From the NCBI RefSeq assembly GCF_000024465.1, contig NC_014010.1:496001-560000 (forward strand): a DNA stretch of 64,000 nucleotides. The letters are read 5' to 3'. How positions within the stretch are numbered: the stretch's first letter is position 1; every line of letters starts with the position of its first letter. Both the position numbers and the translations under genes were made by a program. Origin of the DNA: Candidatus Puniceispirillum marinum IMCC1322. GTDB taxonomy: Bacteria > Pseudomonadota > Alphaproteobacteria > Puniceispirillales > Puniceispirillaceae. The notes below the pieces were generated by a model that worked only from the letters and a program-made list of their open reading frames with translations, ran no database searches and was not told the origin of the DNA. Below, piece after piece: positions 1 through 64,000 of the stretch.

Positions 1-39
1 GCCGTTGCTGTGGCTGCCATGGTTATTAACGCTGGCTAA
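1..39 (+). CDS. C-terminal tail of an upstream gene (partial)
   Basis: Frame 1 is open from the first base to a TAA at 37-39 and gives the 12-residue hydrophobic, alanine/valine-rich end AVAVAAMVINAG. That could be the last residues of a gene that starts before the window. Twelve codons are too few to name a family or to be sure it is coding; the tail could be chance. It would run in the same direction as the SufU-like gene that follows about 50 bases later. Confidence 0.3.
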   Translation, partial: AVAVAAMVINAG

Positions 40-91
40 TTGAAAAGTCGTAGAAGCAACGATTCACTGTAACTTTATTATGGGAGCGTTA

Positions 92-550
92 GTGGACGCT
101 TTATACCAAAAGCAGATACTGTCACTAGCGCATAGCGCCCGCGCCAGCACCCTTGATTTTACGCCCGCTTATACAGCCAGCTGTAACAATCCTGTTTGTG
201 GTGACCGGGTAACCGTATCGATTGCCATCAAGGCAGAACACATTTCCGATATAAATGTTGCTGTCAAAGGGTGTGCTCTTTGTGAGGCAGGGGCTGGTCT
301 TTTGCTTGAATCTGCTCGGCATGAACATCTAGACAGAATCAACGCACTTGGCACAAGCCTTCGCGCGTTTCTAGATACCGGTAATGAAGATGAAAAACAG
401 CCAGGCGACGAAACAAGCACTCAAATTCAGGTGTTCGCACCAGTCAAACCCATAAGCAACAGACACAAATGTGTCACGCTTGCCTTTGACGCCTTTGACG
501 AGGCCATCGGCCTATTCAGGGCGGACAGAGACCTTGTCAAAAGCCCATAA
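92..550 (+). CDS. SufU/NifU-like iron-sulfur cluster scaffold protein
   Basis: Small Fe-S scaffold of the IscU/SufU fold (NifU N-terminal domain), which accepts or relays sulfur and iron for cluster assembly in the cytosol. Counting from an ATG at 80, the family cysteine sites are NPVCGD (Cys40), GCALCEAG (Cys65 and Cys68) and RHKCVTLAF near residue 130; these are the expected metal-binding cysteines. I prefer a GTG start at 92 because a GGGAG ribosome site lies five bases before it and family members usually begin with DLYQ-like sequence, which VDALYQKQIL resembles. The ATG at 80 has no clear ribosome site. An acidic insert lies around residues 100-115. In other alphaproteobacteria such stand-alone scaffolds sit near hisI or yidD; here the next genes lie on the opposite strand and overlap its end. 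Confidence 0.8.
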   Translation: MDALYQKQILSLAHSARASTLDFTPAYTASCNNPVCGDRVTVSIAIKAEHISDINVAVKGCALCEAGAGLLLESARHEHLDRINALGTSLRAFLDTGNEDEKQPGDETSTQIQVFAPVKPISNRHKCVTLAFDAFDEAIGLFRADRDLVKSP

Positions 551-610
551 GGCCACGCACAAAGCAAGCGGGAATCCGATAACAAGGATCAAGCCGATAT
601 TCGCGTTCAT
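512..610 (-). CDS. putative 32-residue single-helix membrane protein
   Basis: A short minus-strand ORF beginning MNANIGLILVIGF and ending DKVSVRPE. Residues 5-24 form one continuous hydrophobic helix; a short charged tail follows. A GGAGAT ribosome site lies four bases before the ATG, the best argument that it is translated. Its 3' end runs antisense into the last 39 bases of the SufU-like gene. I do not recognise a family; size and layout recall one-helix subunits or regulators of membrane complexes, but nothing here names a partner. It lies downstream of the two tiny exported proteins on the same strand. The ORF could be accidental, although the ribosome site and clean helix argue against that. 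Confidence 0.45.
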   Translation of the reverse strand: MNANIGLILVIGFPLALCVALWAFDKVSVRPE

Positions 611-645
611 AATTATCTCCACGACAAAGTTATGCCTGTTTCTAC

Positions 646-659
646 GATGACCCGTCATC
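646..659. repeat. 14-bp inverted repeat (possible operator or hairpin)
   Basis: GATGAC and GTCATC flank a CC spacer, a perfect inverted repeat with six-base arms. It lies about 36 bases before the small membrane ORF start and after the end of the tiny exported gene at 691, so it could be an operator for the small ORF or a hairpin between the two. Short palindromes also arise by chance. Confidence 0.3.
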
Positions 660-690
660 TCTTGGCAAGGGACAAAACGACGCGATTTCC

Positions 691-876
691 CTAATCATCC
701 AAAAGCAGGCAAGCATATTGAGGTAAAACAAGATCAGGCCCCTGCTCCCATGCCGCCGCTCTATAGGCATCTGCCACTATTTTGCCTGTTTCGGTCATAC
801 AATCGTCAACCGAGTCAAATGTAAGATCGGTTGTTATCACCCCCGATGTCATAATGGCTACCGCTACCCACTCCAT
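691..876 (-). CDS. tiny exported Cys-pair protein, second tandem copy
   Basis: About 61 residues starting MEWVAVAIMTSG, a short hydrophobic N-terminus that may act as a signal or anchor. It shares with the copy just upstream the pattern VDDC ... YAC-L/V-L-x-DD and a similar length, so the pair is a recent-looking tandem duplication that has since diverged. The two cysteines, about 30 residues apart, would suit a periplasmic disulfide. I chose the ATG at 876 instead of the in-frame ATG at 885 because MEW aligns with the MKW start of the paralogue. The start lies one base after the paralogue's stop (TAAGATG), which implies translational coupling. Family and function unknown. Confidence 0.6.
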   Translation of the reverse strand: MEWVAVAIMTSGVITTDLTFDSVDDCMTETGKIVADAYRAAAWEQGPDLVLPQYACLLLDD

Positions 877-877
877 C

Positions 878-1072
878 TTAATCATCCATCAACACACAAG
901 CATATTTGTTGAGTTCGATATCCTGCGCTTTTGCTTCAACGATATCGGCTTTGGCTGTCCGCGCCATCAAGGCGGCCTCGGCAGCTTGTTTATAGCAATC
1001 ATCAACAGTTCGGTAGGTAATATCAGTTGGCACAATGCCCTGTGATAGCACCGCCACTAAAAGCCATTTCAT
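878..1072 (-). CDS. tiny exported Cys-pair protein, first tandem copy
   Basis: 64 residues starting MKWLLVAVLSQGIVP, a hydrophobic N-terminus, then a predicted helical and acidic body with Cys26 in TVDDC and Cys59 in YACVLMDD. It is the first gene of a two-gene unit with its paralogue. A TTTAGGA ribosome site directly precedes the ATG, and the AT-rich 1073-1169 gap is the likely promoter region. I do not recognise the family. Conserved cysteines and the acidic DD end in both copies suggest selection on the fold, so this is probably a real gene and not noise. Confidence 0.65.
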   Translation of the reverse strand: MKWLLVAVLSQGIVPTDITYRTVDDCYKQAAEAALMARTAKADIVEAKAQDIELNKYACVLMDD

Positions 1073-1169
1073 TCCTAAACCCCGCCATATGATTAACTAT
1101 GGGGCTAGAATAAAAGCGTTATTAATTGCAAACAAGAGCGCAAAATATCTAATTTAATATTTTGTAAAA

Positions 1170-2195
1170 CTAGATTTTTAGATTATTTTTCAATCTACTA
1201 AAAGATTCTTGTGAACCATCATGAAAGGTGCCGAACCACCGATCAAGTGGAAAGTCAACACTGCCATAATTACACTCAAAATAACGATGATGCAGTTGAT
1301 GATGAAAATGACCCAACGCAAAGCGGTCTTTATTGCCAATAAACAAGCTATGAAACCCGCTATGCCCAATAATCGCTGAAAGACCCAGCATATACATATG
1401 GAAACAGATATGTATCGGGTGCGACGGTATGAATAAATGAATAAAAACTGACGAGAAATATATGGCATGTTCAACTGGATGCATTGAAATGCCTGACCAT
1501 GGACCAACATTCACATTGCGATGGTGCAAGGCATGAACCCATTTATAAACGACGCCCATATGCAGAAAACGATGTCCCCAGTAAAAGTGAAACGCGATCC
1601 ACGGCCCGGTAAGGAATATAATCAGACTGAACAGAACCGGACTATCACCCCACTCAATAGCACTTGCAGCACCACTATTGAGGCGCCATAGCATAATCGC
1701 CTGATAGAATGTCCAGAATCCAACGCCGCTGACTAAGGTCCAGAATATATTGTCATGCACTTGATTCCCAAAGCTGAAACGACCGCCCCCTTTATGGCCG
1801 AACGCGCTGATATATTTACGTTCGATGCCTTGCCCTTTATGTATATACAAAAACCAGTGCAAGCCTCCAGCAACAGCACAAACCAGTCCCAGATTGACGC
1901 CATAAAGAACCCCCACCCATGTCATGCTGCCGCTATCACCATCAACAGGCATAACAGGCTGCATCAGATAGAATGTGGCAATAGCCAAAATCAGAACAAA
2001 GCTGACTTCGGATAGCTTCAACCACGTATCACGATGATACGCCCAAATTGTTGGCATGTGCCAAGGCCACTCAAACAGCGGGTTATTCCCTATTGGCAGA
2101 TCGGGATGCCAGTTCCATTGCTGACGCGCTGATTGTGCCGGGGCATCATGCGATGAACCATTGTCTCTAAAGGGGGTTTGATTGTCAGCTGGCAT
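1170..2195 (-). CDS. sterol desaturase / fatty acid hydroxylase superfamily protein
   Basis: Integral-membrane di-iron oxygenase that hydroxylates or desaturates lipid, sterol or carotenoid substrates using O2. The histidine clusters that bind the two irons are present in order: HFYWGHRFLH, HALHHRNVN, and HFHHQLHHRYF near the C-terminus, with a further His in GISMHPVEH. Hydrophobic segments lie around residues 70-150 and 170-225. The length, about 340, is normal. I use the ATG at 2195 because GGGAG precedes it at good spacing; the ATG at 2210 would add five residues and has no such site. The substrate cannot be told from sequence alone. It stands alone between the tiny exported genes and the metallo-hydrolase. 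Confidence 0.85.
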   Translation of the reverse strand: MPADNQTPFRDNGSSHDAPAQSARQQWNWHPDLPIGNNPLFEWPWHMPTIWAYHRDTWLKLSEVSFVLILAIATFYLMQPVMPVDGDSGSMTWVGVLYGVNLGLVCAVAGGLHWFLYIHKGQGIERKYISAFGHKGGGRFSFGNQVHDNIFWTLVSGVGFWTFYQAIMLWRLNSGAASAIEWGDSPVLFSLIIFLTGPWIAFHFYWGHRFLHMGVVYKWVHALHHRNVNVGPWSGISMHPVEHAIYFSSVFIHLFIPSHPIHICFHMYMLGLSAIIGHSGFHSLFIGNKDRFALGHFHHQLHHRYFECNYGSVDFPLDRWFGTFHDGSQESFSRLKNNLKI

Positions 2196-2279
2196 GGCTT
2201 GATCTCCCATTACAGATAAAAATGTTTCAGATTATCTGAAAGCAGGCAATATCAAATCAGCATAACAACGCAAGCTAGC

Positions 2280-3407
2280 CTATTTGCCGATCAAGGCTTC
2301 CCACCATCGCTCAAAGACGCCCGGATCATCCAAAACCACCGTTTGCCCCATAAGCGGAGTCATCACAGATATATTATGTGGCTTTGCTCGTTTGATAATT
2401 TCGATCGGCGGATCATACCAGTTATGCATTGATAAGGTGAACATGCCCCAATGAACCGGAACCAGATGCTTGCCTTGCAAATCAATGAATCCCTGTATCA
2501 CTTCATCTGGCATATTGTGAACAGCGGCCCAGTTTTCATTATATTGCCCGCTATCCATGAACACGATATCAAACGCGCCATATTGATCACCGATGTTTTT
2601 GTAATGCACATCATAACCAGAATCGCCACTATAATAGACACGCTTGCCTCCGCCTTGAACAATCCAGGATGCCCACAGTGTTTTCATTGTCGAAAACAGC
2701 GCTGTCCGGCCAGAAAAATGCTGGGCTGGTGTACAGATAAAAGTAACGCCATCAAAATCTATCTTATCCCACCAATCCAACTCGATCAGCTTGTCATTCG
2801 CAACGCCCCATTTTCGCAAATGCGAACTAACGCCAAGCGGTGTCACAAAGGTTACATCATCATCCTTTAGCTTGATGATCGTTTCCATATCAAGATGATC
2901 ATAGTGATCATGTGAAATCAGCACATAATCAAGCTCAGGCAAATCATTGAGATTGACTACAGGCGGCTGAAACCGTTTTACCAGAAAACTGACCGGAGAC
3001 GCGGCATTGGAAAATATCGGATCGACCAGAACGATCTTGTTGTTAATGGACAGCAGGAATGTTGAATGGCCTAGCCAGATGAATTTTACCGTACCGGTGC
3101 TATCGCCAAAATCGGCAGGCACCCCCGAACGATCTTCGGGAATTAATTGCGATGGGGACGTTTCATTAGAATTGAAAAAGAAATTATGCCTTAAATTACC
3201 TATTGGATCGTCCCAGAAGCTCGTTTCATCCCCCATATTCTCTATGATATCAGGGCGTCGATTGACGAATGTCTTGCTGGCCATATCATAATTGGGTGAT
3301 GACTGAACAATTTTCAGATGCACATCTTTGGGGGGTTCGCCTAACTGGTCACATCCCGTCAGCATTATAAGTGCCAATGTTACCAGTAAAAATCTTCTCA
3401 ACATCAT
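2280..3407 (-). CDS. metallo-beta-lactamase-fold lipoprotein (NAPE-PLD/UlaG-like)
   Basis: Zinc-dependent hydrolase of the beta-lactamase fold. Seen: the WLGHSTFLL strand, the metal motif SHDHYDHLD, a Tyr-Ser-Gly-Asp-Ser-Gly-Tyr stretch that supplies the bridging Asp, and HWGMF near the C-terminus. This set is typical of the N-acyl-phosphatidylethanolamine phospholipase D and UlaG branch, so a phosphodiester or lactone substrate is plausible. The N-terminus MLRRFLLVTLALIMLTGC is a lipoprotein signal with Cys at the lipobox, so it is probably anchored in the envelope. I start at the paired ATGs 3407/3404, preceded by AGGTG, instead of a codon farther upstream at 3434. The gene follows the adenylate cyclase after a 34-base gap on the same strand. 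Confidence 0.82.
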   Translation of the reverse strand: MMLRRFLLVTLALIMLTGCDQLGEPPKDVHLKIVQSSPNYDMASKTFVNRRPDIIENMGDETSFWDDPIGNLRHNFFFNSNETSPSQLIPEDRSGVPADFGDSTGTVKFIWLGHSTFLLSINNKIVLVDPIFSNAASPVSFLVKRFQPPVVNLNDLPELDYVLISHDHYDHLDMETIIKLKDDDVTFVTPLGVSSHLRKWGVANDKLIELDWWDKIDFDGVTFICTPAQHFSGRTALFSTMKTLWASWIVQGGGKRVYYSGDSGYDVHYKNIGDQYGAFDIVFMDSGQYNENWAAVHNMPDEVIQGFIDLQGKHLVPVHWGMFTLSMHNWYDPPIEIIKRAKPHNISVMTPLMGQTVVLDDPGVFERWWEALIGK

Positions 3408-3441
3408 CGTTACACCTATAACTTTAATCAACATCCAGCCC

Positions 3442-5610
3442 TCATTTTGATTGCATCCTGTTCACGCCGTCCCATGTTGATGCGTCCCACCCACCTCTCA
3501 AAAGACTTTCACATCTTTCAACATATAAATGTGCCACCATATCGGCCGGATTATTATCATGGATATCAGCAAATATTGTCTGCGCTTCATGAATATTCTG
3601 GGCCTGATACAATGTCACAGCTTCATCAAAACGTGCCTTGTTCCTGACCTTCAAAGCCATGATGTCATCAGCTTCAGCATCCAGAACCTCAAACACCTTG
3701 ACCGCATCTGACTTGCCTTTGACCGCAACCCTGTCAATCATCCGCACGGCAAATAAGCCGGGCGTTAATTTCAAACAGCTATCCTCGCTTATCAGAACCT
3801 TTGCCTTATATAGCTTGGTCAGCATTTCAAGTCGGGCAGCTAAATTAACAGCATCGCTGATAACCGACCCTTCCATCCTGTCCGCCTCGCCAAGCGTGCC
3901 GAACATCATCGAGCCGGTATTGACGCCAATACCGATATTGATACTCTGCTTACCCTGTGCTTTGGCCTCTTTGTTATAAACGATCAAATTCTGCTGCATT
4001 TTCACCGCAGCGGCTGTCGCGTCATCGGCAGACCGATTAAACAAAGCCATAATGCCGTCACCGAGAAATTTATCGATATAGCCATTATGCGCGCGTACGA
4101 TCGGCCCCATGCGCTTCAGATAGCCATTCACAAAACTGAAATTCTCGTCAGGTGTCATATTTTCCGAGATACTGGTGAATGACCGTATGTCAGAAAACAG
4201 AATGCTCATCTCAATCTCGACCTGATCGCCAAGATTAACATCCAGAATGCTGTCTTTCTTTAAATTCAATAACAGCTGCTTGGGAACGAAACGCTGATAA
4301 GCCGATGTCAGACGGATTTGCTGATCAAGAGCCAGAGCTTTAAGATCATTGAGTTGTTGTGCCACCGCAAAACCAAAGGTAACAAACATCGACAAAAACA
4401 ATAACCCGCCACTTGTTGTGGCTACCAGCATGGTGACCCATGTGAACCCGAACATCAGATAGGCAATGATCGAAATGGGGACTGTCAGCAACGGCAACAT
4501 GAACGACATACACATATATTTTCCGGTCTTGCTTCCCTTGAACCAAGAAACGGCAGATATACCAACGGATGCCAGCAACAATAAACCAAATGGCAAAACC
4601 AGATATTGTAATTTGACGACACCTGGTCCAAGCCGGTCAGGTGGATAGGCAATCAAGTCAAATTCTGATGCACCCGGCCATGACAGCGCGGTGACAAAAT
4701 TGACAAAAATCATAATGGCGTAAAAGCCAATCACCGCCAGAAAAACTCTATCTAAACGCTTAAACTGTTTGTCCAATTCCAGCGATTTTCGGAAAAATTG
4801 TAATAGCAGAGCAAATAAAGCTGAATTCAGGACAAGGGTGAATTCGCTATTCGATACCCATCGGTTAATCCCGAACAACATGGCATTTGATGATGTCAGA
4901 CCCACAAAGGCAGTGGCCTGAAACAGACTAAGAGACAGCCACAGATAATTACCTTTCGAAACAACATAAATGAACAAATAATAAAGCCCAAAAGCAAAAG
5001 CCACCGACATGAACACGATGTTGCTGGCAAAGCGGAACAATTCGCGCAATTGCACATCCTGCCATGTCCCAACCGTCATGCGGTCAAGGCCATTGACCCG
5101 CCCCATAAAGCGGTCAAACGGATTGCTGCGAAAATAACTGTAAAGCACGGTTTCTTCACCGATAGGCATCAGAACCCTATATTGCCCTAAAATCCGACCA
5201 TCATCGATCCAGTCACCACTCTCATATACCCAATAGGGATAGCTGATTGCGCCCTGACGGCTAGTTGTGAAAATCTTTTTTTCGCGGTTCCAGTTGTGAT
5301 TAATGCCGATCTCTTGGGTTGCCGTATTATTGAAAATGCGAACACGAACCCAATAACCATCTGCGATCGATTGATCGCTTTGCAACGTTGAAGACCAGTC
5401 GCCTTGTTCCAAAGCCGATAAAGCGGCAGTATGGTCAACTCCCTCCAGAAACGACAGATTCTCGTGCGGAATGGTTGCCAGTTGCTGAGGTTCAATTGAA
5501 AAAACAGTTTCGGCATGCGCTATCGTGCTGGTTAGCAAAGCTATCAGAAACGCCAGACACTTTATGCTGTCACCAGACAAACCCAGAAGGCCACGTATGT
5601 GAAGCTTCAT
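3442..5610 (-). CDS. 7TMR-DISM sensor with class III adenylate cyclase domain
   Basis: Membrane receptor that makes a cyclic nucleotide in response to an external cue. Order: signal peptide ending IAHA; periplasmic 7TMR-DISM type-2 sensing domain to about residue 190; seven transmembrane helices to about residue 415; a short coiled linker; class III cyclase domain about 465-620; a helical C-terminal tail. Catalytic parts seen: metal Asp in LFSDIRSFT (about 477) and in FLGDG, purine-selecting Lys in IDKFLGD and Asp in ISDAVNLAAR, and the Asn/Arg of NLAAR that stabilise the transition state. Lys plus Asp predicts ATP, not GTP, as substrate. ATG 5610 gives a normal signal peptide; a GTG at 5628 is also possible. 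Product cAMP and its targets are inferred. Confidence 0.85.
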   Translation of the reverse strand: MKLHIRGLLGLSGDSIKCLAFLIALLTSTIAHAETVFSIEPQQLATIPHENLSFLEGVDHTAALSALEQGDWSSTLQSDQSIADGYWVRVRIFNNTATQEIGINHNWNREKKIFTTSRQGAISYPYWVYESGDWIDDGRILGQYRVLMPIGEETVLYSYFRSNPFDRFMGRVNGLDRMTVGTWQDVQLRELFRFASNIVFMSVAFAFGLYYLFIYVVSKGNYLWLSLSLFQATAFVGLTSSNAMLFGINRWVSNSEFTLVLNSALFALLLQFFRKSLELDKQFKRLDRVFLAVIGFYAIMIFVNFVTALSWPGASEFDLIAYPPDRLGPGVVKLQYLVLPFGLLLLASVGISAVSWFKGSKTGKYMCMSFMLPLLTVPISIIAYLMFGFTWVTMLVATTSGGLLFLSMFVTFGFAVAQQLNDLKALALDQQIRLTSAYQRFVPKQLLLNLKKDSILDVNLGDQVEIEMSILFSDIRSFTSISENMTPDENFSFVNGYLKRMGPIVRAHNGYIDKFLGDGIMALFNRSADDATAAAVKMQQNLIVYNKEAKAQGKQSINIGIGVNTGSMMFGTLGEADRMEGSVISDAVNLAARLEMLTKLYKAKVLISEDSCLKLTPGLFAVRMIDRVAVKGKSDAVKVFEVLDAEADDIMALKVRNKARFDEAVTLYQAQNIHEAQTIFADIHDNNPADMVAHLYVERCESLLRGGWDASTWDGVNRMQSK

Positions 5611-5735
5611 GCAAAAGTACCACAACACCTAAACAATGTTACCATCACATTTAAAAGCGACTTTAACAATACCAAAGGCAAAAAATTTCCCTGAACAAAG
5701 CTTGCGCGCATGAACCATCACGGTCCCCGCGTCAG

Positions 5736-6188
5736 CTATGCTTGCAGCAACGCTTTTTTATGTTTTGCAATTTCTAATATCCACGGTGCAATAGCATCAA
5801 ACTGTTTGATCAGTTGCAGATAATCATTGCGTTCGGTGATTTTATGCACCTTGTTCAGAGGTGACCAATGCCGTTCACGTTTATGGTCCTCTGGCCATTT
5901 ATTGACCTGTTTGGTGACCAAAAGCGGGTAATAGGTAACCAGAACATTTTCAACGTTAATCCCGTTGCTTTTTCCAATCACCACAGTCATAGGAAAATCC
6001 GTTAGTAACGTACCCCTTACCCCAGCTTCTTCAAAGGCTTCGCGTTTGCATCCCTGCTTATGCGTTTCATTAGCTTTCAGATCACCTTTGGGCAGGATCC
6101 AGCTACCACGGTTCTGCGATGTTACAAACATCACCGCTATACAATCACCGCTTATATCAAAGGGAATAACGCCTATTTTATGACTCAT
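5736..6188 (-). CDS. NUDIX hydrolase
   Basis: 150 residues, one Nudix domain. The Nudix box is complete: GDLKANETHKQGCKREAFEEAG, read as G-x5-E-x7-REAFEEAG, which binds the divalent metal and positions water to split a nucleoside diphosphate linked to another group. The preceding ILPKGDL is typical of the diadenosine-polyphosphate and diphosphoinositol-polyphosphate branch, so a polyphosphate substrate is likelier than a sugar nucleotide, but this cannot be decided here. It is the last gene on the minus strand before the adenylate cyclase, which starts 126 bases farther on. The preceding gap 6189-6296 is AT-rich and holds nothing else I can name. Confidence 0.85.
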   Translation of the reverse strand: MSHKIGVIPFDISGDCIAVMFVTSQNRGSWILPKGDLKANETHKQGCKREAFEEAGVRGTLLTDFPMTVVIGKSNGINVENVLVTYYPLLVTKQVNKWPEDHKRERHWSPLNKVHKITERNDYLQLIKQFDAIAPWILEIAKHKKALLQA

Positions 6189-6296
6189 AAAACATCTTAT
6201 CTTATATCATTTTCTCTAATGTGCATTTTATTATCAGTAATAAATCTAAACAATTTAAATCCAGACCCAAATAAAAAGATTACATGCAGATCGGCT

Positions 6297-7010
6297 TTAT
6301 TTTTCGGCAATATATACTGTCTGGCAACAATCAGTTTCCATCAACGGGTTAAAAAACACCACATCTTCCGCATATGCTTTGGCAAATACCTTTGCAAGAC
6401 GATCGACAAACGTATCATCCGCAGCATCATTCGACCATAAGGCAAAAACACCACCATCCTTCACAAATGTGGCCAGTTGGCGCAAGCCATCTTCGGTATA
6501 AAAGCCAGCATGACTATGATTCAGATGAAAATCGGGGGTATGATCAATATCCAGAAAGATGCCGTCAAAACTGCGATGCGGATGCGCTTTATCAAACCCC
6601 TTATCATCAGCAGCACAGGCAAAAAAGTCAGCTTCGACAATATCACAACGCGGGTCTTCAGCCAACATGGTGCCAATAGGAAGCAGGCCATGCTGATGCC
6701 AAGCAATGACCGGAGCCAGATATTCGATAACCGTCACTGACTTTACATGATCGAAAGCCAGCGCCGCCTGTGCCGTATAGCCAAGCCCCAGCCCCCCAAT
6801 CAGAATATCAGGCGCAGCATGCGTCATGCGCGATAAAGGGCGCTCGGCAAGGGCGACCTCAGACGCCGTGAACATATCCGACATAAGATGCTCGTCATTC
6901 AGAATGACTTCGACAACATCTTTATCGAGCTTTAACTGCCGGCGGCGGCGCAGCGATAGTGGCCCTAGCGGGGTCATCTGATAATCGAGTTCTTCAAATA
7001 ATACTGACAA
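6297..7010 (-). CDS. spermidine-synthase-like methyltransferase-fold protein
   Basis: 237 residues of the polyamine synthase/SAM-binding fold. The nucleotide loop reads LIGGLGLGYTAQAAL, followed by acidic VTVIEYLAPVI (the ribose-binding Glu), EADFFA, and FDGIFLDIDHTPDF in place of the usual catalytic Asp-rich loop. It is shorter than true SpeE proteins (about 280-300) and lacks the clear N-terminal beta-sheet domain, so aminopropyl transfer is not certain. It may be one of the widespread SpeE-like proteins of unknown substrate. It follows the YiiX-like gene with a 9-base gap, so the two are probably cotranscribed. Confidence 0.7.
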   Translation of the reverse strand: MSVLFEELDYQMTPLGPLSLRRRRQLKLDKDVVEVILNDEHLMSDMFTASEVALAERPLSRMTHAAPDILIGGLGLGYTAQAALAFDHVKSVTVIEYLAPVIAWHQHGLLPIGTMLAEDPRCDIVEADFFACAADDKGFDKAHPHRSFDGIFLDIDHTPDFHLNHSHAGFYTEDGLRQLATFVKDGGVFALWSNDAADDTFVDRLAKVFAKAYAEDVVFFNPLMETDCCQTVYIAEK

Positions 7011-7019
7011 ATCTAAGAC

Positions 7020-7751
7020 CTACTCATCCCATTTTATATCTTTATAGTTGAACTTACGACTTATCGTCGGTTTGACAATCTGAAAATATGGAGACAGGTC
7101 AAAGTCACGCGGCGTGAAATGGCTATAATGTCTTTTTTGCATAACACGCTGATCAATAGAAAAGCGGGTTTGCTTCTGCGTTCCAACAGCGCGCGGCAGA
7201 ATGGGATATTTTATTGATTGAAACGATTGCGCAACCAGCGTCGAACAAATGGCTTTTGTTGGATCGCCACTGCCAAAAGCGATCAATGAACGCCGATAGC
7301 GCGATGGCACAGGGGGCGTGGCAATCAGATAGCGCATTAGATCAAAAATATTCTTACTGTCATATTGATGCCCGATACGTTCGATGGCGAAATTGATCAA
7401 GGCGCGCTTATCCGCATCGGTTACATTAACTGGACGACAGATACGGACATTATACCCATCATATTTAGACAAAGGCACCCGACAGACACCATTCACCAGA
7501 TCAGCCTCCAGCAATGGATCCTGTCCGTCTTTATCACCAACAAACAGACAGACATGCGACCAAGTTGACTGCGTCAGATATTTGATCGCGGTGCTTATCT
7601 GGCTATTGCCTTCGACGAGCAATAGGTCACAAGGTTGTAACGTCGCCATTAACTGCGCCTGAGACAAAACCGAAAACCGTTCATATCCTGGCTTTGGTTT
7701 GCTCAAATAGCGTGCAAGCATGTTTCCGAAATAGCGTAATATGGATTGCAT
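7020..7751 (-). CDS. YiiX-like permuted papain-fold hydrolase
   Basis: 243 residues. The core matches the circularly permuted NlpC/P60-type thiol hydrolases (YiiX/YaeF, lipobox-free form): the GDLLL-like start as PCDLLLVEGNSQ, the catalytic His segment STWSHVCLFVG, an acidic LLEADLVNGVC, and the Cys segment KAICSTLVAQSF, in which Cys would be the nucleophile. Such enzymes cleave amide or ester bonds of lipids, peptides or cell-wall fragments; the substrate here is unknown. There is no clear signal peptide, though the first 15 residues are basic and amphipathic, which could allow peripheral membrane binding. It lies directly upstream of the SpeE-like gene and 38 bases after the EamA transporter. 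Confidence 0.72.
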   Translation of the reverse strand: MQSILRYFGNMLARYLSKPKPGYERFSVLSQAQLMATLQPCDLLLVEGNSQISTAIKYLTQSTWSHVCLFVGDKDGQDPLLEADLVNGVCRVPLSKYDGYNVRICRPVNVTDADKRALINFAIERIGHQYDSKNIFDLMRYLIATPPVPSRYRRSLIAFGSGDPTKAICSTLVAQSFQSIKYPILPRAVGTQKQTRFSIDQRVMQKRHYSHFTPRDFDLSPYFQIVKPTISRKFNYKDIKWDE

Positions 7752-7789
7752 ATGCTTAAAACCAAACCCTATTTTTCATATCACCAGTT

Positions 7790-8782
7790 CTATTCTATGC
7801 GCTTGTCCTTTTTGCCGCGCTTGAACTTTTTGAAAAAGCTATGCGAAATCGCAAAGCGGGGGCGTAATCCGTTGTCTGGGCGGAAAATAGCCTCGGACAA
7901 TACCGGCTGCAATGATTGCTTTTGGCTCAATTCGCGTTTCACGATATAGAGACCACTAGCAATGATCAAAGCAGATCCCGCAACCAGCGATATGGTTACC
8001 TGATCGCTAAATAGTATCAAACCGAAAAATCCGGCCCATAATATCTGCGAATATTGCATCGGGGCAATAATCGCCGCATTAGCATTTTGAAAGGCTGAGA
8101 CAATGAAAAACATCGCCAGAAACCCTAAAAGAGCCAGAATGGCAATGCTACCAAGATGCAATAACGGCATGGGTTCGTAAACAAACGGCAAAACAGAACC
8201 CATAATCAGAAAATTACCCAACATAGGGTAAAGTAGCATGACAGCCATTTTTTCACGTTGTCCAATTCTGCGGGTGATTAACGAATTGGTGGCTGCGCCG
8301 ACAACGCCGCCCAAACCTGCCAGATGACCTAACGTGAATGACACATCACCTGGTTGCAAAACCACTAGAACACCAATAAAGCCAACAAGCACTGATAATC
8401 CACGATGCAGACCAACACGCTCCCCAAGCACGGGAATTGATAAAACCGTGATCAATATGGGGGTCAGAAACAACAGCGCATATGTCTGTGCAAGCGGCAA
8501 TACCGAAAAAGCATAAAAGGTACAAAAACCCGACAGCGATGTTGCCAGCACCCTGATACTCATCTGCACAGGATGATGCGGCCACAGGCTACCTGTGCGC
8601 GGATTTCTGAGGATATAAAGCGTGACCAGAGGAAAGGAAAACAGCACCGAAAAGAACATGATTTGAAACGGGGTATAAAAGCCACCAAGATATTTTACAA
8701 CAACGTCATGCGTTGAATATAAACCAAAACCAACAAGCGAAAGAAAGGCACCCTTAGCTGATGATTGTTTGATTTTTCCCAT
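7790..8782 (-). CDS. EamA/DMT-family exporter
   Basis: 330 residues with two EamA repeats, about ten transmembrane helices (roughly residues 12-145 and 155-285), and a basic cytoplasmic tail ending in KKFKRGKKDKR. The drug/metabolite transporter superfamily moves amino acids, nucleobases, S-adenosylmethionine or other small solutes, mostly outward. The motif FYAFSVLPLAQTYALLFLTPI in the first repeat and NAAIIAPMQYSQILWA in the second are typical of the RhaT/YdcZ-like alphaproteobacterial group. It is the first gene of a minus-strand run with YiiX-like, SpeE-like and NUDIX genes and is divergent from the TRAP operon. Substrate not predictable. Confidence 0.85.
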   Translation of the reverse strand: MGKIKQSSAKGAFLSLVGFGLYSTHDVVVKYLGGFYTPFQIMFFSVLFSFPLVTLYILRNPRTGSLWPHHPVQMSIRVLATSLSGFCTFYAFSVLPLAQTYALLFLTPILITVLSIPVLGERVGLHRGLSVLVGFIGVLVVLQPGDVSFTLGHLAGLGGVVGAATNSLITRRIGQREKMAVMLLYPMLGNFLIMGSVLPFVYEPMPLLHLGSIAILALLGFLAMFFIVSAFQNANAAIIAPMQYSQILWAGFFGLILFSDQVTISLVAGSALIIASGLYIVKRELSQKQSLQPVLSEAIFRPDNGLRPRFAISHSFFKKFKRGKKDKRIE

Positions 8783-8993
8783 GCTTACTTTTGACAGCTT
8801 TTAACCAATATAACCAGCCTAATTTTATCAAAAAACAATCAATCAACCTGTTTTTTTAGTATATTTTTCTATTAAATTGATCTCATCCGCCTTGACAAAA
8901 ATACTTAATGGACGCGAATTTTAAGAAAGGGCTAAGTCTTTTAGTCACACTGAAAACAAAATAAACGCCCTGTAATTAATTAGGGAGATTATT
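8783..8993 (+). promoter_or_regulatory. divergent promoter region of the EamA gene and the TRAP operon
   Basis: A 211-base AT-rich gap between divergent genes. A TTGACA at 8892-8897 could be the -35 of the dctP promoter, but no good -10 lies at 16-18 bases. The leader ends in a GGGAG ribosome site at 8981-8985, and a CCCT-(10)-AGGG inverted repeat (about 8967-8984) overlaps it, so the site may be partly occluded. No regulator gene is encoded next to the operon, so the inducer is unknown. Confidence 0.35.
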
Positions 8994-9971
8994 ATGAAAC
9001 ACGTCAAAACAATAATGGCTACAGCCGTTGTTAGTGCAACAATGGTTTCAGTAGCCGCACAAGCTGAAAAATGGGATATGCCCATGGCCTATGCCGCAGG
9101 TAATTTCCATTCGGAAATGGGTGTGGTCTTTGCTGATAGGGTTCGTGATTATACCGATGGTGATATTGACATTACCGTGCATGCTGGTGGTTCCCTGTTT
9201 AAAGGTGGTGAGATCAAGCGCGCTGTTCAAACTGGCCAGGCACCAATTGGTGAACGCTTCATGTCTGCACATGCAAATGAGGTGCCTCTTTTGGGCTGGG
9301 ATAACTTGCCGTTTCTGGCAACGACATATGCAGATAACAACAAATTATGGGCTGCTGCCAAAGACAAGGTCAATGCCCAGCTTGATAGTCTGAACCTTGT
9401 TGCCCTTTACACCTGCCCTTGGCCAGGTCAGGGTTTTTATTTCAAGAAGGCTGTTAATTCATCTGCCGACACCCAAGGTGTAAAATTCCGTTCCTATAAT
9501 ACAGCGACAGCAACCTTTGCAAAAGAGCTTGGCATGACACCTGTTCAGGTTGAAGCTGCCGAACTATCGCAAGCACTGGCAACAGGCGTCGCTGAAAGCT
9601 TCATTTCTTCCGGTTCAACAGGCTATGATCGGAAAGTGTGGGAACATCTCACCCATTACTACAAGGTGAATGCGTGGCTGCCACGAAACTATGTCATCGT
9701 CAATAAAGGTGTTTGGAATGGTCTCGATAGCAGCACAAAATCAGCCATTCAGAAAGCGGCTGACGAAACTGGTGCTGATTGTTCTGCAAAGTCGGCAGAA
9801 CTCGCCAACTGGTATTTCGAACAGCTTGAGGCCAATGGCATGAGCGTTGAAGATGCAAGTGCCGATTTCCTTAGAGAACTTAAGGCTATTGGTGCAAAAA
9901 TGCAGGCCGACTGGCTCGCTTCGACAGGTGCAGATGGCCAAGCCATCATTGACGCCTATAAGTCAATGTAA
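8994..9971 (+). CDS. TRAP transporter periplasmic solute-binding protein, DctP family
   Basis: 325 residues with a standard signal peptide ending AAQAEK; the mature protein captures a substrate, usually an organic acid, in the periplasm and delivers it to the DctQM membrane pair. The conserved binding region is visible in the YTCPWPGQGFYFKK stretch and in VKFRSYNTATATFAKELGMTPV, which carries the Arg that normally salts the substrate carboxylate. A GGGAG ribosome site precedes the ATG. First gene of an operon with dctQ, dctM, a racemase-like enzyme and a dioxygenase. The substrate is not identifiable, but the downstream enzymes suggest a small chiral carboxylate or amide. Confidence 0.9.
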   Translation: MKHVKTIMATAVVSATMVSVAAQAEKWDMPMAYAAGNFHSEMGVVFADRVRDYTDGDIDITVHAGGSLFKGGEIKRAVQTGQAPIGERFMSAHANEVPLLGWDNLPFLATTYADNNKLWAAAKDKVNAQLDSLNLVALYTCPWPGQGFYFKKAVNSSADTQGVKFRSYNTATATFAKELGMTPVQVEAAELSQALATGVAESFISSGSTGYDRKVWEHLTHYYKVNAWLPRNYVIVNKGVWNGLDSSTKSAIQKAADETGADCSAKSAELANWYFEQLEANGMSVEDASADFLRELKAIGAKMQADWLASTGADGQAIIDAYKSM

Positions 9972-9988
9972 CTGAAGATGAAATGATT

Positions 9989-10015
9989 ATGCCCCTTGCC
10001 ATTGGCGGGGGGCAT
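9989..10015 (+). promoter_or_regulatory. dctP-dctQ intergenic hairpin
   Basis: ATGCCCCTTGCC and GGCGGGGGGCAT pair over 12 positions (10 Watson-Crick and two G-U) around an ATT loop. It starts 18 bases after the dctP stop and has no following T-run, so it is more likely an RNA-stability or processing hairpin than a full terminator. Such elements after a binding-protein gene commonly keep its message in excess over the membrane subunits. That role is inferred here. Confidence 0.6.
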
Positions 10016-10025
10016 AGATTTAATT

Positions 10026-10739
10026 ATGACAAATTGGCCTCTATTACTCGGAATGCCGCTTTGGTTCTGGTTGTTCATCCTTCCTGCCATGGTTGCTTTA
10101 TTCTGTCGTCTTGCCCGTTTCCGCATCCAGCCTCTGCTAAAACCAGTATGGCGTATGCTGGATCGTGTTTATCTTGCCTCGGGCATCATTGCCGCCATTT
10201 TTATGATCACAATACTGGTTATCATCATGGCGCAGATGGCGGCACGTTGGCTCAATATACCCTTTGAAGGCTCGACTGAATTTGCCGGCTATGCGATGGC
10301 CGCGACGTCATTCTTTGCACTGGCGCATGCGCTGAGTCGCGGTGCCCATATCCGGGTATCGATTCTATTGAATCTAAACCGTTACACCAGACTTTGGCTG
10401 GATGCTTTTGCAACGCTGATCGCGGCGGTAATCGCCACATATTTTGCCCGTTTTGCGGTAAAGACGAATTTCATGTCAGAAATTTTGAATGACCGGACAC
10501 AAGGTCAGGATCAGATCCCCGAATGGATTTTATCGATACTCAAAATGCCCGGTACCTTTCCAACTGAATGGGCAACATTATGGGCAAATACCAGTAATGA
10601 ATTGATTTTTACCCCGGTCTGGGTGCCACAGATACCTATGTCGATTGGTACAATCCTGTTGGCCATTGCCTTATGGGACAATTTGATACGTCTGCTTGTA
10701 ACAAGTGAAACCGCCATCAAGGGAGAAGTAGTTAAATGA
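10026..10739 (+). CDS. TRAP transporter small permease, DctQ family
   Basis: Small membrane subunit of the TRAP transporter. The usual four-helix core lies at roughly residues 45-165 and includes the family stretch FEGSTEFAGYAMAATSFFALAHAL and the RGAHIRVS turn. At about 237 residues it is longer than a minimal DctQ (about 160-180): there is an extra N-terminal hydrophobic segment and a C-terminal region with VPQIPMSIGTILLAIALWDNLIRLL. I start at ATG 10026; an in-frame TTG at 9996 lies inside the preceding hairpin and is unlikely. Its stop overlaps the dctM start (ATGA). Confidence 0.88.
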   Translation: MTNWPLLLGMPLWFWLFILPAMVALFCRLARFRIQPLLKPVWRMLDRVYLASGIIAAIFMITILVIIMAQMAARWLNIPFEGSTEFAGYAMAATSFFALAHALSRGAHIRVSILLNLNRYTRLWLDAFATLIAAVIATYFARFAVKTNFMSEILNDRTQGQDQIPEWILSILKMPGTFPTEWATLWANTSNELIFTPVWVPQIPMSIGTILLAIALWDNLIRLLVTSETAIKGEVVK

Positions 10740-12049
10740 CCGAACTATATGCCACCGGCATTTTCCTATTTGTTCTATTTGCCATGCTTGGTAGCTCCGT
10801 ATGGGTTGGCCTTGCGCTTGTTGGCGTTGCCTTTGTGGGGATGGAACTGTTCACCTCGCGCCCTGCTGGCGATGCAATGATTACGACCATCTGGACAGGT
10901 GCCTCAAGCTGGACACTGACCGCCCTGCCCCTATTCATATGGATGGGTGAGATTCTGTACCGAACGCGATTATCCGAAGATATGTTCCGCGGGTTGGCGC
11001 CATGGATGCGCTGGTTGCCTGGTGGTTTGTTGCATACAAATATTGCCGGATGTACTCTTTTTGCGGCTGTATCGGGGTCATCGGCGGCGACTTTGACCAC
11101 TGTGGGTAAAATGTCGATTCCCGAATTACGTCAACGTGGTTATCCAGAATATATGATCATCGGCACCTTGGCTGGTGCTGCCACCTTGGGGCTCATGATT
11201 CCACCGTCATTGACGCTTATTGTCTATGGCGTATCGATCAATGAATCGATCACCAAATTGTTTCTGGCCGGTGTTATTCCCGGACTGGTTCTGGCGGGTT
11301 TATTTATGACCTATATCATAGCGTGGCATTTTTTACGGCCATCCGAACGACCTGCCGCCGAACCAGCAATATCATTATCACAAATGATTAAAGACAGCCG
11401 GTTTCTGGCTCCCGTTCTTATGTTGGTATTCCTTGTCATCGGGTCAATGTATTTTGGCTGGGCCACAGCCACCGAAGCTGCTGCTGTAGGTGTTGTCGGG
11501 GCTTTGGGGCTGGCAGCTTTGCAACGGTCATTATCGATGGAGACCTTTCTGTCCAGCCTCATGGGGGCTACCCGCACATCGGCGATGATTGCGCTCATCT
11601 TGATGGGTGCGTCATTCCTGTCTTTATCTATGGGCTTTACTGGCTTGCCGCGCGCCTTGGCAGGATGGATTGATGAAATGCAGTTATCACCAATCGTTCT
11701 GATTGCCGCATTGACGGTCTTTTACATTATCCTTGGTATGTTTTTGGATGGCATTTCCTCGGTCGTTTTGACCATGGCAATTGTCGAGCCGATGATTCGG
11801 CAAGCTGGCATCGATGTGATATGGTTTGGCGTATTTGTCGTGGTCGTGGTCGAAATGGCACAGGTGACGCCGCCTATTGGTTTCAATTTGTTTGTTCTGC
11901 AAGGCATGACCAAACATGAAATTTCCTATATCGCGCGTACCGCCATACCAATGGTTCTGCTGATGGTGCTAATGGTGATCATTCTGGTGATATGGCCAGA
12001 GCTTGCGACATGGTTGCCGGATAATGTGCGTCAGAGCCCATCAAGCTAG
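10736..12049 (+). CDS. TRAP transporter large permease, DctM family
   Basis: 437 residues, about twelve transmembrane helices; the channel-forming subunit that drives uptake with the Na+ gradient in characterised TRAP systems. Typical landmarks are FTSRPAGDAMITTIW near the start, AVSGSSAATLTTVGKMSIPELRQRGY, TLAGAATLGLMIPPSL and EMAQVTPPIGFNLFVLQGM. It starts at the ATG of an ATGA overlap with dctQ and ends 23 bases before the racemase-like gene, so all five genes are probably one transcript. Confidence 0.92.
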   Translation: MTELYATGIFLFVLFAMLGSSVWVGLALVGVAFVGMELFTSRPAGDAMITTIWTGASSWTLTALPLFIWMGEILYRTRLSEDMFRGLAPWMRWLPGGLLHTNIAGCTLFAAVSGSSAATLTTVGKMSIPELRQRGYPEYMIIGTLAGAATLGLMIPPSLTLIVYGVSINESITKLFLAGVIPGLVLAGLFMTYIIAWHFLRPSERPAAEPAISLSQMIKDSRFLAPVLMLVFLVIGSMYFGWATATEAAAVGVVGALGLAALQRSLSMETFLSSLMGATRTSAMIALILMGASFLSLSMGFTGLPRALAGWIDEMQLSPIVLIAALTVFYIILGMFLDGISSVVLTMAIVEPMIRQAGIDVIWFGVFVVVVVEMAQVTPPIGFNLFVLQGMTKHEISYIARTAIPMVLLMVLMVIILVIWPELATWLPDNVRQSPSS

Positions 12050-12072
12050 ACCGGATATAGCCGGAGACACTT

Positions 12073-12756
12073 ATGGCAAAACTGACAGTCTTGCAACTTG
12101 ATACAGCATTTCCGCGTTTACCTGGGGATGTTGCTTCACCTGATAGCTATGACTGTGCCATTGAAATCGTGACCATTCCTGCGGCCACCGTAAAAGCCAT
12201 CGTCACTGATCATCCTGACCAAACGGATATCAGTGGTTTTGAAACGGCGATTGATCTTATTGACCGCACCGCAGAGGATGATGACGTTATCACCACATCC
12301 TGTGGATTTTTATGCTATTGGCAGAAACATCTTGCCCGCCGAACGCGTCTTCCCTTTGTTGCTTCGGCTTTAACTGATATGCCGCGCCTGCAGGCACAAT
12401 ATGGACAACGGCTTGGCATTTTGACCTTTGATGCAAACACCCTCACCCAGCCTGCTTATGCTCCCGCCTTAGCTGGCTTTAACGGTTCCATAGCTGGTCT
12501 GCCAAAGACCGCATATCTGCGTCAGGTTATCACCCAGAATGCCCCCCAACTGGACAGCCAGCGCGCTGAAGCTGAACTTATTGAACTTGTGCGCAAAATG
12601 ATTTCAGACACACCCATTGACGCCTTATTGCTCGAATGTACTAACCTGCCCCCCTATAAAGCCGCGTTGAAAGCCGAATTTGGCATTGAAATTTATGATA
12701 TTTTGACAGTTTTGCATAAAATCGACGCACAAATGGTTAAACCGTATTATAATTGA
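12073..12756 (+). CDS. Asp/Glu racemase-superfamily protein
   Basis: 227 residues of the aspartate/glutamate/hydantoin racemase superfamily, which also includes maleate isomerase and arylmalonate decarboxylase. Two cysteines sit in the positions of the catalytic pair: ITTSCGFLCYW in the N-half and LLLECTNLPPY in the C-half. Two-Cys members racemise or isomerise a carbon next to a carboxylate without a cofactor. GGAG precedes the ATG. Its place directly after a TRAP carboxylate transporter suggests it converts the imported compound. It is not a close match to cell-wall MurI, which would not be expected here. The actual substrate is unknown. Confidence 0.75.
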   Translation: MAKLTVLQLDTAFPRLPGDVASPDSYDCAIEIVTIPAATVKAIVTDHPDQTDISGFETAIDLIDRTAEDDDVITTSCGFLCYWQKHLARRTRLPFVASALTDMPRLQAQYGQRLGILTFDANTLTQPAYAPALAGFNGSIAGLPKTAYLRQVITQNAPQLDSQRAEAELIELVRKMISDTPIDALLLECTNLPPYKAALKAEFGIEIYDILTVLHKIDAQMVKPYYN

Positions 12757-12790
12757 AATTATGTAACGGCCAATTCATGGAGATACCGTT

Positions 12791-13789
12791 ATGGCTGATA
12801 TAAAAACACCCGGATATGCCAAGGCTGGCCTTGTGAATTTTGAAGATATCCCGGTTATTGATCTTAGTGATATTGATACCGATCAGGGGCGCCAGAAAAT
12901 CGCCCGGGAACTTGTGCACACAGCAAAAACGATTGGCTTTTTCTACATAAGCAATCATGGCATTTCCGCAGACATATGTGCCAAGGCCTTTGCCGCATCG
13001 CGCCGTTTCTTTGCCCTACCATCATCAGACAAAAGCACCATCGAAGTTGATCAGCATCAACGCGGCTGGATGGCGCAGGGCATGGCCAATCTCGAAGGAT
13101 CAAAAACCTATGATGCAAAGGAAGTGTTTTTCTGGGGATTTGATGTCGCTAATGACGATCCTGATGTCATCGCAGGCTTGCCCATGGTGCACCCGAATCA
13201 ATGGCCGGATGATGTCGCACCTTTCCTTCGCCGTGATATTCTGCCCTATTATGAAGCAGTTCTTGATCTCAGCCGGAAACTCCTGGCCGCTTTAGCGGTC
13301 GGGCTAGGACAATCCGCCGATATGTTTCAGGCGGCTTATCAAAAACCGCTAGGTCGTGGACAATTGGTCTATTACCCCATCTTGAACCAAGAGGACATAG
13401 ATGCCGAAAGATTTGGCGCGGCGACACATTCGGATTTTGGCGTTCTGACAATATTGATGCAGGATGACTTGGGCGGCCTTCAGGTTCAAAGGCTTGATGG
13501 GAACTGGATTGAAGCCACACCAATCGAAGGTACGCTGGTTTGCAATATCGGTGATCTACTCGAACGCTGGACGAATGGCGTACTCATCTCGACAAAACAT
13601 CGGGTGTTGAATCGTGCGCATAAAAGCCGGTTTTCGATTCCAATTTTCTGTGATCCGGCAAGTGATGCCATCGTTGACCCGCGGGATTTTGACCCAGACG
13701 CCGACATTAGCACCTATCCGCCAATCACCGCAGGCAATTATATCATGGGGCGCAATCAACGTAATTTTGCCCAATATGAGAATAAATGA
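12791..13789 (+). CDS. 2-oxoglutarate/Fe(II) dioxygenase, isopenicillin-N-synthase family
   Basis: 332 residues. DIOX_N domain about 18-130 (IPVIDLSDIDTDQGRQ, GFFYISNHGI) and 2OG-FeII catalytic domain about 180-300. Iron ligands: His and Asp in THSDFGVLTIL and the distal His in STKHRVLN; the Arg-x-Ser that binds 2-oxoglutarate is in KSRFSIPIF. Enzymes of this group hydroxylate or oxidatively cleave small acids, amino acids and plant-type metabolites. It is the last gene of the TRAP operon, 34 bases after the racemase gene with its own GGAG site, so it probably oxidises the same compound or its isomer. Substrate unassigned. Confidence 0.85.
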   Translation: MADIKTPGYAKAGLVNFEDIPVIDLSDIDTDQGRQKIARELVHTAKTIGFFYISNHGISADICAKAFAASRRFFALPSSDKSTIEVDQHQRGWMAQGMANLEGSKTYDAKEVFFWGFDVANDDPDVIAGLPMVHPNQWPDDVAPFLRRDILPYYEAVLDLSRKLLAALAVGLGQSADMFQAAYQKPLGRGQLVYYPILNQEDIDAERFGAATHSDFGVLTILMQDDLGGLQVQRLDGNWIEATPIEGTLVCNIGDLLERWTNGVLISTKHRVLNRAHKSRFSIPIFCDPASDAIVDPRDFDPDADISTYPPITAGNYIMGRNQRNFAQYENK

Positions 13790-13797
13790 CAATATTA

Positions 13798-13938
13798 TTA
13801 GGCTGGTGTCTTATCAACCGTTACGGCGTAAACTTCTTGGGTATTTAATGATGGGGAATCAACGACTTTATAGTGCGCTTTGCTAATCTGCTCACATTTT
13901 TCATAAACTTCAAAGCTTTCATATTCATAGACAACCAT
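13798..13938 (-). CDS. possible 46-residue ORF or gene remnant
   Basis: Minus-strand frame starting MVVYEYESFEVYEKCEQ and ending VYAVTVDKTPA. The frame stays open about 22 codons upstream of this ATG with protein-like content (FLDHPDKYYR) but offers no start codon there, and the ATG has no ribosome site. It may be the C-terminal remnant of a decayed gene, or chance. It is convergent with the dioxygenase gene, ending 9 bases from it. No family recognised. Confidence 0.25.
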   Translation of the reverse strand: MVVYEYESFEVYEKCEQISKAHYKVVDSPSLNTQEVYAVTVDKTPA

Positions 13939-14018
13939 GCGATAGTATTTGTCAGGGTGATCTAAAAAGATCGTTTGTTTGGCAGAAAGTAACCTATAAA
14001 ATTATCTAGGGAATTTTA

Positions 14019-14159
14019 ATGGACATAATAAGTACGATTAAGGCTTTGTTTAGTGGCGAGCGAGTCTCTCAAAGCGATACGTTGATTCTGGCTTTGGTGG
14101 TATTGGCTTTATATATTTGTATTAAACGGTTTATGAAGCGCAAAAGCGCCGATAAATAG
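14019..14159 (+). CDS. putative 46-residue single-helix membrane protein
   Basis: MDIISTIKALFSGERVSQSDTL, then one hydrophobic segment (about 22-35, LILALVVLALYIC), then a basic tail KRFMKRKSADK. The positive C-terminus predicts N-out/C-in insertion. An AGGGA ribosome site lies seven bases before the ATG. It is absent from most ORF finders because of its length. I do not recognise a family. It lies between the dioxygenase operon and tRNA-Glu, in a 500-base stretch with no other clear gene. Confidence 0.5.
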   Translation: MDIISTIKALFSGERVSQSDTLILALVVLALYICIKRFMKRKSADK

Positions 14160-14291
14160 ACGCTTAATATCGTCTCTATCATCGTTATTTTGTAATCAAA
14201 CTTTCTCCAAAACCTGCCCCAAACGCAAAAACGCCCCCGGCCAGCAAAGGTCGATGGTTCATAAACTATTGATTTAATGTATTAAACGACT

Positions 14292-14367
<76 letters not shown>

Positions 14368-14500
14368 ATAAAGGCAAGTGAGGTTGTATTAGTCAAATAA
14401 CGCGGCCAAATCAAGCCGATTTCGCGCCAAACAGCCAAATAAATGTATAAACCGTTATGTAACCTTCAAAAACCCACTGTCACATTGGTTTTCAGCCGTT

Positions 14501-16318
14501 TTATGACCGTCCAAATGCGAGTGCGGGCGTGGCCACATCCTCTATTTCAATCTGCATGGCACGGCCGCCACGATAGCGGTCGCGGCGTAATTTACCCAAT
14601 ATATGCAAATAACGCCCATCAGCGGCTTGTTGCAGCAACTGGCCAATGGGTGCCCCACCCGCTTGAAAGGCGATCGCATTTAGCGCGGTACCACTTCCAT
14701 CATCAAGACGGCATGAAACATGCGCTCCCGCGTCACCAACCAGACGGATATTCTTGATGCGGCAGTCAGGAAGCACAAAACGTGGTTCTGGATTTCCACT
14801 GCCAAACGGGCCTAATTTATCCAGCCAGTCAGATACTTCAGGCTGGCATCCGGCAACGCTCAGCAACGCACTCACTTTATGCGACACTTTCGGGATTTCA
14901 CCTTTCAGATCATCCAGCAGACGTTGATTCATAAAGGCCTGAAATGCGGCAAGCTTGTCTTTCATAATGGAAAAACCAGCCGCCATATCATGCCCGCCAC
15001 CACCTTCCAGAAGCCCCATCTGATGCGCCGCAATAATCGCATTACCAATCGCAAAGCCGGGAATACTGCGTGCCGAACCTTTGCCCAAACCATCGGGGGA
15101 AAAAGCAATCACACAGGCGGGCTTGGCAAAACGGTCTTTCAGGCGTCCGGCAACAATGCCTATCACGCCTTCATGCCACGCCTCATCTCCAACTACCAGA
15201 ACATGGTTATCACTTTGCGCACTGGCCCGATCCATGGCATGGGCACGTATATCGTCTTCGATGCTACGCCGTTCTTTATTCATTTCATCCAGCCGTGCGG
15301 CAAGCCCGATGGCTTCATCTTCACGCTGACAGGACAATAGTTTGACCCCAAGTTCAGATACGCCAATCCGCCCCGCCGCGTTGATACGCGGGCCAATCAG
15401 AAATCCCAGTGCATAGGGATTCGGTGCGCTATTCATGCCGGCCACATCGGCCAGACGGGCAAGTCCATGATTATGCCGGTTTGCCATGATTTTAAGCCCT
15501 TGCGCTACAAAGGCACGGTTTAAATCGGTCAACGGCACAACATCACACACGGTGGCCAATGCCACCAGATCAAGCTGTTGCAACAGATCAGGCGCCTTAC
15601 GATCCTCGAAAAAGCCCCGCTGGCGCAAAGCCCGAAGCACCCCGACCAGAACAATAAAACAGACACCAGCGGCGCATAAATGGCCATAACGACCATCCTC
15701 ATCAAGCCTGTTGGGGTTGATAACACTATGCGCACGCGGTAATTCTGGACCCGCTATATGATGATCAATCACAATCACATCCATGCCACTATCGGCAACG
15801 GCGGCAAGCGGTGCATGCGCAGAAATACCGCAATCAACGGTTAACAGCAAAGACGCGCCTTTTTCCTGCAGGCGAGTCAGCGCATTGGCGTTCGGGCCAT
15901 AGCCCTCTTTGAAACGATCGGGAATATGCACAAATGTTTCGATATGCAGCGCCCGCATGACATTCACAAACAACGCCGCTGCCGATGCGCCATCAACATC
16001 GTAATCACCAAAGATACCAATCGCATCTCCGGCCTCGACACTGTCGGCAATACGCGCGACCGCCTTATCCATATCCTTAAAGCGCGAAGGATCAGGCAAA
16101 AGATCGCGCAAACGCGGATCAATCAGCGTTTCAACCTCGATTGCGCTGATACCACGCGAAGCCAGAATACGGGCAATCGGCAATGGCATATCGGCAAAAT
16201 GCTCTTGCAAGCCAGCCGTATATCGATCGGTATCATGTGCATTTAATGATGCGGAGATATGGTCCCAACGGGCATCGCTTGCGGACTGCGTGATTCCAAG
16301 GCATGCGTCAGGCGTCAT
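14501..16318 (-). CDS. recJ: single-stranded-DNA exonuclease RecJ
   Basis: 605 residues, the normal length. 5'-3' exonuclease on single-stranded DNA used in recombination, mismatch and base-excision repair. Metal-binding motifs of the DHH family appear in order: GDYDVDGASAAAL, LLTVDCGIS, VIVIDHHIAG, then GRINAAGRIG; the DHHA1 portion has GKGSARSIPGF and LEGGGGHDMAAGFS. A C-terminal OB-fold segment follows (about 490-600). Its start overlaps the stop of the homoserine dehydrogenase gene (TAATG), so recJ is translated from the same message. Confidence 0.95.
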   Translation of the reverse strand: MTPDACLGITQSASDARWDHISASLNAHDTDRYTAGLQEHFADMPLPIARILASRGISAIEVETLIDPRLRDLLPDPSRFKDMDKAVARIADSVEAGDAIGIFGDYDVDGASAAALFVNVMRALHIETFVHIPDRFKEGYGPNANALTRLQEKGASLLLTVDCGISAHAPLAAVADSGMDVIVIDHHIAGPELPRAHSVINPNRLDEDGRYGHLCAAGVCFIVLVGVLRALRQRGFFEDRKAPDLLQQLDLVALATVCDVVPLTDLNRAFVAQGLKIMANRHNHGLARLADVAGMNSAPNPYALGFLIGPRINAAGRIGVSELGVKLLSCQREDEAIGLAARLDEMNKERRSIEDDIRAHAMDRASAQSDNHVLVVGDEAWHEGVIGIVAGRLKDRFAKPACVIAFSPDGLGKGSARSIPGFAIGNAIIAAHQMGLLEGGGGHDMAAGFSIMKDKLAAFQAFMNQRLLDDLKGEIPKVSHKVSALLSVAGCQPEVSDWLDKLGPFGSGNPEPRFVLPDCRIKNIRLVGDAGAHVSCRLDDGSGTALNAIAFQAGGAPIGQLLQQAADGRYLHILGKLRRDRYRGGRAMQIEIEDVATPALAFGRS

Positions 16319-17628
16319 TACCCCTCCTGCTCGCTTGGTACAATCGGCATGGATACCGGTGACGCCTTCACACAGGAAAGCGCACTAAGCGCGCTCAAAG
16401 CGGCTTCTAGCGCCGATGCAGGGCATTCATGCGTTGTCATGGCAAGTGCCACAACATCATCAGGTGCCCGCCCCTGCTGGACAAGCGACTCTACGGAAAT
16501 ATCATGTTCTTGCAGAATTCTTGTCACATCGGCCAGAACACCCGGCTGGTCAATCACCGTCAGACGGATATAAAAGGCTGTATCAGGGCCATTACCATTC
16601 TTGGCCTTGCTGCCATCGCTAAGCGCGGCCATCGGGCGGCCAAACGGCAAACAGGCGCGTCCGGCCGCAACATCGATCACATCAGCTAATACGGCTGATC
16701 CTGTTGCCCCTGCCCCCGCGCCAGGGCCAACTGATAAGACGCTGCCAATCGGCATACCATCATAGGCAACAGCATTCAAAACACCATCAACCTTAGCCAG
16801 CTGGCTTGATAACGGCAATAAACAGGTTTCCATCCGTGGCACACGACCTGGCTCAGCTACACCAACAAGCTTGATACGGAATCCAAGCTGGCGGGCATAG
16901 GCAAAATCAACCGCCGACACATCACGGATGCCGCTTATTTTGACCGCTTCGAAATGTGGTGTATGACCAAAGGCAATCGCCGCCAGAATGGTCAGCTTAT
17001 GCGCGGCATCAATGCCATCAACGTCAAAACTTGGTTCGGCTTCGGCATAGCCGAGCTTTTGTGCATCAACAAGCACATCGTCAAAATGCTCGCCAGTTTT
17101 TTCCATGCGCGATAGAATATAGTTACAGGTGCCATTCAAAATACCGGCAACGCGGGAAAATTCATTCGCTACCAGTCCTTCGCGCAATGTCTTAACGGCA
17201 GGAATGCCACCAGCCACTGCCGCCTCAAAGGTCAGCGCAACCTCATTCTCCTCTGCCAGTTTTGCCAGCGCACCACCATGATGCGCAATCATCGCTTTAT
17301 TAGCCGTGACAACATGTTTTCCGGCCGCTAAGGCCGCGCGTGTTAGATCAAGTGCAACACCCTCACTGCCACCGATCAGCTCGATAACAAGGTCAACATC
17401 ATCAATTTTGGCAAGATCGCGTGCATCATCCACCCATTGGATACCATCCATTGAAAAGCCACGATCACTATCCTTGCTTCGCGCTGATACGGCTACCAGT
17501 TGCAAGCGGCTACCGCCCGCCGCGCTCAGCGCGTCGTTGCGTCTAATCAACTGGCGAGCGACTTCACTGCCAACGACGCCTAGACCGGCAATAGCAATAT
17601 TCAAAACAGATTTTTCATAAGTCATCAA
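16318..17628 (-). CDS. hom: homoserine dehydrogenase
   Basis: 436 residues. NAD(P)-dependent reduction of aspartate semialdehyde to homoserine, the branch point to threonine and methionine. Rossmann loop IAGLGVVGSEVA near residue 12, the homoserine-binding segment GILNGTCNYIL, the catalytic region YAEAEPSFDVDGIDAAHK, and a C-terminal ACT domain (LTVIDQPGVLADVTRIL) that normally senses threonine. In this window it connects to metY (methionine branch) and threonine ammonia-lyase (threonine breakdown), though neither is adjacent. It is transcribed together with recJ. Confidence 0.95.
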   Translation of the reverse strand: MMTYEKSVLNIAIAGLGVVGSEVARQLIRRNDALSAAGGSRLQLVAVSARSKDSDRGFSMDGIQWVDDARDLAKIDDVDLVIELIGGSEGVALDLTRAALAAGKHVVTANKAMIAHHGGALAKLAEENEVALTFEAAVAGGIPAVKTLREGLVANEFSRVAGILNGTCNYILSRMEKTGEHFDDVLVDAQKLGYAEAEPSFDVDGIDAAHKLTILAAIAFGHTPHFEAVKISGIRDVSAVDFAYARQLGFRIKLVGVAEPGRVPRMETCLLPLSSQLAKVDGVLNAVAYDGMPIGSVLSVGPGAGAGATGSAVLADVIDVAAGRACLPFGRPMAALSDGSKAKNGNGPDTAFYIRLTVIDQPGVLADVTRILQEHDISVESLVQQGRAPDDVVALAMTTHECPASALEAALSALSALSCVKASPVSMPIVPSEQEG

Positions 17629-17728
17629 AGATTTCCATCAAGGCCGAAGAAAAAAGCGGAAAAACGGCTCACCACCACCTGCATTTTCTAACGAATTGGT
17701 CATAAACTAGCAAGCATAACTGGTGCGA

Positions 17729-20700
17729 TTAGCCGTCGTCATTTTTGCCAAACCCGCCACCTCCGGGGGTTTCAATGACAAACACATCACCGGGCTTCAT
17801 TGTGCGCAAATCGGTAGCCGTTAATGTCTCGATTGACCCATCGGTGCGTTCGACCCAGTTTGCGCCGGTAGCCGCTGCCCCACCGCCTGCCATGCCATAG
17901 GGCGGTACAATCCGGTGGTTAGCAAGGATAACAGCTTCCATTTCTTCCAGAAAGCGTGTGCGACGCCGGACACCATTGCCGCCCATATACTTGCCGACAC
18001 CACCAGAGTTTTCCCTGATTTCAAAACTTTCCAGAATAACGGGATAGCGCCATTCAAGCACTTCCGGATCGGTCAGACGACTATTGGTCATGTGCGTATG
18101 CACCGCGTCCGTTCCGTCAAAATCAGGGCCTGCGCCAGATCCCCCACACAGGGTTTCATAATATTGATGCGTATCATTGCCATAGATGAAATTATTCATC
18201 GTACCTTGTGCTGCTGCCATCACCCCAAGCGCGCCATACAGCGTATCCGTAACAATCTGCGACGTTTCTACATTGCCGGCGATGACCGCGGCTGGATAGC
18301 GGGCTTTTAGCATGCAATCATCAGGTAAAATGATGCTGACCGGCTTCAGGCAACCTTCATTCATTGGTATATCATCATCTACTAACGTTCTGAAAACATA
18401 CAATACTGCGGCACGGCATACAGCCGCAGGAGCGTTGAAATTGTTAGCCCCTTGTGGACTGGTGCCGGTGAAATCCACCACCGCTGACCGTTTCGCTTTA
18501 TCAATCGAAATCTTGACTTTGACCTGCTGCCCATTATCCATCGGATAGGTAAATTCGCCATCACTCAGCACATCAATCACGCGGCGTACCGATTCTTCGG
18601 CATTGTCTTGCACATGCCCCATATAGGCAATGACCGTATCAAGCCCGAACTGCACCACCATCTTGTTTAGTTCCTGCAAGCCTTTTTCATTGGCGGCAAG
18701 CTGTGCCCGCAGATCGGCAATATTCTGTTCGGGGTTGCGCGCTGGATATTTTGCCTCTTTCAGAATTGCCATCATTTCGGCTTCGCGATAAGTACCGGCA
18801 TCGACCATCTTAAAATTATCAATCAGCACCCCTTCTTCATCGATATGCGCTGAATCTGGCGGCGCTGATCCTGGCGTGCGCCCGCCCACATCTGGGTGAT
18901 GACCTCGACAAGCGACAAAGAACAGAATATCGCTTTTATCTGCCTTGAACACTGGCGTAACGACAGTAATATCCGGAAGATGCGTACCCCCATTATAAGG
19001 GTTGTTCAGAACAAATGAGTCGCCCGGATTGATATTGCCTTCATTACCATTGATGATCGCGCGTACACTTTCACCCATTGAACCAAGATGCACCGGCATA
19101 TGCGGGGCATTGGCAATGAGCGAACCGGTGGCATCAAAAATGGCACATGAAAAATCAAGCCGTTCCTTGACATTCACTGACAAAGCCGTGTTTTGCAGTG
19201 TATAGCCCATCTGTTCGGCAATCGACATGAACAGATTATTGAACACTTCCAGCATTACCGGATCACAGCTAGTACCGATCGCATGGCGTTCTGCCCGTGC
19301 TTCGGTACGCCGCAACACCAGATTGCCGATGTCGGACATTTCCGCTTCCCAGCCAGGCTCGACAACATTGGTGCCAGTGGCTTCGATAATCAAAGCGGGA
19401 CCTTTGATCCGGTTGCCAGCGCCGATCTTGTCACGCTGAAAGACTGGTGCCTTGACAAATTCACCCCCCATATAGGCATCAACGATGTCAACTGGCTGGG
19501 GATCATCCGCGCTCATAGGTTGGCTGATCGATGGCAAGTCAAATGTATGACCAATCGCTTCAACCGAAATGGTGGCCGCGATCAATGCTTTGCCTGACAT
19601 CAAAAATCCGAAACGTGACCTGTAGGCGGCCTCATAGGCGACGGTCATCGAGTCTATATCGCCATCATAGGGAACTTCCAACGCTGTATCCGAGCCATCA
19701 TAGCGCAGATGCACAAACCAGTTGGTTTCCATGCGCTCAGCCGCGATATTCTGCGCCCGCACCTCGGCTTCGGCATCCGTAGCCAATGCGCTCAGCTCAC
19801 TTTCAAGACGGCCAAGCAATTCCGTGTTCAGATGCGCTTCAACCGACCTTTCGCGCATCGCCGTTACATCGGCCAGCCCCATGCCATAGGCTGATAACAC
19901 TCCGGCAAATGGATGAATCAGCACCGATGTCATGCCCAGATTATCGGCGATCTGACAGGCATGCTGTCCACCAGCCCCGCCAAAACATTGCAAGGTATAT
20001 TCGGTGACATCATAGCCGCGTTGCACCGATATCTTTTTGATCGCATTCGCCATATTTTCAACCGCTATACGCAAAAACCCATCGGCAATGGCTTCGGGCG
20101 AGCGATCCATACCGGTGCTGGCCTTGACCTGTGCTGCCAGCGCTTCAAATCCGGCACGTACAGGCACCGCGTCAAGCGGTTGATTCTGGTTCGGGCCAAA
20201 TACTGGGGGAAAGAATTGCGGTTGTAATTTACCCAGCATCACATTGCAGTCAGTGACCGCCAACGGGCCGCCGCGTCGGTAACAGGCTGGCCCCGGATTG
20301 GCACCAGCGCTTTCCGGCCCCACCCGAAAACGCGCGCCATCGAACTGGCATAAAGACCCGCCACCTGCCGCAACCGTATGGATCAACAGCATTGGCGCAT
20401 GTATCCGCACGCCAGCTACAACAGTCTCAAACACCCGTTCAAAGGCATTTTCAAAATGCGCCACATCGGTTGATGTTCCGCCCATATCAAACGTAATCAC
20501 CCGGTCAAAGCCAGCTTGCTGCGCCGTTTTGACAGCCCCGACAATCCCCCCAGCCGGCCCTGACAAAATCGCATCCTTGCCCTGAAACAGACTCGAATCT
20601 GTCAAGCCGCCATTCGATTGCATCAGTTGCAAATTGGTGCTGTTTCCGTCATCTGACAGCGCCTCGGCAATCCGGTCGATATAGCGGCGCAAAATCGGCG

Positions 20701-21394
20701 ACAGATAAGCATCGGCGATCGTCGTATCGCCGCGCCCGACAAATTTGATCATCGAGCTGGTCTGATGGCTTGTCGAAATCTGGCTAAAGCCAATATCTGA
20801 TGCCAGTTTGGCTATCTTTTGCTCATGCCCTGGCACACGGTAAGCATGCATCAACACAATCGCAATCGACCGGATGCCATCATCATAGGCGGCTTGCAGA
20901 CGCGGCCGCAGATCATCCAGATCAAGCGGCACCAGCACATTATCCTCGGCATCAATGCGCTCATTAACTTCTTCCACGCGTTCATACAGCATTTCAGGCA
21001 AGGTAATCTTGCGGTCAAACAGCCGCGGACGTGCCTGATAGGCAATACGTATCTGGTCACGGAAACCCTTTGTTACAACCAGCAAGGTGCGGTCACCCTT
21101 GCGCTCCAGCAGTGCATTGGTGGCGACCGTTGTGCCCATTTTCACCGCATCAATCAGGCTGGCGGGGATCGGGTCGTTGCTCTCGATATTCAGAAAGTCG
21201 CGGATCCCCTGCAACGCGGCATCATCATAGGCTTCCGGATTTTCCGACAGTAATTTATGCGTCGCCAGCACGCCTTCGGGACTGCGCGCTACCACATCGG
21301 TGAATGTGCCCCCACGGTCAACCCAGAACTGCCAGCCGGATATATCCGCGCCTTTATCTGAAGCGTGCGTTTTGTCAAAAGAGTCCGGTGGCAT
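17729..21394 (-). CDS. 5-oxoprolinase / N-methylhydantoinase-type HyuA-HyuB fusion
   Basis: About 1220 residues: the HyuA-like ATPase half (about 1-690; [46 protein letters not shown]) fused to the HyuB half (about 700-1210; [33 protein letters not shown]). The fused form is that of ATP-dependent 5-oxoprolinase, which opens 5-oxoproline to glutamate, but hydantoinase or acetone-carboxylase-like roles use the same fold. I take ATG 21394 (MPPDSF), preceded by GGA at fair spacing; an ORF start at 21430 adds an unlikely hydrophobic lead. A single-gene unit between hom and the GFA/GNAT operon. Confidence 0.88.
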
Positions 21395-21539
21395 AAAATA
21401 TCCGTTCACAAGCAGTAATCGAAAGAACAAACAGCAATATCGATGAAAATGATTCCGCTAAATATGTTCGTAATGAATGTCGCGGATAACCGCCCGTCTT
21501 GTCAATTTGTCTTGTCAATTTTGATCTATGAAAATCAGC

Positions 21540-21911
21540 TTATTTTCTGTCACAGACATGATTGATACCATCGCTAATCTTCGCATCCATAAAGGCATGA
21601 ATATCGACCATATCAAAACAGGCAATATTAACCCCATAAGTAGTCGGGTCAGCGCGGCGCTTATGAAATGTATAAATACCGCATTTTTTACAGAAATAAT
21701 GTTTTGCTTCACCTGTATTCCACCGATACAGCGTCAGCAACTTTTCACCTTTGACAATCTTCAGATCGTCCAGTTTGACCGAGGCCATGACCGCCCAGCG
21801 GCGACGGCATAGGGAACAGTCACATCTCTTGGCGCTAACAAATTCTCCATCAAACGGAATTATGAATTCTACCCCGCCGCAATGACACGTACCGGTTATG
21901 GTCATTTTCAA
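21540..21911 (-). CDS. GFA-family (Mss4-like) zinc protein
   Basis: 123 residues of the family named after glutathione-dependent formaldehyde-activating enzyme. The zinc cysteines are visible: GTCHCGGVEF at the start, KRCDCSLCRRR in the middle and YFCKKCGIYTFH. The family has many members that do not act on formaldehyde, so only a cysteine/zinc-dependent thiol-adduct role can be suggested. It is the last gene of a four-gene operon; its start overlaps the acetyltransferase stop by four bases. Confidence 0.85.
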   Translation of the reverse strand: MKMTITGTCHCGGVEFIIPFDGEFVSAKRCDCSLCRRRWAVMASVKLDDLKIVKGEKLLTLYRWNTGEAKHYFCKKCGIYTFHKRRADPTTYGVNIACFDMVDIHAFMDAKISDGINHVCDRK

Positions 21912-22387
21912 AACTCCTTTTCGAAATATACGCGGTCATAGCCGTCAACTTCACCGCGAAAGGTTTCGCTAAAGCCAAGCGCATGATACCAGCTGATATT
22001 CCGTTCCATCTTAACATTCGTATAAAGCTGATAACGGTCACAAAGCGGGCGCAGATAATCTTCTATAAAATCCATCATGCGCTTGCCTAGCCCCTTGCCT
22101 GCCGCCATCGGCGTTACGGCCACATTTTCAAGCCAGTAATCATCACCTTTTTTGACAATTATGGCAAAGCCAACAATGTCAAAATCGTCACGCTTGCCAC
22201 TATCACTTTTGGTATCGGCCACCTTGTCCTCGACAACAAATACAATATCATCCGCTATATGCGCCGCATAATCAGCCAGCATCGGCGCTGGCCTCCGCCC
22301 CATCAGCGGCACATAATCCCGATAGGCCGCCACCGCAATCGCAGCGCACGTTTCGGCATCATCCATAGTGGCTTTACGTATCTTCAT
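21908..22387 (-). CDS. GNAT-family N-acetyltransferase
   Basis: 159 residues. A GNAT fold with the acetyl-CoA pyrophosphate loop VTPMAAGKGLGKRMM (R/Q-x-x-G-x-G/A form) preceded by YWLENVAV, and YTNVKMERNISWYHALGFSE near the end, which is typical of amine-acetylating relatives. The acceptor is unknown. It overlaps both neighbours by four bases, so it is translated in step with the PaiB-like and GFA genes. Confidence 0.85.
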   Translation of the reverse strand: MKIRKATMDDAETCAAIAVAAYRDYVPLMGRRPAPMLADYAAHIADDIVFVVEDKVADTKSDSGKRDDFDIVGFAIIVKKGDDYWLENVAVTPMAAGKGLGKRMMDFIEDYLRPLCDRYQLYTNVKMERNISWYHALGFSETFRGEVDGYDRVYFEKEF

Positions 22388-23028
22388 AACTTCTCTTCAT
22401 CCGGCATAATCCGCGCCATTGCATCGGCCAGCACGGGTCTATCCGCTTCCAGCTTCTGCCGCACATTATCTCTATCCTGTACTGGCCGGTTCTGGCTCAT
22501 TTTTGACTTGGCTTCACATCTTGAAACCGAAATGCGCAACCCGATAATTGATGCTATCTGTTCATCCAGAAAATCACGCGGCGCATCACGCATTTTCCAG
22601 GCCTTATCACCATTAACTCTTTGTTCAAACAGGCTGGTCAATTTGCCAACCACTGACCGCAGGAATTTCACATCATCACTAAATGTGATGGTGCCGTGAA
22701 AATGCACAATCTGGTAATTCCATGTCGGCACGACCTTATGATGCTCTGCCTTTGATGGATACCAGTTCGGGCTGATATAGGCATCCTCGGCATGAAAGAT
22801 CACCATGACATCGCTAGATTGCGCGACAATCTCATGCATGTCATTGGCTTTGGCGATATGTCCGATTAATGATTTATTGCCATCATCATCCGTTTCCAGT
22901 AATAGCGGGATATGGTTGGCAAGCAGGCCATCTGCACCATGCGTTACCACCGTGGCAAGCGGAAAAGACGTTACGATCTTTTCGATTTCGCTATCACGCA
23001 CTTCATTGAAATGGACGGGTATATACAT
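22384..23028 (-). CDS. PaiB-like FMN-binding protein
   Basis: 214 residues of the PaiB family (FMN-binding, annotated as negative transcriptional regulator after Bacillus PaiB). Seen: the start MYIPVHFNE, the segment LANHIPLLLE, VMVIFHAEDAYISPNWYPSK and WNYQIVHFHGTI, which carry the flavin-contact residues of the split-barrel fold. In Bacillus, paiA (a GNAT) and paiB are adjacent; here a GNAT lies on both sides, which fits the same functional partnership. The start overlaps the upstream GNAT end by 26 bases. Confidence 0.88.
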   Translation of the reverse strand: MYIPVHFNEVRDSEIEKIVTSFPLATVVTHGADGLLANHIPLLLETDDDGNKSLIGHIAKANDMHEIVAQSSDVMVIFHAEDAYISPNWYPSKAEHHKVVPTWNYQIVHFHGTITFSDDVKFLRSVVGKLTSLFEQRVNGDKAWKMRDAPRDFLDEQIASIIGLRISVSRCEAKSKMSQNRPVQDRDNVRQKLEADRPVLADAMARIMPDEEKL

Positions 23029-23560
23029 TTCGAGTCACCTGTTCCTGTTTATATATTTCATGGCGGTTGACTTCCTGTTGCAGATTAATGGGGCCAGGCG
23101 TTGTCCAATAACGCTTAACTGGTCGGAACCCCAGACTTTGCAAAACCTTGTTTGGCCCTATATTCTGCGCATAAGGTTCGCAAATAATCATCTGTAAATT
23201 CAGAATATCAAAAAACATGGCAATTGATTGCCCAAGACAGCTTTTGGCAATGCCCTGCCCGCGATTGGCATCATCCCAGATATGCATATGTATCATGCCC
23301 GTTTTGCCATATGTGAAGGGCGACATATTCGAATGGCCAACCAGATCACCCTGAAATTCCCATCCAAGATAGAACATATGACGCTCAGACAATGATGTGT
23401 GAAACTGATCTGTCAGTGTCTTGACCCATTGGCCTCTTGACGGCAATTTTGTTTTATCAACGCCAAGCGCCAATAAATGGCTATCACTGGCATTGCCCCA
23501 GTAATCGGCAACCAGCATATGTTCCGCCAAAGTCATTTCGCGCACTATTATACTACTCAT
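23003..23560 (-). CDS. GNAT-family N-acetyltransferase (RimJ/RimL-like)
   Basis: 185 residues. The GNAT motif is present as NRGQGIAKSCLGQ and the C-terminal QNIGPNKVLQSLGFRPVKRYWTTPGPIN resembles the RimJ/RimL and spermidine/amine acetyltransferase branch. It is the first gene of the PaiB operon, and its 3' end overlaps the PaiB start by 26 bases. It is distinct in sequence from the second GNAT of the operon, so the two are not a recent duplication. Acceptor unknown. Confidence 0.82.
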   Translation of the reverse strand: MSSIIVREMTLAEHMLVADYWGNASDSHLLALGVDKTKLPSRGQWVKTLTDQFHTSLSERHMFYLGWEFQGDLVGHSNMSPFTYGKTGMIHMHIWDDANRGQGIAKSCLGQSIAMFFDILNLQMIICEPYAQNIGPNKVLQSLGFRPVKRYWTTPGPINLQQEVNRHEIYKQEQVTRNVYTRPFQ

Positions 23561-23644
23561 CGTAAAAATCTGTCTCCATAATTGTTTTTATTCAACAATT
23601 TATGGAATTAACCAATTTGCCCCATAAAAAAGGTACAAAAAGCA

Positions 23645-23671
23645 AAAAGGCAGGGAAAATCCCTGCCTTTT
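23645..23671 (-). terminator. Rho-independent terminator after rpsI
   Basis: GGCAGGGA and TCCCTGCC pair perfectly around an AAA loop, with AAAA and TTTT extending the stem on each side. On the minus strand the stem is followed by a T-run. It ends the rplM-rpsI transcript. The symmetric tails allow it to work in both directions, shielding rpsI from the adjacent GNAT operon promoter region. Confidence 0.88.
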
Positions 23672-23692
23672 CGAAATATGAAACGGGCAAAC

Positions 23693-24274
23693 CTAACGCT
23701 TGGAGAACTGGAAGCTCTTACGCGCTTTCGCTCTACCGTATTTCTTACGCTCGACAACACGTGAGTCACGTGTCAGAAAACCACCGGCTTTCAAAGCGGG
23801 GCGCAGGCCTGGCTCGAAATAGGTCAAAGCCCGGCTGATACCGTGGCGTACCGCGCCAGCCTGACCAGACAGACCGCCACCTTTAACCGTAGCAAACACA
23901 TCAAATTCACCAACACGCTCAACCGTTTCGAAAGGCTGGGCAAGGATCATCTGCAAAACCGGACGTGCGAAATAAACGCTGACGTCACGACCATTGATTT
24001 TCACCTGACCGGTGCCACGCTTCACCCATACACGGGCAGAGGCGTCTTTCCGGCGACCAGTTGCATATGAACGGCCAAGACTATCGATCTTTGGCTCGGC
24101 AGGTGCGGCGACAACTTCGGCAGGCGCGGCATCAGCCGTGCCACCTTCGGTAAGCGCACCAAGCGCGGCCATGCCCACAGCTTCGGGTGCAGACGTTACT
24201 TCGGGTGTAGATGGGGCTTCAGCAACGGTCTCTGCTACTGGCTTTTCATCTTCGTTTTGCGTTTCCTGAGCCAT
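23693..24274 (-). CDS. rpsI: 30S ribosomal protein S9 with acidic N-terminal extension
   Basis: 193 residues against about 130 for a minimal S9. The S9 core starts around residue 66 ([20 protein letters not shown]), contains the [12 protein letters not shown] turn and ends in the basic tail [16 protein letters not shown] whose last Arg reaches the P-site tRNA. Residues 1-64 are an extension rich in Ala, Glu and Pro ([16 protein letters not shown]). Longer S9 proteins of this kind are known in several alphaproteobacteria. rplM and rpsI are separated by two bases, as in most bacteria. Confidence 0.96.
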
Positions 24275-24276
24275 AA

Positions 24277-24744
24277 CTACCTCTTATTCTTTTCGTTCAT
24301 GCTGGCGATATCGAGTACCGCTGGCTGCTGTGCTTCATGCGGATGCGACGGGCCAGCATAGATATGCAGGTTACGCATCGCCTGGCGCCCAAGCGGGCCA
24401 CGTGGGATCATGCGCTCGACAGCTTTTTCGACAACACGGGTCGGAAAACGGCCATCAAGAATTTTGTCGGCTGTACGTTCCTTGATACCGCCCGGATAGC
24501 CGGTGTGCCAGTAATAGGTCTTTTGCGAACGCTTATTACCCGTCAGCTTCACCTTTTCGGCATTCACAACGATGATATGATCGCCGCAATCCATATTAGG
24601 TGTATAAGTCGGCTTGTGCTTACCCCGAACACGCAAGGCGATCAAAGACGCAAGACGTCCCAGAACCAGATCCTGCGCATCGACAACGAACCAGTTCTTT
24701 TCGATGTCTTTGGGTGTTGCAACATATGTCCTTGGCAAAGGCAT
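24277..24744 (-). CDS. rplM: 50S ribosomal protein L13
   Basis: 155 residues, the family size. Typical segments: [44 protein letters not shown], and the signature [28 protein letters not shown]. First gene of the rplM-rpsI operon. A promoter is visible at 24819-24847; between it and the start codon the leader can form a CCAGT/ACTGG hairpin, a possible site for feedback control by L13 (inferred). GGAG lies before the ATG. Confidence 0.97.
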
Positions 24745-24818
24745 AAAACAATCTCCAATTTTAGAATGATACAGACAGACCAGTTCATCTTTACTGGCTC
24801 ATCTGCGAAACTGTTGCG

Positions 24819-24847
24819 GTTATAGGGCGATACAGTCACCTCGTCAA
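24819..24847 (-). promoter_or_regulatory. sigma-70-type promoter of rplM-rpsI
   Basis: On the minus strand TTGACG (24842-24847) and TATAAC (24819-24824) are separated by exactly 17 bases, close to the consensus hexamers at ideal spacing. Transcription would start about 68 bases before rplM. Confidence 0.8.
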
Positions 24848-24899
24848 ACAAAAAATATATTGTATTAATTATATAATCGTTTAAATACAGTAAGTTAAT

Positions 24900-24923
24900 T
24901 ATGTGGTTTTATTTTACCACATA
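24900..24923. repeat. AT-rich inverted repeat
   Basis: TATGTGGT and ACCACATA pair around a TTTATTTT loop, an 8-bp stem. It lies upstream of the rplM promoter and downstream, on the minus strand, of the possible remnant ORF at 24989. It may be a weak terminator, but there is no G/C-rich stem and no strict T-run. Confidence 0.35.
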
Positions 24924-24988
24924 TATTTTGACCCTGCCTGCATAAATTTGACTCCAGATTGCTTTTACCGCGATCATGTCTATGCTAC

Positions 24989-25132
24989 TTAAAGTGACAG
25001 AACCTTAAGGTCTCGTGCATCCGTAGCAATGTCACGTTGCCAATTAGCAAGCTTATCAAAAGTTACAGTATCTTTGGATGGTTCTAACAAAACATTGTTT
25101 AATGTTTTAAACTCGGCATTGGCCCTATCCAC
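24989..25132 (-). pseudogene. possible ORF fragment
   Basis: A minus-strand frame with protein-like content (GTG start; VDRANAEFKTLNNVLLEPSK in the first part, NWQRDIATDARDLKVLSL at the end). There is no ribosome site before the GTG and the frame is closed shortly upstream, so it could be the remaining C-terminus of a lost gene or chance. It overlaps the promoter region of the small exported protein on the other strand. No family recognised. Confidence 0.2.
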
Positions 25133-25171
25133 TGTGCTATTTAGCGGAAAGGCGATTCAAGGAGAAAAATA

Positions 25172-25393
25172 ATGCAAAACCTGACCACACCAAAAGCGAC
25201 ATTGATTGGTTTAAGTTTAATAGCATTAGCGATTGCGACAACACCGTTTACAAGTGGTTTTGTTCAGCCTGCTAATGCTCAAAGCGGTATTCAAAAAGTA
25301 ATAATTTGTGACCACCTTGACCCTAACGTTTGTGCAGGAGTTCATTGGGACTTTCTTACTGAAAAAAACGCGCTTTTTACAAGAGCAAACTAA
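25172..25393 (+). CDS. small exported protein of unknown function
   Basis: 73 residues. Residues 1-37 are a clear Sec signal peptide (basic start, LIGLSLIALAIATTPF core, cleavage after PANA). The mature part is only about 36 residues, with two cysteines in KVIICDHLDPNVCAGVHW, nine residues apart, which could form a periplasmic disulfide. AAGGAG is placed well before the ATG, so translation is likely. No homologous family recognised. It ends 27 bases before trpG and could be read through into it. Confidence 0.6.
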   Translation: MQNLTTPKATLIGLSLIALAIATTPFTSGFVQPANAQSGIQKVIICDHLDPNVCAGVHWDFLTEKNALFTRAN

Positions 25394-25420
25394 ACCCAGC
25401 AGATAATGTAAAGCACCATC

Positions 25421-26092
25421 ATGTTCATCCTCATTGATAATTACGACAGTTTCACTTGGAACCTTTGGCATTTCCTGTCTGACCTTGGTGCCAGGGTCGA
25501 GATCATCCGCAATGACGCGGCCACGGCTGACGATATCATCACGCGCGCGCCGCAGGGCATTATCGTCTCGCCTGGCCCGGGCACGCCTGATGATGCTGGC
25601 ATCACCATTGACCTGATACGTGCGGCAAAAGGCAAAATCCCCCTGCTTGGCGTTTGTCTTGGGCATCAAGCGCTTGCCGTTGCCTTTGGCGCGTCGATCA
25701 TGCGCGTTGATCCGCCGGTTCATGGCAAATTATCAATGGTCAAGCGCACCTATAGTAACGCCGTTGTCACCGACATTTTCGCCAATTGCCCTGAAGACTT
25801 TCCGGTTACCAGATATCATTCACTCGTGGTTGATGAAGCGACCTTGCCTGATGAATTGACCGTGACCGCGCGCACGGCGGCGGGGGCGATCATGGGGCTA
25901 TCGCATTGTCAGGCTGAATTGCACGGCGTCCAGTTCCATCCCGAATCCATTGCTTCGGTGGCGGGATACCGTATTCTGGGCAATTTTCTGAAAATCTGCG
26001 GGCATGACCTGCCTGATGAGGACACATTGGCGGCACTGGAAACACAAATCCTGCGTCTCGATCAACGCTTCCCCGACCAGATGCACGCTTAA
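25421..26092 (+). CDS. trpG: anthranilate synthase glutamine amidotransferase subunit
   Basis: 223 residues. Class I glutamine amidotransferase that supplies ammonia to TrpE for anthranilate synthesis. The start LIDNYDSFTWNLWHF, oxyanion loop IVSPGPGTPDDAG, nucleophile LLGVCLGHQALA and the His-Glu pair GVQFHPESIAS are all present. A TrpG used for folate (PabA) has the same fold, but closeness to trpD and trpC favours tryptophan. trpE is not in the window. The gene is cut off from trpDC by the metY and Sel1 genes, unlike the usual trpGDC order in this group. Confidence 0.93.
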   Translation: MFILIDNYDSFTWNLWHFLSDLGARVEIIRNDAATADDIITRAPQGIIVSPGPGTPDDAGITIDLIRAAKGKIPLLGVCLGHQALAVAFGASIMRVDPPVHGKLSMVKRTYSNAVVTDIFANCPEDFPVTRYHSLVVDEATLPDELTVTARTAAGAIMGLSHCQAELHGVQFHPESIASVAGYRILGNFLKICGHDLPDEDTLAALETQILRLDQRFPDQMHA

Positions 26093-26110
26093 GGCCAGAT
26101 GCACGCTTAA
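26077..26110 (+). repeat. tandem duplication over the trpG stop codon
   Basis: The 16 bases CCAGATGCACGCTTAA occur twice, at 26077-26092 and 26095-26110, with a period of 18. The first copy holds the end of trpG and its TAA; because the period is a multiple of three the second copy provides a second in-frame TAA five codons on. Confidence 0.9.
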
Positions 26111-26131
26111 AATCATCACCTGCAACCGCAA

Positions 26132-26158
26132 AGGGGCGCGGATCATCTCCACGCCCCT
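26132..26158. terminator. terminator between convergent trpG and metY
   Basis: AGGGGCG pairs with CGCCCCT and, after one C/A mismatch, GGA pairs with TCC around a TCATC loop. The stem lies between the ends of the convergent genes and is followed by AT-rich sequence on the plus side, so it probably stops trpG transcription and may also serve metY. Confidence 0.7.
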
Positions 26159-26188
26159 CATCAATTCATATTATATATTCTATGCGTC

Positions 26189-27529
26189 CTAGGCCGCCTT
26201 GCGCGCGCCCTTGGTCGCTTTTTCCAGCGCCTGTTCCAGATCGGCAATGATATCATCAATATGCTCGATCCCGATCGACAGGCGGATATAGCCCTGATTG
26301 ACGCCAGCCGCTTCCTGTTCTTCTGGGGTCAGTTGCGAATGCGTTGTTGACGCTGGATGAATGACCAGCGAACGGGCATCACCGATATTGGCGACATGAT
26401 GGAACAGCTCCAGCGCATCGACAAAGGCTTTACCTGCTTCCAGACCACCTTCCAGTTCAAACCCGACCAGGCCGCCATAGCCACCTTTCAGATACTGATA
26501 GGCACGGCGCGCTGGCTCGGCATCCTGCAACCGCGGATAATTGACCTTGGCAATGCCCGGATAGCTATCAAGGAAATCAGCTACCGCGCTGGCATTCTTG
26601 CTATGTTCGCGGATCCGCAATGGCAGGGTTTCAAGCCCCTGAATAAGCTGGAACGCATTAAATGGGCTAAGCGGTGCGCCCAGATCGCGCAACAATGTAA
26701 CGCGTGCTTTCAGAACATAGGCAATCGGCCCCAATGGCTTGGCCGCCTCGACCCAGACCGCACCATGATAAGACGGATCAGGCTGATTCAGGGCTGGTTG
26801 ACGTGCGGGGAACGCCCCCCAGTCGAAATTACCACCATCAATGATAATGCCGCCAATCGATGTGCCATGCCCGCCAATATATTTGGTCAGGGAATGGACA
26901 ACAATCGCCGCGCCATGATCGAATGGTCGGGCCAGCAAGGGCGCTGCCGTATTATCGACGATCAACGGGATACCCAGAGGCCGGCCAATATCGGCCACTT
27001 CCTGAATTGGAAACACTTCCAGCTTCGGATTAGGCAGGGTTTCGGCATAATAGGCACGCGTGCGCTCATCTGTCGCCGCCGCGAAATTTTCTGGCTTTGA
27101 CGGATCGACAAACCGCACCTCGATACCTTGCTGGGCAAAGGTGTTTTTGAACAGATTCCATGTCCCGCCATAAATATCGGTTGAACTGACGATATTGTCA
27201 CCGGCAACCGCCAGATTCTGGATCGCATAGGCCGAAGCCACCTGCCCTGACGCCACCGCCAGTGCCGCGACACCGCCTTCGATTGCGGCCACGCGTTTTT
27301 CCAGCACATCCGTTGTCGGGTTCATGATCCGCGTATAGATATTACCCAGTTCGGCAAGGCCAAACAGATTGGCCGCATGATCGGTTGAGCCAAATTCATA
27401 GGATGTCGTTTGATAGATCGGCACTGCCACAGCATTGGTTGCTGGATCCTGACGGAAGCCAGCATGCAACGCGGCGGTTTCAGGATGCAGAACAGGTGTA
27501 GATGTAGGCTGATTTTCAGAATTAGACAT
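26189..27529 (-). CDS. metY: O-acetylhomoserine sulfhydrylase (MetY type)
   Basis: 446 residues of the Cys/Met-metabolism PLP family. Direct sulfhydrylation of O-acetylhomoserine with sulfide to give homocysteine. Landmarks: HAGFRQDPATNAVAVPIYQTTSYEF at the start, YTRIMNPTTDVLE, the PLP-lysine stretch IVVHSLTKYIGGHG and the C-terminal SLVIHPASTTHSQLT. The length (about 430-450) marks MetY instead of the shorter MetB/MetC (about 380-400). It has a 310-base leader with a SAM-II riboswitch and terminator, so methionine synthesis is shut off when SAM is high. GAGGAG lies directly before the ATG region. Confidence 0.93.
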   Translation of the reverse strand: MSNSENQPTSTPVLHPETAALHAGFRQDPATNAVAVPIYQTTSYEFGSTDHAANLFGLAELGNIYTRIMNPTTDVLEKRVAAIEGGVAALAVASGQVASAYAIQNLAVAGDNIVSSTDIYGGTWNLFKNTFAQQGIEVRFVDPSKPENFAAATDERTRAYYAETLPNPKLEVFPIQEVADIGRPLGIPLIVDNTAAPLLARPFDHGAAIVVHSLTKYIGGHGTSIGGIIIDGGNFDWGAFPARQPALNQPDPSYHGAVWVEAAKPLGPIAYVLKARVTLLRDLGAPLSPFNAFQLIQGLETLPLRIREHSKNASAVADFLDSYPGIAKVNYPRLQDAEPARRAYQYLKGGYGGLVGFELEGGLEAGKAFVDALELFHHVANIGDARSLVIHPASTTHSQLTPEEQEAAGVNQGYIRLSIGIEHIDDIIADLEQALEKATKGARKAA

Positions 27530-27554
27530 TTTTGTCTCCTCTTTAGTGTTTTCG

Positions 27555-27720
27555 ACGACATGTCAGGGCACACAAGCTAGAATCAAATACCCAACCCGTT
27601 TTAAGAGAGGTCAGCTCACAAGGATGGCCGAAACAGGATCCGACCCGAAAGGCTGATGACATCTGGGCAAAATCCAGAAGCACCAACCAAAGCGGCATTA
27701 AAAGAAAAGTGCCGTAACCT
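27555..27720 (-). promoter_or_regulatory. structured segment of the metY leader
   Basis: Between the terminator and metY the leader can form several hairpins: GGCAC/GTGCC-type (CGGCACTTTTCTTTTAATGCCG), TCTGG/CCAGA around an A/T loop, and GGAT/ATCC inside a TCAGC/GCTGA helix. This is more pairing than expected for spacer. It could stabilise the message, or belong to a separate plus-strand RNA ending at the near-symmetric terminator. I cannot match it to a known class. Confidence 0.3.
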
Positions 27721-27750
27721 AAAAAACGCCTCGGCTAAAAGCGGGCGTTT
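27721..27750 (-). terminator. riboswitch-linked intrinsic terminator of metY
   Basis: On the minus strand AAACGCC and GGCGTTT pair and are followed by TTTTTT. The 5' side of the loop contains CGCTTTTAGCC, the near-complement of GGCTAAAGCG in the aptamer, so an alternative antiterminator helix is available. The stem lies 35 bases after the aptamer and about 190 bases before the metY start. Confidence 0.8.
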
Positions 27751-27784
27751 ATTGCTGACATCAAATCGTCAGGACATCCGGATC

Positions 27785-27835
27785 ACGCTTTAGCCGTATT
27801 TATGAATCGCCCGCAAGTTGATATTAAATCGGCGA
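27785..27835 (-). ncRNA. SAM-II riboswitch aptamer
   Basis: The minus strand matches the SAM-II consensus in order: TCGCC, GATTTAA, TTGCGGGCGA, ATAAAT and GGCTAAAGC, with the short P1 stem (TCGCC/GGCGA) and the pseudoknot strands in their expected places. SAM-II aptamers of this length control methionine genes of alphaproteobacteria and fold around S-adenosylmethionine as an H-type pseudoknot. A promoter lies immediately before it and a terminator after it, so control is probably at transcription. Confidence 0.85.
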
Positions 27836-27841
27836 TAAGGA

Positions 27842-27870
27842 ATAAAAACATGCGCGAGTCGCCCTGTCAA
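27842..27870 (-). promoter_or_regulatory. promoter of the SAM-II/metY transcript
   Basis: A perfect TTGACA (27865-27870) with TTTTAT (27842-27847) after 17 bases. The predicted start lies a few bases before the aptamer, so the riboswitch forms as soon as it is transcribed. Confidence 0.7.
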
Positions 27871-28101
27871 CAAGCCCTAAAGGAATATCATTTCAAATTT
27901 AGCTATAATATGAGCAAATTTTACTATTAGATGCAGAACAGCTACCCCGGCACTCCCAGCCTTTAGAACCGCCAACTGCAAAGCCCATAGCAGAGCGAAA
28001 CAGCCCAATTGATAACGGAATTTTAACCACCCCTCTGGTATTATTGGCGGATGATAGTGCCAATTTACATATGGCGTTGCATATCGCACCTGCGCGTCTT
28101 G

Positions 28102-28710
28102 ATGATGTTGCGGTGCCTGTTAATGTCATCCCTGTTGCTAGCGCCTCTGTTGTTTTCACCACCCGTAATGGCGGCTGATCTGGATAAGGGCGTACGCGCC
28201 TATAACGCTGGCGATTATACCACCGCCCTAGCCGAATTTCGTCCTCTAGCTGAACGAGGTGATGCCGCAGCACAAAATAATCTTGGGGTGATGTTTCATC
28301 TTGGAAAAGGTGTAGCACGGGATCACAGTTTGGCCTTTAAATGGTATAACCTCGCCGCTAATCAGGGGTATGACATGGCACAACATAATCTTGGCATTAT
28401 GTATGTATATGGCCTAGGCGTGCCAAAGAATTATGTTGAAGCTTTACGCTGGTTTCGCCGTGCCGCCATGCAAGGACATGCGGCGGGGCAATATGATCTT
28501 GGCGTGATGTATGCCAATGGTGAAGGCGTATCACAGGATGATGTGCTTGCGTATATGTGGGGTAATCTAGCACGGGGGCAAGGTTATGAAAAAACCGATG
28601 GTTTGTTTGAACGTCTTGAAGTCCGCATGACCCGCAAACAGATCGCCACAGCCCAGGCCATGGCACTGAAATGCGCCGTACAGGATTACAAGGATTGTGA
28701 TCAGCTTTAA
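28102..28710 (+). CDS. exported Sel1-repeat (TPR-like) protein
   Basis: About 200 residues after a signal peptide (MLRCLLMSSLLLAPLLF ... VMAAD). The mature part holds an N-terminal TPR-like unit and Sel1-like repeats of about 36 residues: AAQNNLGVMFHLGKGVARD, MAQHNLGIMYVYGLGVPKN, AGQYDLGVMYANGEGVSQD. Such repeats bind other proteins in the envelope; the partner is not known. I start at ATG 28102, which gives a normal signal; an ATG at 28051 would add 17 residues. It is divergent from metY and lies about 270 bases before trpD, with the parS site between them. Confidence 0.8.
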   Translation: MMLRCLLMSSLLLAPLLFSPPVMAADLDKGVRAYNAGDYTTALAEFRPLAERGDAAAQNNLGVMFHLGKGVARDHSLAFKWYNLAANQGYDMAQHNLGIMYVYGLGVPKNYVEALRWFRRAAMQGHAAGQYDLGVMYANGEGVSQDDVLAYMWGNLARGQGYEKTDGLFERLEVRMTRKQIATAQAMALKCAVQDYKDCDQL

Positions 28711-28817
28711 CCCGATTGCCAAATCCGATTGCCCAATATCCTGCGCGATAAAAATCAAATCGCCCAACATAAAAGCGCACAAGATATAAGCTGTCCGATT
28801 CAAGTTTGTTCACGAAA

Positions 28818-28833
28818 TGTTTCACGTGAAACA
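28818..28833. other. parS centromere site
   Basis: TGTTTCACGTGAAACA is a perfect copy of the ParB-binding parS palindrome, and the flanks extend the symmetry to 22 bp (AAA ... TTT, 28815-28836). It lies in the 270-base gap between the Sel1 gene and trpD. ParB loading at parS drives chromosome segregation near the origin; the ParAB genes themselves are not in the window. Confidence 0.88.
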
Positions 28834-28983
28834 TTTTTTAAAATGGCCATTCTTTCAAAAAAGATATGGCGCAGAGTCACAAACTCCATATATGACGGAG
28901 CCCTATATATGACGTGGGTTTCTTGCAAAAGCGGGACGAGCCACATATAGTTCAGCAACTTGGCAAGTCCATACAGGTAAATC

Positions 28984-30021
28984 ATGCCCGATATATTGAA
29001 ATCTGACATTATGAAAACCGCGATAGATGAGCTTATCAGCGGCGCAATGCCGACGCCGGCAACAATCCGCGATTGCTTTAACCAGATTATGGAAGGTGAC
29101 GTGTCGCCAGTCCGTATTTCGGCGTTCCTGATCGCGTTGAAAATGCGCGGTGAACGTGTTGAGGATATCGCCGCCGCGGCTTCGGTGATGCGCGAAAAGG
29201 CACTGACGATCGACGCCCCCGATGGCACCATGGATATTGTCGGCACTGGTGGTGATGGCATCGGCACCTATAACATATCTACCGCCACCGCCTTTGTTGT
29301 GGCGGGATGCGGAGTGCCTGTGGCCAAGCATGGCAATAAAGCTGTTTCATCGAAAAGTGGTGCGGCTGACGTGTTGTCCTGTCTGAATATCAAGCTTGAT
29401 TGTGATATCTCACTTGTCACTAAAGCGCTTTATTCAACTAATATCTGTTTTTTAATGGCACCCCGCCACCATGCCGCGATGCGCCATGTTGGCCCTGTCC
29501 GCGCCGAACTTGGGATCCGAACCATTTTTAATCTGCTTGGTCCCCTCGCCAATCCGGCGTTGGTCAAGCGCATCATGATCGGCGTATTTGACAAGGCATG
29601 GTGCACGCCTTTTGCGCATGCGCTGGCACAGCTTGGCACCACACATGCCTGGGTCGTGCATGGCTCCGATGGTCTTGATGAAGTGACCACGACAGGGGTG
29701 ACGCATGTGGCGGCACTCGAACATGGCACAGTGCGTGAATTCACCATTTCACCAGATGATTTTGGCATTTCTACTGCCAGTCTGGATGATCTTCGTGGCG
29801 GTAGCCCGGAAGAAAATGCCGACCACCTGCGTGCCTTACTTGATGGCGCAACAGGTGCCTATCGTGATATCGTGATAATGAATGCCGCCGTTGCGCTTGT
29901 AGCGGGTGGGCATGAGACTGATCTGAAAACAGGCGCCGAACGGGCACGCCATTCGATTGATACTGGACATGCCACAGCGGCGCTAGACGCGCTTGTTCGT
30001 ATCACCAATAGCGGAGATTGA
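28984..30021 (+). CDS. trpD: anthranilate phosphoribosyltransferase
   Basis: 345 residues. Second step of tryptophan synthesis: joins anthranilate and phosphoribosyl pyrophosphate. Glycine-rich PRPP loop GTGGDGIGTYNISTATA, KHGNKAVSSKSGAAD and the anthranilate-binding segment MAPRHHAAMRHVGPVRAELGIRTIFNLLGPL are intact. It begins a run with trpC, moaC and moeA. The ribosome site is weak (AGGT); the parS site and a near-repeat of TATATGACG lie in the leader. Stop overlaps the ORF frame of trpC. Confidence 0.95.
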   Translation: MPDILKSDIMKTAIDELISGAMPTPATIRDCFNQIMEGDVSPVRISAFLIALKMRGERVEDIAAAASVMREKALTIDAPDGTMDIVGTGGDGIGTYNISTATAFVVAGCGVPVAKHGNKAVSSKSGAADVLSCLNIKLDCDISLVTKALYSTNICFLMAPRHHAAMRHVGPVRAELGIRTIFNLLGPLANPALVKRIMIGVFDKAWCTPFAHALAQLGTTHAWVVHGSDGLDEVTTTGVTHVAALEHGTVREFTISPDDFGISTASLDDLRGGSPEENADHLRALLDGATGAYRDIVIMNAAVALVAGGHETDLKTGAERARHSIDTGHATAALDALVRITNSGD

Positions 30022-30023
30022 CC

Positions 30024-30827
30024 ATGCAGGACGTTCTAGCCCAGATTATCGATACAAAGCGCACTGAAATCGCCACGTTATTTGCCACAAGCAGTTTTAG
30101 CGATATTGACAAGGCGGCGCATGCGGCCTCGCCTGTGCGGGGGTTTACCAATGCGCTTAAAGCCGCCTCAAAAACCGGTTACGGCCTGATTGCCGAACTG
30201 AAGAAAGCATCCCCATCAAAGGGGCTTATCCGTGCCGATTTTGACCCCGAAACTTTGGCAAGAGCCTATGAGGAAGGCGGCGCGACCTGCCTTTCGGTGC
30301 TGACCGACCGGAAATGGTTTCAAGGCGCGTCTGAATATCTGGTGGCGGCGCGCAATGCTGTAAATCTGCCAGTACTGCGTAAAGATTTCATGATTGATCC
30401 GGTGCAAATCGCCGAGTCACGCGCGCTTGGCGCGGATTGTATTCTGCTGATTATGGCCGCGCTTGACGATGAACAGGCATTGGAGCTTGAAGCCTGTGCG
30501 CTTGATTACGGCATGGATGTGCTGATCGAAGTGCATGATGCCAGTGAGCTTGACCGCGCCTGTAAGCTAAAGTCACCATTGATGGGCATTAATAACCGTA
30601 ATCTCAAAACCATGGACATTTCGCTTGATGTTGGTGCCGCCATGTTGCCGCTTTTGCCAGATGACCACATTGCCGTTGCCGAAAGCGGTTTATTTGCACC
30701 AGCTGATCTGGCGCGTATGGCAAAATCTGGGGCACGGTGTTTTTTAATTGGTGAGTCGCTGATGCGTGCCGATGATGTTGCGGCCGCGACTGCCGCTATT
30801 TTAGATAATCCGGTTGCGGCTGGTTAG
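30024..30827 (+). CDS. trpC: indole-3-glycerol-phosphate synthase
   Basis: About 267 residues, TIM barrel. Closes CdRP to indole-3-glycerol phosphate. Key segments: AELKKASPSKGLIRADFDP (catalytic Lys and phosphate Ser), LSVLTDRKWFQGASEYL, LPVLRKDFMIDPVQIAESRALGAD, GINNRNLKT and VAESGLFAPADL. I take ATG 30024 with GGAG seven bases before it; a TTG at 30018 is unlikely. It starts 2 bases after the trpD stop, so the two are translated together. Confidence 0.95.
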   Translation: MQDVLAQIIDTKRTEIATLFATSSFSDIDKAAHAASPVRGFTNALKAASKTGYGLIAELKKASPSKGLIRADFDPETLARAYEEGGATCLSVLTDRKWFQGASEYLVAARNAVNLPVLRKDFMIDPVQIAESRALGADCILLIMAALDDEQALELEACALDYGMDVLIEVHDASELDRACKLKSPLMGINNRNLKTMDISLDVGAAMLPLLPDDHIAVAESGLFAPADLARMAKSGARCFLIGESLMRADDVAAATAAILDNPVAAG

Positions 30828-30858
30828 TCAGCTCATAACTGCATGAAACGAGGTTGAA

Positions 30859-31335
30859 ATGTCAAAATTCACCCATTTTGACGATAAAGGTGCCCCACAT
30901 ATGGTTGATGTTGGCAACAAGCCAGCAACTACAAGGGTGGCTGTTGCCAAGGGCTGTGTGATGATGCAACCCGAAACCCTGGCGATGATCGAAGATGGCA
31001 CCGCCAAAAAAGGTGATGTGATGGGTATTGCCCAACTTGCCGGTATTATGGGCGCAAAACAGACAGCCAGTCTGATTCCGCTATGTCACCCGCTTGGACT
31101 GGATCATGTGGCGGTCGAACTGACAATCAACCATGACCGTAATGCAGTCGACATTACCGCTACCTGCCGACTGTCCGGCCAGACCGGCGTCGAGATGGAA
31201 GCATTGACAGCGGTGAGTGTTACCGCACTCACCATCTATGATATGTGTAAATCGGTTGATCGTGGTATGCAGATTGCCGATATCCGGCTGACGCATAAAT
31301 CAGGCGGTAAATCCGGACAATATGATGCCCCGTAA
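30859..31335 (+). CDS. moaC: cyclic pyranopterin monophosphate synthase
   Basis: 158 residues. Second step of molybdenum cofactor synthesis, converting the MoaA product to cPMP. Active-site motifs [17 protein letters not shown] and the segment [26 protein letters not shown] are present. The gene follows trpC by 31 bases with GAGG before the ATG. This trpC-moaC-moeA-lexA order is common in alphaproteobacteria. Its end overlaps the start of moeA by 14 bases. Confidence 0.96.
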
Positions 31336-32602
31336 CAAACACGCAGATGACAACCGCCCTCCTCTGCTTGCTGTTGCCGAGGCAAAGCAGCGTATTCTTG
31401 ACGGACTTGGCAGAACTGCAACCGAAAAGGTGTCATATGGTTCCGCATTGGGGCGCACGTTAGCCGCGCCAGTATATGCCAAGGCATCGGTGCCAGCCTT
31501 TGATCTATCGGCAATGGATGGATATGCGGTGCGTGGTGAAGATGTAAAAACCTTACCAGCGCGCCTGACGCGATGCGGTGAGTCGGCGGCTGGTCATCCC
31601 TTTACCGGCAAAGTTGCTCGGGGTGAAGCGGTACGTATTTTCACCGGCGCAAAGGTGCCCGATGATGCCGATGTGATTATTCTGCAAGAAGATGTCGATG
31701 CCATGTCAGAAGAAAACGGCATTACAATCACAATCAAAAGCGGCAATCCGGCTGGCAAACATATTCGCCGTAAAGGGCTGGATATGGAAAAGGATACGCC
31801 TGTACTTGATGCCGGACAGCATCTATCAGCCCGTGCTATCAGCCTGTGCCTGTCAGCAGGACATATTGAACTTGAGGTATATAAACAGCCCCGCATTGGC
31901 ATTTTATCAACAGGTGACGAACTGGTGCCACCCGGCACGACACCCGCCAAAGGCCAGATTGTCAGCTCCAATGCCCAATATCTGGCAGATTTTGTCGAGA
32001 TGAATGGGGGTATCCCTATTAATCTGGGCATTGCGCGTGATGCGGCTGGGGCTTTGGCAGAGGCGCTGGAAGCACATGCTGAGCTTGATTTGATTGTGAC
32101 CAGTGGCGGCGCGTCAGTGGGCGTTCATGATCATATAGCTGGTGATCTGGATGGTGCCAATCAAAAGGTTGATACGGTTAATCAAACCCAGATAGATTTC
32201 TGGAAAATTGCCATGCGCCCGGGCAAACCGGTCATTTTTGGCAAGATTCGTAATATTCCGCTTTTGGGATTGCCCGGCAACCCAGTGTCATCGGCCATTT
32301 GCGCGATGATATTTCTGGCACCAGCAATGGCGCATATGCAAGGACGGCATCATCAAGACATGACTTTTCATGCGATGCTGGCATCTGATTTGCGGGACAA
32401 TGACAAACGTCAGGAATATTTGCGAGCGACCCTTGCCTATGATGCGGCTGGTAGGGCGATTGTGACACCGGCCAGTTTACAGGATAGTTCGATGTTGTCA
32501 GTGCTGGCCAATGCCGATGTTCTGATTATGCGTCCGCCTTTTGATCCCGCCCGACATGCTGGCGATCAGGTTACGGTTCTGCCAATCCCCCGCCTGTTCT
32601 GA
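31322..32602 (+). CDS. moeA: molybdopterin molybdenumtransferase MoeA
   Basis: 426 residues. Inserts molybdate into adenylated molybdopterin. Seen: [18 protein letters not shown] at the N-terminus, [19 protein letters not shown], the MoCF-binding stretch [11 protein letters not shown] and [15 protein letters not shown], and [22 protein letters not shown] 31322 is followed by another ATG at 31325; either could start. It overlaps moaC by 14 bases and ends 95 bases before lexA. Confidence 0.95.
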
Positions 32603-32645
32603 GTTTCGCATTAATTCATTTATCCTGCCTATTGCCAAAGGCCCA

Positions 32646-32681
32646 GAACATTGCTAGAACATTTAGAGAACAAATGTGAAC
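32646..32681 (+). promoter_or_regulatory. LexA operator array upstream of lexA
   Basis: GAAC occurs four times in the same orientation at 32646, 32657, 32668 and 32678. The first three are spaced eleven bases apart, so two overlapping GAAC-N7-GAAC boxes (the alphaproteobacterial SOS box) share their middle half-site; the fourth is at ten. The array lies 17-52 bases before the lexA ATG and implies autoregulation. Confidence 0.85.
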
Positions 32682-32697
32682 AGCAAGGATCAAAGCC

Positions 32698-33333
32698 ATG
32701 TTAACACGCAAACAAAGCGAGCTTCTGGACTATCTAACAACGCATCTAGCTACGCATGATGTACCCCCTTCTTTCGATGAAATGCGAAACGCATTAGGCC
32801 TTGCGTCAAAATCGGGCATTCATCGGCTGGTATCGGGACTTGAGGAACGCGGCTATATAAGGCGCTTACCTAACCGAGCCCGTGCTATCGAAATTTTACG
32901 TCCTGCTGGCGAACCATCAGCTATGGCAAATGCTGTTGCGGCGGCCGCAGACATCATTGCGTTACCCTTCCTTGGTCGCATTGCGGCGGGAACACCAATT
33001 GAAGCTTTGAGCGATCCGACAAGACAGCTTGAAGTACCGGCAAGCATGATCGGCAATGGCGAACATTTTGCCCTCGAAATTGTGGGGGATTCGATGATTG
33101 ATGCCGGTATTCTTGAGGGTGATACGGTGGTGATCGAACGCGCAAATACAGCCAGTCATGGTGAAATCATCGTTGCCCTGATCAACAAACAGGAAGCGAC
33201 GCTGAAAACATTGCTGAAAGAGCCTGGCCGGATTGGTCTGGAAGCGGCAAACCCACAATATGAAACCCGCTATTTCAGCACGGATGCTGTTGAGGTACAG
33301 GGCAAACTCGCTGGTTTGATACGGAATTATTAG
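32698..33333 (+). CDS. lexA: SOS repressor LexA
   Basis: 211 residues. N-terminal winged-helix domain (MLTRKQSELLDYL, PPSFDEMRNALGLASKSGIHRLVSGLEERG) and C-terminal S24 peptidase. Self-cleavage site Ala97-Gly98 in GRIAAGTP; catalytic Ser132 in VGDSMIDAGILEGD and Lys170 in EATLK. RecA filaments trigger its cleavage and so induce DNA-repair genes. AAGGA precedes the ATG. A four-fold GAAC operator array lies just upstream. Its 3' end is overlapped antisense for 59 bases by comEC. Confidence 0.97.
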   Translation: MLTRKQSELLDYLTTHLATHDVPPSFDEMRNALGLASKSGIHRLVSGLEERGYIRRLPNRARAIEILRPAGEPSAMANAVAAAADIIALPFLGRIAAGTPIEALSDPTRQLEVPASMIGNGEHFALEIVGDSMIDAGILEGDTVVIERANTASHGEIIVALINKQEATLKTLLKEPGRIGLEAANPQYETRYFSTDAVEVQGKLAGLIRNY

Positions 33334-35350
33334 AGATATAAACTGATTCATTATTATTAATGTAAATCAGACTATTATATCCATAATGTAAAGTCATATC
33401 ATAGATTTTTACATTGTTTCTGCATGGGTATTTGACGGGCACAAGCGACAGGATTATGTCAGTTTGACTTTGGCAGGCAGTGGTCAAATTATATCTGCGA
33501 TCAACGATCGTCACTTTGCGCCCGTCAGCCATGTAATCAATACAGTATGGTTTGCACATTGTCGCCGGATGTACAGGACGAGCCAACTGTCGTTCGGCAA
33601 TATCGGTAAAAAAGGAGGATAAACGGCGATGATTTTGCGAGCTGTGGCTATGGGCGATCCCATCCTGACCCGCCATGATCAAGAAGCGTGTTTGCCCTTT
33701 GGCAAATAAAACGCCCTGTGGGATTTCTGTGCGCCACCATAGAGCCACCGCCAGAACCAGCAATGACAGACCAAACGGATAGGCCCGATGATGGCATCCG
33801 ATACATACCAAACACCCAGCCGATAAAATTGCCAGCGCCATATAACCGGGTGGATAAATCCGCCATCCCGCCCACGGCAAAGATGATATATATCCAGCCA
33901 AACTCACTAGCAGGTCTATTCCAGCCTGCATGATACCATTCACATAAGCTTCAAGCCCTGTCATATAGCCAATGACAACCAGAATGCCGCTGGGCATAAT
34001 CCATAACCCCGTTAATGGAATACCCACTATATTCGCCATCACCCCCCATGGGGTTACCGCACCAAAATGTTGCGCTGTAAATGGCGCGGTTGCGGTTGAG
34101 GCAATCAGTGACGCGATGATGACACCCCCTATATAGGCCAATACCGGGTTACGCGAAGCCGAGATCAAGCGCGGACGTGTGGCATAAAATTCATACCAGG
34201 CAACCAAAGCCATGGTCGCGGCAAAAGATAGCTGAAAGCTAGCTGTATAAAGCGCTGCCGGATTAAGAATCAGAACAAACATAGCTGTCAAAGCCACATT
34301 ACGTAATGTGAGAGCAAGCCGATCAAGCAGAATGGCCGAAATGACAAATAGCGCCATGATAAAGGCGCGCACCGCGCTGATCGATGCGCCTGAGACAAAT
34401 ACATAACCAAGCCCGGTTATCACACCAGCCACGGCGGCATATTTATGCACGGGCACACGCATTGAAAAAGAGGGAGCCAGACTGGCCAATGCCCGTACTG
34501 CGGCAATCACCCCAAAACATAACAGCCCCATATGCAAGCCCGAAATGGCCAGCAAATGCGCCAATCCGGATTTACGGAATGTTTCATAGGTTGCCTCGCT
34601 GATAAAACGACGATCACCGACCATCAATGCGGCGGCAATACCGCCTGCAGGCTTGTTCATATCCCTAGATAGCTGCAAAGCAAATTGATTCCGGAACCGT
34701 CCCAACCGATCCGCCAGACTATCTCGTTGGCCGCCATCATGTTGCAGATCGCCAATCACAAAGCCACTGGCTGAGACATTGCGGATCTGCGCCTGTAGGG
34801 CGTAATCGGGACTGCGCGGCAATATCGGTGTTGGTGATGGATAAAGGCGCGCGGAGAAGGCGATATGATCACCTATGGTCGGCAGTGAGGATACCCGGTC
34901 TGTTGAAATGCGGATAAGCGGGTGCCGCCCCACCGATAATTCCCTATTTGGATGGTCAAGTGCGATCCATAGTCTGATCCGGCGATCCATGGTGCCATCA
35001 ATCGCAGTCACGGTGCCACTGCTGGTAATAGTGATCCCCCTATCCAGCGATTGCGGCGGATGTAGCATGATCTGCAAACTAGCGGCGGCAATGCCAACTA
35101 TAGCGGTCACCAAACAACGTACCGAAAAGCCCGTCAGCATAGCTGATCTGGTGACGGCATATAGGCCTAGCCAAAGCCCCAGCGCAAGCATGGCGAGGGT
35201 GAAAACAAATTGCGGATTAGTGATTTCATGATGGTGAAAAAGCGCAATGGCTGTGATAAGACAGGCGGCATAGAATAACGCTCTTTTTTCCGGCTTGATA
35301 AGGCCGTCAAATAGGTGCATTTTCCGCATTGAACCAGATTTTAGCGCCAT
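33275..35350 (-). CDS. comEC: ComEC/Rec2-family DNA-uptake channel protein
   Basis: 691 residues, about ten transmembrane helices. An N-terminal DUF4131 region (about 30-190), then the ComEC core (about 210-500) with LLAISGLHMGLLCFGVIA and GASISAVRAFIMAL. The C-terminal part (about 540-691) is the short alphaproteobacterial form, containing YMADGRKVTIVDRR and IILSLVPVKYPC, and not the metallo-beta-lactamase domain of the long form. It would carry single-stranded DNA across the inner membrane; no other competence genes are in view. The 3' end lies antisense over the last 59 bases of lexA. Confidence 0.88.
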   Translation of the reverse strand: MALKSGSMRKMHLFDGLIKPEKRALFYAACLITAIALFHHHEITNPQFVFTLAMLALGLWLGLYAVTRSAMLTGFSVRCLVTAIVGIAAASLQIMLHPPQSLDRGITITSSGTVTAIDGTMDRRIRLWIALDHPNRELSVGRHPLIRISTDRVSSLPTIGDHIAFSARLYPSPTPILPRSPDYALQAQIRNVSASGFVIGDLQHDGGQRDSLADRLGRFRNQFALQLSRDMNKPAGGIAAALMVGDRRFISEATYETFRKSGLAHLLAISGLHMGLLCFGVIAAVRALASLAPSFSMRVPVHKYAAVAGVITGLGYVFVSGASISAVRAFIMALFVISAILLDRLALTLRNVALTAMFVLILNPAALYTASFQLSFAATMALVAWYEFYATRPRLISASRNPVLAYIGGVIIASLIASTATAPFTAQHFGAVTPWGVMANIVGIPLTGLWIMPSGILVVIGYMTGLEAYVNGIMQAGIDLLVSLAGYISSLPWAGWRIYPPGYMALAILSAGCLVCIGCHHRAYPFGLSLLVLAVALWWRTEIPQGVLFAKGQTRFLIMAGQDGIAHSHSSQNHRRLSSFFTDIAERQLARPVHPATMCKPYCIDYMADGRKVTIVDRRYNLTTACQSQTDIILSLVPVKYPCRNNVKIYDMTLHYGYNSLIYINNNESVYISNNSVSNQRVCPVPQQHPC

Positions 35351-35399
35351 CTACCCTGCTCCTTAAGGATAAACCTAACCGGAAAGGCCTTAATAAATT

Positions 35400-36770
35400 A
35401 TGAATGTTGTTACCCGTTTTGCCCCTTCACCCACCGGATATCTGCATGTTGGTGGCGCACGTACTGCTTTATTCAACTGGTTATTCGCACGTCATCATGG
35501 CGGCACCTATTTATTACGGATCGAAGATACCGACCGGCAAAGATCAACCGAAGATGCGATCAAGGCAATTCATGATGGGCTTGCGTGGCTAGGACTTGGC
35601 GGGGATGCGCCTGCGGTTAGCCAATCTGCGCAAGCACCGCGTCATGTCGAGGTGGCCAAAACGTTGATCGAACGTGGGGCGGCCTATCGTTGCTATCTGA
35701 CGGCTGACGAACTGACCACCATTCGCGAAGAGGCCAGCAAAAATGGCACAACAGTGCGCTCGCCTTGGCGTGACCGCACTGACGCCCCAACGGATATGCC
35801 CTATGTTGTGCGGATGAAAATGCCTGATGATGGTGCAACAACCATTGATGATGCGGTTCAGGGCTCGGTGACCGTGCAAAATAGCATGCTTGACGATATG
35901 GTGATTCTGCGCGCTGATGGCACCCCGACCTATATGCTGGCTGTGGTCGTAGATGATCATGATATGGGCGTGACACATGTAATCCGTGGTGATGACCATC
36001 TGAATAACGCGTTCCGGCAATATATGGTCTATCACGGCATGGGATGGGATGTACCGATTTTTGCCCATATTCCCCTAATCCACGGCGCCGATGGGGCCAA
36101 ATTATCAAAACGGCATGGTGCGTTGGGCGTTGATGCCTATCGGGATATGGGCTTTCTGGCCGACGCTATGGTCAATTACCTGCTGCGTCTTGGCTGGGGC
36201 CATGGCGATGACGAAATCATCTCACGCGAGAACGCCGTTAAGTGGTTTAGCCTCGATAAGGTTGGACGCGCGCCATCGCGTTTTGATATCGATAAGCTAT
36301 ATGACATGAATGCACATTATCTGCGCCATATGGCTCCGGAAGAGTTGGTCAGGCAGGTGCTGTCGATGACGAATGCGTCAAGCCCAGATGCCGAAGCCAG
36401 AGTGATGACATTACTGCCTTTGTTGCGTGAACGCGCCAAAACACATCTGGATATTGGCAATGCTATCGGTTTTCTGCTGCATGACGGGGCACCAGTGATC
36501 AGCGATGACGCGCAGGCATTACTAACAGTTACGGCAAAAGAGAATATTTCCAGATTGATGCAGGATCTGGCCGATAGCGACTGGGAGCTGGAGGCGTTAA
36601 AGCAGAATATCAAGGACTGGTTGGATCAAAACAATCTGAAAATGAAGGATATTGGTTTGCCATTACGTGCCGCTGTCACAGGAATGCAACAGTCCCCCTC
36701 TATCATCGACGTGATAGCTACTTTAGGGGCTGATGAAGTGCGTGCGCGGGTTGCAGAGGCTTGCAAATAA
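35400..36770 (+). CDS. gltX: glutamyl-tRNA synthetase
   Basis: 456 residues, class I. Signature 1 TRFAPSPTGYLHVGGARTALFNWL, EDTDRQRS, and signature 2 AKLSKRHGALG that contacts ATP. Alphaproteobacteria often carry two GltX proteins, one charging tRNA-Gln with Glu for later amidation; the sequence alone does not tell which this is. It starts 50 bases from the divergent comEC start and ends 97 bases before gltA. Confidence 0.95.
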   Translation: MNVVTRFAPSPTGYLHVGGARTALFNWLFARHHGGTYLLRIEDTDRQRSTEDAIKAIHDGLAWLGLGGDAPAVSQSAQAPRHVEVAKTLIERGAAYRCYLTADELTTIREEASKNGTTVRSPWRDRTDAPTDMPYVVRMKMPDDGATTIDDAVQGSVTVQNSMLDDMVILRADGTPTYMLAVVVDDHDMGVTHVIRGDDHLNNAFRQYMVYHGMGWDVPIFAHIPLIHGADGAKLSKRHGALGVDAYRDMGFLADAMVNYLLRLGWGHGDDEIISRENAVKWFSLDKVGRAPSRFDIDKLYDMNAHYLRHMAPEELVRQVLSMTNASSPDAEARVMTLLPLLRERAKTHLDIGNAIGFLLHDGAPVISDDAQALLTVTAKENISRLMQDLADSDWELEALKQNIKDWLDQNNLKMKDIGLPLRAAVTGMQQSPSIIDVIATLGADEVRARVAEACK

Positions 36771-36867
36771 AGGTTATTTGCGCTATTAAAGCATCTCGCC
36801 CCCAATAAGAGTCATGCGCATTTACTGCGCCTATTGTGGTTCGTGAAACGTCTTTAAGGATAACATT

Positions 36868-38175
36868 ATGGCTGACAATTCAAGCGCCGGCAAATCGATC
36901 ACCCTCACCGATAATGAAACCGGCAAGGTTACACATTTACCTGTCCATAAAGGATCAATCGGCCCTGATGTCATCGATATTCGCCAGCTTTATGCCGAAA
37001 CTGGCATGTTTACCTTTGACCCTGGCTATGGCGCAACCGGATCATGCGTGTCTGGCCTGACCTATATAGATGGTGATAAGGGTGTGCTTCTGCATCGTGG
37101 TTATTCGATTGACGAGCTTGCCGATAAATCCGATTTTCTGGAAGTTGCCTATCTGCTACTAGAAGGAGAATTACCAAGCGCAGACGTTAAAGCCTCATTT
37201 GATACAGCAATCACCCGGCATACAATGGTGCATGAACAGCTTTCGACCTTTCTGCGCGGGTTCCGGCGTGACGCGCATCCGATGGCCATCATGTGCGGGG
37301 TTGTTGGCGCTTTATCAGCTTTCTATCATGACTCGACCGATATTCACGACCCGCAACAGCGGATGGTGGCATCACGCCGCCTGATCGCCAAAATGCCAAC
37401 TTTGGCAGCAATGGCGTATAAATATTCGCAAGGTCAGCCATTCAATTATCCGAATAACCAGCTGTCCTATGCCGAGAACTTTCTGCATATGTGCTTTTCG
37501 GTACCTGCCGAACCCTATGTCGTTGACCCTATTCTGGCCGATGCGATGGACAAGATTTTCATCCTGCATGCGGATCATGAACAAAATGCGTCAACCTCTA
37601 CAGTACGCCTGGCAGGATCATCAGGGGCTAATCCGTTTGCCTGTATCGCAGCTGGTATCGCATCTTTATGGGGACCAGCGCATGGCGGGGCTAATGAAGC
37701 GGTTCTAAATATGCTAAACGAAATTGGGCATAAGGATAATATTCCTGAATATATTGCCAAAGCCCGGGATAAAAATGACCCGTTCCGGCTATTCGGTTTC
37801 GGCCACCGTGTCTATAAGAATTTTGATCCACGCGCCAAGGTTCTGCGTAAGGCATGTCATGATGTACTTGGCAAATTAGGCGTTCAAGACCCGCTGTTAG
37901 AACTTGCTATGGAACTTGAAGATATCGCTCTTAAGGATCAGTATTTTATCGATAAAAAGCTATATCCAAATGTAGATTTCTATTCGGGAATCATCCTCAA
38001 AGCTATGGGCTTCCCAACCTCTATGTTTACTGTTCTGTTTGCTGTGTCACGGACTGTCGGCTGGATCGCGCAGTGGAATGAAATGATCAAGGACCCCGCC
38101 CAACGTATCGGTCGCCCACGCCAGCTTTATACAGGCCCAGGCGAACGTCCCTATGTTGACGCGTCCAAGCGCTAA
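36868..38175 (+). CDS. gltA: citrate synthase (type I)
   Basis: 435 residues, the size of the NADH-sensitive hexameric proteobacterial enzyme. Condenses acetyl-CoA and oxaloacetate. Active-site His in the [17 protein letters not shown] stretch, [17 protein letters not shown] with the second His, and [22 protein letters not shown] near the C-terminus. The N-terminal beta domain ([22 protein letters not shown]) is present. AAGGATAA is before the ATG. It is convergent with lpxB across a 23-base gap without an obvious terminator. Confidence 0.97.
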
Positions 38176-38198
38176 GCTGTCGATCACATTCAGCTAGA

Positions 38199-39395
38199 TC
38201 AAGCTTTTTCAGACAGGTTATCTTTCGGGCTGGTTTCAAGCCAGGGAGTCATGGCCTGTGCCACCATATCATCAAAGCTGTTGCCACCACCGCGCAACAT
38301 ATCAGTCAGCGCCCGAGCGTTGCCTGTAGCTTTTGACAGCGCTTGAGCATCCGCCAATATAGTTTGCACAGTTACTGCCAGTGCCTGCGGCGTAGCCTGT
38401 TCCTGAAACAGGAATGGATAGACAGGCCGACCAAGCAAGGCGTTAGGCAAGACGACATTATCCATATTGACCAGACGTCGCCCGATAAAGGCCGATAATG
38501 GCGAAGTGGCATAACATACAACACCCGGCACGGCATGAAGCGCCGTCTGCAATGTAACAGTACCCGAAGCCGCCATCATGACATCAGCAGTGTTCATGGC
38601 GGTCAGAAAGGCCTCACGACCTGTATTTATGGTTATATCCTGGGCTATGCCATGACCAGCACATATATGTTCAACCTGTTCCTGAACATTCGATACGGTT
38701 GGTAGCGTCACATCTAAAGCAACACCCTGTTCACGCAGGATATCAAGCGCGGCAAGCATACGCGGCAAAAGCAAGCCAACTTCAGACCGCCGGCTTCCCG
38801 GTAATAAGCACAGTTTCTTTGTTCCCATATCCGATTGTTGTGCGGCGGTTGCCGGAATTTGTGATGCCGGTTCACTTGCCCAAGCCTCGGGGTGGCCTAT
38901 AAAGGATGCTTTGACATCAAGTCCGTCAAAGAAAGCTGGCTCATGCGGGAACAGGCACAATAACCCATCCAGATGACGCGCAAATTTATGCCGCCGCCAC
39001 GCCCCCCATGCCCAGATTGTTGGTGCCACCGCATGCACAATGGGTATGTGCATATTCGAACGCGTCAGGCGGCGTTTTAATCGTGCCGCCAAACGGATAG
39101 AAAACCCCTTTGCATCAACTGTCATGACAAGTTTGGGATTATGAGCAACTATCTGTGCAACAAGATCATTGGCAAGAGCCGATAGCTTTGAATAAGCGGT
39201 TAAGACTGCGGAAAAGCCAACAATCGACAATTGATCCATATCGGCCAGCGGTTTCAGGCCTTGTGCCAGCATCTTGTCGCCACCAACACCGATCCAGTTC
39301 TGTTTACCATATTTTGTTTCAATCGCCATCATCATCCGGGCAGCCAACGCATCTCCAGACGGTTCACCGGCAAGAATAAAGATCGGTGCGCTCAT
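38199..39395 (-). CDS. lpxB: lipid A disaccharide synthase
   Basis: 398 residues, GT-B type glycosyltransferase (family 19). Joins 2,3-diacylglucosamine-1-phosphate to its UDP form. Seen: ILAGEPSGDALAARMM at the N-terminus, FIGHPEAWASEP and LLPGSRRSEVGLLLPRMLAAL, and MMAASGTVTLQTAL in the C-half. The last gene of the lipid A cluster; its start overlaps lpxI by four bases. Confidence 0.96.
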   Translation of the reverse strand: MSAPIFILAGEPSGDALAARMMMAIETKYGKQNWIGVGGDKMLAQGLKPLADMDQLSIVGFSAVLTAYSKLSALANDLVAQIVAHNPKLVMTVDAKGFSIRLAARLKRRLTRSNMHIPIVHAVAPTIWAWGAWRRHKFARHLDGLLCLFPHEPAFFDGLDVKASFIGHPEAWASEPASQIPATAAQQSDMGTKKLCLLPGSRRSEVGLLLPRMLAALDILREQGVALDVTLPTVSNVQEQVEHICAGHGIAQDITINTGREAFLTAMNTADVMMAASGTVTLQTALHAVPGVVCYATSPLSAFIGRRLVNMDNVVLPNALLGRPVYPFLFQEQATPQALAVTVQTILADAQALSKATGNARALTDMLRGGGNSFDDMVAQAMTPWLETSPKDNLSEKA

Positions 39396-40243
39396 CGTTG
39401 GTTCCGTGGTTTCAGCCCTACCAAAGATATGTTACCTGCGATACAGGCAGCGATTACCTGTTCACGTGGATCAGCCAGCATAACCCCACCAGCTTCGATC
39501 GCCATGACACGGATGCCGGCATCCACAACAGCTTTGACCGTTTCAAGGCCAATAAAGGGAATATCAAGGCGTTTATCCTGAGCCGATTTCGGGATTTTCA
39601 CAAACACGGCACCGCTTGCCGTCTTATCAATCAGATCAGCCGAACGTGCCAGCATTGCATCGGTGCCTTCAGCTGCCTCTATCGAAATGATCCGGCCATC
39701 CTGCACGACAACCCCCTGCCCGATATCATGCGATCCGATGCTGTCGAGAACTGCACATCCAAGGTCTATATCAGCACGATTCTGTTTGCCAAGCCTAGAG
39801 CCAGCGACAAGCCCTATAGCAAGATGCCGATCCGGCATTATATCACTGGCGGCCATGACCTTTATGCCAACCTCGGCAAAATATTCAGCAACGAGACGCA
39901 AAGTTTGGTCATCGCCACGCATGAGCATTTTGCCAAGCAATTTCACCCCATCCACATCAGGGCGCAAATCACCAATAGGAGGACGTCTGACCTTACCAAC
40001 CATAATCATGGCATCACAGGCATGATCCAGCATCAATTTGCGTGTACGTCCGATATTCGCCAAGCCAATAGGTTCAGTCTGAAAGCTACTGTAATCAGCA
40101 TCGGCCTGATGTTCCAACGGCATCATCACAACATCATGACCATTCGCAATGGCGGCATGGCCAATATCGACGGGAATGTGTCCCTGACCAGCGATAATGG
40201 CAAGCTTTGTCATAGTGCCCCTCAGCGTTTGGCCGCCTGACAA
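39392..40243 (-). CDS. lpxI: UDP-2,3-diacylglucosamine hydrolase LpxI
   Basis: 283 residues. LpxI is the alphaproteobacterial replacement for LpxH; it removes UMP from UDP-2,3-diacylglucosamine. Family landmarks: KLAIIAGQGHIPVDIG at the start, DHACDAMIMVGKVRRPPIGDLRPDVDG, and the C-half GSHDIGQGVVVQDGRIISIEAAEGTDAMLAR and AIEAGGVMLADPREQ. Placement between lpxA and lpxB confirms the role. It overlaps lpxB by four and lpxA by 22 bases, which suggests tight coupling of lipid A enzymes. Confidence 0.94.
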   Translation of the reverse strand: MSGGQTLRGTMTKLAIIAGQGHIPVDIGHAAIANGHDVVMMPLEHQADADYSSFQTEPIGLANIGRTRKLMLDHACDAMIMVGKVRRPPIGDLRPDVDGVKLLGKMLMRGDDQTLRLVAEYFAEVGIKVMAASDIMPDRHLAIGLVAGSRLGKQNRADIDLGCAVLDSIGSHDIGQGVVVQDGRIISIEAAEGTDAMLARSADLIDKTASGAVFVKIPKSAQDKRLDIPFIGLETVKAVVDAGIRVMAIEAGGVMLADPREQVIAACIAGNISLVGLKPRNQR

Positions 40244-41046
40244 ACACCGTTGCGCCCAGCATCGTCAATAAAGGCAATCATGTCCTGGACTTCGGCAACA
40301 TCAGCAAAATGAGCGCGTGTTGTTTCAACGCGGGTCGCAAAAATATCCGCATCATTAAACAACATCAAAAATGCGGCACGAAGTGCGCTTACGCTTTCAT
40401 CAGAAAAGCCGCGCCGTGCCAGACCAATGACATTTATGCCAGACAGACGCGCGCGATTGCCAACGGCGATAGAAAACGGTACCACATCCGAGTCAACAAG
40501 CGAATGGGCGCCAAGCATACAATGACTGCCCACACGGCAATGCTGTTGCACCGCCGAGTAACCGCCAAGCATGACAGAGTCGCCAATCTTAGCATGCCCG
40601 CCCAATGATGCGTTATTGGCAAAAATAACGTTATCGCCGACTATGCAGTCATGGGCGACATGCGCGCCTGCGAAAAACAGGCCATTATTACCAATGATGG
40701 TGCGCATATTATCGATCGCTGTGCCCGGGTGCATGGTAACATGCTCGCGAATGATACAATTTTCGCCAATCTCCAATGTCGAGGCCTCACCGGCATAGCG
40801 GGTATGCTGCGGGGCGCAACCAAGCACGGCAAAGGGATAGATTTGAGTACCCGCACCAATCGATGTATGGCCGTCAATCACCACATGGCTCATCAATTTG
40901 ACACCGTCGCCAAGCACAGCATTGTCGCCAACAACACAATAGGCACCTATAGAGACACCAGCCCCGATGGTTGCGGCATTACTGATAATGGCTGTTGGAT
41001 GAATAACGGTGCTGGTAAGGTTTGATTGATCCATTGAACTGCTCAT
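40222..41046 (-). CDS. lpxA: UDP-N-acetylglucosamine acyltransferase
   Basis: 274 residues. First acylation of UDP-GlcNAc in lipid A synthesis. A left-handed beta-helix of hexapeptide repeats fills the first two thirds (ISNAATIGAGVSIGAYCVVG, CAPQHTRYAGEASTLEIG). The catalytic His is in FAGAHVAHDCIVGD. The C-terminal helical domain (RRGFSDESVSALRAAF) is present. It follows fabZ with three bases and its end overlaps lpxI by 22. Confidence 0.96.
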   Translation of the reverse strand: MSSSMDQSNLTSTVIHPTAIISNAATIGAGVSIGAYCVVGDNAVLGDGVKLMSHVVIDGHTSIGAGTQIYPFAVLGCAPQHTRYAGEASTLEIGENCIIREHVTMHPGTAIDNMRTIIGNNGLFFAGAHVAHDCIVGDNVIFANNASLGGHAKIGDSVMLGGYSAVQQHCRVGSHCMLGAHSLVDSDVVPFSIAVGNRARLSGINVIGLARRGFSDESVSALRAAFLMLFNDADIFATRVETTRAHFADVAEVQDMIAFIDDAGRNGVCQAAKR

Positions 41047-41049
41047 AAC

Positions 41050-41511
41050 CTAACGCGCCGGATCGACAGTCATCGCGCCAAATTCGGCCTCGGCAACTGT
41101 TTTACCGTCAACTGATGCAATACCGGTAAATTTCCACAAAGGCCCCTTGGCAGCGGTTTTTGTCACATGCAGGCGCATCATATCACCCGGGCGCACCGGT
41201 GTACGGAAACGCGCTTTTTCAATAGTGGTAAAGAAAACAAGCTTGCCTTTGGTAGCATCACCAAGCGTCACTGCTACCATACAGGCCGCCGTTTGCGCCA
41301 AAGCCTCGACAATCAGAACCCCCGGCATCACCGGAAAATCAGGAAAATGCCCAACGAAAAAGGGTTCACCCATGCTAACAGCTTTGATACCTGTCGCTTC
41401 CTGATCAGAAATCACGTCTTCGACCCGATCAATCAGCAATAATGGCGGACGATGCGGGATTAGCTTTTTAATCTCGTCAATGTTCAAATTTACTGTATCC
41501 GCGCCCATCAT
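41050..41511 (-). CDS. fabZ: 3-hydroxyacyl-ACP dehydratase FabZ
   Basis: 153 residues, hot-dog fold. Dehydrates 3-hydroxyacyl-ACP in fatty acid elongation and shares its substrate with LpxA, which explains the linkage. IPHRPPLLLIDRV and the catalytic His of GEPFFVGHFPDFPVMPGVLIVEALAQ are intact. Two ATGs open the frame (MMGADTV); the choice changes one residue. Confidence 0.96.
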   Translation of the reverse strand: MMGADTVNLNIDEIKKLIPHRPPLLLIDRVEDVISDQEATGIKAVSMGEPFFVGHFPDFPVMPGVLIVEALAQTAACMVAVTLGDATKGKLVFFTTIEKARFRTPVRPGDMMRLHVTKTAAKGPLWKFTGIASVDGKTVAEAEFGAMTVDPAR

Positions 41512-41521
41512 CTTACCCTTG

Positions 41522-42559
41522 TCAATTTTTGTTGTCTGACTGTTTCAAAAGACGGCGCAATCCAGCCAGTTTACGCCAATAATCACCACTTGCTTCGGCT
41601 GGAAACCCAACAACGGTTGAATTGGCATCTATGTTTTTAGTCACACCCGAATGCCCCATTATTATAGCCCCATCGCCGATGGTCAAATGCCCAGATATAC
41701 CAGCCTGGCCACCAATGATAACATTTTTACCCAAAGTAACACTACCTGCCATGCCAACCTGCGCGGCTATCATGCAATTGTCACCAATAACGCAGTTATG
41801 GGCAATGTGGCATAAATTATCGAGCATGACCATTTTGCCCACTATTGTATCGTCCAAAGCACCGCGATCAATCGTGCTATTCGATCCGATATCACACCCA
41901 TCAGCAATGCGCACAATACCCAACTGTGGCACCTTAACTATACTATCTGAAGCAGGTTCAAGGCCAAATCCAGCACTGCCAATAACGACACCGTTACGGA
42001 CAACAACATGATCACCGATATCAGCAAAGGCTATCGAACTATTGGCAAAAATATGGCACTGCGCACCGATGGTAACATGCGGATAGATAATCGCACCGGC
42101 CTCAATAATGGTGCCTGCTCCAATAACAGCGTCGTGCATGATTGTTGCACGTGGTGATATTTGTGCTGTCGGATCAATACGGGCGTCAGGTGCGATGCCT
42201 GCGGTCGCCATATGCGCTTTGGGGTCAACCCGTTCAGTTACGAGATGCTGCGCTGCCTTGGCATAGGCAAGGCGTGGATTGTCAACGATGATCAGATGGA
42301 TGGCATCAGGCAGGCTGTTCAGGCATGACTCGGATGCCAGAATGACAGCATTGTCAGGAATAGCCTGACCGGCTAAATGTTTTGGACTTGATACATAGGA
42401 TAAAGCCCCGCTAGCCACACTATGCAAAGGCTCTATGTCGGTAATAAAGGATGCGGATATGGCGCTTGAAGGCGCAACAACACCCCCCAAGATGACAGCA
42501 AGATCAGCAACGGTTACCGTTTCGTCAAAATCATAGAATGTGCGATTAATTGTCACCAA
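41522..42559 (-). CDS. lpxD: UDP-3-O-acyl-glucosamine N-acyltransferase
   Basis: 345 residues. Adds the N-linked hydroxyacyl chain in lipid A synthesis. N-terminal uridine-binding domain (about 1-100), then a left-handed beta-helix of hexapeptide repeats (IGAGTIIEAGAIIYPHVTIG) and the catalytic His region LDNLCHIAHNCVIGDNCMIAAQVGMAG. It follows the OmpH/Skp gene by six bases, as in many Gram-negatives. Confidence 0.96.
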   Translation of the reverse strand: MVTINRTFYDFDETVTVADLAVILGGVVAPSSAISASFITDIEPLHSVASGALSYVSSPKHLAGQAIPDNAVILASESCLNSLPDAIHLIIVDNPRLAYAKAAQHLVTERVDPKAHMATAGIAPDARIDPTAQISPRATIMHDAVIGAGTIIEAGAIIYPHVTIGAQCHIFANSSIAFADIGDHVVVRNGVVIGSAGFGLEPASDSIVKVPQLGIVRIADGCDIGSNSTIDRGALDDTIVGKMVMLDNLCHIAHNCVIGDNCMIAAQVGMAGSVTLGKNVIIGGQAGISGHLTIGDGAIIMGHSGVTKNIDANSTVVGFPAEASGDYWRKLAGLRRLLKQSDNKN

Positions 42560-42565
42560 ACCATC

Positions 42566-43156
42566 CTAATTATTGTCAGGATTTGTGATTTCAATCTCAA
42601 TTTTTGCATTTTTCGTGCGCTCATCCAGACGTTCAAGCACCTCGTTAGAGAGGTTGAAATGGGGTAAAAAGATCAATGCAGAATTTCGCGCCAAAATAAG
42701 ATCAAGTTTCTTTTCAGCGGCAATTTCGGCAAGGATATCTATGGCCAATGCGCGCAGATCATTTTGTGCTTTTTGATAGGCGCTATCAAGAGCCTGACGC
42801 CGATACTGAATATCTTGCTGTAACTGGGTTACCTTATTCTGGAAGGCAATACGCTGTTGATCAAATTCAGCGTCAGAAATCACCCCGCGCTTTAACGTCA
42901 GGTCGCGCTCGGTATCCTGTAACTGTTTTTCGGTAACGCTAAACTCTTGCTGGAATTTTTCGCGTTGTTCATCAAGCAATTTGCGCACTTTATCGGATGC
43001 TACCGCAGAGCGAAGCACACCTTCAATATCAACAAGACCTATACGTTTTACATTGAGGTCAGCATTCTGCGTGGTCGCGTCCTGGGCCATTACAGGTCCG
43101 GAGAGGACACAAGCAACAAGCCAAAAAATCGCGTATTTAGCTAATCGATAATGCAT
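42566..43156 (-). CDS. Skp/OmpH-family periplasmic chaperone
   Basis: 196 residues. Signal peptide (LAKYAIFWLVACVLSGPVMAQD), then the IGLVDIEGVLRSAVASDKVRKLL beta element and a long coiled-coil of about 90 residues (LDEQREKFQQEFSVTEKQLQ to QALDSAYQKAQNDL), the arms that hold unfolded outer-membrane proteins. It is longer than E. coli Skp (161), with an acidic C-terminal extension. Located between bamA and lpxD, the canonical place. Confidence 0.88.
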   Translation of the reverse strand: MHYRLAKYAIFWLVACVLSGPVMAQDATTQNADLNVKRIGLVDIEGVLRSAVASDKVRKLLDEQREKFQQEFSVTEKQLQDTERDLTLKRGVISDAEFDQQRIAFQNKVTQLQQDIQYRRQALDSAYQKAQNDLRALAIDILAEIAAEKKLDLILARNSALIFLPHFNLSNEVLERLDERTKNAKIEIEITNPDNN

Positions 43157-43265
43157 AATCCAGTTTCCTTATCGCGCAGACCAAAGCATTTTGACAAAGC
43201 TAACGCTATTTCTTTATTCTATACATCATTTTAACGGCTTGGGCTATGTTCCAGCCAGACAATGT

Positions 43266-45545
43266 TTAGAAACGCGTGCCAATCGATAGTTGGAATCGTT
43301 TGGTTTCGTCATGCGATTGCTTTGATATCGGATCAGCCCAGTAGAATGACATCGGCCCCAAAACAGTATCCCAGAGGACACCCACACCCAATGAGGCACG
43401 CATAGCTTGATCATTAGGCTTGGTTACGCCCGCGGGATAATCTGTTCCCCATACCGAACCAAAATCGGTATATGCCGTCCAGCGCAGACCAATATCCTTG
43501 CTTAAGCCAAGGTCTGATACAATTTCAACAGACCCTGCATACATATTATTACCACCAACAGCCGCCTTAGAACCTGTATCACGCGGCCCAATACCAGACC
43601 CTGTAAAGCCGCGTACAAGCCGACCACCAAGCGAGAAACGTTGTGATTGTGTTACATTTTCACCAAGGCCTGCTACATGCCCGATACGCCCACGAACACC
43701 CAATATAACGGCATTAAACAGATACGGCTGATAATAAGCCGCGCGGCCCACAGTTCGCGAATATTTCGCATCACCACCAAAACCGGCAAGCGTTTCGGAT
43801 ATTTCCATCAGATACCCTTCGGAGGGATCAAATCTATTATCACGCGTATCCTTGCCCAGCGTATAGCTGACCGAAGATGTCAGAATGTTTTTTCCATTTT
43901 CCCCCGTCACCGACGTCGCGGTTGTTGATGAGTCAGTCGTTTCACTTTGATCAAGTCGGTAATTGACCTGATGATAAATATCATTAGCCGCACTAAAGCC
44001 AACGCCGAAATTAACACCTGTGCGTTTCGTTGTTACCGAACTGGATTTCGTCTTTTCATTGAATAGCGACGCACTGCCAGTCAGATTACGGCCAAGGAAA
44101 TAAGGCTCGGTAACGCCAATCACAAAATCTGTTTTTGAGTCGGACAGGCCGATGCTGGCGCGCACCGAACGACCAGATCCCAAGAAATTGCGCTCGGCGA
44201 TACCCAAATTCAAACTGGTTTTATCCAAGGTCGAATAACCGACACCAACACTGAATTCACCTGTCGATTGTTCTTCAACGATGATCTGCGAGATGGTCTG
44301 ATCTTCGCTACTACCTTGGATGTTACGGACATCAACTTTGGCAAAATAACCCAAATTGCGAATGTTACGTTCTGAACGCTCTAGCTTGAGGGTGTTAAAC
44401 GCATCCCCCTCGACAAGCTCCATTTCGCGGCGAATAACATCATCAAGCGTACGGGTATTATCAATAATATCAATGCGTTCAACAAAGTTCTTACGCGCCT
44501 TACCCACGGTGACATGAATATCGAGAACACTGTCTTCAGGTATGGTAGTTATTTCAGGGCGCACATCAACAAAGGCATAGCCAAATTCACCAAGACGGTT
44601 GGTGATGTCAACAAGCCCCTGCTCAAGCCGGCGCACGTCGTATCGATTATCATCAGAAAAATCAAACAACGAAATCAGATCAGGAATATCAACATTCTCA
44701 ATTTCACTGGTCAGTGTAATATCACGAACCGTATATTGCGTGCCCTCGTTCAAAATGAAGGAGACGGCAAAACCGCTTCGGTCAGGCAATAGACCGCCCC
44801 GAACCCGGGTGACCGAAATGTCGGCATAACCACGCGCCAGATAAAACTGGCGAAGCAAACGCACATCATAATCCAACCGGCCTTCATCATATTTATCTGC
44901 CGAACTCAAAAACGCCCACCAGCGCTGCTCACGGCTTGAAATAGCACTGCGCAGAACCCGGTCAGAATAACGTTGGTTGCCCGAAAAGCTGATCGAACTG
45001 ATCTTGATAAGAGGGCCCTCATTCACTTCGAACACCAGATCCACACGATTTTCATCAAGCTCGATGATTTTAGGCTCAACAGAGGCACCAAACCGGCCGC
45101 CAGCCTGATACAGATCAAGCAATGTTCTGGTCGCTTCAAGGGCTAGTTTCTGGGTGAATACGCGGCGCGGTTGAACGTCAATAGCTTCCAACAGGCGTTC
45201 ATCGCTGATTGCGTCATTCCCTTCGATATTAATCCGGTTGATAATGGGGTTTTCCTGAATATCAATGGTGATAACACCAGCCTCATTATCAATGCTAATA
45301 TCTTTGAAAAGACCGGTATCAAAAAGCCGTTCAAGCGCGACATTGAGGCTGCTCTGAGTTACCACATCACCAATATTTACCGGTAGATATGACAGCACCG
45401 TACCCGAAGACACACGCTTATTCCCAAGCACCCGTATCTCTGACACACGAATATTCTGATCATTCGATTGGGCATGTATTTCATTGGCGGGAAGTAACAG
45501 ACCTGAAGCAAATAGAAAAATCGCAATTAGCAAAAAATTACGCAT
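43266..45545 (-). CDS. bamA: outer membrane protein assembly factor BamA
   Basis: About 759 residues. Signal peptide ending EIHAQS, five POTRA domains (about 25-425; RVSEIRVLGNKRVSSGTVLSYL is the first) and a 16-strand Bac_surface_Ag barrel whose C-terminus ends with the aromatic FQLSIGTRF. Inserts beta-barrel proteins into the outer membrane. I use ATG 45545, preceded by GGAG; the ORF extends upstream to 45599 but would put 18 residues ahead of the signal. The region VRGFTGSGIGPRD carries the conserved L6-loop VRGF that locks the barrel. Confidence 0.96.
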   Translation of the reverse strand: MRNFLLIAIFLFASGLLLPANEIHAQSNDQNIRVSEIRVLGNKRVSSGTVLSYLPVNIGDVVTQSSLNVALERLFDTGLFKDISIDNEAGVITIDIQENPIINRINIEGNDAISDERLLEAIDVQPRRVFTQKLALEATRTLLDLYQAGGRFGASVEPKIIELDENRVDLVFEVNEGPLIKISSISFSGNQRYSDRVLRSAISSREQRWWAFLSSADKYDEGRLDYDVRLLRQFYLARGYADISVTRVRGGLLPDRSGFAVSFILNEGTQYTVRDITLTSEIENVDIPDLISLFDFSDDNRYDVRRLEQGLVDITNRLGEFGYAFVDVRPEITTIPEDSVLDIHVTVGKARKNFVERIDIIDNTRTLDDVIRREMELVEGDAFNTLKLERSERNIRNLGYFAKVDVRNIQGSSEDQTISQIIVEEQSTGEFSVGVGYSTLDKTSLNLGIAERNFLGSGRSVRASIGLSDSKTDFVIGVTEPYFLGRNLTGSASLFNEKTKSSSVTTKRTGVNFGVGFSAANDIYHQVNYRLDQSETTDSSTTATSVTGENGKNILTSSVSYTLGKDTRDNRFDPSEGYLMEISETLAGFGGDAKYSRTVGRAAYYQPYLFNAVILGVRGRIGHVAGLGENVTQSQRFSLGGRLVRGFTGSGIGPRDTGSKAAVGGNNMYAGSVEIVSDLGLSKDIGLRWTAYTDFGSVWGTDYPAGVTKPNDQAMRASLGVGVLWDTVLGPMSFYWADPISKQSHDETKRFQLSIGTRF

Positions 45546-45638
45546 GGATACTCCATCTTTATCCGAACAGGCACGGCACCAGTTTTCAGTCCAGAACAAT
45601 GCATTATTGAGACAGTAAAGGCAAATACGTCAAAAACA

Positions 45639-45671
45639 CAGATACAATAACCTTCCAGATACAATAACCTT
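45639..45671. repeat. tandem 16-bp duplication at the rseP stop
   Basis: CAGATACAATAACCTT occurs at 45639-45654 and 45656-45671, period 17. The right copy includes bases of the rseP stop codon on the minus strand. Same form as the repeat over the trpG stop, but the sequences are unrelated. Confidence 0.88.
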
Positions 45672-46752
45672 AAGGTATCAATCGTGCCAGATCAAATAAG
45701 ACCAGAAATAACGTAAGCGTCATCAAAATTGCTATGCCACCCCGCATCAAGATAGCCTGCCAGTGAAGTGGTAATGGTTTTCCAAGCACCGCTTCAATCA
45801 GGAAAAATGCCATATGTCCCCCATCCAGCGCCGGAATTGGAAGCAAATTAATCAAGCCAAGATTGATCGAAATCACCGCGGTAAGCAAAATGAACGGCAC
45901 TATTCCCTGATTAAGCACAGTACCAGATATTTCGGCTATGCGAACAGGACCGCCAACTTCACCTTTTTGAATGTTACCCGTGACCGCACGCCCCAAACCA
46001 CGCAAAATCATTATCGACATGTGAAACGCGTCCGATGTTGCCGTAACCACTGCTGTCGAAGGTGCCATGCGCACACGGGCATTAACAGGAACTGACCTAA
46101 CCCCCAACACCCCAACTGTTATGTCCAACTGATCGCTGAATTGTGCTTTAGGCGTCACAGGCAAGGTAAGTTCTTGACCATCACGGCGTAAACGAAAATC
46201 CAGCTGTTTACCCGGGCTTTCAATAATCAAACCGCGCATATCATTGAATTCACGTATTTTAATGCCGTCAATTTCTAGAATCAGATCACCGCTTTGCAAA
46301 CCTGCCTCGGCGGCAGGCATGTTCGGTATAACCTCTCCTATTTCGGCTGGCAGTATCTGTTTACCAACGGTTATGTACACCATGGCAAATAACAATATGC
46401 CAAGAATAAAATTAGCTACAGGTCCTGCCAGGACAATCGCCATCCGCCAGTAAAGCCCAGCCCCACCAAAACTGCCCTCGACATGAGCACTGTCCTGTCC
46501 AGGTGTACTGGCGGCGTCTTCATCACCTCGCATTTTGACAAAACCACCAAATGGGATTGCCGCAATACGCCAGCGCGTCCCATTTTTGGCTGTCCGGCCA
46601 TAAAGTTCGGGACCAAATCCGATGGAAAAAACCTCGACGATCACGCCGGCTTTGCGCGCCACCCAATAATGGCCAAGCTCATGAAAAAAAACGACTGGGG
46701 TTATTAGTAGCAAAAACCCAATAATCAGATCAAAGAATCCAAGATCACCCAT
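45670..46752 (-). CDS. rseP: site-2 protease RseP (S2P metalloprotease)
   Basis: 360 residues with four membrane segments and one PDZ domain (about 115-190; E. coli has two). Cleaves membrane-bound anti-sigma factors in envelope stress. Zinc motif FFHELGHYWVAR (HExxH) near residue 22 and the third ligand in LLPIPALDGGHMAFF. Between dxr and bamA as in most proteobacteria. The stop codon sits in a tandem duplication. Confidence 0.95.
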   Translation of the reverse strand: MGDLGFFDLIIGFLLLITPVVFFHELGHYWVARKAGVIVEVFSIGFGPELYGRTAKNGTRWRIAAIPFGGFVKMRGDEDAASTPGQDSAHVEGSFGGAGLYWRMAIVLAGPVANFILGILLFAMVYITVGKQILPAEIGEVIPNMPAAEAGLQSGDLILEIDGIKIREFNDMRGLIIESPGKQLDFRLRRDGQELTLPVTPKAQFSDQLDITVGVLGVRSVPVNARVRMAPSTAVVTATSDAFHMSIMILRGLGRAVTGNIQKGEVGGPVRIAEISGTVLNQGIVPFILLTAVISINLGLINLLPIPALDGGHMAFFLIEAVLGKPLPLHWQAILMRGGIAILMTLTLFLVLFDLARLIP

Positions 46753-46785
46753 CTTAATTACCCCTAGTTTCTGCGACAGATAACA

Positions 46786-47988
46786 TTACTGCCCTTTAAT
46801 TTTTTCAACAAGAACCGTAGCCACACGCCGCGCCTCGTTATCAACAGCGATGACAGCGTCAAGCGTGTTAATGTCACCATCTATATTGGTGGCTAGGCTA
46901 TCTGCAACAATAGTGGCAATAGACGAAAAACTAATGTGACCGGCTAAAAATGCGGCCACAGCCACTTCATTGGCACCGTTTAGAATGGCCGGAGCAGTTC
47001 CGGCTTGTATTAAAGCGTTCTGTGCAAGAGCAAAGCATGGAAACCGATCCGGCTCAATAGGCAGAAATTCGAGTTTACCAAGCGCAACAATGTCCAATGG
47101 TTCCGGATCCCAGTTCAACCGACCAGGCATTTTCAGCGCATAAGAGATTGGCACCTGCATATCAGCAGAGGATAACTGGGCAATTATTGATCCATCGCGA
47201 AAATGAATCATACCGTGAATTATAGACTGGGGATGAATAACCGCTTCAATTTGTTCGGCAGGCAGATCAAACAGAAAATGCGCTTCGATGACTTCAAGTC
47301 CCTTATTCATCATTGTTGCGCTATCAACCGAAATTTTGCGCCCCATTTCCCAATTAGGATGCGCTACTGCATCTTGCGGCGTAATAGATGCAAATTCATT
47401 CAACGCGCGGGTTAAAAATGGGCCACCCGATGCTGTTAGACAAATCTTCTGAATCGATGACATGCCCTCATGAACGTCATTGCCATCAAGACGTTCCTGC
47501 CATCCATGCCAACATTGAAAAATAGCACTATGTTCACTATCAAGCGGAATGATCCGTGCCCCATTTTTTGCCGCAACCTGGCTGATCACATGACCTGCCG
47601 AAACCAAGGACTCTTTATTAGCCAACCCAATGGTCTGGCCTGCTTCGACAGCTTTCATCATTGATGGCAAACCAGCCAAGCCAACAATACCAGCAATAAC
47701 GATATCAACCTTTATGGCGGCTAAATCCTTACATTCAGCATCGCCCGCAACAATCTTTATTTCGGAACCTAGCAGACGTTCAGCCAGACGCGCCTGCTTG
47801 GTGGCATCAGCAATACCGACAACATCTGGGGTGAATTCGAGCGCAAGATCGGCAAGCTTTTCAACATTTGAGCCGCCAACAAGGGCCTTAATGCGAAACA
47901 GGTCAGGATTTTGTCGCACCAAAGCCAGCGTATTATCGCCAATGGAACCTGTCGCCCCAAGAATGGTGATGACCGAATGTGATGACAT
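46786..47988 (-). CDS. dxr: 1-deoxy-D-xylulose-5-phosphate reductoisomerase
   Basis: 400 residues. Converts DXP to MEP, the committed step to isoprenoids. NADPH loop TILGATGSIGDNTLALV, NKESLVSAG, the metal-binding DSEHSAIFQCW, and SASGGPF with the NWEMGRKISVDSATMMNKGLEVIEAHFLF stretch are all typical. It precedes rseP and follows cdsA with a 12-base gap, forming an isoprenoid/phospholipid block. Confidence 0.97.
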   Translation of the reverse strand: MSSHSVITILGATGSIGDNTLALVRQNPDLFRIKALVGGSNVEKLADLALEFTPDVVGIADATKQARLAERLLGSEIKIVAGDAECKDLAAIKVDIVIAGIVGLAGLPSMMKAVEAGQTIGLANKESLVSAGHVISQVAAKNGARIIPLDSEHSAIFQCWHGWQERLDGNDVHEGMSSIQKICLTASGGPFLTRALNEFASITPQDAVAHPNWEMGRKISVDSATMMNKGLEVIEAHFLFDLPAEQIEAVIHPQSIIHGMIHFRDGSIIAQLSSADMQVPISYALKMPGRLNWDPEPLDIVALGKLEFLPIEPDRFPCFALAQNALIQAGTAPAILNGANEVAVAAFLAGHISFSSIATIVADSLATNIDGDINTLDAVIAVDNEARRVATVLVEKIKGQ

Positions 47989-48000
47989 GCCGAACCTTTA

Positions 48001-48765
48001 TTAAATAAAAAACACCAACGCGACTATCGGTAAGGTGAGAAGATATCCGTCAAACCGATCAAGTAAACCACCATGTCCCGGGATAAGCCGGCCACTGTCC
48101 TTTACACCCATTTGCCGTTTTACACTGGACTCAAACAAGTCGCCAAGCTGAGCCAGACACCCAATTATGCACCCAAAGCCAAAAGCTACAACCGATGTCA
48201 GACCGAACATACCCGCAAAGATAAAATACAGTATGCCAGCCGCCAGAACACCGGCAATAGCTCCAGACACTGTTTTATTCGGGCTGATCGACGGTGCCAA
48301 TTTTGGCCCACCCACACGTCTTCCAACGAAAAATGCTGCTATGTCACAAGCAGCAACAACAGCACAAACAGCCAACAGCATATATTGCCCGTTCTGGTTG
48401 TTGATAATCACCTGAGCACTGACACCGCACAAGGATGTAAGGCCAACGAAAACGGCTAATGGAAACGATTTTTGCCACATTAGCAAAACCATCATAGCTG
48501 TGATCACTGCCAAGATTAACCGCGTATCAATGACCATAAGCCATAGTGGCATACCCACAAAGGCAAACAGGACAAGCACTATAAACGTAAAGGGCTTGGC
48601 CAAATCAACCAACCGGCTAAATTCCAACCCCATAAGAATGAAAGCCAGCCACACAATCAAAGATGCAATTTTAGCATCAAACCAAACAAGGACTATAATC
48701 GGAACAAGGGTAGCAAACCCAACAAGGCGCTGAGCCAATGGGGAAAGCGACGAAAATGTCATCAA
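48001..48765 (-). CDS. cdsA: phosphatidate cytidylyltransferase
   Basis: 254 residues, about eight transmembrane helices. Makes CDP-diacylglycerol, precursor of membrane phospholipids. The family signature GDLFESSVKRQMGVKDSGRLIPGHGGLLDRFDG is complete near the C-terminus with its metal-binding Asp residues. The start overlaps the uppS stop by four bases. Confidence 0.95.
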   Translation of the reverse strand: MMTFSSLSPLAQRLVGFATLVPIIVLVWFDAKIASLIVWLAFILMGLEFSRLVDLAKPFTFIVLVLFAFVGMPLWLMVIDTRLILAVITAMMVLLMWQKSFPLAVFVGLTSLCGVSAQVIINNQNGQYMLLAVCAVVAACDIAAFFVGRRVGGPKLAPSISPNKTVSGAIAGVLAAGILYFIFAGMFGLTSVVAFGFGCIIGCLAQLGDLFESSVKRQMGVKDSGRLIPGHGGLLDRFDGYLLTLPIVALVFFI

Positions 48766-49511
48766 GTGGTGTCGCTTGATGCAGAGCTGAGGTTTTTGTC
48801 ATTGTCAGCATAATTGCCACCAAAGCGACGCTCTCTATTATTGAATTCGGTAATTGCAACTTCTAGATCAGAGGCTTTGAAATCGGGCCAATATGTATCG
48901 CTGAAATATAATTCAGCATAGGACAGATCCCACAACAGGAAGTTTGAAATACGCTTTTCACCCCCAGTGCGGATAAGCAAATCAACTGGCGGCAAAACTG
49001 CCGTCTGCAAACGTGACTTCAAGAAATCGTTATTTACCAACTTTGGGTCAATAACTCCTGCTGCCACCTCTTCGGCAATTTGACGCGTAGCTTGCGTGAT
49101 GTCCTGCTGGCCGCCAAAATCAAGTGCGATGGTTAGATTAAGGCCTGTGTTTTCAGCCGTCAAAGTCTCTGATTTGCTGATAAGCTGCTGCAAATCTGTA
49201 GAAAAATTACCTCTATTACCAATGACACGTAGGCGGATATTATTATGTATCAATTCTTCGATTTCACGCATTAGAAATAGGCGCATTAATTTAAGCAAAC
49301 CAGACACTTCAGGTTCAGGACGGCTCCAGTTCTGAGCAGAGAATGCAAACGCCGTCAGCCAGCGGATCTGGCCTTGAGGTGCCGCACGACAAACATCCTT
49401 AAGCGACTCAGCGCCCTGATTGTGCCCACGAATAATGTCAAGCCCGCGCCCTTTTGCCCAACGCCGGTTGCCATCCATTATTATTGCTGTGTGATGCGGT
49501 GTTTTTACCAT
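48762..49511 (-). CDS. uppS: undecaprenyl diphosphate synthase
   Basis: 249 residues of the cis-prenyltransferase family. Builds the C55 lipid carrier for peptidoglycan and LPS. Catalytic Asp in HTAIIMDGNRRWAKGRG, LTAFAFSAQNWSRP, and LLIRTGGEKRISNFLLWDLSYAELYF are present. It precedes cdsA with a 4-base overlap and supplies the same envelope programme. Confidence 0.96.
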   Translation of the reverse strand: MVKTPHHTAIIMDGNRRWAKGRGLDIIRGHNQGAESLKDVCRAAPQGQIRWLTAFAFSAQNWSRPEPEVSGLLKLMRLFLMREIEELIHNNIRLRVIGNRGNFSTDLQQLISKSETLTAENTGLNLTIALDFGGQQDITQATRQIAEEVAAGVIDPKLVNNDFLKSRLQTAVLPPVDLLIRTGGEKRISNFLLWDLSYAELYFSDTYWPDFKASDLEVAITEFNNRERRFGGNYADNDKNLSSASSDTT

Positions 49512-49588
49512 TTTTAAACCCGTTTTGGTAGTTTTCCAAAATTCAAATGGCTATATCCAAAGCAAGGATTATAGCCAATAGGTTGATA

Positions 49589-50146
49589 TTATACCTGCGT
49601 TATCTCTTTTTCTTTATTGGCAAAAGCATCATCAATTTTTTTAACATATTCATCAGTTGTTTTTTGAATGTCACTTTCGAGTCCATGGCGTTCGTCTTCA
49701 GACATCAAACCTTCTTTTTCGGCCTTGCGAACACTTTCAATACCATCACGGCGAACATTGCGGATAGCGACACGAGCCGCTTCTGCATAGCGGCCTGCAA
49801 CTTTGACCATATCTTTCCGGCGTTCTTCGGATAAATCAGGGATTGGCACACGAATGAGCGTACCTTCGGCCATCGGATTTAGACCGAGATCAGACTCACG
49901 AATGGCTTTTTCAACAGACGCGGTCATGGACGCATCCCACACGGTCACCGTTAGCAAACGTGGCTCAGGTGCCGAAATATTACCAACCTGACTCATCGGC
50001 ATCTTAGAGCCGTAAGCGTCAACCATAATAGGTTCAAGCATTCCCGTCGATGCACGACCAGCCCGAAGCCCCATGAATTCAGTTTTCAGACTGGCAAAAC
50101 CGCCTTCCATCCGACGTTTCATATCTTCGATGTCAAAATCAGCCAT
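49589..50146 (-). CDS. frr: ribosome recycling factor
   Basis: 185 residues, the standard size. With EF-G it splits the post-termination ribosome. Seen: GLRAGRASTGMLEPIMVDAYG, ITVWDASM-like TVTVWDASMTASVEKAIRESDLGLNP, PDLSEERRKDMVKVAGRYAE and the C-terminal helix KTTDEYVKKID. It follows pyrH by 44 bases in the rpsB-tsf-pyrH-frr operon. Confidence 0.97.
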   Translation of the reverse strand: MADFDIEDMKRRMEGGFASLKTEFMGLRAGRASTGMLEPIMVDAYGSKMPMSQVGNISAPEPRLLTVTVWDASMTASVEKAIRESDLGLNPMAEGTLIRVPIPDLSEERRKDMVKVAGRYAEAARVAIRNVRRDGIESVRKAEKEGLMSEDERHGLESDIQKTTDEYVKKIDDAFANKEKEITQV

Positions 50147-50190
50147 TTCCCCTACCTTTAGCTAAATTAAAGTCCGATGCCATTCATTGG

Positions 50191-50925
50191 TCAGTGCACG
50201 ATGGTAAACTTGCCCTGATGCCGCAATACGCTAGCAAACCCACCTGCGCTTTCAATAGAAAAAACAAGGATGGGTATATTGTTCTCGCGCGCTAAAGAAA
50301 TAGCAGAAGCGTCCATCACCCGCAAATCATCTGAAAGCACCTGCAAGTAGCCAAGTTCGTCATAGCGCTTTGCATTTTTATCTTTTTCTGGATCAGCCGA
50401 ATAAACGCCATCAACACGCGTACCTTTCAGCAAGGCATGACAATTCATTTCGGTGGCGCGTAAAGCGGCGGCGGTATCCGTAGTAAAAAATGGATTGCCG
50501 GTTCCAGCTGCAAAGATCACAACACGGCCTTTTTCAAGATGCCGCGTTGCCCGACGACGTATATAAGGTTCACAAACAGCACTTATTGGCAATGCCGACA
50601 TGACCCGCACAGGAACGTCCAACTGTTCAAGCGCGTTTTGCATGGCAAGGGCATTCATAACCGTTGCCAACATGCCCATATAATCACCAGTCGCGCGTTC
50701 CATACCCGCGGCGGCACCAGACACGCCCCGGAAAATATTACCGCCACCAATGACAAGGCATACCTCGACACCCGTGGCGATAACGTCTTTTACCTCTATG
50801 GCGACTTTGCTAACCATTTCAGGATCAATACCATATGAACGTCTGCCCATCAGAGATTCCCCTGAAATTTTGAGCATCACACGTTGATATTTCAAATCCG
50901 TTACGGTTTCGCTATCTGTTGCCAA
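50191..50925 (-). CDS. pyrH: uridylate kinase
   Basis: 244 residues, amino-acid kinase fold. Phosphorylates UMP to [30 protein letters not shown] and [33 protein letters not shown] are typical. In the usual place between tsf and frr; GTP activation and UTP inhibition are known for the family. Confidence 0.97.
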
Positions 50926-50947
50926 GGCTAACTCCTGTGTTTTTCAC

Positions 50948-51865
50948 TTAGGAAAGTTGTGCAGCAACTTCCGCCGCAAAGTCTGACTCTTCGCGTTCAA
51001 TACCTTCACCAAGATTAAACCTTACAAATGCCTTAAGGGCAATGTCTGCACCGGCATCTTTACCTGCTTTGATGATGACATCTTCGATCCGAGTTTCACC
51101 ATCAATAACGGACGTTTGCTCAAGCAGAACGACTTCCTGATAGTATTTTTTCATCCGACCTTCGACCATTTTTTCGGCGATTTCCTGAGGCTTGCCAGAG
51201 GCTTTGGCCTGTTCGATCAACACGTCGCGCTCACGCGCAACCATATCGGCATCAAGATCATCAACTGATAAGCTAGCTGGCGATGTTGCCGCTATATGCA
51301 TGGCTACCTGCTTACCCAAACCATTCAACACATCAGCTGATGCGCTTGATTCCAGAGCCACAAGAACGCCAATACGGCCAAGACCGTCAGCTGTCGCATT
51401 ATGCATATATGAAACGACAGAGCCGCTGGAAACCGATACTTTTTCCATACGACGCAGTGACATATTTTCACCAATCGTTGCAATCTTGTTGGTCAGTTCT
51501 TCCGAAACGTTACGACCTGTATCCGGGTAATCCAGCGTCTTAAGCGATTCAATGTCTGAAGCGCCAAGCGCAAGCAAACCAAGATTTCTGGCGAAATCCT
51601 GAAACTCGGTGTTACGCGCGACAAAATCGGTTTCTGCATTGAGTTCAACAATCGCACCTGACGTGCCATCAACAGCAACGGCAACCAAACCTTCAGCCGC
51701 TACACGACCTGATTTTTTAGCAGCCGCCGCCAAACCCTTTGTCCGCAACCAGTCAATTGCCGCGTCCATATCGCCACCGGTCTCGCCGAGAGCTTTTTTA
51801 CAATCCATCATACCTGCGCCAGATTTTTCGCGCAGTTCCTTAACTAGTGCAGCCGTCACACTCAT
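50948..51865 (-). CDS. tsf: elongation factor Ts
   Basis: About 305 residues. Nucleotide exchange factor for EF-Tu. The N-terminal UBA-like domain begins [24 protein letters not shown], followed by [14 protein letters not shown] and the dimerisation core. I use ATG 51865, preceded by AAGGAT; the frame continues upstream to 51910 but the family begins at [10 protein letters not shown] 12-bp hairpin lies between it and rpsB. Confidence 0.97.
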
Positions 51866-51923
51866 TTTGCTATCCTTATATGCAAAGTTGTTAAAACCAT
51901 TAGCCCGCAATATGCAAGCAAAG

Positions 51924-51950
51924 CTGTTTTCCCCACTGTGGGGAAAACAG
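51924..51950 (-). promoter_or_regulatory. rpsB-tsf intergenic hairpin
   Basis: CTGTTTTCCCCA and TGGGGAAAACAG pair over 12 bases around a CTG loop. It follows the rpsB stop by seven bases and lacks a T-run on the minus strand, so it is likely a partial terminator or RNA-stability element that sets the S2 to EF-Ts ratio (inferred). Confidence 0.65.
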
Positions 51951-51957
51951 ATGTTTG

Positions 51958-52821
51958 TTATTCTTTGGCAACTGTGTCTTCAGCAGGTGCCGCCGTTGCC
52001 GCATCTGCGGCAACTTCAGCAGCCACCTCAACAGGTGCTTCTTCGGCAGGTGCTTCTTCGGCTGGTGCTTCAAGAGCCACCTCGACAGGCGCTTCGACAG
52101 CCGCACCAACATCACCACCACTTTTCATCAATTCGGTCTGCAAACCGTCAAGGACAGCACCTTGAACCAGCTCGCAATAGAATGTGATGGCACGCATGGC
52201 ATCGTCATTACCCGGGATCAGGTAATCAACGCCTTCCGGACTGGCATTACTATCAACAACAGCGACGACCGGAATATTGAGACGGTTAGCTTCCTGAACC
52301 GCAATGGCTTCTTTATTCGTGTCGAGGATAAACAGGATGTCAGGCAGACCGCCCATTTCCTTAATACCGCCAAGTGTGCGTTCAAGCTTTTCCTGTTCGC
52401 GAGTTAGCTGTAGAATTTCTTTCTTGGTCAGCTGGTTAATCTCGCCACTTTCCATACGGGCTTCAAGATCACGCAAACGACGGATCGACTGGGATACAGT
52501 CGCCCAGTTTGTCAACATGCCACCAAGCCAGCGATGATTTACATAATATTGTCCGCAGTCACGGGCTGTTTCAGCGATCTTTTCAGACGCGGCGCGCTTT
52601 GTGCCAACAAACAGCACACGGCCACCCTTAGCAGCCACATCACTGATTGCCTTTAAGGCGTGATGCAGCATTGGGACAGTCTGCTGGAGATCAAGGATAT
52701 GCGTTTTGTTGCGCTCACCGAAAATAAACGGTTCCATACGCGGGTCCCAACGACGGGTGCTGTGACCGAAATGAACGCCTGCTTCAAGCATTTGGCGCAT
52801 AGTAAAAGTAGGGAGAGCCAT
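51958..52821 (-). CDS. rpsB: 30S ribosomal protein S2 with acidic C-terminal extension
   Basis: 287 residues against about 240 for a minimal S2. Core: [54 protein letters not shown] and [26 protein letters not shown]. Residues about 243-287 are an Ala/Glu/Pro/Val-rich tail with near-repeats of [18 protein letters not shown] start at ATG 52821 with GGAG; the open frame upstream to 53091 is the structured leader, not protein. The tail's codons differ from the core by heavy use of GCA/GAA repeats. Confidence 0.97.
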
Positions 52822-52935
52822 GTTATTTACTCCTGTTCTCCGGTTAAACCTCCATGAGGGAAATGAAAGGCATATGCCTTCACCGGATGGCCTGAAGCAT
52901 GGATTTTGCCATGCCGGACCGCCCTCATGTGTGAA
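52822..52935 (-). ncRNA. structured rpsB leader (candidate S2 autoregulatory RNA)
   Basis: On the minus strand CATGAGGG (52922-52929) pairs with CCCTCATG (52853-52860), an 8-bp helix that encloses a GCATGG/CCATGC hairpin and the 14-base palindrome AAGGCATATGCCTT. The helix ends about 30 bases before the S2 start codon. S2 binding to its own leader is a common control for this operon; the match to that role here is inferred. Confidence 0.55.
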
Positions 52936-53029
52936 TTGAGGTGAGATGTATCGCCTTATCCATGAAAAAGCAAGCCAGAAAGCCGCATTTATCAGCCAAA
53001 CAAGAATAATATTTTCAATCTGAATGAAC

Positions 53030-56000
53030 CTAAAGGTCGCGGACTTCAAGGACCCCCGGAATACGACGCAAATTCTGGCGCAATTCACCACTCAGCTTGA
53101 AACGACCTGCCAATGCGACGCGCACATCATGCCCATCGACAGTGAAATGCAACTTGACCTCGGCCTTGCCAGGCCCATCATCACGTAAAGCCGATTTAAG
53201 CTGTTCAAGCGGTTTGTCATCGCGGATCCATAAGCCAACCCCGCCATGCCATGCCGCAACAGCATCATCAAGCAACTGTACACGCGCAGCTAGTAACCGA
53301 GGCCCATTTTCTTCAACTTTTAGATTAGCAGAAACCAGCAATGGCTTGTCATCATTTAATAAATCTGAACTATTAGACAACACATCAGAAAAGAAAGTTG
53401 TTTCAAAGACACCTGTCTGATCAGTGAATTGGACAAAGGCGAATTTGTTGCCACGTTGTGAAACACGCACCTGTTTACCGGTGATTGACCCCGCCAGATT
53501 AACGCGTTGCGGTGGCCGTCCAGCCTCGATTTGACGGTTTAATTCACTAGCCGTGATAATGCGCAGTTTTGCAAGCTGGTTGCCATATCCATCAAGCGGA
53601 TGTGCTGACAGATACAGACCCAGCGCGTCAAACTCTTCTTTCAGACGATCCATTGGCACCCAGTCTTCACATGGGGTAAGCCGCAATGAACTTGCCATAC
53701 TATCGGTATCGTCACCAAACAGATTATTCTGGTTTGATTCCTTGTCACGTCGGAGGGTTTCGGCATGTGCCAATAGATAATCGATGTTGTTTAATAGCTC
53801 GTGGCGATTGGCATGAAGACAGTCAAGCGCCCCTGCCCGCACCAGATTTTCCATCTGCCGCCGATTGCTGGCATCACGAGGCAGACGTTCAAGGAAATCC
53901 ATCAAATGTTCAAATTTTGAACCTGCGTCACGCTTTTCGGTAAGCCGCGCCATAGCTTCGGCGCCCACATTCTTTATCGCTCCAAGCGCATAGCGAATAG
54001 CCAGCTTATCATTGTCAGATTCGGGATGATTATTGTCAGGCTCCACGCGAAAACCGGCAAAGGAATGATTGACGCAAGGCGGCTTGATTGTGATGCCCTT
54101 TTGCTGGCATTCCTGACGGAATACAGCCAGTTTTTCGGTATTACCCGCATCAAGCGCCATCGACGCGGCCAGAAACTCGACTGGATAATTAGCCTTGAGA
54201 TAAGCGGTCTGATAAGACACAAGCGCATAGGCCGCGGCATGCGATTTATTGAAACCATAGCCAGCAAAGGCCGCAATCGTATCAAAAATGTCTGAGGCCA
54301 GTTTTTCAGATATCGCATTATCAACAGCGCCATTAACAAAGGTTGCCCGTTGAGCATCCATTTCGGCTTTAATTTTCTTGCCCATCGCGCGACGTAGAAT
54401 ATCAGCTGCGCCAAGCGTATAGCCAGCTAGCACCTGCGCGGCTTGCTGTACCTGCTCTTGATAGATCATGATGCCATAGGTTTCGTTCAGGACTGGTTCA
54501 AGATCAGGGTGCATATAGGTAATCTGCGACGGATCATGCTTACGCGCTACATAGTCAGGGATATTCTCCATCGGCCCCGGACGATAAAGCGCCACCACCG
54601 CAATGATATCTTCGAAACGGTCAGGCTTCAGGCCACGCAGAACATCCCGCATACCAGCTGATTCCAACTGGAATACGCCAACGGTGTCACCAGCTGACAG
54701 CATTTCAAAGGTTTTGATATCATCAAGCGGTATGGCATCCAGATTAATTTCAATGCCACGCTGGGCAATAAATTCAACCGCACGCTGAAGAACGGTCAGC
54801 GTTTTCAGCCCCAAAAAGTCAAATTTAACCAGACCAGCCTGTTCAACCCATTTCATATTGAACTGGGTTACCGGCATGTCCGAGCGTGGATCCCTGTAGA
54901 GCGGCACAAGATCAGCCAAAGGACGGTCACCAATGACCAAACCCGCCGCATGTGTCGAGGCATGTCTGTAAAGACCTTCTAGCGACAATGACATATCAAT
55001 CAGATCAGCAACCTGTTCATCCTGATTGCGCTCGGCACGAAGATCAGCTTCGCTTTCCAGCGCCTGTGCTATGGTGGTGGGATTGGCCGGATTATTGGGA
55101 ATTAATTTGGCGATGCGATCCACCTGCCCATAAGGCATTTCAAGTACACGGCCAACATCCCGCAAAGCCGCACGCGCCTGTAATGATCCAAAGGTAATGA
55201 TCTGGGCAACGCGGTCTTTACCATATTTTTCCTGAACATATGTGATGACTTCATCACGGCGATCCTGGCAAAAATCGATATCAAAATCAGGCATAGACAC
55301 ACGTTCTGGATTCAAAAAGCGCTCAAACAGCAACCCCCACCGGAGTGGATCAAGATCCGTGATTGATAACGCCCACGCCACCACCGAACCAGCACCAGAC
55401 CCCCGCCCCGGCCCTACAGGAATAGCCGCGTTCTTAGCCCATTGGATAAAATCAGCAACAATCAGAAAATAGCCTGGAAACCCCATCTGATTGATGACAC
55501 CAAGCTCAAAAGCCAAACGATCTTGATACGGTTTGGCTATATCAGCTTTTGCAGCAGCATCCATGTCATCGCTATAGACATAACGTTCCAACCTGTGCGC
55601 AAGGCCATCTTCAGCCTGTCGTGCCAGCGCAACATCTTCGGTTACATCTGTGCCAGCCGTAAAAGCAGGCAGGATCGGCGCCCGTTCAGGCGACATATAG
55701 CTACAACGTTTGGCGATGGTTACAGTATTTGCAATTGCTTCTGGAATATCTACAAATAAATCAGTCATTTGTTTGCCTGATTTAAAGTAATGGTTAGGTG
55801 AATATTTGATCCGGTTTTCTTCGGAAACCTTACGCCCTGTTCCAATACAAATCAGCGCATCATGTGGACCAGCCATCTTAGGTGAATCAAACCGGCAATC
55901 ATTAGTGGCGACCAGTGGCAGATCAAGATTATCGGCTAATGCGACAAGTATCGGTTCAGCCACCTGCTCAGCACCTAGGCCATGTCTTTGCAGTTCGATA

Positions 56001-56491
56001 TAGACACGCCCCTGCATGATCGTGTTCAAAGCCTGCAAACGTGATTTGGCCAGCGATTGGCGACCATCTGATGCTGGCAAGCCGACGAATCCGTCCATCA
56101 CACCGCCGGACAGCAAAATCAGCCCTTCAGATCGTGCTGCCAAGGCATCAAAGTTACAATGCGGGTTGGCGTTTGCCTCTGAATTCAGCAAAGCGTCAGA
56201 TAAGAGATGGGAAAGATTTACGTAACCCGTTTCATTCTGCGCCAGCAAAACAACTTCGCCTGTACCCTGACTGTCAGTGATATTGAGCTGAGCGCCCATA
56301 ATGGGCTGAACGCCCACATTGACCATAGCCTTGGAAAATTCAAGCGCCCCAAACATATTGTTGGTGTCAGTGATGGCCGCAGCAGGCTGGGCATCTTCAG
56401 ACACAAGCCGCGCAAGATTCTTGATTCGCAAAGTCGATTCGGCCAGTGAATAGGCTGTATGCAAGCGAAGATGGACAAAATTGGTGGGCAT
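53030..56491 (-). CDS. dnaE: DNA polymerase III alpha subunit
   Basis: 1153 residues. Replicative polymerase: PHP domain at the start ([15 protein letters not shown]), palm with the catalytic pair in [30 protein letters not shown]-like [21 protein letters not shown], a tandem helix-hairpin-helix region and C-terminal OB fold ([31 protein letters not shown]). The internal clamp-binding motif QNNLF is in [11 protein letters not shown]. It lies between lolD and rpsB. No obvious LexA box is upstream, as expected for the housekeeping enzyme. Confidence 0.97.
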
Positions 56492-56599
56492 TTAACACCT
56501 GTATCATGGCTGGAACAGCCAGCATAAACCATAGTGACATAAGCGCAATGGACTGGCGCTTAGTTGCCTCAATATTTTTTAAAATAAGGAATAGAAAGA

Positions 56600-57301
56600 T
56601 CAGTTGATAGTTTCGATGACACCGTTTTTTAGCGTCAAAATGCTGTCCATTTCATGCGCTAGCTGTTGATTATGCGTAACCACCAAGGCCGCTGTATTGG
56701 TGCCATGCACAATCGCCGATAGATGTTCAAAAACACCTGCCGCCGTAACCGGATCAAGATTACCCGTTGGTTCGTCAGCCAGCAGAACGCGCGGTGCATT
56801 GGCGACTGAGCGTGCGATGGCAACACGTTGCTGTTCACCACCCGATAGTAAGCCCGGACGATGGCTATCACGATTCATGAGGCCAACCATCTGTAATAAT
56901 TGTTCAGCGCGTGCGGCTGCTTCGTCACGGCCAAGACCATTCAGCATTTGCGGTATCATGATATTTTCAAGCGCCGAAAATTCAGGAAGCAGACGGTGAA
57001 ACTGGAACACAAAACCAATATGCGTGCGGCGTAACTGGCCTCGCTTACGGCGCCCAATCTTATCTGTTTGATGACCAGCTATGGTAACGGTGCCACTTGT
57101 TGGCGTTTCGAGAAGACCCGCGATATTCAGCAAGGTTGATTTGCCTGAACCCGAAGGCCCGATAAGCGCTTTCATTTCCCCTGAGGCTACCGTTAAACTA
57201 GCGTCACTAAGAATTTCCAGTTTGTTTTCGCCTTGCGTATAGTTCTTGGTCACCTTGTCGAGTGACAACATTGGCATTCGGCTTTGGTCCTGTCTATTCA
57301 T
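56600..57301 (-). CDS. lolD: lipoprotein-releasing ABC transporter ATPase LolD
   Basis: About 233 residues. ATPase that powers release of outer-membrane lipoproteins to LolA. Walker [14 protein letters not shown], signature [16 protein letters not shown], Walker [16 protein letters not shown] and H-loop VVTHNQQLA are intact. I use the ATG at 57301 (MNRQDQ), which overlaps the end of the permease gene by eight bases; the longer frame to 57388 lies inside that gene. Downstream of the LolC/E-type permease in a two-gene unit. Confidence 0.94.
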
Positions 57302-58550
57302 AGCGCAAAGCCTCTGCCGGGGCGATGCGTGTTGCCCGCCATGCTGGGTAAAGACTAGCAATGAAAGATAATGAGATAGCCATGACAATCACCATTAAAA
57401 CTTCCTGCGAATCAACCTTAGCCGGTAAATTTGATAGGAAATAAATTTCAGCGGCAAATAGTTCGGAACCGGTCATGCCTTCGAGAAACTGTTTAATAGC
57501 GTCTATTTTCCAACAGAACAGCATCCCCAGAACAGACCCAATGGCCGTGCCAACGACGCCTATGCTGGCACCTGTCATCAGGAAAACCCGCAAAATGGAT
57601 CCCCCGCTTGCGCCCATAGTTCTCAGTACAGCAATATCAGCGTTCTTTGAGCGTACCAGCATAATCATTGATGATACGATATTGAAAGCCGCGACCAGAA
57701 TGATCAGCGTCAGAATCAAAAACATAACATTACGCTCGACAGCTAGCGCGTTCAAAAAGCTCTTATTTCTATCAAGCCAGTCAAAGGCACGGAGGTTTTT
57801 AGTCAGAGTGCTGGCAATTGTCGCCCGGTAAAAGGCTATGTTCTGCGGATCATCAACATAGATTTCAAGCCCCGATACCGACGTGGGCAGACCCAGAAAT
57901 TCACCTGCGACATCAAGCGGCATAAAAATGAAGCTAGTGTCATATTCATGCATGCCAACATCAAAAATGCCTGCAACCTTGAAACTACGACGTGTTGGCA
58001 AGGTGCCAAAGGCGGTGGCTTTACCACGCGCCGTGGTCAAGGTGATTGTACCGCCTGGCACTATACCGGTCTTGAACGCCATGGTTTTGCCAATCAACAC
58101 GCCACCATCATCGCGAAAGCTGGCTATGGCCTTATCATCAAGTGAGTCCCATAAAGGCTTGCGCGCCGCAAGATCAGACCAGCGTACACCGCGAATAACG
58201 GCACCAAGGCTAACCGCATTTTTGGTCGCCATGACCTGACCTTCGATCTGAGGTGTTACCGCAATTACACCTGGCATATCAGTGATTGAAAGTGCCAGAT
58301 CATCATAGTTTTTAATGCCATTCCCCTCGGTACTATAGATAGCCACATGACCATTAAGACCAAGAATGCGATCGACAAGTTCGGCGCGAAATCCATTCAT
58401 TACCGACATCACAATAATCAGCGTGGCCACGCCAAGGGTAATACCCGCCAGTGAAAACCAGGCAATAACCGAGATAAACCCTTCAGCCCGACGCGCCCGC
58501 ATATATCGAAGCGCAAGCATCCGTTCAACCGGAGAGAAAAATAAAGCCAT
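57294..58550 (-). CDS. lipoprotein-releasing permease LolC/LolE type
   Basis: 418 residues: N-terminal helix with cytoplasmic start FFSPVERMLALRYMRARRAEGFISVIAW, large periplasmic MacB-like domain (about 50-250) and three C-terminal membrane helices of the FtsX type (LTLIILVAAFNIVSSMIMLVRSK, RVFLMTGASIGVVGTAIGSVLG). Alphaproteobacteria often have one LolF-like permease serving both LolC and LolE roles; only one is present here, which supports that reading but does not prove it. Confidence 0.9.
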   Translation of the reverse strand: MALFFSPVERMLALRYMRARRAEGFISVIAWFSLAGITLGVATLIIVMSVMNGFRAELVDRILGLNGHVAIYSTEGNGIKNYDDLALSITDMPGVIAVTPQIEGQVMATKNAVSLGAVIRGVRWSDLAARKPLWDSLDDKAIASFRDDGGVLIGKTMAFKTGIVPGGTITLTTARGKATAFGTLPTRRSFKVAGIFDVGMHEYDTSFIFMPLDVAGEFLGLPTSVSGLEIYVDDPQNIAFYRATIASTLTKNLRAFDWLDRNKSFLNALAVERNVMFLILTLIILVAAFNIVSSMIMLVRSKNADIAVLRTMGASGGSILRVFLMTGASIGVVGTAIGSVLGMLFCWKIDAIKQFLEGMTGSELFAAEIYFLSNLPAKVDSQEVLMVIVMAISLSFIASLYPAWRATRIAPAEALRYE

Positions 58551-58606
58551 TAGACGGTTTCCAATTCAGAGGATAGGTGAATGACGCGCATCATAAGTTA
58601 TATCAA

Positions 58607-59920
58607 TTATCGGTTTAAGATTTTGATAACAGCAGAATCTGGCGACATTTCGGCAGTTTCGCCCGTTTTACGCCGCTTTACCTCAACCATGTTATTTTCC
58701 ATACCACGTGGACCAACAACAATTTGCCATGGAATACCAATCAAATCCATACTTGCCATCTTGGCACCCGGACGATCATTGCGGTCATCAAGCAACGGCT
58801 CCAATCCGGCATTGTCGAATTGTTCGTAAAGACGTTCGGCCTCGGCATCACACACGGCATCACCCGGTTTCAGATTAACGATCGCCACACCAAACGGCGC
58901 CACAGAATCTGGCCAAATAATACCCTTATCGTCATGACTGGCTTCAATGATGCCACCAACAAGCCGTGACACGCCAATACCATATGACCCCATATGCACG
59001 GGCACAGCTTTGCCATCAGGGCCACTGACTGTCGCGCCCATGGCCTCAGAGTATTTTGTTCCAAAGTAAAAGATATGGCCAATCTCAATACCACGAAGCG
59101 ACATCAATTCATCTGCTGTCACCGGACAGTTATCCGCATCATGCATATCATCAGCACGCGCATAGAGACTGGTATATTTATCAACAAATGGCTGGAGATC
59201 GGCATTATAATCAATATCAGCATCCAGATTGATGTTCATCCAATCTTTATGAAAATAGACGCCGCTTTCGCCCGTTTCCGCCAGAATGATAAATTCGTGA
59301 CTCATGTCACCGCCGATCGGTCCTGTGTCGGCTTCCATCGGGATTGCTGTTAAGCCCATGCGGGCAAAGGTTTTGAGATAAGATACAAACATACGGTTAT
59401 AGGCCGCCCGTGCCTTGTCGCCATCCAGATCAAACGAATAAGCATCCTTCATCAAAAATTCACGGCCACGCATAATACCAAAACGCGGGCGCACTTCATC
59501 GCGGAATTTCCACTGAATATGATACATATTTAACGGTAGCGCTTTGTAACTGCGCACATGCGCCCGAAAAATGTCAGTAATCTGTTCTTCATTAGTAGGG
59601 CCGTAAAGCATGTTGCGCTCATGCCGGTCAACAATGCGCAACATCTCGGCACCATAATCGTCATAACGGCCAGATTCCTGCCATAGCTCGGCGGGCTGTA
59701 TCGTCGGCATCAGAATTTCCAGAGCGCCTGCGCGGTTTTGTTCTTCGCGGACGATATTTTCGATTTTATCGAGGACACGCTTACCAAGCGGAAGCCATGA
59801 ATAGATACCAGCGCTGGATTGTTGCACCATTCCCGCCCGTAACATCAAGCGATGCGATGCAATTTGAGCTTCTTTCGGGGTTTCTTTCAGAAGGGGTAGA
59901 AAATACTGGCTAAGACGCAT
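58607..59920 (-). CDS. proS: prolyl-tRNA synthetase (short, without editing insertion)
   Basis: 437 residues. Class II motifs: [26 protein letters not shown] (motif 1), [26 protein letters not shown] (motif 2) and [18 protein letters not shown] (motif 3), then the anticodon domain. The region between motifs 2 and 3 goes straight through without the about 180-residue insertion that proofreads Ala-tRNA-Pro in the long bacterial form. This short form is usual in alphaproteobacteria, where a stand-alone ProXp-type deacylase is expected elsewhere. It is 56 bases upstream of the LolC/E gene on the same strand. Confidence 0.95.
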
Positions 59921-60035
59921 AAAAGTTTCCTTGATATGGCTAATTCATAATAAGATCTGGTACATCCGGCACATTAAAGTCGGGCACGTCACTATAATGA
60001 CCAGCAGATATCGATAATCTAGATTGAAGCCCCGC

Positions 60036-61121
60036 CTAACGCAAGGATGGAAGCCCTTCATGATTGAAGATATCGGCGATCATGTCATCCGAAACCTCTG
60101 CCAGTGTCGCAGGTGACCATGACGGGGCATTATCCTTATCCACCAGAACGGCTCTGACACCTTCAACGAAGTCCGGGCGGCGCATCATCTTGAGCGCAAG
60201 TTTGAAATCAAGATCAAGTGCAGCATCGGCGTCTGCAATCGTATCTGAGAGGTTCAATAGATGTGTGAATACCTTGATTGAGGTCGGGCATCTTGTGGTC
60301 AATAGACTGTGGATGCTATCGGCAAAGGCATCGCCCTTGATCCGCGCCATATCGGCTGCGCGCATCACCATGTCTTCGGCCTTTTCAGCGCCAAAAATAT
60401 AATCAATAGCCGCCCGGTTTGCGGTCAGCCCAGGCACCCCCGGATCAATTTGAAAGTCAGCAATGACGCTATCAATCATATCCGCTGAACAAGTCACAAG
60501 CGCGTCTGACAGGGTATCAATATCAGCGCTTTTAACAGCCGCATGGGCAAGACCCAGCATCATACAATCAGCCCCATCAAGCATCGCCCCCGTGTTACCG
60601 ATCCATAGCGCAACCGGCCTTGGACAGCGGCCCAGAAACAAGCTGGCTGTTGCATCCGGAAACAGGCCTATAGCGGTTTCAGGCATAGCAAAACGCGTGG
60701 TATCGGTAACAATGATATGTGAACAATTCTGCGCTATGCCAGCACCACCCCCCATCACAATGCCATCACATAAAGCAATCATTGGTTTGGAAAAATGCGC
60801 AACCGCAACATCTGCCAGATATTCAGACCGGAAATAATCAAGCGCCCCGTCAACAGGGTCTTCAGTCATTAATGTGCGTGCTAATCGCACATCACCACCC
60901 GCGCAAAACGCACGAGGTGCACTGCTTTTGAGAATGACGTGCGAAACCGTATCATCCTGATCCCATGCGGCTAGTTGGTCATGCAGAACCGTAACCATCT
61001 CTATACTAAGCGCGTTCAACGCCTTGGGGCGGGCAAGTGTGATCACGCCAACCCTTTGTGACCCAGAGCCGGTTTCACATGAACAGATAATGTCGCTTTG
61101 TCGCATTGCAGAAAGCCCCAT
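60036..61121 (-). CDS. 3-hydroxyisobutyryl-CoA hydrolase-like enoyl-CoA hydratase family protein
   Basis: 361 residues, crotonase fold, longer than simple hydratases (about 260). Hydrolases of 3-hydroxyisobutyryl-CoA act in valine breakdown. Oxyanion segments SAPRAFCAGGDVRLAR and CDGIVMGGGAGIAQNC, then AMPETAIGLFPDATASLFLGR with the catalytic Glu and Asp, and the C-terminal GVRAVLVDKDNAPSWSP are typical of the hydrolase group. A hydratase on another acyl-CoA remains possible. Divergent from hemB (50-base gap). Confidence 0.85.
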   Translation of the reverse strand: MGLSAMRQSDIICSCETGSGSQRVGVITLARPKALNALSIEMVTVLHDQLAAWDQDDTVSHVILKSSAPRAFCAGGDVRLARTLMTEDPVDGALDYFRSEYLADVAVAHFSKPMIALCDGIVMGGGAGIAQNCSHIIVTDTTRFAMPETAIGLFPDATASLFLGRCPRPVALWIGNTGAMLDGADCMMLGLAHAAVKSADIDTLSDALVTCSADMIDSVIADFQIDPGVPGLTANRAAIDYIFGAEKAEDMVMRAADMARIKGDAFADSIHSLLTTRCPTSIKVFTHLLNLSDTIADADAALDLDFKLALKMMRRPDFVEGVRAVLVDKDNAPSWSPATLAEVSDDMIADIFNHEGLPSLR

Positions 61122-61171
61122 GTTTGTTTACATATATTCAACAAAATGAAACATATCGGAAACCAGCAGGC

Positions 61172-62170
61172 ATGAGTAGAGGTCAATTTCCATCCACAAG
61201 GATGCGTCGTAACCGCATGCAATCCTTTTCTCGTCGGCTGATGGCAGAAACAAATCTGACAGTTGATGATCTGATCTGGCCTATGTTCGTTGTCGAAGGT
61301 CAGGCGATAGATGAACCCATCGCGTCGATGCCCGGGCAATATCGGCATTCGATTGACCGCCTTGTCGCAAAGGCGGGAGAAGCTGTTGGCCTTTCGATTC
61401 CAGCCATTGCGATTTTTCCAGCTCTGGATTCATCGATGAAAGACGCAGACGGCACCGGTGCCCTTGATGGTAACAATCTTATCTGCCGGGCTGTTCGTGC
61501 TGTCAAAGACGCCTATCCAGACCTTGGCATCATTTGCGATGTCGCGCTTGACCCCTTTACCGATCATGGTCATGACGGCGTAATCCGTGATGGTATGGTC
61601 GCCAATGATGAAACCATTGACATTCTGTGCCAGCAAGCGGTTCTTCAAGCTGATGCTGGCTGTGATATCATCGCACCATCCGACATGATGGATGGGCGTG
61701 TTGGCGCTATCAGAACCGCCCTTGATCATGCCGGACATCAAAATGTGATCATCATGTCCTATGCAGCCAAATATGCCTCGGCTTTCTATGGGCCGTTCCG
61801 CGAGGCGGTTAAGGCAGGCGTCTCGCTTGGATCAACTGGCAAATCAAGCTATCAGATGGATCCGGCGAATAGCGATGAAGCTATGCATGAAATCGGCCTC
61901 GACCTGCAAGAAGGTGCCGATATGGTGATCATCAAACCCGGCATGCCTTATCTTGATGTTCTGAATAGGGCAAAAACTGAATTTGGTGTGCCATGTATCG
62001 CCTATCAGGTGTCAGGAGAATATGCGATGATTCTAGCGGCGGCGGAAAATGGCTGGATCGATCAGGATCGAAGCATGATGGAAAGCATGGCGGCTTTCAA
62101 ACGCGCAGGCGCCGATGCTGTTATTACCTATTTTGCCCCGCAAATTGCCACAATTCTGCACTCAAAATAG
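61172..62170 (+). CDS. hemB: delta-aminolevulinic acid dehydratase (porphobilinogen synthase)
   Basis: About 332 residues. Joins two aminolevulinates to porphobilinogen for heme. Schiff-base Lys regions SYAAKYASAFYGPFREA and DMVIIKPGMPYLD are intact. The metal site reads CDVALDPFTDHGHDG: Asp residues in place of the zinc cysteines, the Mg2+-dependent bacterial/plant type. I use ATG 61172 (MSRGQF); the open frame to 61106 has no family match in its extra 22 residues. Confidence 0.94.
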   Translation: MSRGQFPSTRMRRNRMQSFSRRLMAETNLTVDDLIWPMFVVEGQAIDEPIASMPGQYRHSIDRLVAKAGEAVGLSIPAIAIFPALDSSMKDADGTGALDGNNLICRAVRAVKDAYPDLGIICDVALDPFTDHGHDGVIRDGMVANDETIDILCQQAVLQADAGCDIIAPSDMMDGRVGAIRTALDHAGHQNVIIMSYAAKYASAFYGPFREAVKAGVSLGSTGKSSYQMDPANSDEAMHEIGLDLQEGADMVIIKPGMPYLDVLNRAKTEFGVPCIAYQVSGEYAMILAAAENGWIDQDRSMMESMAAFKRAGADAVITYFAPQIATILHSK

Positions 62171-62284
62171 CTTCTGCACTAGCGCAGATAATGAAAGCCC
62201 GTTAACGTCATCAAGCACGTAATCCAACAGTGCTGAACATGCCCCCCCATGTTTGGCAATCACATCTCCAAAGGGGTTCTTAAT

Positions 62285-63505
62285 ATGGGTGTTTCAGCAC
62301 AAGATATCCGCGATGCGGCCACATTACTTGATGGCAATGTTATTCGGACGCCAATGATAAAGTCACCTTTATTATCCCGTCATCTGGGGTGCGAGGTCTA
62401 TGTAAAACTCGAATGCCAACAATATACGTCGTCATTCAAGGCACGCGGCGCTTATGTTGCCATGCTTGGGCTTGATGACAAGCAACGGGAAAAAGGCGTT
62501 ATCGCCATGTCAGCTGGCAATCATGCGCAAGCGGTCGCCTATCACGCCGAAGCCATGGGCATACCCGCGGTGATCGTGATGCCGTCACAAACGCCCTTTG
62601 CCAAAGTCACACGCACCCGAAGCTATGGCGCCGAAGTGGTGCTTGAAGGGCGCAATTTGAATGAATGCGAAAATACAGTACAAAAACTGATTGAAGAGCG
62701 TGGCCTGACCCTTATTCATCCCTATGACAATGAAAAAGTCATGCAAGGTCAAGGTACGGTCGGACTGGAAATGCTGGAAGACCAGCCTGATCTGGATATG
62801 CTGGTTGTGCCTATTGGTGGTGGCGGTCTGATGGGCGGCATATCGACAATAGCGCGCGACATGCGCCCTGATTTAAAAATTTATGGTGTCCAGACCGAAG
62901 CCTATCCATCAATGAAACTGGCCGTAGCCGGGCAGGAAATTGTCTGTGGCGGAGAAACGCTTGCCGAAGGCATTGCGGTTAAAAAACCGGGTGGGGTCAC
63001 CTTGCCAGCCATCGAAAAGAATGTTGACGATATTCTGCTGGTAAATGAACAGCAGCTTGAATGGGCTGTCGGCGCCCTCATCGAACAACAACGGGTTGTT
63101 TCCGAAGGGGCTGGTGCGGCTGGTATCGCGGCACTTTACGCTTATCCCGAGATGTTTGCAGGTCAAAAAGTCGGGGTTGTGATCTGTGGTGGGAATATCG
63201 ATCCACGATTACTGGCATCAATATTAAACCGTAATATGGCTAGCGACGGCCGGGTTGCGCGTTTACGTATCGATATTTCGGACGAACCGGGGATGCTAGC
63301 AGCGATTACCGCATCGATTGGACGATGTGGTGGCAATATCATCGAAATTTACCATCAAAGGCTGTTTTTTGATGTGCCAGCCAAACTCGCTAAAATTGAC
63401 GCTGTCATCGAAACACGCGGTACCGAGCATGTCAAAGAGATCATCGATGATTTACGCAAGGCAAACTTTACAGTTCGCCAACTTGATGACGCCGACAAAA
63501 ACTAG
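62285..63505 (+). CDS. threonine ammonia-lyase with ACT-like domain
   Basis: About 406 residues. PLP-dependent conversion of threonine to 2-oxobutyrate. PLP-Lys in QYTSSFKARGAYVAM, SAGNHAQAVAYHA, the phosphate-binding VPIGGGGLMGGIS and the VICGGNIDP end of the catalytic domain; then an ACT-like domain LRIDISDEPGMLAAITASIG that would bind a regulator. Length and single ACT suit the TdcB/IlvA-short type. ATG 62285 follows GGGG at good distance; a longer frame begins at 62249. Confidence 0.92.
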   Translation: MGVSAQDIRDAATLLDGNVIRTPMIKSPLLSRHLGCEVYVKLECQQYTSSFKARGAYVAMLGLDDKQREKGVIAMSAGNHAQAVAYHAEAMGIPAVIVMPSQTPFAKVTRTRSYGAEVVLEGRNLNECENTVQKLIEERGLTLIHPYDNEKVMQGQGTVGLEMLEDQPDLDMLVVPIGGGGLMGGISTIARDMRPDLKIYGVQTEAYPSMKLAVAGQEIVCGGETLAEGIAVKKPGGVTLPAIEKNVDDILLVNEQQLEWAVGALIEQQRVVSEGAGAAGIAALYAYPEMFAGQKVGVVICGGNIDPRLLASILNRNMASDGRVARLRIDISDEPGMLAAITASIGRCGGNIIEIYHQRLFFDVPAKLAKIDAVIETRGTEHVKEIIDDLRKANFTVRQLDDADKN

Positions 63506-63575
63506 TAAAGGCACAAAAGCGTTTTTACGAAACGCCAAGCTTGATTTCTGACGCTGTTCATTGGCACATTAGTGT

Positions 63576-64000
63576 ATGGATCAGGATAAGCGACTTCATA
63601 ATCAGCCCCCCCTTGCCGTTCGCTTGAGCATGCGCAGTGAGTGCCCGTATATTGCTGGACGAACCGAACAGCGCGTGGCTGTCGATATCAGTCAGAATCC
63701 TGCCTTGCACGATCAAATGGCGCGGGCTGGTTTTCGCCGTGTTGAAAACTGGGTTTACAAGCCTGCCTGCCCCGGATGCAATGCCTGTATTCCGTGGCGC
63801 GTTGATACGGTTGGTTTCAAGATGGGGCGCAATCTGTCACGTATATGGCGTTCGAATGAGGATTTGACGCGTCATATTGCACCAATCACCCCAACAGCAG
63901 AACATTTCAATCTATTCAAACGCTATATCAGCACCCGTCATGGTGATGGACAAATGGCAACGATGAATCAGGATGAGTTCGTTAGCATGATCGAAAACAG
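63576..64000 (+). CDS. bpt: aspartate/glutamate leucyltransferase Bpt (partial, runs off the window)
   Basis: The first 141 codons of an ORF that is open at the window end. MDQDKRLHNQPPLAVRLSM begins the sequence; the N-terminal ATE domain shows CPYIAGRTEQRVAVD and AGFRRVENWVYKPACPGCNACIPWRV, the Cys cluster of this family, and the downstream FKRYISTRHGDGQM continues the C-terminal domain. Bpt moves Leu from tRNA to N-terminal Asp/Glu and so sends proteins to ClpS/ClpAP. The ribosome site is weak; the start ATG is the first in frame. Confidence 0.9.
   Translation, partial: MDQDKRLHNQPPLAVRLSMRSECPYIAGRTEQRVAVDISQNPALHDQMARAGFRRVENWVYKPACPGCNACIPWRVDTVGFKMGRNLSRIWRSNEDLTRHIAPITPTAEHFNLFKRYISTRHGDGQMATMNQDEFVSMIEN

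Follow-up and report, generated by a model that had tools for sequence, protein, structure and literature searches.

Five consecutive genes in the window, the 64,000-nucleotide stretch of the Candidatus Puniceispirillum marinum IMCC1322 genome that we analysed, encode a TRAP transporter, a racemase-fold protein and a 2-oxoglutarate (2OG)-dependent oxygenase. The predicted import of pyroglutamate (5-oxoproline) by this transporter, DctPQM, is strongly supported, and it is about an even call that the operon as a whole serves both the uptake and the oxidative use of this compound. As an earlier note on this DNA had described, the five open frames lie on one strand with short gaps; all were found on the + strand, and a profile search placed all five proteins above the curated Pfam cut-offs. 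The features are as follows.

8994..9971, + strand: dctP, TRAP periplasmic receptor, assigned to the pyroglutamate-binding subfamily (PF03480, 109 bits)
9987..10017, + strand: terminator-like hairpin of 14 pairs between dctP and dctQ, from a pattern scan
10026..10739, + strand: dctQ, small membrane subunit (PF04290, 67 bits); the listed frame runs from TTG 9996
10736..12049, + strand: dctM, large membrane subunit (PF06808, 281 bits; TIGR00786 above cut-off)
12073..12756, + strand: racemase-fold gene, Asp/Glu/hydantoin racemase superfamily (PF01177, Asp_Glu_race, 42.5 bits; cut-off 31)
12791..13789, + strand: 2OG-Fe(II) oxygenase gene, isopenicillin-N-synthase (IPNS)-like group (PF14226, DIOX_N, 105 bits; PF03171, 2OG-FeII_Oxy, 80 bits)
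17729..21430, - strand: fused HyuA/HyuB of the hydantoinase/oxoprolinase family, outside the importer operon; possible importer partner

The receptor, small-subunit and large-subunit genes of the TRAP transporter are adjacent. From dctP to the oxygenase gene the gaps are 54 bases (24 with the TTG start of dctQ), -4, 23 and 34. For dctQ the ATG at 10026 is the more likely start, since the resulting 237 amino acids are the commonest DctQ frame length in relatives. The hairpin would perhaps lower the expression of dctQM relative to dctP.

The receptor carries the substrate assignment. DctP is about 84% identical (E 4e-175) to 6wgm, whose title reads "specific for pyroglutamate", and the next two solved relatives, 2pfz and 2pfy, have titles that describe the binding of pyroglutamic acid. 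These three were the top solved matches by phmmer, Foldseek and VIA-align, and in the fold comparison of the DctP model they scored Z 44.3 (6wgm), 42.1 (2pfz) and 41.8 (2pfy), with the next structure at 35.8. In an alignment of 19 rows, W143, Q146, R166, Y168, N169 and S206 were invariant and W228 nearly so. A plain C4-dicarboxylate importer was rejected, as DctP reached 55.7 bits against the TIGR00787 cut-off of 175 and the solved proteins nearest to it are pyroglutamate binders. Marine 6wgm and the Bordetella pertussis receptors DctP6 and DctP7 (2pfz, 2pfy) belong, by sequence and fold, to the same TRAP receptor subfamily as the window protein; PMC13274462 gives a Kd of 0.3 uM for the binding of 5-oxoproline by DctP7 and places a eukaryotic-type 5-oxoprolinase gene near those for DctP6/7. 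In the window, the importer is adjoined by the racemase-fold and oxygenase genes. The sequence and fold of the receptor, together with the genes that accompany its relatives, make it very probable that the imported ligand is pyroglutamate, although its binding by 6wgm and the Bordetella receptors may not reveal the ligand used in nature. The earlier note saw no adjacent regulator, aldolase or dehydrogenase that would reveal the substrate; the receptor itself does so, however, and an oxoprolinase-type gene lies further along.

The two-Cys description that the note gave of the racemase-fold protein holds: the protein matches the family profile, and C77 and C189 were invariant in all 30 aligned sequences. 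Its model (pLDDT 97.5) matched allantoin, hydantoin and aspartate racemases in a tie at Z 14.6-15.4. Allantoin and hydantoin racemases act on five-membered cyclic amides. They have the fold (Z about 15) and the two cysteines in common with the window protein, at just 10-12% identity over the fold alignment. The protein fell below the curated cut-off of the PRK07475 (NF005679) racemase-like subfamily (155.5 bits versus 231). A scan of genome contigs with the racemase as sole query returned no relative. The family also occurs beside other transporters: the four plasmid racemase contexts that we viewed held an FAD oxidoreductase in 4/4, amino acid ABC importer genes in two and a TAXI TRAP importer in one. 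We propose the enzyme as a pyroglutamate racemase, and somewhat favour the view that it acts on pyroglutamate. Racemase and DAO-like genes usually point to an amine-bearing amino acid; the nitrogen of pyroglutamate is an amide, which counts against this assignment.

The oxygenase was likewise rightly placed in the isopenicillin-N-synthase type. It has both domains of the group and the HxD...H and RxS motifs, and H213, D215, H270, R280 and S282, which we take to be the Fe and 2OG ligands, were invariant in 14/14 aligned sequences. Its best solved sequence matches are the bacterial IPNS-like oxygenases 9ovh (E 2e-58) and 6jyv (1e-47), deposited as an ethylene/succinate-forming enzyme and an iron/ascorbate oxidoreductase; the likeness is one of sequence and the names are those of the depositions. 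An ethylene-forming function was set aside, its sole basis being the deposited name of 9ovh. In a tree holding the best 29 of the other phylum matches, and built without the linked rows L068, L069, L070 and L075 of the order, the fragments L146, L162 and L165 and the 30%-identical L201, the 19 transporter-linked dioxygenases formed one clade against 50 others (branch 100/95), and 0/500 label shuffles gave a value as low. On addition of L146 and L162, both of which fell inside the clade, the branch stood at 99/95; L201 fell outside on a long branch. Among 13 clade members from the dioxygenase query, the window included, the gene lies inside the cluster in 11, the other two being G073, where it is on another contig, and G127, whose placement is indeterminate. 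On balance the dioxygenase probably acts on pyroglutamate or on its direct product, and we propose it as a pyroglutamate-oxidising enzyme. Two observations fit this picture less neatly. Of the 29 phylum matches, three, none in the linked clade, have no more than 1.5 kb away a gene distantly similar to one of interest (L236, DctP-like, 22%; L244, DctM-like, 38%; L245, hydantoinase/oxoprolinase-type, 34-35%), and a DAO-like gene of about 33% also turns up near two unlinked dioxygenases (L115, L116).

The genome-context search that the earlier note had recommended found DctM, racemase and dioxygenase in identical order in several genera, and the gene set is therefore not a product of chance. The five genes are conserved as a unit, and this transporter is regularly accompanied by the dioxygenase subfamily; within the order, 11 of the 12 genomes that have a close receptor also have a close dioxygenase. 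The set was met mainly in genomes of marine-type groups. Across 80 loci of relatives, a DAO-like FAD enzyme (D-amino-acid-dehydrogenase-like) accompanies the transporter in 67 and a racemase in 65. This FAD oxidoreductase replaces the dioxygenase in many relatives, and the two tend toward mutual exclusion. In 68 loci, 8 had both genes, 46 the DAO only, 11 the dioxygenase only and 3 neither (Fisher p 1.2e-5, kinship ignored). That count omits 20 of 88 loci with less than 1.4 kb upstream or less than 4.5 kb downstream, of which three had both genes (L130, L162, L175). L125, whose record is the same as that of L074, was left out, the identical L153 and L154 were both counted, the L165 remnant was scored dioxygenase-positive and L201 (30%) negative. 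The value was 8e-4 when one of five related gammaproteobacterial loci was kept, 2.3e-5 on all 88 loci (11 with both genes, kinship ignored), and between 6e-6 and 2.3e-5 when several row choices were changed. In four of 48 fully visible loci, all from gammaproteobacterial MAGs, the transporter and dioxygenase occur without a racemase or DAO match; the dioxygenase may therefore take the imported compound itself as its substrate.

In the proposed route, DctP would catch pyroglutamate in the periplasm and DctQM would carry it inward. The racemase would interconvert D- and L-pyroglutamate so that both enantiomers enter one route, and the oxygenase would hydroxylate the five-membered lactam, consuming O2 and 2-oxoglutarate. 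If C2 were the carbon attacked, the product would be 2-hydroxy-5-oxoproline. This is 2-oxoglutaramate in its ring form, and an omega-amidase could open it, releasing 2-oxoglutarate and ammonia. No omega-amidase was identified in the genome; five CN-hydrolase genes were found, a family that is not specific. The route would run beside, or instead of, the ATP-driven 5-oxoprolinase, and the genome appears to encode oxoprolinases. Oxidation at C2 is a tentative suggestion only; it would explain why an FAD enzyme like the amino-acid oxidases takes the place of the dioxygenase in many relatives. It is rather unlikely that the complete scheme holds, namely a second, ATP-independent pyroglutamate route in which the 2OG dioxygenase, or an FAD dehydrogenase in relatives, oxidises racemised pyroglutamate at C2. 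The logic of the earlier note, import of a chiral acid followed by inversion and hydroxylation, fits the conserved unit and its dedicated dioxygenase subfamily; its description of the route as unassigned fails at the import step.

The importer might instead feed an ordinary 5-oxoprolinase, either the fused enzyme or PxpABC, with the racemase converting D- to L-pyroglutamate and the dioxygenase in a peripheral role, for example the removal of a side compound that bears a hydroxyl or methyl group. We regard this as possible but improbable. Among nine chosen plasmid contexts of receptor relatives, oxoprolinase-type genes adjoin DctPQM in five (two of Pxp type, three of the fused hydantoinase/oxoprolinase type), two have a racemase/TPP/enolase/FAD layout and two have neither; the window's fused HyuA/HyuB is 58-60% identical to such genes adjoining pyroglutamate-type DctPQM in Acidovorax, Qingshengfaniella and Rhizobium sp. 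SSA_523. It is also the sole Hydantoinase_B match in the genome, which has PxpA and PxpB/C-like genes elsewhere. Against this, oxoprolinase genes are rare near a close receptor with racemase or dioxygenase: they lie near in 3/80 loci, and 13 stretches of 7.5-20 kb from order relatives held no oxoprolinase-type match. The 11/12 co-occurrence of the dioxygenase would also be odd for a peripheral part. The window departs from a 5-oxoprolinase operon, in which the importer is directly beside the oxoprolinase; the fused gene is 3.9 kb off on the opposite strand, beyond recJ- and homoserine-dehydrogenase-like genes. On these grounds, and given the 0/13 order stretches, an oxoprolinase was rejected as an operon partner and retained as the rival given here. 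The best solved match of the fused protein is the N-methylhydantoinase 7hk5 (2e-142), followed by a chain named 5-oxoprolinase (3e-70), and its NCBIfam matches are under cut-off. Because of the strand, the intervening genes, the N-methylhydantoinase match and the Pxp-like genes elsewhere, its nearness to the operon may be chance.

Another cyclic or proline-like amino acid, such as a hydroxyproline, or a relative of proline or pyroglutamate that carries an N-methyl or hydroxyl group, is an unlikely natural ligand. Racemase plus amino-acid oxidase or dioxygenase is a classic invert-then-oxidise route, and the FAD enzyme and racemase at most of the 80 loci, the company of the plasmid racemases and the extra TPP and enolase-superfamily enzymes of the group II clusters (below) all favour such a ligand; the specificity in the title of 6wgm, so close to DctP, speaks against it. 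That the gene order is accidental, with the enzymes belonging to unrelated pathways, is highly improbable given the identical order in several genera, the dedicated dioxygenase clade and the co-occurrence in the order, despite the G073 dioxygenase on another contig and the racemase family with other transporters. The earlier note would have taken the same genes in unrelated contexts as evidence against its reading; this is partly the case, for the racemase family, while for the dioxygenase clade the gene lies inside the cluster in 11 of the 13 members from the query.

Two other systems invite comparison with the pyroglutamate operon proposed here. The pxpTABC system of Corynebacterium glutamicum, described in PMC13274462, resembles the window operon as a dedicated uptake and catabolism set for the same likely compound. 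It differs in its APC-type importer, ATP-driven PxpABC hydrolysis and adjacent GntR regulator, and the abstract names no racemase or oxidative enzyme. The group II clusters, on Ruegeria plasmids and in some genomes of the order, comprise a racemase, a TPP enzyme, an enolase-superfamily enzyme, an FAD oxidoreductase and DctPQM. Their receptor is related to that of the window (49-55% identical), whereas their racemase is distant (that of L077 is above the NF005679 cut-off at 300 bits) and they hold extra enzymes; the 12 order genomes with a group II receptor yielded no dioxygenase at E 1e-60. The TPP enzyme, the enolase-superfamily enzyme, DGOK and KDPG aldolase were set aside as pathway parts, as they are missing from the window cluster and inconstant in relatives. 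A sister cluster holds a close homologue of solved 3i6e and 3i6t (named muconate cycloisomerase), proteins on which the proposed route would give a lead.

Among open-licence PubMed Central papers, we found no described pathway with pyroglutamate import, racemase and dioxygenase, no use of the names pyroglutamate racemase, hydroxylase, dioxygenase or dehydrogenase, and no paper joining pyroglutamate with a TRAP transporter and a racemase, or with SAR116; none of the terms sought occur in the Ruegeria transporter paper PMC10130141. If the complete scheme with oxidation at C2 is true, the operon encodes both a racemase and a dioxygenase for pyroglutamate, the 2-oxoglutarate returned offsets that spent, and the ATP-driven 5-oxoprolinase is bypassed. 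The importer-racemase-dioxygenase set would then offer a concrete oxidative route and two new enzyme activities.

The operon is real and conserved, its substrate is now well supported, and both enzymes have proposed functions. The five same-strand genes separated by short gaps, as described in the earlier note, were confirmed as frames, and all five reached their Pfam cut-offs in the profile search. The source is a single contig of 2,753,527 bases.

Features of the operon and of the surrounding window
3442-5628, minus strand: 728-aa frame, by eye resembling a membrane protein with a class III nucleotide cyclase domain
8994-9971, plus strand: dctP, the receptor gene
9987-10017: hairpin of 14 pairs between dctP and dctQ, with dctQ starting at ATG 10026
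from ATG 10026, plus strand: dctQ, with the better start, giving 237 aa, the commonest length among relatives
10736-12049, plus strand: dctM
12073-12756, plus strand: racemase-fold gene
12791-13789, plus strand: 2OG-Fe(II) oxygenase gene
14292-14367, minus strand: tRNA-Glu (TTC), directly downstream of the operon
52826-52933, minus strand: Rfam match to rpsB sRNA (RF01815), 42.7 bits against a cut-off of 40

The best solved relative of the DctP receptor in the sequence search was 6wgm (E 4e-175), titled as a marine metagenome TRAP solute binding protein specific for pyroglutamate. A DctP model based on an alignment of 23 sequences (pLDDT 86.4) matched 6wgm (Z 44.3; 84% Foldseek identity), 2pfz (42.1; 43%) and 2pfy (41.8; 36%), the next row scoring 35.8. 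The titles of 2pfz and 2pfy name Bordetella pertussis DctP6 and DctP7 with pyroglutamic acid bound; PMC13274462 gives DctP7 a Kd of 0.3 uM and places a 5-oxoprolinase gene of eukaryotic type near the DctP6/7 genes. The earlier description of the route as unassigned thus holds for both enzymes and lapses for the importer.

Both racemase cysteines are invariant in 30 aligned rows, and the protein fell below the PRK07475 cut-off in the profile search. The racemase model (pLDDT 97.5) matched allantoin racemase (Z 15.4), OpaE (15.2), hydantoin racemase (14.8) and aspartate racemase (14.6). These matches tie, and they permit a cyclic-amide substrate without demonstrating one. Racemases of the same family also serve other importers.

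Among 136 genomes of the order (thresholds E 0.001 for the racemase, 1e-60 for receptor and dioxygenase), matches to the racemase occurred in 23, to the receptor in 24 and to the dioxygenase in 17. A receptor at least 82% identical is present in 12 genomes, the window's own counted, and 11 of these carry a dioxygenase at least 55% identical; the sole exception, G121, is 69% complete, with its receptor gene at a contig end. The dioxygenase lies inside the cluster in 10 of the 11, and the gene set for which the earlier note proposed a genome-context search does recur. In genome G073 the close dioxygenase is on a separate contig from the cluster. The receptor gene of that genome (L031, G073:C45:71358-72320) has two in-frame TAG codons: either the copy is decaying or the assembly is at fault. 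In G127 a dioxygenase fragment stands at a contig end and the receptor is without match. Twelve further genomes of the order (group II) have a receptor 49-55% identical; none has a dioxygenase at E 1e-60, and 11 carry a racemase 27-30% identical. Context suggests that the group II enolase-superfamily enzyme (L084 5502-6632; L077 12156-13313) works with a pyroglutamate-type importer. The L084 protein is close in sequence to 3i6e (E 1.5e-195) and 3i6t (3e-166), two solved proteins named muconate cycloisomerase.

Scanning GTDB species genomes with a receptor profile brought up at least 567 relatives. In the best 80 of these, counted within 7 kb (oxoprolinase-type genes anywhere in the stretch), DctM was present in 79 loci, a DAO-type FAD enzyme in 67, the racemase in 65, a membrane protein of ~312 aa in 25, a dioxygenase match in 18 and oxoprolinase-type genes in 3; the 48 of these loci with 5.5 kb visible on each side gave 48, 41, 41, 15, 10 and 2, respectively. 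The counts over the best 80 give DAO-DctPQM-racemase as the core, with the dioxygenase as a variable component that is favoured in genomes of the window's order. Outer genes scanned around the receptor loci appear unrelated. The ~312-aa protein (L128 13048-13983; L154 6817-7749; L077 8631-9578), hydrophobic by consensus and without a Pfam match, lies 3' of DctM or adjoins the racemase, and is perhaps an extra transporter.

At these loci the dioxygenase and DAO tend to be alternatives. Both slots are visible in 68 loci, with both enzymes in 8, DAO alone in 46, dioxygenase alone in 11 and neither in 3 (Fisher p 1.2e-5, or 8e-4 when the five related gammaproteobacterial loci are cut to one), and all 88 loci gave 11, 58, 13 and 6 (p 2.3e-5). 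Apart from that thinning, the p values carry no correction for kinship. The genome from which the window comes lacks a close DAO (best match 31%). From this pattern, both enzymes may well act oxidatively on one compound or on its mirror image, the racemase supplying the required enantiomer. Four gammaproteobacterial loci have the dioxygenase beside the transporter and no match to either racemase or DAO, so the dioxygenase may act directly on the imported compound. The gammaproteobacterial loci L187, L186, L185, L182 and L160 also group the receptor and dioxygenase with a ~257-aa gene without a Pfam match and with homocysteine S-methyltransferase-family, M17 aminopeptidase and aminoacyl-tRNA editing domain genes (assigned by grouping, with Pfam scanned in L185 and, for the ~257-aa gene, also in L187).

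In a tree of 19 linked dioxygenases and 21 relatives from the order and class, the linked rows fell on one side of a branch (98/95). The separation held against 50 relatives, including the 29 best of the phylum sample (100/95), and with fragments added (99/95); 0 of 500 label shuffles equalled the grouping. The linked clade takes in five gammaproteobacterial proteins only 40-43% identical to the window's. Linked rows were mostly collected via the receptor, which favours linkage; a dioxygenase query gave 13 members (12 in the order, the window's own counted, and one in 385 class genomes), of which 11 are in the cluster, one is on another contig and one is ambiguous. The phylum survey returned a dioxygenase match in 45 of 398 genomes, and none of the 29 best other matches placed in the tree fell inside the linked clade. 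On this grouping, the dioxygenase is dedicated to this transporter.

Oxoprolinase-type genes also accompany the receptor family. The plasmid survey gave 48 records with a receptor relative; in the nine contexts hand-chosen for viewing, such genes adjoin DctPQM in five.

Plasmid contexts viewed
Leisingera: PxpA and two subunit-like genes beside DctPQM
Acidovorax: oxoprolinase-type gene, fused type, beside DctPQM
Azospirillum: PxpB and a carboxyltransferase-family gene beside DctPQM
Qingshengfaniella: oxoprolinase-type gene, fused type, divergent, beside DctPQM
Rhizobium sp. SSA_523: fused type, divergent (tblastn on an unannotated record)
Two Ruegeria plasmids: racemase, TPP enzyme, enolase-superfamily enzyme and FAD oxidoreductase near the receptor relative
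Thermus, Sulfitobacter: neither oxoprolinase-type genes nor the racemase/TPP/enolase/FAD set

The window encodes a fused hydantoinase/oxoprolinase-family protein (17729-21430, minus strand) that shares 58-60% identity with its fused counterparts from Acidovorax, Qingshengfaniella and Rhizobium and is the only Hydantoinase_B match in its genome. Its NCBIfam matches are all below cut-off, the best being caprolactamase, and its best solved match is N-methylhydantoinase 7hk5 (2e-142); 6yra, whose chain is named 5-oxoprolinase, gave 3e-70. Elsewhere the genome carries PxpA, close to which lie PxpB- and PxpC-like genes. PxpABC genes are near the receptor in three loci: L139 lacks the dioxygenase, L146 has it frame-broken and L165 retains a remnant. 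In L146 (13752-14737, strain HTCC2150) the gene is split across two frames, and in L165 (Octadecabacter dasysiphoniae) the remnant spans 13703-13951; PxpABC-like genes lie a few kb away in both. Dioxygenase loss near PxpABC would agree with one compound having two alternative fates, in three cases only, of which the L146 break may be a sequencing fault.

Import of pyroglutamate via DctPQM is the strongly supported step of the proposed mechanism. Gene company and fold point to putative racemisation by the racemase and ring hydroxylation by the dioxygenase. In the boldest form, attack would be at C2, with 2-hydroxy-5-oxoproline as product; hydroxylation at C3 or C4 of the ring fits the data equally well. 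A reference title in PMC12864753 treats 2-hydroxy-5-oxoproline and 2-oxoglutaramate as one metabolite, and omega-amidase substrates include 2-oxoglutaramate, according to PMC8657959. The window's genome has five CN-hydrolase genes, compatible with an omega-amidase being present or absent. The operon would be a testable alternative to 5-oxoprolinase, interesting and not categorically new.
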